Assembly: GCA_014925825.1 (NCBI GenBank)
Contig: JACGCK010000189.1
Location: forward strand, 21,765 to 85,764
Direction: 5' to 3'
Origin: Pholiota molesta
Taxonomy: Eukaryota; Basidiomycota; Agaricomycetes; Agaricales; Strophariaceae
Length of the DNA stretch: 64,000 nucleotides
A program made the position numbers and the translations under genes. Numbering within the stretch: the stretch's first letter is position 1; each line of letters opens with the position of its first letter. Shown here piece by piece: positions 1 to 64,000 of this stretch. The notes beneath the pieces were generated by a model. The model did not search any database, was not told where the DNA came from, and was given only the letters and a program-made list of their open reading frames with translations.

Positions 1-783
1 TCGGAGTCCGAATGGCGTCACATCCTCGCAAACCTTGTTCATACGTCGCTCTCCCTAGGCTAGAATGGTATCAAACCATCCCCGAGCATGCTCATGCGCT
101 CGTCTCTGGGTATTCGCCCCAACTCGCACACGCCGAGACGTACCCATCACTGAGATTTAGTATCGACTCCGTCTACACAGTAAGTTCGCGTCGCATTTTG
201 TGTGCATCATTACTTACCGTTCTTTGTAATTCCTGTCATATCCTGTCATAGCCTCAGCAAGCAGCCATAACGCCCTCATTTCCCTCGCGCTTAGTGCATT
301 GAGACCCATGTTCACCGTCCCACATTCAGGCAAATACTTCTCCTACGGCCAGCGACTACGCCACAACGATCGGCTTTGTCTGTACGAACTGGTCGATGGA
401 TCGACAGAGCGCTACAGAGCGCTTGGGGTTGTGGTGACTGTGATTCCAGAAATGTACGGGTAAGCGAATCTACGACATGGATTATAATGCGTCTTTCAGT
501 TGATTTCAGCATCGGATTTCGTCAGTCGACCGCTGCATCGTCCACTGTGCCATAGTCACCGCTCCTATCACATTGTTCTACCAATCCTTGCGATCCAGCC
601 ATTCTGACAGAGCCGGGAAGATTGGTTATCAGCCGATGGGCGATCCTGGCCAAGCCGTCTCCGCATATACCTTATTGCGCCCCGCCATGACCATGACCAC
701 GACGAGAACCCCTCACATCCCGGCTTCGGTTCTCTCTCTTTCATCCTCCAAACACGTCGCCAATACGAGTCTTCCCACTCTAC

Positions 784-838
784 CGTCTGCGTGTGCAAGG
801 ACTGCTGTATATATCGCAGCATCTGCGGCACGCAGACG
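784..838 (+). repeat. 55-nt dispersed hairpin, copy A1
   Basis: Arms CGTCTGCGTG (784-793) and CACGCAGACG (829-838) form a perfect 10-bp stem. The loop holds a nested stem, TGCTG (803-807) with CAGCA (817-821). The same 55-nt structure occurs six times in the window at exactly the same length. The strand given is the one on which I wrote the motif; I cannot tell whether it acts as RNA, as a DNA cruciform, or lies in coding sequence. Confidence 0.7.
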
Positions 839-2211
839 CTCGAGGTGGCGGGGGCTCGGGCATAACGGAACATTGATATATACAGTTCAAAAAGTACGCC
901 ATGTCCTCGTAGCTCCGGTACTCGTGTATAAGCCTGACAAATCTGGTAGGTCACCTAGCAGTGAGGATGTAGCTTTTTTCACTTTCAGTCAAACGAGTTC
1001 AGTTCGCTAGGGAGGGTTCGCAATCCCGATTCTTCCTTCGATTTTGCGGGGGTTTGGCGATGGGAAATGCTGCTGGGGTTGAAGTGGGTATGAAGGAGTG
1101 AAACGGAAATGGAGGTATGCAACACATCCAGGTTATTTCGGGAGCTCAGCTCACATGGACACCATAGCGCTTTCCCCCACCAACTGATCGGCCCATATTC
1201 AGCAGATTCGATCTCGCCGGCATATTATAGCGTCTGAAATATTCTGGGCTCCCTCCCAGATTGTTATCACCATCGCGTGTATGGGGGTGGAAGTACAAAT
1301 ATCCAGTTTCCTAATCTTCTTTACTCGCGTGCCTTTTGGTCCCAAAGCATCAACATTCTGAAGTCACCATCCATCGCCCCGCATCCAAGAGCTCAACGTC
1401 CAAGGAATCGATAACGCACTGCAGCTTTGTGCATCCAGCACAACCCTCTCAGCCTCGTCGCCTGGCACCTGATGCTGAGCCTTATCGGTACGTTGATCGA
1501 TCTGTACTCCTGCTTTCTCTTCATCTGAAAACGCACTCTGTATAGGACAGAACCTTTGCTTATCCGCTCGTACTTGGCCGCGCATTGGAATGGCAAGTTC
1601 CGATCGAGCTCACGATCCCACGCCTTGCGTCAGGGAGCTTTGGTGTTGCTCCTGCGGAGATCCCGCGGACCTGTACCAACTCGGAACGGACATTGAACGG
1701 GGCAATGTAAGGACAAGAGGGCTCTCGTGCTTGATCTGGGAGAGGTGTACGCACGAAGTAACGGATGCCAAGGTCGTATTCCCGCTCGCGCTCCTGGTGG
1801 CCAAATACGGTGCGTACATCCTCGAAATTTCGTGTTCTCGTTCTCGCTGATATAATTTGTTTCTGATATCCTTTTGTTTCATTTACCACCCTTAGATCTG
1901 AACTCGACTGGCTTCATCGTCGCCGACATCCTGGGAATCACGACGAGTAACGAGGTGAGGCCCATTACCTTACGCCACCGTTTATCGTTGGCATTCATAC
2001 CTTACTAGATGCGACACGCCCTACCCAGCTTAGCCAAAGCCCGCGTTATACTCCACGATCGCTATCTACTGCGATCATCAACCACTCTAGTCCCCCTTCC
2101 AGTGCCGCTCGCACCATTCACACTTCAAACGTCAACACCTCTGTCGGACATCTGGCGTCCCCGTCCTTCACCCCGCCTGCGATGGCCGCCAGGACCGCGC
2201 CCATACCATAC

Positions 2212-2266
2212 CGTCTGCGCGTGCAAAACGCGCAGCGGTACGTGCAGCGCCTGCGGCGCGGAGACG
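2212..2266 (+). repeat. 55-nt dispersed hairpin, copy A2
   Basis: Arms CGTCTGCGCG and CGCGGAGACG pair at nine of ten positions. Relative to copy A1, the ninth pair has changed from T-A to C-G on both arms, a compensatory change. Flanks after the right arm (ctttgggttgg) match copies A3 and B2. Confidence 0.65.
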
Positions 2267-3076
2267 CTTTGGGTTGGAGGTTGGGCTTGGTAGTCGACTT
2301 ACTGTCGCATGCGGTGGGGATGGAACTGGGATAGCAAGACTGCATGAGGAGATTGGGTTGCCATTGCGTGAGCTCTAAGGTAGGTCATTCGATGAAGTCT
2401 ATACACTCGTGCATGAACAAGGCATTCCTCGTTGACGCCGGCGAAGATTCTGTCCTGTTACACCAGATTTGCACGGGAACGCATCTGCTGGAGACCGTCG
2501 GCACGACGATACGTACTGTGTGTTTTCAGAGAATTGTCAGTAAATAGAGGTCGATCCTGGGTACCTGTAGGAGAGAGCACATTGAAAGTCTGGATCAGGA
2601 ATTTGACTTGGGGCATCAAGCGCGGGGCGCGGAAACGGAGAAAACGAGTATTAAAAATCGACGCTCTTTCATCGGGCAGCTCGAATTTCACTCGGGGCGT
2701 CATATGCCATATTGTATTTCTGGGTGGTATCCCATCTCAGAGTGGTTTTCTCGGGTGCACCGTCGACGTTGATTCTGAATTAGTAAAATATTCATACTAC
2801 GGGTGTACTAATGAATCACCTCAAATTCACAATCATAAATTTAAAACAAGAACTGAAGATCTTAATATGGTCTACTATGTGCATACAAGAAAAATAAGTA
2901 AGAGCCGAAAAGCGTGCGTGTGGCATGAGGGCAGGGTGTCGATGGCAGGAGATCGGGCCGGGATAAAAAAAGTCGCGATCACATCGATAACTTTCCATCT
3001 CAACGACTACCCTTACTTTGGCCCGCGAGAGCGTAAGATTGATACTCTCCCTTTCCACCCCGAATCGACATTTGCT

Positions 3077-4832
3077 TTACCACAGAAGACTTGTATGTGC
3101 TATTAATTCAAACAATCCGTTGTAAGTGCCTTTGTTTATGACGATGTTCAGCTGCACTCACGTCTTCGTGAGAATTGTGTCGGTGGGGATCGTGGTGTAG
3201 TGTACCTGCACGGGCGTGTAGTTGACGGGTATCGCAGGCACGCAGTTGGGCGCCTCCTCGACGGCTGGTGGTGCGTCGTTTTCGGGGCGTGGTGGCTCTC
3301 CGGCCTTGGGAGAAGGAAGCTTTCGCTTGGGGAGCGAGGAATCTGGTGGAACGCGCGTGAGATTCGATCTAGAGGCGATGGAGAATGATACTTACCTGTT
3401 TCCCTCTGCTCAGGCCTCTGTTTGGCTGCATCCTTTCCGCTTGATAGTGCGCTTTCTGGATTGAGCCGTGCGTCCTGCTTCGGTGGCGCGGAAAGACGAA
3501 CTGATCTGCGCGTTAGAATGCGGAAATGGTGGCAGAAATCCGTTGCTTGCCTCGTTTTGTTTCCCTAATGGGCTCCGCAACGGGGGGAAGAGTATCGGGT
3601 GCGTCGTCGACCATCTTTCTCTTTCCCTTACCCTTCCTGTCGTGCGCGAGCGTCTGAGCCTCCTGGTTCGCGATTTCCCTACGTCGACATACTTTATCAG
3701 CGATGGGCTTCTCTCAAGAGACGATTGGACACAAATACCGTTGGCCCAATTGCGTCGGTGAGGTTTGCAGCCTCACTGCCAAACCGCTGGATCGAACGGG
3801 TTTGCTCGATCCAGCGATTGAGTCGGCTATTTCGTTGTGTGCTACAATCGCCTCTTCCCAGAAGCGATCGTATATTTCGGTAGTCACTTTGGCAAAATTT
3901 AATTCATCAACTTCCTATCATCGCCAATTGCACTGCTAACTCACCTTGCTTGTCTCTACTATCTGGGAGGGAGTTCCTACGCTGTGTGCGGCGCGTCTCG
4001 TCATCAGCGCCGTACGAATACAGGCTTGCGGGTGCGATTGCAAACGCGCCAGATGAGTGCTGAAGCGAGGAGTGAACCCCTGAGCTGACGAGCGGGGGAG
4101 TGGTTGCTAGAGGCGATGTGTGGCCACTATGTAGACCATCGTCTCGTCTATGAACAGACTCATCGGGAGGCGGGAGGGTCATTTCAACATCGGCGCCGGT
4201 CGAATATGGATCGACGGGCGCGGTCGCAGATGCGCCTGAGGCTCCTTCGTAATGCGGCACATCCGAGCTCGGTGAGTAGCCCATTAGTTGTTCGCTGAAA
4301 ACGGCAGTCTGACCCTCCTGAGAAGTGGGTTCTACGATGCGCGGTTAGCCTGACGATCAATTCGCAGGAAGGTGATGATCTACCTTCAGGACGCAAGTGA
4401 TTGTCGATCCAAGCAGCCGTTTCCAGGCTCCTTGCGAAAACTTCGCCCATGGAACGATTGGGGTGGACAGGGGCTATAGGAGGTGCCCGTCAGTTTTATA
4501 ACTCGCAAACTCGACAGACAATGGCGTACTTTGGAGAGGAAAAGGATCTGTGAAGTTATATAGGCTCATGTCGATCCACTGCGCGGCGTTCAACAGCTGT
4601 ATTTTGGATGCATCATCGATTGGTGCATCAGTGGGGCGAAAATTTCTTTTTCGATTCTCATACAACTCAGCTATGTGCATATGAGGTGTGCGTCATTTAT
4701 CTAGCTCGTCCTGTGGTATATGTGCCAACACTCACACGCGATCTCCCACTGCGACTCAGGACGGTAGATGGAGAAGAACTTCAACCACAAGAACGCGTTA
4801 TCCTTCGCTGTAGATGAAGTAGGAGAGGACAT
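3077..4832 (-). CDS. Tyr/Pro/Ser-rich hypothetical protein, paralogue A (multi-exon)
   Basis: Function unknown. The gene begins at the ATG whose complement ends at 4832 (protein MSSPTSSTAKDNA...). I infer about seven or eight short exons in series down to a stop near 3077. A phase-1 intron after the EIA codons is conserved with paralogue B. A middle exon encodes a motif of the type GYSPSSDVPHYEGAS followed by a Pro/Ser/Asp-rich stretch. Later exons are lysine/arginine-rich and then Pro/Ala/Val-rich, and the last encodes a short SFELIA-type tail. Composition suggests a mostly disordered protein. Two paralogues lie at 19466-21210 and 37126-39405. Exact exon ends are inferred by comparing paralogues, and this copy could be partly decayed. 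Confidence 0.45.
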
Positions 4833-4979
4833 GGGGGAGTTTGATGTAGCCCTACGTACGACCTGGCGTTTTAATATACTCCCAGTGCCCCATCCTCATG
4901 GCGAAGCAACCATGGCTCCCATTGTGCCACTCCGCGAGGCAGTCTAAGAAGAGTCATCTCTACGCGCATAATGGAAACG

Positions 4980-5320
4980 CGGCCACTCATTATTCCTAAA
5001 TATGGCGGCCTTGCCCATCCGCAACGCGACTATCAACTGGATCCCTAGGCTTTTTGACGTGCGCTTCGTGCACATGTTTTGATCTGTGGGCGGAGCCCTT
5101 GCGTCGGGTCACGTATCCTCATAACGGACTGGTAGTCGGGGACTGTTGGTGATAAATAATAAAATCGATTTCTAATGTCCAGGGTCCAAACTCCAAACAT
5201 GGTTTGCGATTGTTCCACCGCGTAGAAGAGAGCGCGTGGCGATACACGTTTTTTTCGGCGCATCGGCGGCGGCGCGCTTGGGTCTGTACCCGGTCTGTGC
5301 GCTTGCTCGTCTGATGCGAC
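4980..5320. repeat. Short repeat shared with 21350-21640, 39570-39850 and 44640-44960
   Basis: A conserved stretch running from the gcggccactc / cgcaacacgac area to the gggtccaaac / gcgtcgaagagag area is found four times in the window in the same orientation. It marks the right-hand part of the duplicated block. The isolated copy near 44.6-45.0 kb shows that it also travels or survives alone. No reading frame is consistently open across the copies that I could find. Confidence 0.6.
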
Positions 5321-5650
5321 GCGTCTTTTTCGCGAAATTTCAATACAAAAGGCAAGTCGCGGACAACGATGACTTATCCCTTGTTTAATATCGGACTCTT
5401 TCCGCGAAATTACTCTGAATACCACAAGGTTTTTGGGGCATGTGATGGGTGTATGGCGCTGATGTGAAGGATGTCGATGAACAGGAATTTTTTAAAGCGT
5501 AACGTGGGCGCAATGCATAATAAGTAACTTGCACAAGAGATAACGTCGTTGTAACGTCGGGTCACAATAAGTATGAATAAACGCAATGTCAAATGAGGAC
5601 ATGTATGATACGCCAGTAGATCCCAAGGATCTACCTCGACGACACTCCCT

Positions 5651-6214
5651 GCGTTATCGCCTGCAAATGGTACCCTTCCACGACTGAGCGAACGCGGTAA
5701 TCTGCGGCATGCCACACGACCCACAATATACGTTGGCCCATTCATAAGTAATTTTTTCAACCACTGCACAAATGGCAGCACCAAGCTACGAGAGAGCGAT
5801 GAGAGCTCATGGGATTCGAAATGTTTCGTACATAAGTTGCAAGTTCCAAGCGCTCATCTAAACTATAAACGAGAAGATTCACATCGACATCATGCCCTGC
5901 TCCTAAGGCAACATCGAGCAGCTCGCAGTCGGGTGGGGCCTGAGGCGTTCACGCCATCGAGGAGGGCTCCAAATGCACAGACCACCTGGCGCACGGGTTC
6001 GATCCCTTGCCATATGATGATGACGTCTATAGAGAGACAAAGCTGCGAAATGAGCATGAAGTAGCACACGGATTTCCGGATGCATCCGCACCATCCGACA
6101 GCACGATCCGAACACAGGTGGCCCCAAAAAAGTGTATAGGTTCGCGCGTGGCGGGAGAGCGTCGATGTATGCGGAACGCGAGTTGGACCGCGTCCAGGCG
6201 AAGGGAGGAAGGTA
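5651..6214. other. No gene recognised
   Basis: Intergenic stretch between duplication copy A and the next repeat family. Open frames are present on both strands but none shows a recognisable motif or a paralogue elsewhere in the window. A tRNA-like T-arm string near 5996 does not fold into a tRNA. Confidence 0.4.
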
Positions 6215-6970
6215 CAAACTAGCCACCACTCCAGCGCGGACGAATGTCCGCCACCCGCAGATGGTAACATCAACATTCGTAACGTTCGGGCGGGAGAATA
6301 ATTCTCAGAGCATCCAGCACCCTGTGGACTTGAACGAGCGAAGAACAAGCCGCGTGTTGCGTTGATGTTGTGTTGACGACTGTGCCGGTGCGAGTTGTGC
6401 TAGGCAGCATTTGCGACGTGCAAAACATGCCCTACATGTTGCGTGGTGTATGGATAGACGCCATAGAAGAACAAATTTACGACAAATTAGGAATAGGTAG
6501 TGGAGAGGTTGTGGAGAGGAGTGAGCAAGGAGTTGGCAAGGAGTGAGGGTATGAGGGGGAATGTGTGCGACGCATTGTGTCACATGTCACGCGTCCCGAT
6601 AGCGCAAGTCGCGCTTCCCGGCCCGGGTTTCTTCCATCATGCCTTCAAGTTCAACCACATCCTCAACCTCCAACATTCGGCCCATCGCCAGGCCCTTGAC
6701 TGGACTCAGACGTCCTCTGGCATACTCCAGAAGTTCACACGAGGCTTGTGTCGACCTGGGCTCTCATGCGCGGCGCTCCAGTCGCCAGGGGCTCTGATGA
6801 CGCTTATCGATGGCCCGACGATGGGCATAGATCGACGCCGACCAAAAGCGCCCAGCTGGTGAGTCCTAGCTTAGACAAACGACTTGAGCTCACGCCTGGG
6901 CTCGTCGTTTCTTACCTTCCTGTAGTTCAATATACTGACCAAATCTTGCCCCCCTCCCCAAGGTTCTGAC
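6215..6970 (+). repeat. Repeat family F, copy 1
   Basis: This unit recurs inverted at about 23255-23960 and direct at about 29455-30030. Shared landmarks are the gactgtgccggtgcgagt stretch, a run encoding Ser/Thr-rich codons from an ATG near 6637, the cgccgaccaaaagcgc stretch and a ttgcccccctccccaag stretch. The frame from 6637 (MPSSSTTSS...) shifts near 6780 relative to copy 2, so this copy of the putative exon looks broken. It may be a promoter plus first exon of a multi-copy gene; function unknown. Confidence 0.6.
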
Positions 6971-7826
6971 TGAATTGTTAGGGCGGTGCCAGGCTCCAGC
7001 CCGTATCCACCTGCACCCCGCTCGTCCGTTTTCAGATTACATTCTCCCGCTCGCACCCGCGTCTCTGCTGTTGCCCGGATGCATATTCCGTATGTTTCCG
7101 TCAAGCCAAGTTCATTGCCAAAGCTTCATCGCTTCTCTTCCACGCACGAACAACCTCTCATCAATACTTGAGAGGATGCGGAACGGATACATACGGTGTT
7201 TCATGCAAGTTAAAGACTTGATGTTCTCAACGAGCACTACTTGCTATTTCTAGGACGCGGTGAATATGCGGGAAGGTCATTTACTCCTTTTACATATCAC
7301 ATACCTGGACCATAGGCCGGAGAGTTCTCTCGAGAGATCTGTCCGTAGACGCCGTAGGAGCGCGGCCATTTATAGGCAAGCATGGTTGGCCTTGCGCTTG
7401 GTCTGGGGATAGGAGTATGTGCGGATCGCATTCTCGCTAGCGCTTGTGGTTGAAAATAGTGAGTGTAATCAGTCACATTTTCGTTGATCTCATTCATTTC
7501 TAGTTCGTTCTGGTTTATTCACCGACCGCACCTCCTCCTGAGGTTCACACTCGACCGCTTTACATCTTTCGACATTCCCTGACATCACGATCAGCAGCGC
7601 CACGGCATTTCTTTTATAAGCGTGCACACCCCGCTAGACGCGATAAACCCTCCTGCGCGAAGACGCGCAAAGCTGGCCCCTGGTTCATCCCCACAAACGA
7701 CTCGGGCCATCCCCCTGTGCCACTATCACCCTCAACGCCACCAACACCAACACCAACACTCGGCGTCATTTGTTTCAGTCCTTTAGACTTCACTGCACGC
7801 GGTGGTCGCCCGATTCCCTACCGTAC
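6971..7826. other. No complete gene recognised
   Basis: Contains short open frames and plausible splice sites continuing from repeat family F, then a pyrimidine-rich stretch leading into hairpin copy A3. I found no domain and no reliable gene model. Confidence 0.3.
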
Positions 7827-7881
7827 CATCTGCGTGTACAAAGACTGCTGCATATATTGCGGCTTCTGCGGCGCGCAGATG
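7827..7881 (+). repeat. 55-nt dispersed hairpin, copy A3
   Basis: Arms CATCTGCGTG (7827-7836) and CGCGCAGATG (7872-7881) pair throughout, with one G-T pair. Compared with A1 the second pair is A-T instead of G-C, again changed on both arms. The inner stem GCTGCA/TGCGGC also forms. This copy lies outside the A/B duplication, so the hairpin is a unit in its own right. Confidence 0.65.
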
Positions 7882-8387
7882 CTTTGGGTGGGTGTCAGGC
7901 TCGGATATCGGTCTACATGTTGGACTGGGAAGCGACGGAACAGGGAAGGTTCAGGCTTACACGTAGGCAGAGAGGGGCCAGCCACCGTCACCGCGCCGCA
8001 TTCATGATCAGTCTTCTTGCGATGAGGGTCCGCCGCGGCAGCGCTGGACAATGCTCGCGCGCTGTGTATGCCCTCCCTAGCGTCGGGTGTCTTTCTGTTT
8101 TTTCCTCGGCTTTCCGACACCCTCAATGAGATTTTTTGCGACACTGCCCGGGCCCTTGTCTGTTATAATTCTAACGATCACCTCGTGTACGACGGGCATC
8201 CTTGAATTATGGTCCTATTTATAAGTAACAGAGGACAGCCTCACCTGATCAGCGAGGCTTTGGTGGGATGACACTACCCAAGTATGCACAGCACATTCCG
8301 TGACATGCTGTACGCAGAGCCAGTGGGAACAAATAAAACCGCCGCTTTGCGCGGGTCGTTCGTTCCCCTTGACTTTCCCTTCCCGCC

Positions 8388-10483
8388 ATGGCCTCAACAA
8401 GGGAGTTCAACTACTTCCCTAATGCTTCGAACACGACCTTCAGTAACTTTACCATCACCCATGCCTCTGGAAATACTGGCAGCTCGGAACGTAATGGTAA
8501 TATTTTTTCTTGCAGCGAAGGACTCTGTTTCTGATTCAAAACCATACACTTAGGATTACGACGCCTGCTCGACAACATTTCCGAAGGTGCTTTTCACGAT
8601 GCCGCCGAGCGGGGCGATCCCCCGAAATGCCACCCCCATACTCGTGTCGCTATCCGAACCGAAATCATGGAATGGATCAGTGCGCCCGAAGCCAGGCTCA
8701 AGTTCATCCTCTGGATGTATGGCCCCGCGGGCTCAGGGAAGACGGCCATTGGACAGAGTATTGCTGAGGAATGCAGGAAGAAAGGTCTCCTCGCCGCGTC
8801 CTTCTTCTTCTCTCGCACCGCCGCCGGCCGCAACGACACGAAACGAGTGGTTGCGACCATCGCCTATCAGATCTCCCTCCATCTTCCCCAGATCCAAGAC
8901 CATCTCTTCACAGCAATCGAGCGGGATCCGACTATCTTTTCCCGCGCGCTTGCCACGCAGATGCAGGTTCTTATAGTGGAGCCTCTGAAAGCACTACCGC
9001 CCTTGTCTCAGCCAATTTTTGTGATCCTCGACGGACTCGATGAAGCTGGCCCCACCTCCCAAGACCAGGCGAATCTTCTGAACGTTATCGGCACAGCTAC
9101 CTCAGAACTACAGCATCTCCCCCTCATATTTCTCGTCGCCAGTCGACCCGAATACGAAATCCGCGAAGCCTTCAATGGACAGCTCAGTCCTCTCACGCAA
9201 TCACTGGTCCTCGATGATACCTACAAGCCAGATGACGATATCAGACTGTATCTCACGTCTACGTTCGAGGAAATCCGCGGCAAACAAGTCAAATTGGGCA
9301 CCGAACTCCCTTCCCCATGGCCCTCTGAAAGCGACGTTGACCGCCTCGTATCAAAGGCATCCGGGCAGTTCATTTTCGCAGCTACGGTGTTGAAATTTAT
9401 TGACTCTATTCGACATCATCCAGCGGAACGACTGGATATTATATTTGGCTTGTCGACTCCTGGGAATGAAACACCGTTTGCATTACTTGACGCGCTCTAT
9501 TCCTACATTCTCTCCTCTGCGGAAGAACCTGCCAAAGTTCTACAGATATTCACAGCGCTTGTGCTGACAAATCCTAATATTTTTCTACGGGACCGGGATA
9601 TCGAGCAGCTTCTGGATCTTGACGTCCGGAGAGTTCTAGTGGATATGCATGCCCTTATATCTGTTCCAGCCTATGAAGATCACACCACTCATCTAAAATT
9701 TCATCACGCCTCTCTCTCCGACTTCTTAATGGACCGATTGCGATCTCATAAATTTTATATCAGTGCGAGTCAGGGGCATATTGACTTGACTCGGCATTGG
9801 TGGAAGGCTATGTCTAATAGCCAATTTCCAGGTCACGATTTCTCCGACTCGGAGTGTTTACACCATTTCATATATCATTGCACAAAATCACCTGCTGGCA
9901 TTGAACTGATAGGTGATCTTGCCCGTTTCGATCTGAAGGAGCTATTGAAGGAATATTGTCGTCCATATCTTCTAATGTACTCACCTTGGAAAGGTTTTTT
10001 TGAATGCATCAAACAACAGGTTGGTCATTTACATTCCATCGGCACAAGATTTACGAACATATTACCTCTAACATACGTCCAACTTAGGCTGGAGATCGAG
10101 AAGATATTTCCCGCAGGATAAAAGCTGAATTTGATGCCTTTATCTTGGACCACTTGTCGAACTACCCACCAGCTCTCCAGACTCACATCCCTACCATCTT
10201 TTCCCTTTCAAGGTTCATAGAAACAGCTGACATCATCCGCCTCTTACTTTGCGATTTCACTGAATCCGTGACAGAGTGTGATAATATTTGCGAACTCGAT
10301 TTTACACTTTTCTATCTCAAAGATCGATACTCTATCGATGATGCTTTTTTTGCTTTATTTCAGGACAAATTCCGGGCTGGAAAATACTACGTATGCGATA
10401 GAAGCTACCTGGCATTGGCAAATCAAATAACCAGAACAGGTACCTACATGCCACGGTATCGTGTAACACATCACATTGGCTAA
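8388..10483 (+). CDS. NACHT-domain NTPase (NLR-like), interrupted by foldback element
   Basis: A STAND-type NTPase of the kind expanded in agaricomycetes, thought to act as an intracellular sensor. Inferred exons are 8388-8496, 8554-10019 and 10088-10483, giving 655 residues. The ATG at 8388 sits in a ccgccATGg context and opens an Asn/Thr/Ser-rich leader. The intron at 8497-8553 restores the conserved GAFHDAAERGDPP and CHPHTRVAI region, upstream of the first long-ORF ATG. Walker A is GPAGSGKT (about 93-100) and Walker B is LDGLDEA (about 195-201). A 68-nt intron (10020-10087, with a ctaac branch site) joins the C-terminal exon. The last ~10 codons and the stop lie inside the left end of the foldback element, so the present C-terminus is truncated. 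The original continuation lies at 14093-15084. Confidence 0.85.
10448..10454. repeat. Putative 7-bp target-site duplication, left
   Basis: ATGCCAC immediately precedes the foldback terminus GGTATCGTGT. ATGCCGC follows the other end at 14093-14099. One mismatch in seven makes this suggestive only. It is supported by the coding frame it restores when collapsed to one copy. Confidence 0.5.
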
Positions 10484-10839
10484 CTACATTGTATCGTTTG
10501 TCACGGTTCCACTGGTCAACACTGGCCAGTCCTGCATTGTACCATGTAACACGGCACACTGTCCAGGGGACATTGTACCATTGGGAACAGTTCTACAGTA
10601 TACTGTACACATGTTAATACCATGCGGCATCATATTTTCCGATGCAGCGGCATCCATCTTTTGAGGTGCGGCGTCATCCAGATGTGAAAGCGGCGTCATA
10701 TATATGCCTTTTAAAAATATACATCAGGCGGAAATGCTAAAAAAACTTCGGCATCATGTGAATACTATTGATATAGGATTGCAATAGGATGCCGATTTTT
10801 TTTCGGCATCCAATATCCATATAATGTCTGGTGAGCATA

Positions 10840-11340
10840 GGATGCCACAAAAATGTGGCGTCATATACTGATATTGGATGTAGGATGCCGCATTTTTTCG
10901 GCATCATGCAAATGTAAATTTGATAGGATGCCAATAGGATGCCGCATTTTTTCGGCATCATGCAAATATAAATTTGATAGGATGCCGCATTTTTTCGGCG
11001 TCATGCAAATGTAAATTTGATAGGATGCTGCATTTTTTCGGCGTCATGCAAATGTAAATTTGATAGTATGCCACATTTTCCCGGCATCATGCAAATATAA
11101 AGTTGATAGGATGCCGCATTTTTTCAGTGTCATGCAAATGTAAATTTGATAGGATGCCGCATTTTTTCGGCGTCATGCAAATGTAAATTTGATAGGATGC
11201 CGCATTTTTTTGGCGTCATGCAAATGTAAATTTGATAGGATGCCACATTCTTTCGGCATCATGCAAATATGAATTTGATAGGATGCCGCATTTTTTCAGC
11301 ATCATGCTATTGTTGTTAGACAGGCATAGGATGCCACATT
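10840..11340. repeat. ~43-nt minisatellite in left foldback arm
   Basis: About nine or ten tandem units of roughly 43 nt. Each has the core GATGCCGCATTTTTTCGGC followed by a gtcatgcaaatgtaaatttgat-type linker. The GCCG...CGGC ends flank a T-run, so each unit contains a miniature hairpin. Units differ by a few substitutions (GCC to GCT or ACC; TTTTTT to TTCCC). Confidence 0.85.
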
Positions 11341-12151
11341 TTCCATGGTATGGGCTATGTAGAAAAGATATTGTTGCGTATTTCTGTGGCATAGTGCATA
11401 TATTGGTGTAGGATGCTGCATTTTTCACATGCACGGTGGATAGTGCTCATGTAGATGAAGTGCTCGTAATAATATTGTGTGGCTGCGAACCATGTGACGA
11501 GAAAATACCATATATGGGCATGGAATGGTGGCACCTTCCTCCTCCCCCACAGCATCAAAATCAATTTCCTCCGTCATTTCCCCATGAAATCTTTCAATTC
11601 TTTTTCCATAATTTTACGTTAGTGTACTACTACATATTCTGAGCTTGGTACATTTTCAAACATTATGTAGCAATTACTACAGGACTATCTTTGCATTTGT
11701 AACTATAAATAATAGGTTATTGAAACCTTTGAGGATGTTATTTGAGAATCTGCATCGGTGAAAGAGTAGATATATGTCTAAAGTGTATATTTCAAAGGTT
11801 GGTGGAAGATGTGCTGATGTATACACACCCAAGGAAATAGAAAAGCCATATTGAATTTATTATTGATTGTTGGGCTCATATCATAGCCAATACCTGTGGT
11901 AGTATCAATATAAAAGCAGATATTGAATGGTAAATACATTCTGTATATATCCCTCAGCCATTAGAAGTGCATCCGCTCCAATATTGAGGTGTAAGAAGAT
12001 GAAACATGTCAGACAAGCATAAAATGTGTATTTGTGCCACAGATGTACGAATAAGTGCCCAGAAATTCGATGCATCTGAAGTTAGAAGGTGCTGCCAAAT
12101 ACCTACAGAATGAGATAGGCCGGAAGAAAATCGAGCCAGTGGTTGGAAAGA
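11341..12151. repeat. Unique part of left foldback arm
   Basis: AT-rich arm sequence with no tandem repeats. Its reverse complement is 12254-13064. The short open frames here exist in mirror-image pairs with identical translations (for example the frames ending at 11954 on - and 12451 on +), which follows from the palindrome and is not evidence for genes. Confidence 0.8.
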
Positions 12152-12253
12152 TAGGTTTGAAATGGTACCTAAAACATCGGATTGCATGAACCAGAACAGT
12201 ATTACAATTGTAATCATGTCAAAAATGATGTCCAAGATAGTATTTTCAATCTG
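12152..12253. other. Foldback central spacer
   Basis: The ~102 nt between the two arms are not mutually complementary overall. They hold a perfect 14-bp palindrome, ATTACAATTGTAAT, at 12201-12214, close to but not exactly at the symmetry centre of the arms (12202.5). Confidence 0.75.
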
Positions 12254-13064
12254 TCTTTCCAACCACTGGCTCGATTTTCTTCCGGCCTATCTCATTCTGT
12301 AGGTATTTGGCAGCACCTTCTAACTTCAGATGCATCGAATTTCTGGGCACTTATTCGTACATCTGTGGCACAAATACACATTTTATGCTTGTCTGACATG
12401 TTTCATCTTCTTACACCTCAATATTGGAGCGGATGCACTTCTAATGGCTGAGGGATATATACAGAATGTATTTACCATTCAATATCTGCTTTTATATTGA
12501 TACTACCACAGGTATTGGCTATGATATGAGCCCAACAATCAATAATAAATTCAATATGGCTTTTCTATTTCCTTGGGTGTGTATACATCAGCACATCTTC
12601 CACCAACCTTTGAAATATACACTTTAGACATATATCTACTCTTTCACCGATGCAGATTCTCAAATAACATCCTCAAAGGTTTCAATAACCTATTATTTAT
12701 AGTTACAAATGCAAAGATAGTCCTGTAGTAATTGCTACATAATGTTTGAAAATGTACCAAGCTCAGAATATGTAGTAGTACACTAACGTAAAATTATGGA
12801 AAAAGAATTGAAAGATTTCATGGGGAAATGACGGAGGAAATTGATTTTGATGCTGTGGGGGAGGAGGAAGGTGCCACCATTCCATGCCCATATATGGTAT
12901 TTTCTCGTCACATGGTTCGCAGCCACACAATATTATTACGAGCACTTCATCTACATGAGCACTATCCACCGTGCATGTGAAAAATGCAGCATCCTACACC
13001 AATATATGCACTATGCCACAGAAATACGCAACAATATCTTTTCTACATAGCCCATACCATGGAA

Positions 13065-13760
13065 AATGTGGCATCCTATGCCTGTCTAACAACAATAGCA
13101 TGATGCTGAAAAAATGCGGCATCCTATCAAATTCATATTTGCATGATGCCGAAAGAATGTGGCATCCTATCAAATTTACATTTGCATGACGCCAAAAAAT
13201 GCGGCATCCTATCAAATTTACATTTGCATGATGCCGAAAAAATGCGGCATCCTATCAAATTTACATTTGCATGACACCGAAAAAATGCGGCATCCTATCA
13301 ACTTTATATTTGCATGATGCCGGGAAAATGTGGCATACTATCAAATTTACATTTGCATGACGCCGAAAAAATGCGGCATCCTATCAAATTTACATTTGCA
13401 TGACACCAAAAAAATGCGGCATCCTATCAAATTTACATTTGCATGACGCCGAAAAAATGCGGCATCCTATCAAATTTATATTTGCATGACGCTGAAAAAA
13501 TGCGGCATCCTACCCCCATCCAATTTGCATAATGCTGCAAAAATGCGGCATCCTACCCCATCAAATATCAAATTTATATTGGCACGACACCGCAAAAATG
13601 CGGCATCCTACCCCTATCCAATGTCAATTTTATATTTGCATGACACCACAAAAATGCGGCATCCTACATCCAATATCAGTGCATGACGCCGCATTTTTTG
13701 CGGCATTCTATGCTCACCATACATTATATTTATATTGGATGCCGAAAGATCGGCATCCTA
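13065..13760. repeat. ~43-nt minisatellite in right foldback arm
   Basis: Reverse-complement counterpart of the left minisatellite with extra units. About ten match the left-arm type. They are followed by three or four variants with a tacccc insertion and altered linkers (about 13500-13690) that have no partner on the left. This accounts for the length difference between arms. Confidence 0.8.
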
Positions 13761-14092
13761 TTCCAATCCTATATCATATATTATACAAACAATGCCGAAA
13801 AAAATTTGGTATCGCCAGAACAGTGTATATATTTAAAATGGCATATATATGACGCCGCTTTCCCAACTGGATGATGCCGCACCTGAAAAGAGTGATGCCG
13901 CTGCATTGAAAAATATGATGCCGGATAATACTCAATTACTCACAGTATACTGTAGAGCCGTTCACAACGGTACAATGTCCCCTAGACAGTGTGCCGTTTT
14001 ATATGGTACATTGTACACTGACCATTGTTGACCAGTGGAACCGTGACCAACGGTACAAAGTACTTAGCCAATCAGACGTGTCACACGGTACC

Positions 14093-15084
14093 ATGCCGCA
14101 GCGCTATGTGACCAGAATTATTTTTCCCAAGTAAGTTTGGTCCATACATACAGCCGCAATCACTCATCCCGCTTAAGGTCTGGAGAAGATGATAGGCAAA
14201 TCAAATTTGAAAAGGCTTCCGACGACAATGATCATGATGAACAGGTTCTTTACCTCGCAGACGGTTCTTTACGTTTACGGCTATACGATCCAGAATTCTT
14301 TTGGTTTCCGGAGATGCTCCTCCAAACGCCCAATGACTTAGATCTCGCAATGTTGCTGCGCGAACACGCGCTCCAATATGATGGACATGATATAGCACTT
14401 AAGGAAGGACGAGAAAATATCGCTTGCGGTAGCTTGGAATACATCAAGGTAAGCAATATCAAAATGTACGTATTCTACTGTGCATTAATTAGATTCGAAC
14501 TGTGGTCCCCATCAGAGGTGTGGCATACCATTTTTAGATCACGTCCACCCCCAAGGCACCAGTGAATGCATTATTTGTGAAGATTGGAAAGATACTTTCA
14601 AGTTCGAAGACCCTTCCGAGGTCACAGACCCTTCCGAGTTCGTCTACTTAGACTGGCAGAATGACCCTCAGGAAGACGCTGCGAAATTTATCTCATCATC
14701 AACACCAGAAGCGCCATCATACGCTAGTGAAATCGGCGCCCCTCCTAATGAAGGCACTTCCAACATCGTCGACTTGGGCTGGCAGAATGACCCTCGGTAG
14801 ACACTGCAGTATTCTTCCCAACATCAGCACCGGATGCGCCATCGTATGCTAGTGAGGTCGGCGCCCCTCCTAATGATTTAGATGAGGAGCGTACCATCGT
14901 TCCTATTGACCCAGACGCAAGACCAGGATTCAGCGCTTCATCGACTCTACAGATCTTTGGGAATTCATCCTCAACACTCTCTTCGAATTTGGAGGCGTCG
15001 TCCGTTGTCGAGCTTCCAGCAAAGCTGAAGCGGAAACGAGGTGAACTTGGGTCGGAGTCACGAAGAGTGCGTGTTCGGCAGTGA
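14093..15084 (+). pseudogene. Displaced 3' part of the NACHT gene, C-terminal repeat region
   Basis: No in-frame ATG opens this region. Joining 10447 to 14093 keeps the NACHT frame (..TGTYMPQRYVTRIIFP..) up to a canonical donor at 14131 (gtaagt). A 47-nt intron (14131-14177) then leads in the matching phase into an acidic exon containing LADGSLRLRLYDPE. A second intron starts near 14449 (gtaagc). The last exon carries a tandem repeat with the words WQNDP and PEAPSYASE/PDAPSYASE, and ends in a basic stretch (KRKRG) and a stop at 15084. The second repeat copy lacks one base near 14799, giving an early stop, consistent with decay after the insertion. No known C-terminal domain recognised. Confidence 0.55.
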
Positions 15085-16288
15085 AGAAGACAGCGTCTTG
15101 ACGAGTAAATATCGCATAAACCTCGTCCATATTATGCGCAAGTACAGGAACTACGAATAATTTTACATACCCTTTCGAGTTATATGTTATTGTTGCAGAA
15201 CGGAGTATATCTTCGGGCCTCTGCAGTTCCTGTTACGCGCGTTGCAGGCGGAGTAGGCTGTCCCAAGTGTGAGTGTTCAGCAGCAGCGGCGCCGTCTTGT
15301 TACGATCCAGATTTCCAGACGTAACAGAGGGCATCGCAATGGAATAAGCATCGCGTTGCTCGGGCATGCGGCGCAGAGGCTGTGATAGACCGCAAAATGG
15401 ACTCCTACCTCACGATCGAAGGACACAAAAGTATTGATGGGCAATTCTGGGAAAGGTGTGTCACTGCTTGCAATATCCAGAGGCGAGGAAGGCGCGTCAG
15501 TTCGCTACGCCAGAGTCAGGTAGCTGCATACGCGGCCGCTTTCTGACCTTCAAGCTAATGTATCCTCGAAAAAGCCATTTCTGTAGTTCCTTCAGCGCCC
15601 GCTTACTCGAAACATAGGTGCTGCAGGTGATGGGAAAAAAAAAAACAGGAAATTCTATAACGCGAGGCGTCTATATCGTACATCGGTCGTTATCCAGCAA
15701 GTTTCGTACAGCAATATCTGACACTTTCAAGGACAATGACATCGCGTTCGCTGGCAAGTGGATACGGCGTACTCCACAGCCCAGAACAGCTGCGACATTT
15801 GCAAACGTATCAGGCGAACGGCTACGCCTTCGACATGATGCCGCCGCTTCATTCGTAAGAGCGCGGAACATTGCTAGGAAATCCCAACGGTGTCCATTCG
15901 GCTCGGCGGAGAGCTCGCTTCTGCGAGGGGGTTGGGCGTCGACGCTGCATGGACAATGGACGGCTACCCGTGATGAACTGTCCTCCATCGCTGTATGAGT
16001 GTCCACCTATGAAGAAGCAGGATTGAATAGATGTCAGAGAGCGGCTGGAAATATTCTCGGAAACGTTCGGATGAAGTTTATCAGCGAGGAAAGCGCTAGC
16101 GAAATTAAACAGATAGCTTATGAGAGAAACGAGGTGCATCATAGATATAAGCAGCCAGAGGCGAGGACATTCGAGACTGACAAGCCAAAGTGGTGCGAAC
16201 GAAGACGCGGCAGCGCGTGAGCCTGGAACGAGCGCGTCGGTAGATACAGAGAAGATAGGTGCAACACAACCGTCGTGGCGCTCTGCGC
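15085..16288. other. No gene recognised
   Basis: Open frames occur on both strands between 15618 and 16292 but overlap as shadows of each other, with no motif, paralogue or convincing splice set. A run of ten A residues lies near 15640. Confidence 0.35.
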
Positions 16289-16560
16289 TCATATCAATAT
16301 CAGAGGACTGCTGCGGAAGCTAGTAGGGAAATCTGCAGTCGCCTCAGAAAATGTTCCGGCTAGGCGGGCGGTGGGTATACCGTAGAGGGGCAAAGGGACC
16401 TGGTTGGTGGGCCTGGTTTGGGGCTGCAAGACGTGTTTTCCTGCCGAGGCCGTAAAGACAGGGGAAGTGAGGTTGACTGTGGTGGTTGTGGTAGACATCA
16501 GAGCTGGGTCGCTTGTGTCGGGGCTTGTCGGGATATATCGGAATGTTCCGTGGCGGCAAG
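16289..16560 (-). repeat. Repeat family G, copy 1
   Basis: Matches about 28920-29100 in the same orientation. On the minus strand both copies begin an open frame with Met-Ser followed by a Thr-rich run (MSTTTTTVNLTSP here, MSITTPTVSLTIP there). This suggests a shared first exon of a paralogous gene. No function recognised. Confidence 0.5.
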
Positions 16561-17194
16561 ATCGGCATCGCTGCCCATCGACACGTACCCATCGCTGAGA
16601 TCTAGTATCGACTCTATCTACACAGTAAGTTTGCGTCGCATTGATTGTGTACTATCAGCATTACTTACCGTTCGTTGTGCTTTACAGACTCAGCAATACA
16701 TGTCCACCGTCAATTTCACATGAACACATATCGCCAGCTTTCGTAGAGTAGCATTGGTAAACTTTCTAGGCAAACACTTCTCCTACCGCCCGACTGCACC
16801 ACAACGATGGGCTTTGTCTGTATGAACTGGTTGATGGATCGACTTGGGGTTGTGGTGACTGAAATTCTACAAATGTGTGTGAGTGCATCTACGACATGGA
16901 TCTTCCAATTGATTTCAGCATCGAATTTCGTCAGTCGAGCGTTGCATCGTCCACTGCGCTCTCGCCACCTTCCTATCACATATTCCCACCAATCTTGCGC
17001 TCTAGTCGTTTTGACGGAGCCGAGAAGTTTGTTTATCTCCCCAGGGAACTGGCGATCCTGGCCTAGCCATCTCCGCGTATACCTCATTGCGCCCCGCCAT
17101 GACCATGACCACGACGAGAAACCCTCACATCCCGGCTTTGGTTCTCTCTCTTTTTCCTCCAAACATGTCGCCAATGGGGGCTCTCCCACTCTAC

Positions 17195-17249
17195 CGTCTG
17201 CGTGTACAAGGAATGCAATGTACATTACAGCATCTGCGGCACGCAGACG
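17195..17249 (+). repeat. 55-nt dispersed hairpin, copy B1
   Basis: Arms CGTCTGCGTG and CACGCAGACG pair perfectly, as in A1. The loop has diverged but still offers a local stem (TGTA with TACA). Same 55-nt length. Confidence 0.65.
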
Positions 17250-18544
17250 CTCGAGGTGGCGAGGTCTCGGGCATTACGGGACATCAATATTACAGTTCAT
17301 AATGACGCCACGTCCTCACAGCTTTCATACTCGCGTATAAGCCTGACAAAACCTCATAGGTCGCCTAGCAGCGAGGATGTAACCTTTTCCACTTCCAAAC
17401 AAGTTCGCTGGGCGGGCTTGCGATCCAGATTCTTCCTTGGATTTTTGCGGGGGTTTGGCGATGTGAAGTTGAAGTGGACATAAAGGAGTGAAACGGGAAT
17501 GGAGGTACGCAAATCGTTCAAGTCTATCGAAAGCTCAGCTCACATGGACACCATAGCGCTTTCGCCCACCAACTGATCGGCCCATGTTCAGCAGATTCAA
17601 CCCGGCCGGCGCTCATAGCGTCTGAAATGTTGTTCGCCTTCGCCTCCCTACCGAATTTTTATCACCATCGCGCGTACGTGAGTGGAAGTCCAAATATCTC
17701 ATTTCCTAATCTCCTTTCTGCCCGCACTAGGCTCGCGTGCTTTTTGGCCTCAAAGTATCAACATTTTGAGGTCACCATCCGTCGCCCTGCATTTAAAAGC
17801 CCACGATCGAGCTCGCCATCCCACGCCTGACGTGGGATCCCCTGTCCCATGTAAGTGGGAACTCTACCTCCTCATATGTATAGACGCGTGGGAGAGCGAC
17901 CACCCACCAGCAGGTATGGTTCTCATTTCTATCTGAGACACAAAACGAATGCCAGGAGAACCAGCGCGCTTCCTGCGCTGACTGCGCCAGGGAGCTCTGG
18001 TGTTGCTCCTGCGGAGATCCCGCGGACTTGTACCAACTCGGAACGGACATTGGACGCGGCAATGTATACCACAAGTTTTCGTAAGGACAAGAGGGCTCTC
18101 GTACTTGGTCTGGGAGAGGTGTACGCACGAAGTAACGGATGCCAAGGTCGTATTCCCGCTCGCGCTCCTGGTGGCCAAATACGGTGCGTACATCCTCGAA
18201 AATTTGTGTTCTCGTTATAATTTGTTTCTGATATCCTTTTGTTTCATTCACCACCCTTAGATCTGAACTCGACTGGCTTCATCGTCGCCGACATCCTGGA
18301 AATCACGACCGAGTAGCGAAGTGAGCCTTATGCACATCGTTTGTCGTTGGCATTCATACCTTGCTAGATGCGACACGCCCTACTCACCTTAGCCAAAGCC
18401 TGCGTTGGCCCGTAACTCCACGATCGCTATCTACTGGGATCATCAACCACCCTCCCGGCGCCGCTCGTCAATACCTCTGTCGGGCATCTGGTATCCTCGT
18501 CCTTCATCGCCTGCGATGGCCGCCAGGACGGTTTCATTACATAC

Positions 18545-18599
18545 CGTCTGCGCGTGCAAAGAGCGCTGCATATAATGCAGTGTCTGCGGCGCGGAGACG
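18545..18599 (+). repeat. 55-nt dispersed hairpin, copy B2
   Basis: Outer arms CGTCTGCGCG and CGCGGAGACG pair at nine of ten positions. The inner stem is the best of the set: CTGCAT and ATGCAG around a three-base loop. A TAA falls in the frame that would encode a cysteine-rich peptide. Confidence 0.65.
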
Positions 18600-19465
18600 C
18601 TTTGGGTTGGAGGTGGGGCTTGGTGTCGAGTTACTTACTATCGCATGCGGTGGAGATGGACCTGGGATAGCAAGACTGGATGGGGAGATTGGGTTGCCGT
18701 TGCATGGGCTCTGAGGTTGGTCGTTATACAAAATTTCGGTGATGTCTATATACTCATGCATGGAAAGGCGTTCCTCGTTGACGCCGGGGAAGATTCTGTC
18801 CTATTACACGAGATTTTCACAGGAACGCATCTGCTGAAGACCGTCGGCACGACGATACGTACTGTGTGTTTTCAGAGAATTGTCAATAAATAAATAGAGG
18901 TCGATCCTGGGTACCTGTAGGAGAGAGCACATTGAAAGTCTGGATCAGAAACTTGACTTGTGGCATCAAGCGCACAACTTGGGCCGCGGAAACGGAGAAA
19001 GCGAGTATTAAAAATCGACGCTCTTTCATCGGGCAGCTCGAATTTCACTCGAGGTGTCATATACCATATTGTATTTCTGGGTGGCATCCCATCTAAGAGT
19101 AGTTTTCTCGGGCGTACCGTCGACGTTGATTCTGGATTAGTAAAATATTCACACTACGGGTGTACTAATGAATCACCTCAAATTCACAATCATAAATTTA
19201 AAACAAGAACTGAAGATCTTAATATGGTCTACTATGTGCATACGAGAAAAAGAAGAGCCAATGCGACGGTATGTCAGGGAGCTGAAAGGCGTGCATGTGG
19301 CATGAGGGCAGGGTCTCGATGGCAGGTGGCAATCGCCGGAGATCGGGCCGGGATAGAAAAGTCGCAATCACATCGATAACTTTCCATCTCAACGACTACC
19401 CTTACTTTGGCCCGCGAGAGCGTAAGATTGATACTCTCCCTTTCCACCCCGAATCGACATTTGCT

Positions 19466-21210
19466 TTACCACAGAAGACTTGTATGTGCTATTAATTCAA
19501 ACGATCCGTTGTAAGTGCCTTTGTTTATGACGATGTTCAGCTGCACTCACGTCTTCGTGAGAATCGTGTCGGTGGGGATCGTGGTGTAGTGTACCTGCAC
19601 GGTCGTGTACTCGACGGGTTTTGCAGGCACGGATTTGGGTGCCTCCGCGATGGCTACTGCTGGCGCCTCGTTGTCGGCGCGCGGCGCGCCGGCCTTGGGA
19701 GGAGGCGGCTTTTGTTTGGGGAGCGAGGAATCTGCTGGAACGCGCGTGAGATACGATCTAGAGGCGATGGAGAATGATACTTACCTGTTTCCCTCTGCTC
19801 AGGCCTCTGTTTGGCTGCATCCTTTTCGCTTGATAGTGCGCTTCCTGGAATGAGCCGTGCGTCCTGCTTCGGTGGCGCGGAAAGACGAACTGATCTGCGC
19901 GTTAGATTGCGAAAATGGTGGCAGAAATCTATTGCTTGCCTCGTTTTGTTTCCCTAATGGGCTCCGGAATAGCGGAAAGAGTATCGGGTGTGTCGTCGAC
20001 CATTTTTCTCTTTCCCTTACCCTTCCTGTCGTGCGCGAACGTCTGAGCCTCCTGGTTCGCGATTTCCCTACGTCGACATACTTTGTCAGCGATGGGCTTC
20101 TCTCAAGAGACGATTGGACACAAATACCGTTGGCCCAATTGCGTCGGTGAGGTTTGCAGCCTCACTGCCAAACCGCTGGATCGAACGGATTTGCTCGATC
20201 CAGCGATTGAGTCGGCTATTTCATTCTGTGCTACAATCGCCTCTTTGGGGAAGCGATCGTAATTTTCAGTTGGAACTTTGGGAGAGAATAAATGTGTTGG
20301 CTTCGCATCATCATCAATCGCGCTGTTAACTCACCTTGTTTGCTCGTATCTAGTGCAGATCCGAGCGAGTTCCCAAACTGTGTGTGGTGCGTATCAACTT
20401 CGGCCCCGAACGAATGCGGGTTGGCGGGTGCGGTTGCCAATGTGCCGGATGAGTGTGGAAGCAAGGAGCGAACCCCCGAGCTGATGAGCGGGAGGGTAGA
20501 TTCTTGGGGCGATACTACTAGGGGCGATGTGTAGCCACGACATAGACCGTCTCCTCGTCTGTAAAGAGACTCATCAGGATGCGGGAGGGTCATTTCGACA
20601 TCGGCTCCGGTCGAATATGGATCGACGGGCGCGGTCGAATACGCGGCGGATGCCCCCTCGTAATGCGGGACATCCAAGCTCGGCGAGTAACCCATTCGTT
20701 GTTCGCTGGATAAGGCCGTCTGACCCTCCTGAGAAGTAGGTTCTACGATGCGCGGTTAGCCTGACGATCGATTCGTATGAAGGTGATGATCTACCTTTAA
20801 GACGCGAGTAATTTTCGATCCAAGCACCCGTTTCCAAGCTCCTTGCGAAATCTTCGCCAATAGATCCATGATTGGGTTGGACATGGGCTATAGCAGGTGC
20901 ACGTCATTTTCTAACTCACAATCTCGACAGACAATGACATACCTTGAAGCTTGTAGTCAATCCATCGAGCTGCGTTCCACAGCTGGATTTTTGAAATCAC
21001 GTCGACTGGTACATCATTGGGGCGGGTACTTTTTCTCCATTCGACCAACTGCGCTGTATGAGGTGTGTCAATTGTCTGGCTCGTCCTGTGGTACATGGCC
21101 CAACGCTCACCCGCGATCTCCCATTGCGACTCAGGACGGTAGATGGAGAAGAATTTCAACCAGAAGAACGCGTTATCCTTCGCTGTAGATGAAGTAGGGG
21201 AGGACATCAT
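19466..21210 (-). CDS. Tyr/Pro/Ser-rich hypothetical protein, paralogue B (multi-exon)
   Basis: Paralogue of 3077-4832, and the copy from which exons are easiest to follow. Start is ATG at 21210 (MMSSPTSSTAKDNAFFW). A phase-1 intron follows EIA, then an exon with SKIQLWNAARWID. A further exon carries DFARSLETGAWIENY; then comes one with GYSPSLDVPHYEGAS and a Ser/Pro/Thr-rich stretch ending in DTSKQ. After a 62-nt intron (gtattt...gacgtag) there is a basic stretch, GKGKRKMVDD. The next-to-last exon is Pro/Ala-rich (PKQKPPPPKAGAP, EAPKSVPAKPVEYTT), and a short last exon ends near 19466. Composition suggests a disordered, possibly nuclear protein. Splice sites were inferred by eye. Confidence 0.5.
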
Positions 21211-22029
21211 GGGGGAGTTGTTTAATGTAGCCCTACGTACGAACCTGGCGTGTTAATATACTCCCAGTGCCCCATCCTCATGGCGAAGCAACCATGGCTC
21301 CCATTGTGCCACTCCGCGAGGCAGTCTAAGAGGAGTCACATCTACGCGCATAATGGAAACGCGGCCACTCATTATTCCTATATTCGGTGATCTTGCCCAT
21401 CCGCAACGCGACTATCAGCTGGGTCCCTAGGCTTTTTGACGTGCGCTTGAGGCGCATGTTTTGATCTGTGGGCGGAGCCCTTGCGTCGGGCCACATATCC
21501 TCATAACGGACTAGACGTCGGCACTATTGATGATGGAGAATCAGATTTTTTTTTTCTAACGTCCAGGGTCCAAACTCCAAACATGGTTTGCCATTGTTCC
21601 ACCGCGTCGAAGAGAGCAGCGAGGTGTGGGCGTGGTGCGCTTGCGTCTCCACCTGGTCAGTACGCTTGCTCGTCTGATGCGACATAAGAGTCTCCTTTTT
21701 GGGAAGTTTGAACATGGAAGGCAGATTGCGGACGACCATGCGTTATCGCTTGTTTAGCATCGGATTCTTCTCGAGCAACTAATCGAATATCACTGCGAGG
21801 TTGTTTTCTAACATGCTGGACGTTAGGTATATCCTCATTGCGGAAAGCACGACATGGGCAACATAAATTGTACCACAGAAAATACTGATTAGGATCGCGG
21901 TGCATAATAAGTAATCGCCTTGAACATGAGCGATCAGATGCGTCAATAAATAAGTATTAAAAACACAACATCATACATACGGCAGCCGATCCCAAGTGCC
22001 GCCGACGAGGACGCTTCCTACAATATCAC

Positions 22030-23254
22030 CCGCTAGTTTCCAATCTCGGCGCACGGGGTAGCCACCCACACGAACCAAAGGAAGTGGAATCCTCTTTGAT
22101 TCCTCAACGCCATTACCGCGTTTCGCTATGCAGACGTTGCAGAACAAGAAGGAATATCTTGCGCAGAAAAAAAGCGTGGATGCGAGGTGGGTCGCCTCAG
22201 AGGAGAGCGATGCACGAAAAGATGAACTGCGTATGAGCAGGAGGCAGGAGAGTAACAGGGGGAATCGTCATCGTTAGCGAGATAACGAGGGACCATGGTC
22301 CGTGCGGACAAGACTCCGCAAGACTCGGGAACCCAGACGAGATGCAAACGAAACATAGAGAGGACGCATGGAAGTTGATCTGAATCATAGCCGTTCGGAC
22401 TCAAGCACCACGAAGAAATTGAAAGTGAAATCAGTAAGCGACTCGAAAGACTAGTTGAGCTTGAACCAGAAGATCAGCCTCTAGCGGAGAGTGTAATATC
22501 GTAAATTCAAGGACGTTGGTCAGCCACCTGAAGCACGAGCGGGAATAAGATCTTCCTCTCGGCGTACAAACGCTCGGCGTATTTATTAACATTCAGTGGC
22601 AATGATTTCAGATTCGTCGCTTGAAGTTGTCCGTGGGTCATCGAAGGTGTAGGATGGGGGTGGGGATGGACGCGATAGGCGACGACGATCCCAGGATGGC
22701 TTGACTGGTAGGAGGTACTTGTAGATGAGGCGTGGAGGATGGGGGCACATCAACGTCGAGAGCTGGGCGAGGTGTCCTTCGTAGTCGCGTCATGTGTCAG
22801 TTGCTGGCGGCGCCAGGAGAAGGTGCCAGATCCCAGATGGTGAGTCTTCGAAGGCAGATGGCGATGGGGTCGCGATAACGAATGATCAAAGGTAGCACGA
22901 AGAGTCAACGGTGGAGGGTCGGAGGAAAAGTAGGTGATGGATGATGTACGGAGCGTCGTCGGAAGCCCGTCAAAGGTGCCAGTCGATGTGGCAATCAGGC
23001 ATTGGAAGCGTTCGTCGTTTCCCATCAGTCGCTGCTGGCTCGTCGACGTTTCCTATTCTTCAGTCGCCGCTGGCCCTCGGTCTGATGGGCTGTTGTGGAA
23101 GACGATGTCGCGCGAGGGCAAGGGCGAAGGATGGCTTGAGGGAGAGGGTTGGAAAGACGGACATGGGGCTGCGTTGGTTGACTATTGCCCGCCGTCGAGT
23201 ATTGTTAGAAGCCTGGCGGCTGAAGCGCCGCACATGAAGACAGGTGGCGGTTGG
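22030..23254. other. No gene recognised
   Basis: Frames are open on both strands (for example - strand 22750-23025), but I saw no family motif and no paralogous copy. GC-richer purine stretches near 23080-23170 account for the long accidental frames. Confidence 0.35.
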
Positions 23255-23960
23255 TGGTTGACGACGGCGGATGGTCTAGCAATGGGGGGATACGCCCTAA
23301 CCGGAACCATCCACTCAGATCCTTGGGAAGGAGAAAAGGATTTGTCAGTATATTAAACAGCAGTACGGTAACAAACGACAAGCCCAGGCGTGAGCTCAAG
23401 TCGTTTGTAGAAGGTAGGACTCGCCTGCGGGGCGCTTTTGGTCGGTGTCGATCTGTATCCATCATCGGGCCATCGATAACCTTCGTCAGAGCCCCCCGGC
23501 GACTGGAGCGCCGCGCATGAGAGCCCAGAATAATACAAGCCTCGTGAGAGCTTGTTCCGTGTGCCTTATGTATATGATGCTTCGATGATTGACGTTGAGG
23601 ATGTGGTTGAAGTTGAAGAAGACGCGTACGTGGAAGAAATACGGGCCGGGAAGCGCGACTTGGGTTTACCGAGACGCGTGAGCGCGCGTGACATGTAACG
23701 CGTCGCCGCGCGCACATTCCGCGTCCAATCCGCGTCGCGCACAAAGTTCCTCAAAAGTTCCTCCATCTAGTCCTAATTCATTATGTTTAGTTTCATTCTT
23801 CTATGGCGTCTATTCCTACACCACATAACATGTAGGGCATGTTTTGCATCTAACAGGTGCTACCTCGCACCGGCACAGTCGCCAACAACACTGTTACAAC
23901 AAAGAGGAGTCAGGACACACTGCTCGTTCAGATGCACAGGGTGCTGGCTGCTCTGAGGGT
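23255..23960 (-). repeat. Repeat family F, copy 2 (inverted)
   Basis: Reverse orientation relative to 6215-6970 and 29455-30030. On the minus strand the putative exon stays open through SSHEACIILGSHARRSS and a DGPMMDTDRHRPKAP stretch. This copy therefore keeps a frame that is shifted in copy 1. With copy 3 it forms a pair of inverted repeats flanking the NACHT2 region. Confidence 0.55.
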
Positions 23961-24337
23961 CGGTTTTTTCCAGCTGAGCGCTAGGGTCGTATGGTGTTAA
24001 TTCTGTGCGACGCGCACGAACCACGGTGGGCAGGGGGCACGGTGGGCATTGGAGATGGCGTGCGACTCGGTGCGAGGGTGCGTTGCGGGCTTGGACTCGG
24101 AGGCAAGAGGGGCATTAAGAGGTAGGTCCACGGACATCGTTCATTTCTGCAACGAGATCAGCTCTGGATACAGGGAGGAACCATGCAGCCCGATGTCTAG
24201 CTATATATATAAGCGCTGACGGCTTGTGCTCGATAAGAATTAAGCCCAGATGATGGAAATATAGATTACAATCTATATACAACTTCTTGTGTGTGCAAAT
24301 TGCAACTCTTGTTGCGGGCAGATAAAAAGCTTTCAAC
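23961..24337. other. 3' flank of NACHT2; nothing recognised
   Basis: Lies between repeat F copy 2 and the stop of the minus-strand NACHT gene. Contains an AT-rich stretch (tatatatat near 24203) and no supported gene. Confidence 0.4.
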
Positions 24338-26322
24338 CTAAGTTACTTGCTCCAGAATTTGCTTGATACGGTCCATGAGGTCAGGGGAATCCCTTTTGGC
24401 ACCGACAGAAGTGAATGAGGGCCAGTACTCCATGTACTCTGCAGCAAATATGTCTACAACATGGTAATATACTTTACCCTGGTCACTAAAATCCTGTGAT
24501 AAGACAGCATCAGTATGTGGAGTACAATTATGGCTTGTGCTGCATACCAGTTGTTTCAAGCATTGAAGGATATCGGGGCCGATGTTATACCAGAGGCTGC
24601 TTTCAAGAAAGGTTTTGCTGTAGAATGTGCAATTGAATTTCATAAATGCGCTATGAAGTCGCTCTGATGCTTTTGCTTTTTCGAGGAGATTTCGGATTGC
24701 CCACAAACGGCCCAGTTCCCGGTTTACTGCAGCCTTCAAATCATTGCCTGACCAGAGCGGATCCAAGATTAGAGGATGCCTCTCGAGGAACCTGCATAAC
24801 AGGTTTGTCCCGTGTTCACCGAGGTCAATGTGATATTGGTCAGAACGGCTTTTGTCGACGAGAAAGTCAGGAAGTGATGCATGGAGGAATTTCAGCTCAG
24901 CCAAGTACAAGGTGGGGGGCTCGCATAGGATGATGGCCGTCAGATCAGCAAAAATGACATCTAGCTCGCCATCCTCAAGCAGAAATATTCTTTGAATATC
25001 CCTGATACTGGTATTTTTGGTAGTAATCACATAACCAATGATATCGAGGACCTTGTCGAGCGCTTCAACCTGTGAGAAGATGTATTCATAGAGTGCATCC
25101 AGATGTGCGAATGGATTCTGGGAGGATGGATCTCGCAAACGGATACCGCGGATGACTTCGAGTCGAAGAGCCGGATTGGCGCGTGGGGATGATAGATATT
25201 TGATTATGATGGATGCGAAGATGAATTGACCAGATGACTTGGATACGATCTCCTCAACAGATGAAACCGGGGGCCAGTCGATCGGGAGGTAGCGTTTGAG
25301 TAAATGTGTCTCATTGATATCACGGAATTTGTCGACAAGGAAGCGTCGGATGTCGTCTGAGGCTTGTTCGATATCGGAATTGTCGAGTGGGAGTGTCAGA
25401 ACGAGATCTGAAACCTCCTTGCGGACGAATGCTGCCTCGATTTGAGGTTCACGGCGGCTGGCAACTAGAAATATGACAGGAGTCGCCCTGGAGCGAACAA
25501 TGGTACCAAGTAGCTCGACAAGCTCAACTTGATGAGCGCGCTCGAGACATTCGTCGAGACCATCGATCATGACAATGAAATAACACTTGAAATGCGCCTG
25601 CAGCCGGAGAAGAGGCTGAATGATGAGCTTCTGGAGCTGAGATTCCAGTGATTCTTCGAAAATGAGCGGGTTGTTCTCGATGATTGCGTATATTTCATCC
25701 TGAACTTGGGCCTCAGGAATCTTCTGGATGAGCTGATAGACGAGCGTCGCAATGAAGGGCGCCATAGAATTCCGAGTAGGATCCGTCCGATAGAAGAAAA
25801 AGCTGGCAAGCGGAATTTGGGCCTTCTCACAGAGCTCTGCAACAGACTGCATGATGGCGGATTTCCCTCCGCCTGCGGCGCCATGCATCCACATAATCCA
25901 CATTTGGCGGACGAGGAAATCCATAAGGATCCAGTCGTAGATCTGCTTCTGGATGGCTACACGGGTCTCTGGGTGGCATCTGGGAGGATCGACACGATGG
26001 ATGGAGCTATGGAATGCAGAGGTAGCGACACGCTTTTCTAAGAGCTTGAGTCCTGCTGGCAATATTAACACTGAGATGAGAAAACACCCTATCTTGTTCT
26101 CAAAGGGCACATACATCTTATCCGTTTGCTCGAGGTGTCGTTGTGGTTGTGAAATTCATTCACAACATTGACTGGCCCTCCCCCATATGAAATGCTCGGA
26201 TTGTGCTGGTGAATACCACCGCTGAATGAAGTATTGCTCACGTTGACTGGGCCGCTCCCAATCGAAATGCCGCTATGATTTATGTTGTCAAATCTCATGG
26301 ATTCGGATAGAGAATGGCCCAT
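24338..26322 (-). CDS. NACHT-domain NTPase (NLR-like) with duplicated N-terminal motif
   Basis: Second NACHT protein, about 646 residues. Inferred exons, read on the minus strand, are 26322-26115 and 26070-24338, split by a 44-nt intron (gtatgt...ctcag) whose removal keeps the frame. The N-terminal ~69 residues hold a 12-residue motif twice (ISIGSGPVNVSN and ISYGGGPVNVVN). Then come HRVDPPRCHPETRVAI (family linker), Walker A GAAGGGKS (about 133-140) and Walker B IDGLDE (about 238-243). An FLHASLPDFL motif downstream matches FHHASLSDFL in the 8388 gene. The protein ends shortly after a QCLKQLV segment; the first NACHT gene has an intron at the equivalent point. Further exons upstream of 26322 are possible: a gtaagt donor lies near 26406. 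No frameshift seen. Confidence 0.87.
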
Positions 26323-26404
26323 TGGCGACCATGCCGATGGGACGTGTGGCTCTTCCTATTATTTCTGGATTAAATAAAGCACATAGTTTCCCCGGAATTC
26401 AGAC

Positions 26405-26638
26405 TTACGTCTTGATTGTTACTGACTGCTGCGCGATGATTAAGATGGTCGGAGGAGCTTGACTGCGTGGTTCGCGTGTGAGGCTGGATCGTTCTCTTGC
26501 GCACTTGGGACTCACATCGGTAACCCAATTCTCAGCGACTGTCTTACTAGTGTCAACATCTCCAACATCTTGCCAATCCCTTGGGTCTTGTCTATGTGCA
26601 CTTTGACGCTGCCGGGTTTTCAGAGTCAGTCGCACCAA
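26405..26638 (-). other. Possible upstream exon of NACHT2
   Basis: On the minus strand an open stretch ends at a strong donor (gtaagtctg, near 26406), and an acceptor (aataatag) lies just before the NACHT2 ATG. Further up another intron-like segment (gtgagtccg...atatag, about 26750-26800) leads into this stretch. It could be 5' untranslated or an extra N-terminal exon. No domain recognised. Confidence 0.35.
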
Positions 26639-26809
26639 CTTTGCAGCCTTATAAGCTTGGCCAGCTCACTTCAGGGTTTCTCTCTTCGTTCGATGCCATG
26701 TGTTCTGTTTCGCTAGAAATGCGCTCTCGATCTGAGCATACAGGTGCTGGCTATATACAATTTGATTTAGCTAACAATAATTGTGCGCAATACGGACTCA
26801 CCGTTGAGC

Positions 26810-27690
26810 CATTGTCCCTGCCCACCGGACGCTTCAATTCTAGCGCATCAGCCAATGAACCTTGTCTATATTCGCACTACTCACCTCATCGCCAGCTACG
26901 TGGGTACCTCTCCTGCTTCCTTCACCAGGAGAATCCGACCTGCTGTCATAAATTCTATCCCCTGGATGCGGACCAGGCGCAATCAGCACATCGGGCTGTT
27001 GTACTCCTGCATCAGTACGAGTGCACCTGATACCCGTAACCCTTCCAATAAACGGTACTCACGAGAGCATTTTTCTCTGGTGGATGTCCTGCACGTGGGG
27101 ACTCCCTTCCGAATATCGTCTTGATCTTGATCTTGTTGAAGATTTTCGTACGGCGGCCCATTGAATTTAGGCTATGTGTAGTAGATCGTGTATAGATGTT
27201 GTAGAAGAAAGTGGCAGAAGTGATTAAAGTTTATACGGGGCTGTAGGACACCTCACATCGGCGCTGCAAGGCGCCGCTCAGTCCCAATTGCAACAGCCAT
27301 CAGGTTGTTCCATAACGGATGTCCTCTGATTGACATGTATTCACACCTGGGAAGTGTGGTTTATTATTGTATACCTGTTGAATACATATACTTCTACCAG
27401 TGGTTCAGAAATGATTCGACTCAATGGATGTTATGTACAGGATTTGAGTAAGACGCGATCAAGTAACCACCACGGGGAAGAGATGAGAACGTTGAGTACG
27501 CCCTTGTTGTGCAAACTGGACGTTGCGCAACAGTTGCGCTATAAATATATATCGCAGCCGGCTCGCCTTTACGATGCTTGGGCCAGGGTGAGAGTATTTT
27601 ATAATAATAATGGGCGGACGCGTGTGCCTGTCATTGACACCCAATACTTACTAGAACAACGCTGCGAATCTACGGGCGCGCCCGAGCAGG
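26810..27690. other. No gene recognised
   Basis: Open frames at 26581-27124 and 27330-27776 on + show no family features. Some intron-like GT-AG segments occur on the minus strand. Confidence 0.3.
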
Positions 27691-27699
27691 TAGGCCTAT

Positions 27700-28055
27700 C
27701 ACTTGACCACCGCGACCAAATTCAGAAAGCTCTGCGGAGTCTGCGCGATATTGAAGTTTCCCCCCTTCGAGACTGAAGCTCGTGCCCCGCGTGAAGACGC
27801 AGTTGTGTTCGCTATCACGAGGCAAGGTCAGTGGACGGAACTATAGAAAATGGAGGCGCAAACAACTCACGATGCGTACCAAAGCGTGAACCCTGGCGCC
27901 GCCAGCACCGAGACCAGCCCGCCGTCGGCCAGGAAGGCGTGCGTGCCGGAGAAGTCGCCACAGAGGCCGAGCGTGGCGGGGGTGATGGATGTGCTGAAGC
28001 AGTTTCCTGTGGCATTGCGCCCGTCGCAGAGGGCGGATGTGGCAATGCCGGGCAC
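27700..28055 (-). CDS. Fragment of a small Cys-containing protein gene (at least two exons)
   Basis: On the minus strand, codons from about 28055 give VPGIATSALCDGRN, then ATGNCF, LGLCGDF and GGLVSVLAAPGFTLW. The exon ends near 27865 at a donor (gtgagttg). An acceptor ~55 nt on (gtgatag) continues with EHNCVFTRGTSF and SLEGGKLQYR. The even spacing of Gly and Cys and the beta-strand-like pattern look like a small secreted beta-rich protein. I could not identify a family, a start codon or a signal peptide, and upstream exons (possibly 28140-28310) are uncertain. A decayed gene is equally possible. Confidence 0.35.
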
Positions 28056-28309
28056 GTCGCGCGGGGTCTACCGTACGAAGCGTCAGTCCTGTACATGATG
28101 CCCAAGACAACGAAATGGTGTTGTATATGGGGTGGACGAGGGGAAAGGGCTTACATCCTGTCTTTGCGTAGAAACAACGTAGAACAGCCAGCAAGGTACA
28201 GCTCTGTTTCGACTAGAAGACGGCAAGCATAGAAAATTAGGGAAACTGATGTTTGCCCAGTAATCATACTTGAAGTCGAAACGCGAATGGGAGACGTACG
28301 CGACAGGCA

Positions 28310-28900
28310 TATCTGTTGTGCCAATCTATTGATGACGAGTTTAAGATAAGTGACCGCGCAGGGAATGTCACAGCCTGCGCGGAGAAGAGGCACACCGCGG
28401 CGCGCCGCGCGCGTCAGCGGTGGGTGAGCGTTTTGCTGACATTGCCGACGATGTCGATGTCGAGTTATACGAGAGAAAAGTCAGGGGAAATGCCGCATAC
28501 GGTGCAATTGGAGTGCTTTGCGAGCTGCGCTGCTCCGCCTTTCGTCGATGATAAACGCGCCGTGGCTGCGTTTCACGTCCTCGATGGACATCTGTGGCAG
28601 TGTGTTAGCGAAGGCACTAGCTTATAGGGCGCGCAAGTGACGCACCTGTTCGCCTCCTTCCTAGACTTCTGCATGCTGCTTACTGAAAACCCTGGAATCA
28701 AAGAGACCAGTCCACGCTCCTATGGCGATGTGTGCGCTTCTGTCGCCCGATATGTGTATGTGCTGAGGTGAAAACGATGCGCTTTGGTGTCCAAGTGTCG
28801 CTCAGCGGCTAGAGGGGTGGGTGGGAAAAAAGGGCGTTAGTTTACACACAAGACTGAAGGAGGAAGGCGGTGCGATGGGCGTAATGATGGTATTGGGACA
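28310..28900. other. No gene recognised
   Basis: No motif or repeat copy seen. A GC-rich palindromic run (ccgcggcgcgccgcgcgcg) lies near 28397. Confidence 0.3.
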
Positions 28901-28919
28901 GAGTCGGTATGAGTCTCAA

Positions 28920-29315
28920 TGGGCCTGATCAGGGCTGCAAGCGTCTTTTCCTGCCGAAGACATGAGGATTAAAAAAGGGGATGGTCAGGCTGACTGTGGG
29001 GGTTGTGATAGACATAGTTCGGGCTGGATCGCCGGTGAATGTGTCGGAGTATATCGGGATGCTCCATCCGAACCCAACGATCCTAGACCTTGCCCAACTC
29101 CAGGAAGCTCGAGCCTCAACGGCAAACTCACATTCCCCAACACATCTACCGGGCCAACTCCACTCAGCGTCAGGTACCTTCGAGATCCCTAGTGCGCTCA
29201 CAGCCAGCACCAACTCCTCCGCATCCAGACCGTCACCCGCGCCGCAGCGCGAGCTTCGCAAGGCACGAAGAACCTGCCGAGGGTCGTGGTGGCGTTGGTG
29301 TGTGTGTGGACTCAT
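28920..29315 (-). repeat. Repeat family G, copy 2
   Basis: Copy of 16289-16560, including the gtcttttcctgccga stretch and the following Thr-rich minus-strand frame start. The minus-strand frame is open further upstream here (to 29315). It sits directly before repeat F copy 3. Confidence 0.5.
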
Positions 29316-29454
29316 CGATGCCAGCGCCGGTGAGCGACCCAGTCCAGTTGCTCAGCATCCTGATAATCCTGGGGGAGGGGTGCGTTGGTTAGTATTTTCG
29401 GGGTAAAGAGTATGACATCTCCAGGTGGGATACCTGCATCGGGCCACCGATTGC

Positions 29455-30030
29455 CCATAACTCCAGCGCGGATGGGTGTCCGTCACCTACAAATGGTAGC
29501 ATCAACGCTCCTAGCGCTCAGCCGGGGAAATCGTCCTCTGAGCAGCCAGCATTTGAAACGAGCGGCGAGTCCTCTATGTTGTACTGTTGTGTTGGCGACT
29601 GTGCCGGTGCGAGTTGTGCCAGGTAGCGTTTTTTGAGTGATGTAGGGATAGAGGCCATAGAGAAACGAATTAATGAAGTAAGAACAGATGATGGAGGCGC
29701 GTCACGGTCGCGCGACGCGTTGTGTCACATATAATCACGCCCCCTCACGCGTCTGGAAGTGCCCGGCCCGGGCCTGGTAACTTTTTCTTCCACGCACGCA
29801 TCTTCTTCAACTTCAATCACATCCTCAACGTTCAACTGTAGCATTCGACCCATCGCCTCACATGCCCTGGAACGGGTCGACGCCGAACAAAAGCGCACCG
29901 CAGGTGAGTCCTACCTTCGACAAACGACTTGAGCTCACGCCTGGGCTCGTCGTTTGTTATCTTCCTGTTGTTCAATATACTGACCAGATCTTGCCCCCCT
30001 CCCCAAGGATCTAAGCGGATGGCCAACCTC
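29455..30030 (+). repeat. Repeat family F, copy 3
   Basis: Direct copy of 6215-6970 with an internal deletion. The stretch between the cattcgacccatcgcc and gccgaacaaaagcgc landmarks is shortened, so the putative exon here is truncated. Confidence 0.55.
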
Positions 30031-30722
30031 CAACGCCGCCTATGAATTGGACCACAGGCTGCACCCCAGAACTTAGGAACATGCCGCAGAACAGGCGTAT
30101 TTGAACTCGTCAACCTGTCATGTATTCATTTTGCCCAGTTGAGTTTTGACTCTTGCAATGGAGTCTTCGCCTTTATTTATTGTGAGCGCGCTGCAGATCT
30201 GCATGCTCACTGCCGATGTTCTAGATATTTACGACGTGTACACTCTACAAAAGCGTCAGCAAACGCGCGGTTGTTCGTTCAGGGAATCGGATACTGCGTG
30301 GAGGCCATACCTATATATCAATATGTCCTATCAGATCAGCGCCTCTTTCGACCCTAGTCGAAGAGTCCGACACTTATGATTGGGTAGTGACCTCCAACGC
30401 TCTTGCCTCCTCATTCCAAAACATGAGGGTACAACCGCGCCGCAGTTGACAAAAAAAAAGAAGTGGACAGAGCGTAACTTGCACAGTAGATCCGTCATAT
30501 GACGCCGTCTGCCTCGCCAGTCTCGTTTCACCTTACTCGAACTATGCAATCTGCTCAATCCTGTTGGGCGTTCGGCGGTGCGCGATACTTACCGAGAATC
30601 GATGGGATCGACAATATGCGTCTCGTCCAGGTCATTGGGCAGACCATTGGCTTCACCGGCGTGTGGGCGAAATTCTCCGGCGCTGATCTTCGGGAAAACG
30701 GGGCCTTGTCTGGCTCAAGTTC
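30031..30722. other. Flank of transposon insertion; gene uncertain
   Basis: A strong minus-strand donor (ctcgGTAAGTATC, about 30584-30596) bounds a minus-strand frame that is open to the transposon insertion site and stays open across the reconstructed empty site. This may be a disrupted exon, but I recognise no product and the opposite frame is also open. Confidence 0.3.
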
Positions 30723-30731
30723 AGCCCATCG
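30723..30731. repeat. 9-bp target-site duplication, left
   Basis: AGCCCATCG, directly before the left terminal repeat (TAGTCTCGC). An identical copy directly follows the right terminal repeat at 36862-36870. Confidence 0.9.
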
Positions 30732-30855
30732 TAGTCTCGCTAGCCAGACGTTGTTTCCAAATTGGGTATCTGCTTCAGAAATCGCGACCGATCAATAAAA
30801 TTGATGGCACGAGATACCCCCACAACGTCTGGTGCAGTTGGATGGCCGGACCACC
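30732..30855. repeat. Left terminal inverted repeat
   Basis: Pairs with 36737-36861. Identity is near-complete at the outer 24 bp and high in the inner block (cacaacgtctggtgcagttgg). The middle is more divergent. It contains its own inverted repeat: CCAGACGTTGT at 30744-30754 and ACAACGTCTGG at 30822-30832, with GGGTATC and GATACCC nested inside. Confidence 0.92.
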
Positions 30856-31183
30856 GGTGGTCACAGATACGTGATATTGTCACGCCATTCATCCACGTGC
30901 GCAGTGGGCGCCTACCATAGCCCTACCTACCTCTGTCTGTGATATTGCTCGAGTACTGACTCGTTAAACTACCAAAGGACAATAGAAAATCAATCCAGAT
31001 AACATGTATATTTTTTTTCCAAAAGTCCATATTAAATAACAGGCAATTATCAGGTTTTAAACCTGCTAAGAAGAATTGAGTCAAACTGTAAGGCTTCGGA
31101 ATAAAAATGAAACACTTGAGATTGGTGGACAGTGCTGCCTTGTTAGACATTTTGGAAAATTTATTTTGCATCTACTCATCATC

Positions 31184-34023
31184 ATGAACATCTTCGACAC
31201 TCGAGATATTGACGGAAACGAGTCTGAGGAGGAATACTCTAGTTCTGCTAGCTCAGACTCCGAAGACATACCAATCAGGTCATCTGCAAACGAAGAAGCC
31301 AATATTCTGGAGACGGAATCAGAACCAACCAATACATATTCACCTCTACAAGCCAAGATCAAGCTAGCATTGAACTATTTCGACTCCATTCATCTGAAGG
31401 TTGACGAGTTTCTTGATGGTATAAGTTGGGGAGATGAGGCATGTGTACGTGATGCAAAAATTCGAGTCGAAAGGACGGTCTTTTTCCAGTCACCGAAGCT
31501 TCTATCTATTCTTCAGCGTTGGGCTGTTCCTCCGAGACAGAAAGGTTCAAGCCATGCACGTCCAATAGGTGGCTCCATTGTCATGAATGAATTTGCTCTT
31601 ACACACATTTGTCAAGTCATAAACAAAGAGCTCGAAGACATCTCCAACTTCCTCAAATCACCAACCTCCATTGATATCGATAAGAAGACCTTGACGGACA
31701 CATCTTTCGAAAGCCTTGTCAATAATATGCAGTCTACAACACCAGTCTTGTGGAAATTACTTAGCTCAATTGCCTATCGTGACGGCCAGCAACAGAAAAA
31801 CAAGCGTAAAACATCTCGAAAGGTTCGTTAACAATTTTAATCATGAGTTACAAAACTAAAGACTTAACTTCTAGATTATAGTCATCATCATTGCGATGTT
31901 ATCTTATTCACGTTCCCATCATCGCAATCGCTTTCAGAAACTACTTGCTATATATCTAAAGTTCAAGGGTATATCAGCGAAGGGATTTGATACACTGCAT
32001 GCAATGGGACTCACTATGAGCCATAAATGGACATGTGATGCCATTGAAAGGATATCTGATCACTGTTTGGGGGAAGTTCGGGAGATGATAGGCACGGTTC
32101 CAGCATTTATTTCATATGATAACATGCAGGTTCCGTTTAGAGTCTTCTCACAACGACTTGACAACAAAGACGAGTTTGGTGATGGGACCGCGGCGACGGT
32201 GTATTTCAAGCATGACGCAAAACCATTGATGAAAGATGCCAATGAAAAACTTCGTCAACAACGAGCACTTGGCCAGCAAAATCCACTTACCGAATGGGAG
32301 ATAATGGACTTGGCGATGAAGACCTATCCCCATATCGAGACATATTCTGAATACTATATCTTGCGATTCCTTCTTGATGCTCCAGATTTTAATCTCAAGA
32401 CGTACGGCGCAAGAAACAGCGAGCACTTCAAGCCCCCTGCACCAATCTATGCTCTTCCCTGTGGCGAAAAACATCGGACCCTCCAGTACCTGCTAGGTAC
32501 AGTCAATATTCCCGAGGCAAGCTACGAAAACAATGAGAAACTCATCAAGCAGTGGCTGGATCAATTAGGGTGGAATAGTCCTGAAGAGCAGCAAAAAACA
32601 GGCATTGAACGCATAGTTGCTTGGTGTGGAGATCAACTCACCATGGATCGTCTTCGGGGCCTATTCAAGTACCATGCTGAGGACTTGAATCCATTTGAAC
32701 GACTTGACTATACTGTCCTTGTGTTTGGGTGGTTACATTGTCAAATGGCGTTTGCAAACTCACTTTACAAGCAGTACTTTGGAACAACCCAAGGGCGAGG
32801 CCTTCATCAAGCATTTGTTCTTCTCGAAAAGAAGGGTCTGACCAAGCTTCAAACCAAAGGACCATTTCACCATGACCTCGAAGAAGCTCTTTATGAAGTC
32901 GCAGAAGCACATTTCCGAGAAGACTGGTTGGAGGTGACAAAGACTACAAGCTTGTCAGAGCTTCGAAAATATACTCCCGCAGAGCTTCGGAGCTTTGCGA
33001 AAACGATGGTTCGCAGACGCGCTTCAACGGAAGCACTGAATCAGATGGATAGAGATCCTGAAAAACGAGATGAGCAGCTTCGTCAAATCATAATGTGGAA
33101 CCGTGACATACTGCAATACATCATCCTTGACCACGCTTTAAGTGATGGTGACGTTGGAGTTGTGGAAAACATGTTACCTCACCTATTCTTCCGTTTCCAG
33201 GGTGGAGGGAATGGTAAATATGCCGGTGAAATCCTTGAACTTCTTCAGGGCTTGCATCGTGAATGGAATCCTGAAGTTCGGTAAGTAATTGCTTCTGGTA
33301 CCCAAATAGTTACTTACTCCTTTAATAAGGGATTTTGTTCGTCAACATTGCTGGTTGATTAATTCCACTGGAAGGCCACATATGTTCTGTCCAGTCGATA
33401 AGGCCCAAGAACACAACATCAAAGATATGAAAGTAACGTACCGCTCGGAAGGCCCCAACATCAAGTGGGATTACTTCAAAAAACTCCATCCTGCAATTCC
33501 TCTCATCCGGATAGTAACTGATCATATCGAGCAAGAATTTGGTACCTATAAGCGTGGTAAAAAGCATACGGTACCAAAGCGAGAACAGGATATCATATTC
33601 CTCCAGAAATCGTATCACGAGTGTGGCTATCACACTTATATGCCAGGCCGAAACATTGAAAGAAAAGAGGACAAAGCTCAAGATCTTATAGAAAAGGGGA
33701 TTGAGAAACTACATAGTGGTAAGGTGTTATCGAAATGGGACCATCAGCGAAGATTCGAACGCTCCACCATCGAAGACTGGGGCATGGATTCATCAGATGT
33801 TGAGCACGAAGCAGGCTCAACTGCCGATCCTAGCAGTGTAGATGCAAGCGATGGAAGTGGAGGCAGCATGGAACGAGTAGCCATACGTGGTTTAGGCCGT
33901 GGTCGTGGTGGTGGTGGACACAGTGTCGGAAGTGACGACGATGGAATGGATAATGGTGATGGTGGTGACGGAACAGATACAGGCAGCGGCGGAAGTGGTG
34001 ATGAAGATCCAGGTGGCTTTTGA
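31184..34023 (+). CDS. DUF6589-domain protein, candidate transposase
   Basis: About 912 residues from inferred exons 31184-31822, 31875-33280 and 33330-34023; all three join in frame. The start is the first ATG of the open frame (MNIFDTRDIDG). The N-terminus is acidic and Ser-rich. The central part carries signatures I associate with Pfam DUF6589: FISYDNMQVPFRV (D near 295), AWCGDQLTMDRLRGL (D near 466), GPFHHDLEEALY, and DVGVVENMLPHLFFRFQGGG (E near 644). The order D...D...E with a conserved G-D-Q recalls RNase-H-fold DDE nucleases; this is inference. Two thirds along is CPVDKAQEHNIKD. The C-terminus is Gly/Asp-rich with GRGRGGGG, RGG-like. Location inside the inverted repeats, opposite a helicase, supports a mobilisation role. 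Confidence 0.85.
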
Positions 34024-34106
34024 CGTGTACGAGGTCTTGCCTGTGGTCGTGGATGTGACAATGGTGTTGGCAGCTAGACGAGACGAGAGATGAATCAATA
34101 ATTATT
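34024..34106. other. Convergent intergenic region of the transposon
   Basis: Only 83 bp separate the stop of the DUF6589 gene (+) from the stop of the helicase gene (-). The two transcripts must share or overlap their 3' processing signals; an aataattattttat stretch lies at 34096-34110. Confidence 0.7.
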
Positions 34107-36609
34107 TTATGCTTCATGAGACAACTTGATGCTTACTTGGTAATTGATAAATGCACCAGGAGCTGGTGAGGTTGATAGGAACAATGTTGAATCAGATGAT
34201 GGTAAAGACTCGCTAATAGTGGAGTCAGAGCTATTGAGGACTGAAGTGCCAGCGAGAGGTGGACGTCGAGCTCGTTTCGGGGGTGGTTTCAATGCCGCCT
34301 TCAGTGCTGCAGCTGCTTGTCGAGCAGCCACTTTTTGCTGCTTCCGGTTCTCTTTATCTGCCAGTTTGGCTTGCTGAGCCATCTCCCTTTCTCGTCTTTT
34401 TTCTTCCCTGCGTCGGTCTTCCACTATACGTCTCTCCTGTTGTCGAGCTTCAGTCGCCGCAGATCTTTCGGCTGCTTTTGCTCGCTTGGCTGATTCTCGT
34501 CGGTCTTGTACAAAGGAATCCACCCTTCGCAGTACACCCAAGACATCGTCACCATGGCGATCTACAAATGCCCACTGAATGTTATCGCGCATGTCATCGA
34601 CAGATTTTATTGTGAGGAGTGAAGCGAGCAATTTGATGACAGAATCGGGCATGAAAGCAGCAACAGTGAAGGGCCCCGGTGTATAGTGATGATGGACGAC
34701 ATTGTACCGCCAATTCTGTAAGGCGATTCGTGCTTCCTTTAGGTGTTCTCCTTGCCGATGCCGAGCCTGTGACTGTGAGAGAGTCATGCCACGTTTTCCG
34801 TTAGCATTTGCTGATTTCGAAGGTGTGGAGTGGACGCTGTTGCATGCATCATGGGTAGGCAGTGGTGTTGTAGGCCGATCCTCGGCTGCTATAGCACCCA
34901 CAGCATTTGAATCGACATCCATAATGGTACAGTTATCACAGCAGAGATGAGTTGGGGCTATAGAATAAAACAGTCAGATAAATGTGTCCAGAAGCGCTCT
35001 AGGAACATAAAAGACTTACGTCGGTGTCGGGGATTATGAAAATAGGTGTCAGCAATATCTCGACGGCACCCAGTCGTTTCGATCCAACGCCGAAGAGCAT
35101 CTTCGACCTTTTTCTTCCACTCGCTCTCAATGTTCTCGGCATCGAGTTCAACCTCGCTACCCTCTTCTTCATCTGCTCCAAGTTCTTCCGGAAACGTGTC
35201 TTCAAGCTCGCCAGGAGGAGCGGCCTTGCGTCGTCGTTTTTTGGTCCGCTCAAACATTGACTTTTCGACCAGGAGGATTGCTCGCGCGTTGATATTGGCA
35301 GATCTGCCAGCACGCCCGGCCCGTTGAGTCCATACTGCTAACGAGGAAGGGACACCAAATTGAATCACTTGCTCGATGTCTGGGATGTCGGCTCCCTATG
35401 TGTGTGTGCATAAGAACTTGAGAAAGAGCAATGATAGATTAAATACACACCATTCCCGCGGCTTCTGTTGCTATCAGGATCCTTACTTTTCCCTTCCGAA
35501 ATGCTTCCATAATCTGATGTTTCGCGCGTTTGCTCCGATGAGAGTGAAGATAGGCAATAGAGTTGTGCAGGCTCGATGGAAACCAAGATCTAATAGTCCT
35601 CGTCAAAATTTGCGACATGAGAACGGCGTTGACGAATATAATCTGCTTTGGGATGTCGTCTTGTCTTGAAACATTGGCTTCACGAGTGATGTGGGGGCGT
35701 AGGGCTTCGTAGTCAATGGCAGAATTCATTCTGTGGACGTGGTATGAGATATTGGGACGGTCGTTCCCAAGGTTCAAGAAGAAGCTGGTGGCTGCATCGA
35801 TTCCGAGTGACAATCGAATATCGCGTAATGTTTGAAGGGTGGCCGTGGCAGTCGTCGCAAGGACAGGAATATGTGGTGGGAAGAAGGCTCGAAGTTTCGC
35901 CAGTTCGGCGTATGCTGTCCGGAAGTCGCCGCCCCATTGACCAATGCAGTGCGCTTCGTCGATGATGATCGCGACGATATCCTTGAAGTTGGAGTTGGTG
36001 AGAGTGCGCCGAAAATCTGAATGTTTGATGCACATCTCTGGCGAGGCGAGGATGCCCTGATATTGATTGTCTTCAAGCCCCTACAGGTAAAAGGATTACA
36101 GAAAAGTCAGCAGATGTGAAGGATGAAGAAGTAGTTATTGCACCTTCTGGAGTTCACGGCTCCATGAATCCCCGTTTACCGCTGTTGCAGAAATCTGCAT
36201 CCTTCGAAATCGGCTGGCCTAATCAATATTCTAAGTTATTTAAAGGGATTATAAATGTGAAAGATCAATAAGAACATACCTGGTCTTCTTGTAAAACCTT
36301 GAGGGGCGAGATGATGATACACTTGCTTTTGAGATCAAGCAGGAGTGGCATCATGAATGGCATGGTCTTCCCAGCACCAGTCCCAGCAATAACAATGCTG
36401 TCGAGGCCCAACAGCATGGCTTCTGTAACATCCACCTGCCAATCATGAGGTGGACACCCAAAGCGCTCTCGGAAAAGCTGGTGGACCCGGGTACGAGTTG
36501 CATGTGAGTCGTATCCATTTTCATTGGTGGCCTTTTGTATGGCTGCTCTGAGGTTCCGGTAGGAGCGAGCCCATTCGGGGCTTTCAGAGCATGGATCGAG
36601 AGGAATCAT
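34107..36609 (-). CDS. RecQ-family DNA helicase of the transposon
   Basis: About 753 residues from five inferred exons (minus strand): 36609-36280, 36218-36144, 36080-35451, 35395-35020, 34957-34107; every junction keeps frame. Motifs in order: WQ of motif 0 (about 57-58), Walker A AGTGAGKT (75-82), DEAH (176-179), ATTATAT motif III (about 210-216), IATEAAGMGADIPD motif V, and QRAGRAGR motif VI (369-376). A RecQ-type zinc site follows: C455 in GCRRDIADTYF, then C476, C477 and C480 in CCDNC. The last ~270 residues form a basic coiled-coil-like tail (EDRRREEKRRERE, PPPKRARRP). No HRDC domain seen. An upstream in-frame ATG at 36705 would add 32 residues. It would unwind DNA 3'-5', plausibly at the transposon ends. 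Confidence 0.9.
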
Positions 36610-36736
36610 AAGCAAGGGGAATACATGAATAGTGCAAGTATTTAGTAGCGAGGCACGAAGATAAACTAAACAAAGTGTCGCGCGACGCGCAAAAACACGG
36701 TGCACGTGCTACATTGAGCGTCACAAATGACGTATG

Positions 36737-36861
36737 GGTGGTTCGGCCGTCCAACTGCACCAGACGTTGTGGGGGATGTCCGAGCCATCATTTTTTACTG
36801 ATGGGCTCAAATTCTGAGCGACATACCCGATTAGGATAACAACGTCTGGCTTGCGAGACTA
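36737..36861. repeat. Right terminal inverted repeat
   Basis: Reverse complement of the left repeat, ending ...GCGAGACTA at 36861. It likewise contains an internal inverted repeat (CCAGACGTTGT at 36760-36770, ACAACGTCTGG at 36839-36849). Confidence 0.92.
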
Positions 36862-36870
36862 AGCCCATCG
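36862..36870. repeat. 9-bp target-site duplication, right
   Basis: AGCCCATCG, identical to 30723-30731, directly abutting the right terminal repeat. Confidence 0.9.
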
Positions 36871-36894
36871 GTAACGTCGGTTGTACCAAGGCTG

Positions 36895-39800
36895 TACCGT
36901 AGACGTTGATTCTCAGTAGGTAAATATTCATACTAGGGCGTACTATTAAGTAATGGAATCTCAAAATTCACAATAATAAACTCAAAACAAGAAATGCAAA
37001 TCTAAATAGTCTATTACACATGAAATGATTGAAAAAAACACTCAACCCCCGCGCTGTATATCAGGAAGGCGTGCAAATGGGATAAGGGCGAGGCATCGAT
37101 GGCAAGTGCTGGCAAGTGCAGGCGATCACCGCAGCTCCGGTAGATCGGGCCGGGATGAAAACAGGTCGATCATCGATAACTTTCCATCTGGACGACTACC
37201 CTCGCTTTTGGCCCGCGAGAGCGTAGACTTCATATTTCCCCTCTCCCCCGTGAATCTGAAGTTCCTTTTTCCCTTTATACTTGAACCTGCTATCAATTCA
37301 AACGATACATTGTAAGTGCCTTCGTTCATGACGACGTTCACTGGCAGCTGCACTCACGTCGTCTTGTCGGTGGGGATAGTAGGGTTGCCTACGCGTGGAG
37401 GCGTGAACTTGACGGGTTTCACAGGCACGGGTTTGGGCGCCTCCTCGATGGCCACCGGTGCCTCGTTCTCGGGGCGTGGCGCTGTCACCTGGGGAGAACG
37501 CGGCTCTTCCTTGGGGAGCGAGGAATCTGCTGGAATGCGCGTGAGATTCGATCTAGAGGCGATGGATAATGATAAACCTGACCTATTTCCCTCTGCTTTC
37601 CTGAACCCGTTGCGCCCCATAGTGCGCCTTCTGGATCGAGCCATGCGTCCTGCTCTAGAGATGGGTCATGGCGAGCTGATCTACTCGTTAGATTGGGGAA
37701 ATGGTAGCAGAAATACATTGCTTGCCTCGCTTTGTCCCGCTAACGGGCTCGGTGACGGGGGAAAGAGCATCGGGTGCGTCGTCATCGAACCTCTTTCTCT
37801 TCTTCCCCTTCCTGTCGTCGTTCGTGGATGTTTCGTCCACATCCGCGACGTCCCTATGTCAATATGCCCTATCAGCGACAGGCTCCTTCCAAGAGACGAT
37901 CAAAACATAAATACCGTTGGCCCAAATGGCTCAGTGGGCTGTACAGCCCTACTGCCAATTCCCTGAGTAGAGCAGATATGCTCGACTTGGGGATTGCGTC
38001 GGCTTCATTTCTTTGTCTTATGATCGCCTCTTCGAAGAGGCCATCATGATGTTTGGCATCAACTTTGGTGGGGGGAAAAAATCAATTTGTTAACATATTC
38101 AATTGCGCTATAAACTCACCTCGCTTGACTCTATCTGGCGCAGAGTCGAACGAGTTGCCAAGTTGGGCACGGCGGCTATCGTCATAGGAGCCGTGCGGAT
38201 ATGGGTTGGCGCTTGTAGTTGCCAACGCGCCGGAGGAGCGAGGAAGCGGTGGGGTAGGTACTGGGAACAATGTCTCCCCGCGACCTAGATCGACACGTCG
38301 TCCCCAAAAAGAGTTATCGGGAGCCGGGAAGTGCGCATATGGATCGGTGGACACGGTCGCAGGTGTTCCACTGGCAGATGCCCCCTGGTAATGCGGGACG
38401 TCCAAGCTCGGCGAGTAGCCGTAGCCCATGCCCACTATGTCCTGCCGTCCCTCCTGAAAAGCTAGGTCTATTATATGCGTTCAGACATGCATCTGACGAT
38501 CAATTCGCAGAAAGACAATGATCTACCTTGAAGAGGATCTTCAAACGAAACCTCCGTATCCGATATGCTTCCTTCGAAGGCTGCGTTGTTGGGTGGATAA
38601 TCGGGGTGCGGATAATCATTCGCGGGCGCGTAGGATACCCCTTGGTAATACGGGATGTCCAGACTTTGTGCGTAGCCGTAGCCCATCATGTCCGTCTGGC
38701 CCTCCTGAAAATTCGGATCTACGATGTGCGTTTAGACATGCATCTGATGTTCAACTCGCAGAAAGACGACGACTTACCTTCAGGATGAACAAGATCTTCG
38801 ATCCTTCTTTCGAAGGCTTCGCCACTGGGCTGAAAGTAATCGGGGACGTAACCGATATGGCTTTGTGGATAATCATCCGTGGGCGTGGTCGCGGGCGCGC
38901 CGGATGCCTCTTGGTAATACGGGATGCTCATACTTGGTGCGTAGTCATAGTAGCCCGTCTCCTGAAAAGTCCGGTCTACGGTGTGCGTTTAGACATAAAT
39001 CTGATGATAAATTCACAGAAAGACGACGGACGACCTACCTTCAGGACCAACAAGATCTTCGGTCCTTCTTTCGAAGGCTTCGCCACTGGGCTGATAGTAA
39101 TCGGGGGCGTAACCTTTATGAGGTGCGTGTCATTTTTTTTTAGCTCGCAACCTCGAAAGATGATAACCTACAATTCGCGGGTGGGGTCCCGAAGGCGTCG
39201 GACGAGTGAGAAAATGAGGGGGTAGGTACTTGGGCTTGGTCAATGGGTGGATAATAATCGGGGAGTTGCACTATATGAGCTACGTGTCATTTTTCTAGCT
39301 CGCAACTTCGAAAGACAATGACCTACTTTGAGGAGGGCCCTGAAACTGCTGCCAATTTGGACGGGAGCTGGCGTAGACGTTGCTTGACCAGTCGGTGTTG
39401 AACATCTCTGTAGACGAAAGGGAGAGGGTATTATGGAGTAGTGTTGCTGTAGTCCTACGTACGACCTGGCGCTTTAAATAATATACTGGCGGTGGGGCAC
39501 GCCATCCTCATGGCAAAGCAGCTATAGCTCTCATTGTGCCACCCCTAGGCAACCTAGTCATCTCTACTCACACAATGGAACGCGGCCACTCGTTATTCCC
39601 AAATACAGTGCTCTTGCCCATTCGCAACACGACTATCAGCTGGCCCCTAGGTGCCTTGACGTGCGCCGTGGTGCACACGCGTTGATCTGTGGGCGCAGCC
39701 CTTGCGTCGGGCCAGATATTCTTATAATGGACTGGTCGTCGAGGGCTATTGATGATAAGTAGTCATAGCTTTTTCTACTGTTTCGAGTCCAAACGCCCAA

Positions 39801-40220
39801 ACAGGGCTTCCGATTGTTTTACTGCGTCGAAGAGAGCATCGAGGTGTGGGCGTGGAGATACACGTTTTTAGGCGCGTTCGGTGGCGGTGCGGCGCTTGCG
39901 TCTCCACCTGGTCTGTACGCTTGCTCGTCTGATGCGGCGTGTGCGCTTGGTCGGCATCGGACTCTTCTCGGGCGTTGAGTATCGCGCGGTTATTTTGGAG
40001 CATGCGATGGGTGTAACTGACATATCTGCATTGCGGAAAGCATACTTACAGTGTAACATAGATCGTACCACAGAGGATCGCGATGCATGACAAGTCATTG
40101 CTTCGAACACGAGCGGTCAGATGTCGTTAGTCCACGCGACGAGGACTCAGCAAGATTCGGGAACCCGCATGAGACGCAAATGAAATACAAGAGGACGCAA
40201 GGAAGTTGATCTGATCTAAA
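36895..40220. repeat. Segmental duplication, partial copy C
   Basis: Similar to about 2745-5540 of copy A, beginning at a gtagacgttgattct stretch only ~25 bp beyond the transposon insertion site. It is more divergent than A is from B and carries extra exon-sized segments (38.5-39.3 kb). It holds paralogue C of the Tyr/Pro-rich gene. Confidence 0.75.
37126..39405 (-). CDS. Tyr/Pro/Ser-rich hypothetical protein, paralogue C with amplified exons
   Basis: Longest of the three paralogues. A plausible start is ATG at 39405 (MFNTDWSSNVYASS). Downstream exons include a block with PDYYQPSGEAFERRTEDLV, a related block with PDYFQPSGEAFERRIEDLV, one with IPYYQGVSYAPANDYP, and one with GYSPSLDVPHYQGAS. 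This indicates exon duplication within the gene. A basic stretch (RKGKKRKRFDDD) and a Pro/Val-rich exon (APKPVPVKPVKFTPPRV) follow. The last exon is GTYNVSFELIAG... with the stop near 37126. Tyr/Gly/Ser/Pro richness suggests a low-complexity disordered protein. Function unknown; splicing inferred by comparison with copies A and B. Confidence 0.45.
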
Positions 40221-40389
40221 TCAAAGCCGTTTGAACGCAAGCACCTGGACCCACAGAGATCGAAAGTGAATACAGTATGCAACTAGAAAGGCTAGTTAGA
40301 TCTTATTTACTGTAAAAGCGCTGTAGGCTGTAACGTGCGGGTGTATGTGCGATCCTGATCGCACAAGGGGATGGAGATGGGCAGGAGAT

Positions 40390-41600
40390 GGGCAAAGTCG
40401 GCAACCTCGGCATCTGGCATAAATTTGGAATGGCGCTGTCCGGTGTCCAACGCTCATGCCCATCAACCATGTCCTCGACGTCGGCTATGTATGTTCTGAC
40501 CAGAACTCCTATACGCTATACGTACCTAGGGCTCAGATCCAATATCAACTCTGCCAACGCTCAAACGTGATTGAAAACACTTCACTTATGGGCTAGTCAA
40601 CTAGTGCAGAAGGTCGCTAGAATCTTGGTGAGTTCATGTATTCAATATGGGCTGTGGGCATTACTTATTTTCCCTCGTAAATCTGGCAAGCGCCAATGTA
40701 TTCCCTCGCCACCCATTCACCTAGTGCATCAAGAACACGCACCTGCTATCATTGGACGCTGCCGCTGCTAATGTTTTGTGAAGATAAGCCAAAGGGTCAA
40801 TATGGTTCTCGGGATTGCGGTGACTGGGATCATGGCTGAGCGCAGGTGAGTAAATCTACGTCTTCAACAGTAATGCTTGCTCTCACATTTAATTTTAGCG
40901 CTGAATATTTCAGTCAACCCTTCGGCATCATCCACTATAATTTCGCCGACACTACCGGCGGATCTAGCTCTGATCGTGCTTCGATCTCATCGTTAATATA
41001 GTCCTTGTGGTCCATTGGATGAGATTGGTCGTCCTGGTTCTCTATCCGCCAGCATAGTCCTCTGAATGTTCAAGTCATCCCATGTCATTACGCACCAGTC
41101 ATACTACAACCCCGCAAATCGAGCATCAATTCTTCCTCCTTCATGCCTCCCCATGCACTGTGCGTCCCCAGGTTCCTGCCCTACCGTCTACGTGTACAAA
41201 TGATGCAGCACGTACTGCCGCATCTGCGGCACGGAGACGTTCGAGGCGGTGGAAGGATTCGGGCATTGTGGACTAATTCGTTCGGATGCCTCTGGGATTG
41301 AAATGGGAGTTGAAGAACGACCTGAACTCCCAAAGTTATGTCAGGTGGCGGAGTGCTGAATTCCAATTCCTGTACCGTAGATGGATCGACGAGAATGGCG
41401 CTGACTTACATAGGGTTATGCTTGTCGACTGGATTCAATATCTGACCGCTCGGTGCGTTTATGGACCTCGCATTTCTTCTCTTGGTTGAATGGTTATATT
41501 ACAGGGTTTGAGAAGGTACTCGCATCCCTAGCTTCGTTTTTTGAACGCTATCGCATGTATATGGGCGGAAGTACAAACACCCAACGTCACTTTATTTATG
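40390..41600 (+). repeat. Partial copy D of the left end of the duplicated block
   Basis: Resembles about 330-1300 of copy A: the exon and donor region near 40840-40910, the Pro-rich stretch and one 55-nt hairpin. Divergence is greater than between A and B. Confidence 0.5.
41185..41239 (+). repeat. 55-nt dispersed hairpin, copy D
   Basis: Arms CGTCTACGTG and CACGGAGACG pair at nine of ten positions. Inner stem GCAG/CTGC. Same 55-nt length despite strong divergence of the surroundings. Confidence 0.6.
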
Positions 41601-41737
41601 CTTTCGCAGCTAACACCCACTAGTGAATTCTAGCGGCTCTATTTCTAAGGAGTAATGCGTACATTCCCAAGGATCCGAAGTATTACTACGTTATCAAATT
41701 TCTGTATCAAAACTACTTAACTCCAGACATCGCTTAC

Positions 41738-44405
41738 TTATATTGTAGCCTCACTGGCGAGAGATTCCTCCTTAGAATTGCCGTTCTGGCTAAACGCGCT
41801 TGCCTGAATGTTGTAAAGCTTTGCGTATTCTCCTTTGGTTGATATAAGATGCTCATGAGATCCAGTTTCAACAATCGATCCATCTTTCATGCATCTAGTG
41901 ATCGCGCAGACAAAATCTTGTCAGCAAAGAAGATCTAGAATGATTTAATACTCTCACATAATCATATCAGCGTATTTTGTGAGATGTCCGAAACGATGCG
42001 TAACGAATACCATCGTCTTGCCCTCTCGGACGTCGAGCAATCTTTTGAATAACTGCAGCTCTCCTTCTGCGTCCAACGCGGAGCTAGGTTCGTCAACAGC
42101 GACGAACTTGACTTTCCCTGACTTGAACCGCATGAAAGAGCGCGATCTAGAGGTAGTAGTAAATTATACATCAGCATCCAAGAAAGTACGGATTAAATTC
42201 GACCTACGCGACTATGCGTTGTTTTTCACCGCCGGATATATCTATCGCCTTTTTCAGCTTCTCGAGCTCCCCGTATAGCGGATGCGTTTTGTTTCCGTAC
42301 AGGTTGAATTGAAATGTATCGATGAAAGGGTTGAGGCTAGTCTGTAAGCCATTCTTGAGTTTCTCTATGGACGGCAGCGATCCACCTTCCTCGGCGGCTT
42401 CTCTGATCATTGTTGCATCGGAAGAGAACTCGGGATAGCCAAGGCCAATGTTCTCTTCAAGGCTCACTGGATATATCAGATTATCTTGACTGAGAATGGC
42501 AGTGGCTCGATGAATATCTTCTGTGCGATAGTCGATCGATGGATGGCCATCAATCATAATCTTTCCGGATGTCGGGTCATAAAGACGCGAGAGCAAGCGA
42601 ACTAGTGTAGACTTCCCGCTTCCGTTTTCACCGACGACAACGACAAGCTGCCCTGCGTTGATTTTAAGTGAGATATCACTCAAACTGGGAGTGGTCTTCT
42701 GGCTTCCTGGATATGAAAAAGAAACTTCTCTGATATAGGGTAAGTCACCGCATGTCGGACTAGCATAAAATAACGGAAAGTAAAAACCTTAGTTCAAATG
42801 ACATCCCTTTATCGGTTGATTCGTCTCTCTTCTCTGTTGGGAGCGGATAAGGAATGTTTCCATCCTTGAGAGTATTGACTACATTCTGCGCGTCGTAGAG
42901 CGAACGGATGGATTTAAGACTGCGCCTGAATTGCTCATTTGTTCTGAATAATGTCTCTAAAGACCATCGAAGAGTTGTAGATGACCGCTGAAGAGTAGCA
43001 AGCGAAGCCACAGAGAATTTGCTAGGGTTAATAATCGCATTCAAGGCGCAGTATATCTAATAGCGAAATATTAGCATACATTAGCCTTCAAATTCGTAGG
43101 ATTAAGACTTTACCATAGGTAGGTCATTCAAAAGTTTGGTAAACATATCAAACGTTGGAGAAGGTCTGCGGCCGTAGCTACGGTATGGAGCCTCGTCGTT
43201 GCAGTCCCCCAAATTTGCATGGGCCTTCTCATACTCTGGGGAAAGTGTCAGTGGTTCGTCATAAAGTGCATATACAGTAGAAACTACCATGAACGATCCA
43301 TCCATTGAGGTTATTTGCGACGATGTCTTGACGATACGTTCCGTCTGCGAATGCCTCCAGGGCCTTCCGTCGTTGATAATCTTTGTTGTCAACAAAGGCG
43401 AAGCATACTAGACAAGCTAAATCAGCACAAATCAAGTAGACGTGATCCTTTAATTCATACCTTTATGCCATATATATTTCGCAAATAGAGCAGACGTAAT
43501 GGGCTTGCTTATGCAGAGGAGGGCAAATATAGGCCCGCCTGTGTGCCGCGATAAGTGTACGATCAGGGCAAGTTGGCTGAACACCGTCAACAATTCTGTT
43601 AGAAAACGAATTATATCCTCTAATGATTGCCATGCGTCACTCGCAGAACCTTCAGGAGTACTGGCGATTTCTAGCGACGTTTTCAGCAACAGTGATTTAT
43701 GAGTCAAATAAGAATGGTGTCTCCCAACCTTGCGAAGTCGGTATATCTACTTGAAGCTTAGCTGACGTTCCAAGATCAAGCGTAAGCAATTAGTTGGCAT
43801 ACAACCTTTAGATATTTATCTCCCTTTCTCACCTTTCATCAAATAGAGGTTGAAATACGAGGTTACACGACTTCTCAAAATAGAGAGAGTGACGTCTCTG
43901 AATTTAGAAGTTCCTTCAGCCTTAACCCAACATTCAAAGCGCCAAATTAACAGGAAAGACCAACCCGTGCCAGCCAATATAAGCGACGAACAAAGAACTG
44001 CTAATTTGCAATACAATCAACCACAGGATCCCTATCTTGTCCGGATTCCCTGTCAATAGTCCTTGCTCCACCTACTGAATACATAAGCGAAGAGCCGTAT
44101 GGCATGGAAAGATATCGTATTATACGCACTTGGGACAGCAGCGAGCTCGAAAGGTGCAAGAGAATAGCGGCTTCTACACCCTTCCATGCCTGGCACATGA
44201 GGAAGAAGGTAAAATGGCGGGGTGATATGCGATAAATATCGAGGAAGAGTCGACTGTATAACGGATATGCTGATTTGATGATGTCGAGAAGCCGGCGTAA
44301 ATTCAAGCTCGGAGGATGCCCGAGCTTCAGTTTCCAGAGCCCAAGCTGTACCTCTTCAATAATGATATCAGAGTCAACATGGACCTTCTGTTTCTCATCA
44401 GACAT
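41738..44405 (-). CDS. ABC transporter (half-size, fused membrane and ATPase domain)
   Basis: Starts at ATG 44405 (MSDEKQKVHVD) and ends at a TAA near 41738. Multiple short introns. The N-terminal half has hydrophobic segments (QISSSLFVAYIGW; LTVFSQLALIVH) and the family word VDIPTSQ. The ATPase domain follows: SFSYPG, Walker A GENGSGKST, Q-loop ILSQDNLIYP, signature ISGGEKQRI, Walker B VKFVAVDEP, D-loop SSALDAEGE and switch His in VFVTHRFG, then MKDGSIVETGSHEHL. Complete catalytic motifs suggest an active exporter; substrate unknown. The exon around 43880-44070 reads cleanly only if a frame change or extra intron lies near 43935. Confidence 0.85.
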
Positions 44406-44574
44406 GATGAGGCCTTAGAGAAGGGTACGAGGGGATGTTTTGTGGTTGGGCATTGACAACGATTATCGAGACGCTTATAACCTTTTTCGAGATTACAGCC
44501 GCCGATTCTGCCACGAGGAAATAGATCGAGGAGACCCGAATATGGAGCGTGAAAGAGTAATATTCTGCTAGGCG

Positions 44575-45030
44575 TTTTAATATGCTGGCAGTCCCCATCC
44601 TTATGGCAAAGCAACTATTAGCCATTGTACCACTCCGTGAGGCAGGCGAGTCATCTCTACGCGCATGTTGGAAGAGCGGCCACTGATTATTTCCAAATAC
44701 GGCGATCCTGCCTATCCGCAACACGACTATCAGCTAGCCCCTATGTGCTTTGACGTGCGCTGTGGTGCGCATGCTTTGATCTGTGGGCGCAGCCCTTGCG
44801 TCGGGCCACATATTCTTATAAAGGACTGGCCGTCGGGAGCTATTGATGATAAGTACTCGATAAGTAGTCATATCTTTTTCTAATGCCCCGGGTCCAAACG
44901 CCAAACAGGGTTTCTGATTGATTTAACGCGTCGAAGAGAGCATCGAGGTGTGAGCGTGGAGATACACGTTTTTTCGGCGCGTCGTCGGCGGTGCGCTTGG
45001 GTCTGTAGGCTGCCCTAGGCTGCCTCGTGA
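44575..45030. repeat. Isolated copy E of the duplicated-block right end
   Basis: Matches about 4860-5300 of copy A (gcgttttaatat, catccttatggcaaagcaac, gatctgtgggcgcagcccttgcg). It sits directly upstream of the ABC gene start and does not extend into any gene. Confidence 0.6.
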
Positions 45031-45523
45031 ATGCCTCTTTTAAGAAGATCACAGACTCCTGAGCACGCAGACTACTCAATGATTAAAAAACTACATGATC
45101 GTTCTATAGCGATGTCAATAAAAATTCAAATTTGGTACAAGGCCGTGGCAATTTCTCCAGGTCAAGACTCAATACCCCTCTTTCAAGAACAATCTGACAC
45201 TCTATAAACAACTTTGGGAAGTGGTAGAGGAGAGGACGCCTCGGTGCAAAGGTCAAATCATAGCTCGCCTAAAACATCCGGACCACACGATAGATCCAGC
45301 TGTGTCTTTCTCATAAGTATCTCGACATTGGACCTTCTGATCATGGCTCCAGTAAGCTTTGGGATATGAGTTTTGGGTACTGCCACCACGGCAATACTTA
45401 TCACATGACTCGTGATTTTCCGATCCCGATACGCATCCGCCGTTCGCGTCCGCGGCTTTGCTTCTTACCACCACAACCAACGTTTTGGATACTATTTTTC
45501 TTGAATACCATACTTCTTGGACC

Positions 45524-48500
45524 ATGGACATAAACCATGGATATGGGTCTGGCGACGTCGGAAAGGCTGGTGAAGCACCGACAGTACCTGCAAGGCCTAA
45601 ACCGAAGCTTTTTTCGATGGCTCAGAGCCACGCTCTTCTGGAAAGTAAACGATTGAACACTTCTCATCTCTCAGAACAGCAAAATGTCTTGAATACTCGA
45701 ATACGGATGGACTCTGCTCAGCCGCAACGCAAGACGGCTCTGCAGGCCCCGCGCGCATCTCGTTATCTCATCTTTCGAACGCAAATCCAGCGAGGACTTC
45801 GACTCCTGTCTCTGCTCCTAGACTCAATGCATCATTGTACAACACCGAACGTCTTGAAAGTAACATGGAAAATGGTATGTGGTCTTATAGCGATCACTTC
45901 CTCGACTGAATTTTGCCTACAGTCAATTCTTCTCCGGCATTGACCTCTTTTGAGTCTCCAGACCGCGCATATATTCAACAAAAAGGCCTTTTTCAGTTGC
46001 TCCAGATCCTCAGCGCACATTTCGACTATCCGCTCTTTATCACACGCCGGAAACACCGCGTCAACAGGCTAACGACACGACAGCCCAGCTTGGGTCTATG
46101 GGCTCAGTCGGCAAATCACAGGGGAACGTGAAGGAAAGAGATAATATGGTACGTATTTATACTATCTGAGCCCGCGTCGAACCATATCCCTCGCTCCAGT
46201 TCCAATACTTCAATTCAACTCTTTCTGAAAACGAGCAACTGCGCGCCGAAAATCGACACCTTGAATCCACGAATGCACAGCTCTCTCGCAACATGGACGA
46301 TTATCGCTCAAATCTCAACGTCCTCAACGAGCAGCTGAGCTCTGCGACTTCGGAAGTTAAGAATCTAAGACCAGCATTGGCATCCGCTCGGGAGCGACTT
46401 GCCGTGAACGAAAGCGAGATCGCTACACTGAAAGCTAGCCTCACTAACACTAAGACGGAGATGGACACTACCCTAGCGGCGCATAATTCTCTCAAGGAAG
46501 AACACGCACAGGAGACGCTTGAGAATGATAGATTGAGAGCGAGCGTCGAGACCGCTAAGAAAGGCATCGCTAAGCTTCTCATTGAGCGAGTCCTTATAAA
46601 ATTTCTTCTTTCGACGATTAACGTGCTAGGCTAGATATGCTACTTTGGGCGAACATTTCAGGGAGTTGAAAAAAGGACACGATTCGCAGAAATCTCTTTA
46701 TACCGCGGTGGTCAAAGAATTCGAACAAACTAAAACGCTCGCAAAGTCGGGTCTTCAAGGTAACATTTCCACGCATATATTTGAACAATATGTCGTTGCT
46801 CATTTTATATTAGCTCTAGAGCCTATGCTCGACGATAGCAACACCATGGCCCGCGCTCAAGATACCAAGATCATTTTCAAGGAACTGCATGACGATCTCC
46901 TGGCTTGTAAGTTCCCTATCCACCCTCTGAACCGTTTTCGGACGTCCTCTAAATACCGCCTATATGCAGCCCAACAAGTTACCGACCTTCTTCGAAACAA
47001 GCTCCATCACCAAAGCTCCCAGCTCGCCGATGCTCAGAGCCGGGTCAGCGAGCTCGAAGAGGAGAAGCGGGGTTCGCTGAAGGAACTTCTCGCCGCACGC
47101 CAGGATGCGAAGCGGGAATATGAGCTGCTCATGGCTGTTGGTTCGTGTTCCTGGCCTTTGTCGCATTTTGACGCGTTCCTGAGGAAGTGAGCTGTAGAAG
47201 CGCAAATCGGAGAGCTTTCGGCGCGGTTGTCCGAGAGGGAAAGGGAGTCTATGGATGCGCTCACGACTGCTGCCATTGGTGAGGTTGAGTTGAAAGCTGC
47301 GAAAGAACAGTAAGTTGCCTATGATCTTTGTTTTCCGTTTACTAAAATTCATGAAATACAGGATCGATCGCTATCAAAAAGAAAACGAAACCCAAGGGCT
47401 GGAATTGTGTTCTTTAAGAAAGGTCAAAGAAGAGTACGTTTTGATTCCGAATTGTGTTTAGTTTGCTCAAATTTTCGAAAGGAATGTTTCGTCTCTATTG
47501 GCGCTTCAGGACGTAATCAACACTCGCGATAAGGAAATCATAGCCCTCAAGGCAGATGTTAAAGCGCTGAACGAGTCGAAATCGGAATTACGTGCTCTGT
47601 GAGTTTGATCTCGCCGACGAATTCAGCGTAGATTTGTTTACAACACGCGTTCATAGCCTGGCTGAAAATAAAAAGAATCTGGCAGAAGCGGAGACGGAAC
47701 TGAGAGCCAAGGAGACGACCATCAACACTTGCGCTAGGGATGTTGTCTCTCTAAATGCGGATCGGAAGGCGCTCATGGAATCGAAAGCGGAATTGCAAAC
47801 ATTGTAAGTCTCGCCACCGTCAATTTACGGGCTTGGATCTGATGAGCATCTGTAGACTGTCTGAAGCGAAGGAAGGCCTCGCGGACAAAGTGGCTGAGTT
47901 GAAGTCGAGGAACCCGAATGAGGATTTGCTGATCAAAATACGAGAACTCGAGACTACGTGCGGTTCTCTGAAAGCGGCGTTGGAAGAGTAAGCCATGAGT
48001 TTATTGACCTTCGTCTCTTTCACTTAGCATTTGCAGGTCGCAGGAACAATGTATCTTACGCGAGAGGTCGTTGACGAAACTTGAATCCCAACTGACGAAG
48101 AAACTGCACGACGCTGAGAGAGCGAATGTCGAATTGTATCGGATTTCCTCGTTTCGGCTATCGTTTTCCTTTCGAATTTGATCATGCTTTCAGGACGTCT
48201 TTTAATACAGCGCTTAGGGAATCGTCCGCCAGTGTTCAGGACCAGCTCAAAACTGTTCAAGCAGAGTTAAAGGAGGCCTTGAATACGGCGTCGGTGGCGA
48301 TTGAGAAACGCTCCGCCCTTGAAAGAGGCGAAAAAGCTGAACAAGAACGGCGTCAGAAGTAAATTGATATTTCATTGACTCACTTGATTTCGTGCACTAA
48401 GCAATCTCTTTTTCTTCAGCCTTCTAGCCGAAATTGCAGCTGCGAAAGTCAGGGGCTATTATTGGATTCTGATCGTCTTCTGATGAGCTTTTAGACGGAA

Positions 48501-50202
48501 TTGCGCGCGGTCCAAGAAGAATTCAACGCAGCGAAGGTCGCAGCGTCAAATGCAGTTGGTAAATGCTCCGTCCTCGAGTCCAATATCAAGAAGGCAGAGA
48601 AAGAGAGTAAGATGACACGGGAAAGGTAGCCGAACGCTTGTTGGGCTGTTCGCATTTTGTTAACCTTTTCTTTGTAGCTTTCTCGCCGAGATCGCTGAGC
48701 TCAAGGTGTGATGTTTTTGAATACCACGCACATTCCGGACTGACGCTGCCTTTCAGACTCGCCTCGAAGCCCAGAGCGTTGGTTTGTTCCAGTCAAAAGA
48801 GGCCCTTAGTCTCTCGAAGGAAGAATCTGCGTCTCTGAAGGTATGTAATACGTGTATCGTCACTCAATATTATTACAGGGCTATTAGGAACGCATCGTCG
48901 CTGCTGGTGAACAACGCGAGATGTTGCAACTGGCATTGGACAACGCACAGTCTCTCGTCAAGGCCGAAGCGATGAGAGCGTCGACGGCCGAAAATCAGGT
49001 AGCATTGGCTCAAGCCCGAGCAGCTGATGCGAAAAAGTCCCTCGCGGAAGTCGAATCCAAAGTAACCTATTTGACTGGCCAACTTACAGACGCGCAGCAG
49101 GCCGCGAATAGAATGAAAAGCTCGGCGAATCTGAAAACTGAAGAGCATGTCAAACGGCTAGAGGATAGGATCGCGGAACTCGAGGACACAAACGAGCAGC
49201 TTTCTGCGCGTGCGGAGGAGCTATGGGCGCGTTATAAGGATGGCCGATTGGTGCGATATCTCTCTCTTGGTATTACTGATGTTGATTCTCTTTATAGACC
49301 GATAAAGAGAAGGAGTTTATTAGCTACCTTATAGATGAAGCCCAAAGCATCCATGAAGAGAATGTAGTGAGAAAAGAGAACGAATTGCGGCGCGTGCGTA
49401 CCGAACATTTTCCCATACATTTGGAGCAACCTGATGAGATGCCTTTCTGCGCATCAGCGAGAGCATACGATACAGGCTCTAAATACCAAAGTTTCCGACC
49501 TTCAAGCTATTGTGGCGCGGTCTATCAAGACTCAAGGAAGCGTTCTTGAACCATCGAATCAATCTATCGTCGATATCAAGACATGGCTGGCTTCAAGTCC
49601 CGAGCATGTGGTATGCTTGGATCCTCATTATTTTGCTGGCTGAGCGTTTGGGTCTCTTCTTGATTTCTGAACTTTTTAGCCCTCTGACCACAACATTGGA
49701 GACGTGCTTGAAGCTCCTTTGCCTGAGTCTCGCACGTCAGCTAACATTTCAGCTCAAAATAGAGTTGAGATTAACTGTTTATAGCAAATCCACGAATCGT
49801 CCTGATCAAGAGATGGACGCTGATTCTGAAGACGACATTCCACTCTCCGAACTGAGCAAACACTCGGACCCCGCAGTAGCTGGTGAAGATGAAAGGGTCA
49901 GCAAGAAACGCACCCGCCCTGCCTCACCAGCACCCCCCGCCCCTGAAGAACTGAACCATTCAAAGCGACGGACTGTAAGTGTCACTCGTATAACTGCATG
50001 GCTGAACGCTATAGCTTACTCTTTTTTTATTATTCTGATCCTTAGAAAACTCAATTGGGAAAAGAGCTGCTACGGCGGCTACCATTGTACCGGCGCTAGA
50101 GACCAAGGCAAGTTTGAGCCTATTTCAATAATGGGTTCATTGTTAACGTTAACGTTACAGAGTACGAGTGTGAAGTTCAAGGCGAAGAAACAGCGGAAGT
50201 AA
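45524..50202 (+). CDS. Long coiled-coil protein (many exons)
   Basis: Likely start at 45524 (MDINHGYGSGDVG) with a Pro/Ser-rich, probably disordered leader. From about 46200 nearly every exon encodes heptad-type sequence rich in Glu, Lys, Leu and Ala: QLSSATSEVKNLR, VSELEEEKRGSLKELL, KNLAEAETELRAKE, RLEDRIAELEDTNEQL. At least a dozen introns of 45-60 nt separate them. The tail has an acidic stretch (MDADSEDDIPLSELS) and a basic Pro-rich stretch (SKKRTRPASPAPP), suggesting a nuclear or cytoskeletal scaffold. No motor, SMC-type ATPase or other catalytic motif seen. The first exon appears to change frame near 45770, so the N-terminal model is tentative. Confidence 0.75.
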
Positions 50203-50580
50203 TTTGCATATTCTTTTTGGATTTTGGCTTCTTTGTTCTATCATTGTGAGCGCTTGACCTTGAGGTCTGCATTGGACGCTTGTTGTATAGTTTCTTTCAT
50301 GTTTTTGTTTGGTGGTAATTGATGTGTTCCAAACATGTTGATTCTGATTTGCAATGTGTCTCGAGCATTGGCATAATGAGAGATTCGCAAGCACCTTTCA
50401 AGTTCAGATGGAGTTGAAGCTTGAATTTTGAAGTTCATTGTCCTTTCTCAGGTAAGTAAATGTTTTAATCAAGTCTTCATAATCGCCGAGAACCGCAGTC
50501 CTAAAGGCTAAAATTGGATCTCGGTTAGGTGAATGATATTCGGTTAGAAGTGTGGGAATGGATTATATGAGCGGCGATAG
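50203..50580. other. Intergenic region upstream of the Zn2Cys6 gene
   Basis: AT-rich, no open frame of note; presumably holds the 3' end of the coiled-coil gene and the promoter of the next gene. Confidence 0.5.
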
Positions 50581-53500
50581 ATGGGGAGCTATTTTGCAGT
50601 GCCATTCTCCCCATTACTCCAACCATCCTTGACTCCGGATCCGATGCCTGTGGACACTACGAGAGTCATATCGCCACGTAGGACTCAGAAGAAGCTTACA
50701 GAGGAAGAATTGAAGGACATTGATCGAAAACGGCTTCTAGGTATATGTTACGACTACTCAGGAAATGCGCATTTCACATGTTTGGAACTATAATAGGAGA
50801 GTTGTCGTGCGCTGAATGCCGCCGTTTGAAGCTTCGATGCGACAAAAAGCTACCGTGTGGATCGTGTTTTCGGAGAGGATGCGAGAGTATATGTCTCTCG
50901 GTGAGTAGACTACTCATACGCGTCGTTGAAACGTTCTCAAGACTCGACGACTTCAGGAATCCTTGCGGCAGGACAAGGAACTAGGTACGCGACCATTCGT
51001 CCTCAGTGTGCATATGCTTCAACTGTAGCAAAGGTTCATCCTAGCAGACACGGAACAGCTCCACGAGAAGATCTACGAGATGAGCAACCGCATTCGACAG
51101 CTTGAGGACGCTCTTGCAATCCTGCAATCCAGCATAACGGACCAGCGACACCCTCTCCTATCTGACGATCTCTTGAAAGTTAAATTTGGATCTGGAAGCA
51201 ATCAACCCAAAGCACGACGAACTCGGTGACGTGGACAGCTCTATAAACAAGTCAATCGACTCCTTGGGTACGCTGAGCCTTGGAAGCTCCGGAAAATGCA
51301 GTATTTTGGAGGTTCGGCAGGTTCAGAGGTGCGGAAGCTCTGTTCAGCGTGATTTTATTCATTAACGCACTGCGAACCTACTTCATGAAGACGCTGATGA
51401 TGGTAAGTCCTATCCACAAGGTCACATCGAGTATCGCTAATACCCTGGTCAGAGAGCAGACGAAGAAGCATATCATTCCTCAGACGATGAAAATCAGGAA
51501 AATGCACGGGCGCGTCCAGATGTGTTCACTGAAGTCGAGAAAACTGGCTAATCTGTTCCCATTTACTGCAAAAGGACGGCCAAACGTTCGAGCACTCGAA
51601 CTTCTCGAGACGTTCTTACCACCCCAAGAAAAGGCTTTGGAGATTTGCGACTCTTTTATGAAGCATGCTTCATATTTTTTTCGCCCTATCAAGGCTGACG
51701 AATTACGCGACGTTCTTGTGCCTGCGATCTACAACATATCCACAACTCATGGAACGGCCACACCTGACGACAACATCCCAAGATAGCGTTTACAATACTC
51801 CTCCGCACGCTCTCGCCACCTTGTTCTTCATATTCGCCCTGGGATGCCTACTCGATCTCCAACTTGCACCCTTCAACTCGGAGGCAGAGAAATATTACGA
51901 TCTTGGGCGTGCGGCTTTATCCCTCCGACCAGTGTATGAGCCGAATATGTACTCCGTGATGCTATGGGTTTGATGGCAACATATCATAGTCTGGCTGGAA
52001 AGCGATATACAAGAGATAGTGCGGTACGTCCATTCATGTTCTCATCGTCGCTTCATGTAGCCTTACGTCCGGAGCAGTGGTGTATCATGAGTTTTGCGGG
52101 CAAACTCGCACCAAAGTGTGCGTCGTTTTTCTTTTGTGTCTATATTGTTCCCTAACTGATCGCATTGATAGATTGGACTGCGTGAGTCACCCGCTAGACA
52201 ATTTCGACGCATCAATTTCGTATTTACGTGACGCAGACAGAGACAGTGCGCGATGGAACATGGATCCCAAGACGGTACAGAAGCGGCGGAACTTGTTCTG
52301 GGAAATTTCTCATCCGATGTCTCCCATGTAAGTACGTCCCCCAAGCTCTTACAAAAACTCTCATAGCGTCTCGTCTAGAGCCTGGCATTGGGTCGGCCTC
52401 CAGCCATTCATCTGTCCTACGTGATGCGAATTCCCAACAGATGACGATGCATCCTTGAGTGAAGCTGCCGAAATCAGTTGGATGTAAGTCGCTACTTGAT
52501 CTTCCTAGTGATTTCGTATCGATAAAACTGTTCGTTACCCAGTTTGGCGTATGAACCCAGTTTGCTAAGACATCTACAACTCTGTTGCCGACGCTACGCT
52601 CATCGCCAAATCCCCTACCTACAGCACTATATTGGATTTAGACCGCAAAGTCAGGGAGATATCCTTCCGTCGAACTTCAATCCTTACGTCACAAAAGACG
52701 GGCCCGGAAATCTTCCATTCAAGCTCTTATCCATGAGGGATTTCTATGCTAGTCAGCATAGGACAGTCAGTTCAGTAATTGTCTTCGCAGTCCTGTGATC
52801 ACCGCTCAGATTGCATTTCTTTTCTAGCGATGCTCTATCTACATAGGAGCTTCTTCGCGCAGGCGATGCTGATCATCCACTACCCCCTTTGAGCCCTTTC
52901 GCCCCTTTTCTGACAGCATACAGAGTGGATCGTCATAATCAAGGCATCCGCTCATCTTTTCGAACGCTGTGCCCTATGGCAATGCGATTATGGTTCTTAA
53001 TGTATCATACATTCTCGCGGCGTATGATCGCTTCAGCTTCTTACGTATGGAATGTATTACTGATTGGTTTAGGTTATCGTGGGGACCGTCGTGACGCGAT
53101 CCCCAAATCGAATATGCGTCGATCGCGATGAGATTTTAACGTTGCGCTTACATTGTTTGAACAAACGGCGGTGCACTCCCACGAGTCAACTCCGTTGGTA
53201 AGTACACACCATGCACCATCTTATCTGTGCGGCCGTGGCTCTGAGATTGATTTCGTATAGGGAGTGCTTTAAAATGAAAATAAGCTACGCAATACCAGCA
53301 TTTTCTGGCAGTAACTTAGACGTGAACCAGTGACACCTCGGGCCTTATTGAAATATAGAGGACGACTTGCTATATTCGGTGGTCAGATGAAAGTGCTAAA
53401 TCGGAAGGGGAAAAGCCCGAGGCAACGACCTTCGTCTACCCTGGATCTCCCGTCGGTCCCTGAGGCAACAACAACGCTTCTCCCGCAATTAACTCGACTT

Positions 53501-54334
53501 GCTTGGTTCGGATTGCGTATACTGACGTGCATCTTCTTAATTCGTTATTTGAACCAGGATATAGTCAAGAAGACGATGGAACCTGTACCGAGCCTTGTAC
53601 CACGTCCACAACGGATTGCTATCCCAGATGCTCCAATTCCCGCCACAAGTACCATCTCAAGGAGGCGGTTCTGCCTTACTGGTGTTTACGAGCAGCACAA
53701 CCATGGAACGCCGGTGCTGATTCCACTACCATGCAGACTGAACCCTCCTGAAACTTCTCCCCCGATTTCCTCCCGCGATTGGGCTTCGTCTAGTCAACGT
53801 GATCGTCGAAGATTGGGATACGAATACGCGCCTTACGCTAACCTGTGTTGGAGGAAGCGGCCCGATCAAAATATGTCGAGTTCATCTCCGATCCGTATGG
53901 CCACTGTCCTGGAAGTACCTCAAGGAACGATTCCTCCTATGTCTTCCTTGCCTATGGGATCGTTTCTGCGATGACGCCTTTACAGGAGCTAGGAACCAGA
54001 TCTATCCCAGACATACTTCCCCCTCAATGCTCACACTGGCATATCGTCGTCAACCCGTCAACTTCTACGGCCAATCAGCAGGGGGTTATATGTCGAATCC
54101 TTATACAGGGCCCACCAATGTTTACGATCCCACTCTGGGTATGGGATGAACGTGGACCAAATGTTGGGTCGATCCCTAGCGATGGGAATTAACCTCAATG
54201 CTGGATTAATTGGGCGGAAGTTGGGACTCACACTATGGATCCGACGGGCGCCGTTGAGATGGCCTGTCGAGCGAGAGGGGATGGATGCGAGCTGGATTTC
54301 GTTCATGAGGATTGTGGATTATGGACATCGGTAA
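50581..54334 (+). CDS. Zn(II)2Cys6 fungal-specific transcription factor
   Basis: Start at 50581 (MGSYFAVPF) or the in-frame ATG at 50644. After a first intron the zinc cluster reads CAECRRLKLRCDKKLPC then GSCFRRGCESIC, fitting CX2CX6CX5CX2CX8C. It is followed by the GQGTR word and a coiled dimerisation segment (FILADTEQLHEKIYEMSN, IRQLEDALAILQ) and DDLLK. The middle matches the fungal-specific transcription-factor domain: YFGGSAGSEV, THGTATPDD, PHALATLFFIFALG, YYDLGRAALS, GLMATYHSLAG. The C-terminus is Ser/Pro/Met-rich and disordered. At least ten introns. Reading frames in 52.8-54.3 kb are harder to join, so the 3' exons are approximate. Targets unknown. Confidence 0.8.
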
Positions 54335-56320
<1,986 letters not shown>

Positions 56321-56642
56321 TACGACACATGACACATAGGGAACATTTAAAATGCTGTCGAAGTATAGAATATATATTAGACTTGATATTCTTCGAAGAA
56401 TATACTCTGAAAGGGAACACTTCGAAGCGAAAAAATCGGTGTTATCGCAGCCTGGAGCCTGACTATCTGGATAATTTTGAACATGTAAACAAAAACAAGG
56501 GAGGATACTCCGTACTCTATAAATAATTAACAAGCAACTATTAGGAAATGATTAAAAGTTTTCGTACACGAGAGAGAGCAAAAATAAGTAAATGAGAGGA
56601 CAAATTAGCACATTTAAGCTGGGGAATCTGATGACTGCCACC

Positions 56643-58948
56643 CTAAGCTGCTGCCTTGATTAAATCCGAGGCTTTCTCTGCGACAAGATAGACGGGTCCC
56701 TCAGTATGGGAGCTAGGGATGAATGGCTGCATAGAAGACATCAGAATGGGCTCTAATAATCGTTTATAGACTTGAACTTACGAAGATTGAGGCGTCAACA
56801 ATACGCACACCATTAGCGCCCTTGAGAGTCAAGTCGGGGTTAACGACACCAGCGGAAGACGAGGCAGAAGCCATCGCTGCGGTTCCGACGGGGTGGAAGA
56901 TGGTCGTCGTCACATCGCGTACGTATGCGTCGATGGAGGGGTCGTCTATAGCGGCGACAAAGCTGTCTCCGGAAGGCCCGGTAACGTAGCCGGCCCATGC
57001 GGGTTCAGCGACGAGGCGCTTGACGGATTTCACGGTCTCGCGCATGGCGAAGACGTCGAAGTCCGTGGTCAGATATCTGGGATCGATGATAGGCTTGTCG
57101 AATGGGTTCGCCGACTTGATTTTGATAGTTCCCCCTAAAGTGAAATATGTTCATTTATCGTTCAAGAGAGACGAAAAAGAGTTTGCTTACTGGAAGTTGG
57201 GCTAATAAGGACGCTTACAAAGTAACGAAGCTGCCAGTAGGCGGGCGAGTGAATCCGGGGCGGAACCAATAGTCCTAGATTGGAGTTAGCATTGCAAATC
57301 GAAGGATGAGCGAAATGGTATAATACCGAAGGAATGATCTCCCAATGAGGAGAAGTGGGACCAGCGGATGGATCGGCAACGCTTTGATAGATGGATGAAT
57401 TGGCAGGAATTCTGGAAAATCCAAATTGGTTCACGACGTTGTTGGCGAAGACCCCAGTCTTAGTTTGAACGAATTGATTGATGGTGTTTTGGACTGTGAC
57501 GTTGTTCCTAAGCATGTTATCCAGGGTGTCATTGGCGTTTACGCTGAAAATGTTTGGGAGGAAAGTGTGGTCGCTCAGATTCTCGCCGACATTGGGGTTG
57601 TTGATAATGCTCTTAATGCCCAACGAGTTAAGGTAGTTCTTGTCGCCGATTCCTGAGAGTTGGAGAATTTGTGGAGTGCCGACGGCGCCTGCAGACAAGA
57701 TAACTTCCTTGCGTGCGGTGACGCTTCCCAAACGTCCTGATTACACGTTTGAGTGTTAAACTATAGGACAACGGTTCTGCGTAAGCTTACCTCCCGGAAC
57801 ATTAGATGTTCCTGGCGAACTGGAGAATTGCACCCCGAGGAAGGTAGGTTTTCCTTGAGAAGTTGCTGTCTGAACCAATTTCGTGACGATAGTGTTGATG
57901 ACCACGGTAAGGTTTGGACGACGGTTTGACTGAGCAAGATAGCTCGTGGAAGAACTACTTCGTACACCTCCTCCTGTAGATGATTGGAGCCAACCCATAC
58001 CAAGAAGAGAGCGATCGCCTCCCGCCATGTCCTGGTTGAAAGGCCATTCCGCAGACTGCTCCGTAGTCGCGATGACACGTGGATCCATCGAGAGGTTGAA
58101 TCCCGGGAGACTGATTTCTGTCACTCCAGTCGTGCTATGTAACGAAGCGATGATTGGTCGGATGTGTCGTGGCCATCGAGAGGTGGGACAAGCTTCTCAT
58201 GCTATGGAAGGATAAATATCTGATCAATCACAGCGAGAGGAAAAGTAGGATCGAATTACGCACACTGTCCTATATTTCTTGATGTTATCCCATTCCCAGC
58301 TCGTATCGCCAGTGAGCCTCGCATATCGAGTCCAATCTTCATTGCTTCCGTATTGATGGAAGGAGTAATCTAAAATAGCAAATTGATTAGGCGCCCCGAC
58401 TAGACCACAAGGGCATAATTATGCTTACTAATAGTGGTACATCCTCCCAAAACGTATCCACGAGGGTAAGCGAAGGTTTTCCCGTCCATGCCTACTTGGG
58501 GAACGAGGGTATAGTTCCAGTCCAAGCTGGTGCCTTTGTAGCCTGAGGTCAGCGGATTCAATCGTCAAGAAACCGTAAAATTTTACCGGGAGTCAAAGTC
58601 GGTCCCAAGAAAGGCGCTTGCGTCGTAACTAAACCCTCATCGCTGAAGATCATATACATTAATATGGAGAATGTACAATTAAAAACTCGCCTTATACCGG
58701 CCTCGATGACCAAGACGGAGACGTTAGGGTTTTCAGAAAGACGATTGGCAACGACCAGGCCAGCATTCCGGCTGTTGGGATGAATTAGAAAGGCAAAGAT
58801 AAAGATAACACGGTACTAGACTCACCTCCAATGATAACGTAGTCGTATGTAAAGGTCTTGAGTTGGGTCCATTGATTAAGTGTAACGGCCCAGTGCGCAC
58901 AGCGAGGATCGAAGCAAGGACAAAAGCAGTGAAGGTAGGAGACCGCAT
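56643..58948 (-). CDS. GMC oxidoreductase, aryl-alcohol-oxidase-like, secreted
   Basis: Starts at ATG 58948 with a hydrophobic signal peptide (MRSPTFTAFVLASILA). An intron (or frame change) leads to TYDYVIIG, the start of the FAD-binding fold, then NAGLVVANRLSENP, SVLVIEAG. Further exons give RGYVLGG, YGSNEDWTRYARLTGD, GLQSS-type linker residues, the second GMC signature GAVGTPQILQLSGIG, NNPNVGENLSDH, and DPRYLTTDFD. Near the C-terminus are IFHPVGTAAM with the catalytic-region His, NPDLTLKGANGVRIVDASIF and an SSHTEGPVYLVAEKASDLI tail, with the stop near 56643. About ten introns. Such enzymes oxidise alcohols and supply H2O2 for lignocellulose decay; the exact substrate cannot be told. Confidence 0.9.
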
Positions 58949-61793
58949 GTTGTTCGTTTTTGAGCGCGCTAATTTTCTGTCAGTTTTCGTCCACCTTATA
59001 TACCTCTGGCGTTGATTGCACTCCCTCGGGTATGAATGGAAAGCGCTTCAACATTCGATAGACAGTAAGGATATCCGAGCGTTCATGGAAATCTTCGTAC
59101 CCGAACCCTCTCCCCGAATAAAAATAGGTCCGATGTTTAGATATTCTGACACTCAAGCACGGATATGGTGAAAATAGCGTAGTGGATGCCGATAGCGCTG
59201 CTTCGGTTAGCCGGAGTGATGGAGATGCATAGGTTGACAATGTTTGATCGGGCGAGTTCCTTTGATACCTGAAGCATTTAATAATTTAGCAAAAAGGTCA
59301 CAACAGAAGAAATAGCACACAGTTTTCAGCATGGAGAATTTGCAGTACCAAGTGTTATATAATCTGATTTGCTATTGTAGTGGAGTAAGCGCTGGTCTAT
59401 GGGCGCTTATGAAAACGACGTACTTCTTTTTTGTGCCTGATATAACTCCGAGCAATATCTGAATCTGGGTACAATTCCGCAAGGCACCGGCTCTCCAAAG
59501 AGACGACAAGAGCGAAGTAATGAAATGCAAAAGGAGATACCCACGTTCCGCGCGGCCGCTAGTCCGTCAGTGAAGTTAAGTTTAAACCGCTCAACCTGCT
59601 GTCGCCAATTCTAACATCCTGATGATCCTGGTTTCTATTAAGGCACTCCATCATGAGTTCAGATGTTCGGAATTGATTCAAATTACCTTGTGCTGCCACC
59701 GCAATGATGACGCAGATAGTTACGGAATGATTACTCGGCATTTGGCCATTATCTGCTGTTCCTACATAACTTTGCATAGCGTTGGATATTGTCTTGTAAA
59801 CAGTAAAGAGGAGAGAGTTGGAGAGTACACTTAGACGCGGTCTTGTGTGCAGACTCTTCCCTCACTCAGCCCACTTCCCACTCACAAGTGCTGTGCACAC
59901 CGACATATCACTGGATGAATCATGATCATTCCCGACGTTCAAATCGGATCGGCATCCTCGCTAATTCAGCTGTGCAATTGATTGTTTTGAAACCTTACCC
60001 ACCCACGTCTTGACATGCTCACTGACATATCTAGCTGGCTGCGGTACTCTCTTTTGTCCTGAGTTAATCTAGCTAGAGCTAGATGGCTCCTTGGAGGAGC
60101 ACTCGATCCAGGCCTTCTTGTAGCGTTCGTTTTAAATTATACTGACGTGTACTGCGAAGGATGATTTCATTTCAAATGCAAATCATAGCGGGATTTGGCT
60201 TCTCGTAGTAATTTTACAGGGGTGCTATCGGGTTGTATCTTGCAAAGCCATTATCTCAAACACACGAGGCTATTTCAACGCAGGCATTTCGCGGCCTCTA
60301 TGTATGTTTTTTTCTCACTATCTGGACGCTTTAAACTCGTTCCCACTACGCTAAGCGCTGTTAAATACTTAACAACCCATTACCCGGATATTTTTTCAAG
60401 TTATTGTATAGAATACCAAATATGCACACATGCTATAATTGCCTTCATGTTTATGATTGTCACTTATGTGCAGGGAAGCGCTCAGGGGAAGTAAGCTTGA
60501 CAGCGAACTCCGGTCAAAGCACGGTCAGTTTCTCGTTTATGCGTCATCAACAACATCCCATGGTATCCACGGAAGTCCCGCCCAATTCATCGTCGGGAAG
60601 TCAATTTTCTCCGGACTCCAGAATTTGTCTAGAAGCTTAGGGCTGGACACTGCTGGACACCAGCGCAACTTTCTAGTTGCTCATAAGGCTACTGCGGCTT
60701 GGGTGCGGCAGGTAACAACTGCATAACAGCCTTGTCGACCTTGCATCCGGAAATTTCAATATAAGAAATGAAAACTCACCAATCTGACATGTAGGCTACG
60801 ATAAGCACCCCCAAATACAACTTATAAATATAATCTTGTGACGTTCGGCGGGCTGTGGGCTGAGTACAATCTGAGCATTGATTGTTCCACTCACATTCTT
60901 ATAAACTCCATCAGCTCCGACTCATTGTACAGTAAGCGTTGGATAAACACTCTACCAAACGAAGCGCTGAAGATAGACTGAAGTCTGGACAAGGTTCCGA
61001 TATTCCAACATGCCGGTGAACCAAAAAATTGCGCTTTCAGTACGTAGGTTCGTACTCATGCGATTCATTTAGAATGGCTTCTAGCCCGTAGAACTATTTG
61101 AAAACCATTATAGACACTTTGAATGTCCTTGTAAAGTAGCCACGATTATTACATACATTCTAAGGCTCCAGAATTATCTTGTGCCCAGACACCTACCCCC
61201 TTTATGGCCCAACGAGGAAAGCAGACCAAAGTGCGTTCATATGCCAAATTCAATCAGTCCTTTTCCCTATTGTACAAAATGAATGTATTTTATCTTCCTG
61301 CTTTGTCAGTCGTTGCAGCTCCCTGTTTAATGCAAGTTTTGATATTATAGCTCGTGCCGCCTGAATCGTATGTAATGTTGTCCAGAGAATCACCAAGGAT
61401 TATATAACTATAAAGCAGAAAAAGTAATGAAATTCATTCCCAAGACTTTTCATGCTTCCAAGCGCTTGTAGTGTTCAAATTCCTCACGTTGGATTCTAGC
61501 TCAACGACGCCTTGTAATGAATAGGTAAATTCTAATGGATTCTATCGTGAAATTATATTGCAAAACACCGGAATTATTCTGAGCATTCCAAGCAGCGCTT
61601 TCTTCCGATGCTGTTACAACACTTGTGTGACCATTGTATGGAATTCTGGTCGTACTTATGTGATTCCTTGACCAATCCTTGACCTAGTGTCGAGAGCGAC
61701 GCAGTAAATCGTGGGAACGATGGCTGTGCCGCTTCGTCCCGCCACGAACGACGAGCGCAGCAGACGTCACATAACCACCAACCACCAACTGCC
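58949..61793. other. ~2.8 kb without a recognised gene
   Basis: AT-richer than its surroundings. Short frames exist (58980-59240 on -, 60195-60726 on +) but none shows a domain, a signal peptide or a paralogue. No tandem repeat or inverted repeat stands out. Confidence 0.5.
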
Positions 61794-64000
61794 ATGCACG
61801 ACGACGATGGGGGTTGTCGGCGCTTTGCGCCGGTCTCTTCCTGTCTCTATCCGTACTGCTCGTCGCAGCTCAGGAGAAGCCTGAGCACGCCGTCAGCAGC
61901 TTCAATTATCTTCCCGCGCGGCTATTCTTCCTCGATGATACGACGGTGCGCTGCACCATGTATTCGCGATGGCGCCAGCTGACTGTGTGCTTGTTAGTCT
62001 GTAATCTACCATGATTCCATGGAGGGCAATCTGTATGTCTCGCTCGACGAGGGCAAGACGTTCAACCTCGCCGATGGCATTCCAAAAGGCGAGGTGCTCA
62101 TGGTATTCGAGCACCCTTCGAATAATCGATACGTAAGTAGCAGTATCTATTCTTCACCTTCCAAGCTTATAGCTGCGCAGGCGTTTGCGCTTACGACGGT
62201 AAAACACACTATCGAACGGAGGACCGAGGCAAAACATGGCGGCCTTTCGATGTGCCACTACCACCAGCGCCATCGCCCGCCCTCTATCTTTCCACGTCGA
62301 CCCCGCAAAGTGGGGCTATATCCTGTATCAAGGTACCTCCTGCGAGCGCAACGGCTACGGCGCAGTCTGCCGCGACCAAGTACGTGTCCATTTGCCTTGT
62401 CACGCACCCGCGCTGAAGGTGCTGCGCAGACATTCTACACCAAGGAAGCCTTCAGCGACAACGTGGAGCGTCTCCTCATAGATACGAACTCGGTGCCAGT
62501 TCGCGCACAGCACGAATGACTTCAAGCACGAAGCGCACGAAGATCTCATCTACTGCGTCGCCTACGACGGCACCAGCGCCAACGGCGCCCACAACCTCAT
62601 GAACAGCCGCCTCTACTCCAGCACCGACTTCTTCAAGACGGACAAGAAGGTGGAGGACCTCGGCATCGGAAGAACGCGCGCGGCGTCGTCGCGTTCGCCA
62701 TCGTCTCCAAATTCGCCGTCGTCGCGCTGAAGGACGTCTCGCGCAGCGACGGCGAGATGCTGCTGTACGTGACGGTGGACACCAAGACGTGGGCGAAGGC
62801 GCGCTTCCCGCACGCGACCTCGGCGCAGCTGCGCGAGAACGCGTACACGATGCTCGAGTCGACGACGCACTCGCTCGCCGTGGACGTCGTGCTGCAGAAC
62901 AAGAGCCCGATCGGCACGCTGTTCGTCAGCAACTCCAACGGCACGTTCTTCGTCGAGAGCCTCAAAGACACGAACCGGAACGACTTTGGGTACGTCGACT
63001 ACGAGCGGATATACGGCGTCGACGGTGTCGGGCTCGCGAATGTTGTCGCCAATGCGCAGGATGTGGACGCGCGGGCGAAGAAACGGGTCAAGACACTGAT
63101 CACGTTCAACGACGGGAGCACCTGGGCGCCGCTCAAGGGCCCGGCGCAGGACGTCGACGGGAAGGACATCGACTGCGACACGCCGATCTCGACAAATGCG
63201 CGCTGCACCTGCACTCCGTCACGACCCGACAACTTTGGCCGCATCTTCTCATCGCCCGCGCCGGGCTTCGTGATGGGCGGGGCAGCGTCGGCGAGCACCT
63301 GCAGCCGTACAGGGACAGCGACACGTTCCTGAGCACGGATGCGGGCTGACGTGGCGCATGTCGCGCGGGGGGCGCACAAGTATGAGTTTGGAGACCAGGC
63401 AGCATTCTCGTGGCGATCGACGACGAGCAGTTGACGGACAGCGTCAAGTATTCGCTGGATCTTGGGAAACTTGGTGCGCGTCCTAAGCACCTTGCGTCTA
63501 TTCAAAATACTGACGCTATAGACGTGGTACAGGCAAACATATAATTTCGGCGTCAAGCTTTGCGCCGCGCCTCGTTACGCTGCCGATTCTACGTCCAGAA
63601 TTCCTTTTGCTCGGCCAAGTCGCGAAACAAGATCAGCGGCAGGACGTGGCAAAGTGGTGGTCGTGCATTTGGACTTCGCGAAGACGCCGCGGAGGCAGTG
63701 CGGGGAGTCGGATTTCGAAAGTGGTATGCGCGACCGCATGATTCGAATGTTTGATTGGACACAAGGTGCGTGCAACATGCTGATTTTTTCTACTTGCGGC
63801 CGGCGGAGCTGATGCATTTGCGCCTGCTAGCAATGGTACAAGCGCATAAACCGGACGCGGAATGCTACGTCGGCCAGAAGTACAAGGATCCGCTGGCCAC
63901 GAGGAGAATTGCAAATGCACGGATGCGGACTATGAATGGTGCGTCGATCCCAGCCCCTTCTGGCGGCACTGCTGAGTGGAGTTGGTATCTGTAGCGACTT
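61794..64000 (+). CDS. VPS10/sortilin-type vacuolar sorting receptor, partial, with frameshifts
   Basis: Type I membrane receptor that carries hydrolases from the Golgi to the vacuole. Pieces in order: hydrophobic leader ([17 protein letters not shown]), [162 protein letters not shown] and SVGEHLQPY. Asp-box-like S-x-D-x-G-x-T/W repeats typify the VPS10 beta-propeller. Introns lie at 62132-62180 and near 62380-62430. At least six one-base losses, mostly in G or A runs, break the frame. No ATG is in frame with the leader: the nearest precedes a GGGGG run. The transmembrane part lies beyond the window. Confidence 0.85.

Follow-up and report, generated by a model that had tools for sequence, protein, structure and literature searches.

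Here we describe a complete and apparently recently inserted DNA transposon from the agaricomycete Pholiota molesta that combines a gene for a protein of the DUF6589 family with a gene for a RecQ helicase. The element was analyzed in a contiguous stretch of 64,000 nucleotides (hereafter the window; its contig is denoted C100). The explanation that best accounts for the observations overall, and that we consider highly likely, is that it is an autonomous transposon of the AcademH kind, with DUF6589 as its DDE transposase and RecQ as a co-evolved partner of the transposase.

Boundaries, insertion site and short derivatives

The element is delimited by terminal inverted repeats of about 125 bp (81% identity over 126 alignment columns, E 3.3e-25), of which the outermost 24 bp are 96% complementary, and by an exact 9-bp duplication on either side (Table 1). 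The duplication, inverted repeats of about 124 bp and two complete multi-exon genes between them had all been claimed in an earlier annotation made from the letters of the window (hereafter the sequence-only reading), and all three are borne out by the present analysis; in particular, both frames are intact after hand splicing. Terminal inverted repeats are among the features by which AcademH is recognized. Within the repeats, CCAGACGTTG is a candidate binding site of the transposase: it occurs only four times in the window, counting both strands, with two occurrences per repeat in opposite orientation.

The sequence-only reading had recommended a search for empty sites, and one was found in the same assembly. 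The left flank of the element is 99% identical to C90:328700-329300 and the right flank is 97% identical to C90:329292-329927; the two matches overlap by exactly nine bases, AGCCCATCG, and the 200 bases read at this site are seamless and uninterrupted, with one AGCCCATCG. Furthermore, C90 aligns with window positions 45001-45800, with order and orientation retained (95% and 98% identity) and about 1 kb more between the aligned points. Contig C90 is collinear with C100 and is therefore very probably the other haplotype, in which case the insertion is heterozygous. The flanks of the element have weaker copies elsewhere (67-81% identity), as would be expected if the empty site were a paralogous repeat rather than an allele and the insertion were not heterozygous; given the far closer matches of C90 to both flanks and its ordered alignment with a third segment of the window, we consider this improbable.

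A 176-bp derivative of the element, with its own 9-bp duplication, TATATAGCC, was detected at C134:1478-1653. Its sequence joins 82 bp from the right end to 95 bp from the left end, with one base shared, and is 100% identical to the window element. One inner candidate binding site is missing and the other is mostly absent, and the derivative may either have moved as a short element or have been deleted after insertion. An older relative of this derivative, about 165 bp long and 85-86% identical, is located at C533. Taken together, the probable empty haplotype and the identical mini-derivative are in line with the recent movement postulated in the sequence-only reading.

Two long open frames of the window, at 8535-10121 (plus strand) and 24338-26155 (minus strand), encode NPHP3_N/NACHT NTPase domains. 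The weaker copies of the sequence flanking the insertion are located on C90, C100, C39 and C455, and this sequence may belong to a cluster of NACHT genes.

Table 1. Features of the element in window coordinates
Feature	Position	Strand	Basis
DNA transposon, 6130 bp	30732..36861		inverted repeats and 9-bp duplication; absent in collinear contig C90
Target site duplication, left copy AGCCCATCG	30723..30731		exact; single copy at empty site C90:329292-329300
Target site duplication, right copy AGCCCATCG	36862..36870		exact match to left copy
Left terminal inverted repeat, tip TAGTCTCGC	30732..30855	+	repeat alignment
Right terminal inverted repeat, tip TAGTCTCGC	36737..36861	-	repeat alignment
Candidate transposase binding site CCAGACGTTG, outer left	30744..30753	+	putative function
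Candidate binding site CCAGACGTTG, inner left, inverted	30823..30832	-	putative function
Candidate binding site CCAGACGTTG, inner right	36760..36769	+	putative function
Candidate binding site CCAGACGTTG, outer right	36840..36849	-	putative function
DUF6589 exon 1	31184..31822	+	hand-spliced, open frame
DUF6589 exon 2	31875..33280	+	PF20231, E 6.8e-90 on exon frame
Candidate catalytic D295 codon, DUF6589 exon 2	32118-32120	+	structural models
Candidate catalytic D466 codon, DUF6589 exon 2	32631-32633	+	structural models
DUF6589 exon 3, stop 34021-34023	33330..34023	+	PF20231, E 3.2e-25 on exon frame
Candidate catalytic E709 codon, DUF6589 exon 3	33409-33411	+	structural models
RecQ exon 5, CCDNC zinc-binding end, then charged tail	34107..34957	-	hand-spliced, motif positions
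RecQ exon 4, motif VI QRAGRAGR; GCRR..YF part of zinc-binding signature	35020..35395	-	Pfam, motif positions
RecQ exon 3, DEAH and RecQ-type QWGGDFR loop	35451..36080	-	Pfam, motif positions
RecQ exon 2	36144..36218	-	hand-spliced
RecQ exon 1, motif 0 and Walker A GTGAGKT	36280..36609	-	hand-spliced, motif positions

The DUF6589 protein and the RecQ helicase

The two genes of the element are convergent and both are intact. As predicted by hand splicing, with GT..AG introns throughout, the DUF6589 gene (plus strand) consists of three exons with an open frame of 912 amino acids plus stop, and the RecQ gene (minus strand) consists of five exons with an open frame of 753 amino acids plus stop. The frame of DUF6589 exon 1 has no Pfam match.

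Structures were predicted, confidently in both cases, for two divergent DUF6589 proteins, and in structural comparison the P-element, Hermes and RAG1 rank first, with the transposase and RAG entries at 6-11% identity. The RNase H positions D, D and E correspond to D310, D481 and E725 in one model (P0003) and to D255, D417 and E666 in the other (P0158), such that, in both models, the first D would lie on the first strand, the second D after the fourth strand, and the E on a late helix. The three residues are conserved at a level of at least 90% in 77 and in 60 DUF6589 proteins; both D residues are invariant across 8 divergent DUF6589 proteins, in which the E was not judged because some of the frames stop short of it. 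On the strength of the modeled fold and the conserved D/D/E, DUF6589 is very probably the transposase of the element, the role assigned to it in the sequence-only reading.

If the models are accurate, DUF6589 shares an RNase H-like DDE core with a helical insertion with the P element, hAT (Hermes) and RAG1/Transib; none of these is known to carry a RecQ gene. The hAT transposons further differ in that they usually generate 8-bp duplications (a passage of PMC12730594), and C/DxxH between the second D and the E, given as a signature of the hAT and P superfamilies in part of PMC9587614, was not found in DUF6589, which instead contains GxxH (with H516), conserved in at least 90% of the 77 proteins. 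A Foldseek search with the first model, P0003, found nothing with an E value of 0.001 or below, and a PDB sequence search with the exon 2 frame returned a single row, at E 0.55. Judged from species names, only Agaricomycete and nameless proteins were found among the matches listed in the homology searches for DUF6589 (118 of 118; the best 120 of 193; the best 120 of 153). The two latter searches were partly aimed at animal or Academ relatives; the absence of animal matches says little, since scoring in them was limited to the 8000 candidates with the most shared words.

The element helicase is, by sequence, a RecQ: the hallmarks of this family, namely motif 0, Walker A, DEAH, QRxGRxGR and the zinc-binding CRR..CDxC, are all present, and among solved structures its best relatives are those of RecQ, WRN and BLM. 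The spliced protein matches the Pfam families DEAD (E 3.1e-23) and Helicase_C (E 1.8e-19) and, weakly and below the cut-off, PF16124 (E 0.042); the charged tail encoded by exon 5 has no Pfam match above its cut-off.

Copies in the assembly and the probable partnership of the two genes

The assembly contains 61 matches to PF20231, which were grouped by hand into 36 loci; 21 of these, the window and 20 others, were examined for ends. In accord with the further copies anticipated in the sequence-only reading, matching ends with an exact 9-bp duplication were found at 15 of the 21 loci, the window included, a count that is not a test by itself because most ends were located by requiring a matching duplication; the controls are letter shuffles and five loci with ends fixed in advance. 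The end-finding rule (a 9-bp match and similar tips at least 4 kb apart) yielded 12 pairs in the 20 loci, compared to a mean of 0.4 after letter shuffling. Among the five loci whose ends were settled prior to reading the duplication, agreement was seen at four (C19, C25, C257:119637 and C134) and not at C40. The 9-mers match in 16 of 17 cases when each is compared with its own partner and in 0 of 272 crossed comparisons (C456 was entered with its outer rather than its inner pair). The duplications at the 15 loci all differ in sequence, with no evident target consensus, and exact 9-bp duplications are also present at two mini-derivatives.

Elsewhere, the duplication is only 8 bp long at C456:180784; C119 has inverted repeats of about 650 bp for which no duplication was found; C40 has both ends and no duplication; ends with a duplication were not found at C55 and C11; and C36 has no such pair within the stretch examined, which stops short of the far end. 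At C40, which has a rearranged end, the left tip occurs twice, at 24641 and 24687 (46 bp apart), and the right end has no target duplication. Copia-like retrotransposon frames, recognized by eye (integrase-like, CCHC zinc finger), lie near the DUF6589 element of C55, at 43501-45515. In C400 (131837-139809), there are two mirror-image DUF6589/RecQ pairs whose RecQ matches are about 0.7 kb apart and have the same score, as does one pair of DUF6589 matches; this arrangement reflects either an inverted duplication or an assembly effect. A nested insertion was identified in C456, where a DUF6589/RecQ element (160193-166211, duplication TCAGCCCAG) has inserted into a deletion derivative that is 759 bp long, belongs to the C25/C19 type and has the duplication CGACATAGT; the outer pair, 159533-166310, was ruled out as the DUF6589/RecQ element, being the host deletion derivative with the insertion nested in it.

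Some of the DUF6589 copies are nearly identical to each other (99.95% and 98.7% over 5743 bp). The assembly search revealed no other full copy of the subfamily of the window element, and its DUF6589 shares no more than 25% identity with any DUF6589 segment it was compared with.

A RecQ match is located within 8 kb of DUF6589 at 31 of the 36 loci, against an expectation of about 1.4% under random placement, and is encoded on the opposite strand in all 31 pairs. The layout is convergent in 23 pairs and divergent in 8; in the latter (C40, C25, two at C257, C180, C19, C36 and C613), RecQ and DUF6589 point apart. The identity matrices of the two proteins are strongly correlated (r = 0.976 for 19 loci; r = 0.961 for the 15 that remain once near-identical copies are removed; p = 0.0001), in a comparison of single stretches rather than whole proteins that covers 19 of the 21 loci, C119 and C98 being excluded for a short or missing helicase match. 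For the copies at C46 and C603, dN/dS is 0.138 over 666 codons and 0.158 over 487; the value of 0.06 for C76 and C456 was set aside because dS is saturated.

Given the pairing, the co-divergence and the low dN/dS, RecQ thus looks like a dedicated, co-evolved partner of DUF6589 that is old and under selection. The sequence-only reading had regarded the helicase as a dedicated partner, and the 31 pairs, the co-divergence and the purifying selection in one copy pair speak in favor of this view. Were RecQ a passenger gene dispensable for transposition, loci without it would be readily explained, and indeed five of the 36 lack a RecQ match within 8 kb, including C98, where a diverged helicase is visible by eye; nevertheless, the pairing at 31 of 36 loci, the low dN/dS and the parallel divergence of the two proteins to as little as 15-25% identity imply long joint selection and make a passenger role very improbable.

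Classification, proposed mechanism and implications

Within the Academ superfamily, AcademH reportedly forms one lineage (Kojima 2020). RecQ is mentioned in connection with Academ transposons in a passage of PMC3627910, and AcademH is described as having 9- or 10-bp target duplications in part of PMC10045372 and is reported from Basidiomycota in part of PMC10799480. The element resembles AcademH in its RecQ helicase, its fungal host and its 9-bp duplications, which recur across the loci and are confirmed for the window by the empty site. Because RecQ and the 9-bp duplication both fit, we file the element as probably belonging to the AcademH lineage, with DUF6589 as the probable transposase; the sequence-only reading had named AcademH and a distinct family as the two options. 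The label DUF6589 is absent from the literature searched by term. The same holds for IPR046496, presumably the InterPro number of DUF6589, and PF20231 appeared there only in an unrelated context. The family described here shows two gene layouts, convergent and divergent. An AcademX identity was rejected: AcademX elements duplicate 3 or 4 bp of target and carry a nuclease in place of the AcademH helicase (the same part of PMC10045372), as opposed to 9 bp and a helicase in the element.

The confinement of the listed homology matches to Agaricomycetes and nameless proteins would also be compatible with DUF6589 representing a superfamily distinct from Academ that gained RecQ and the 9-bp stagger independently while using the same mechanism, and Kolobok provides the example of another fungal transposon superfamily that took up RecQ (part of PMC9587614). 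Yet RecQ with a 9-bp duplication is the very combination reported for Academ and AcademH, the latter in Basidiomycota (the cited part of PMC10799480), so that we see only a modest chance of such independent acquisition. Some limited plausibility also attaches to DUF6589/RecQ being a separate, anciently diversified mushroom superfamily that operates as an obligate two-protein machine, in which the helicase would take part in strand transfer or in the processing of ends and would help to set the 9-bp stagger. KolobokH, a lineage of Kolobok-superfamily elements with RecQ known only from fungi, has in common with the element both the helicase and the fungal host, and one red-alga Kolobok has RecQ on the complementary strand (part of PMC9587614). 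However, Kolobok duplications are TTAA, 4 bp, whereas here they are 9 bp and varied in sequence, and RecQ of KolobokH lies downstream of the transposase domain (same source) rather than forming, as here, a gene of its own on the other strand; this identity is refuted by the duplication length and retains a practically negligible probability.

Under the favored assignment to AcademH, DUF6589 would be an RNase H-fold DDE transposase, with D295, D466 and E709 as candidate catalytic residues and a large helical segment inserted ahead of the E. It would recognize the terminal repeats, probably via the paired inverted CCAGACGTTG sites, excise the element by cut-and-paste rather than copying it, and join it to the target DNA with a 9-bp stagger that gives rise to the 9-bp duplications. 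RecQ, expressed from the opposite strand, would most likely unwind DNA at the ends, in the strand-transfer intermediate or at the donor gap.

DUF6589 occurs in many Agaricomycetes and is listed as a family of unknown function; the analysis presented here points to it as a probable DDE transposase and names candidates for its catalytic residues. For the annotation of mushroom genomes, this implies that DUF6589 genes and the adjoining RecQ-like genes are likely to be transposon genes rather than host genes. The full element, the empty site and the 176-bp derivative together offer a natural system for asking what role a transposon-borne RecQ plays, a question posed by AcademH and KolobokH.
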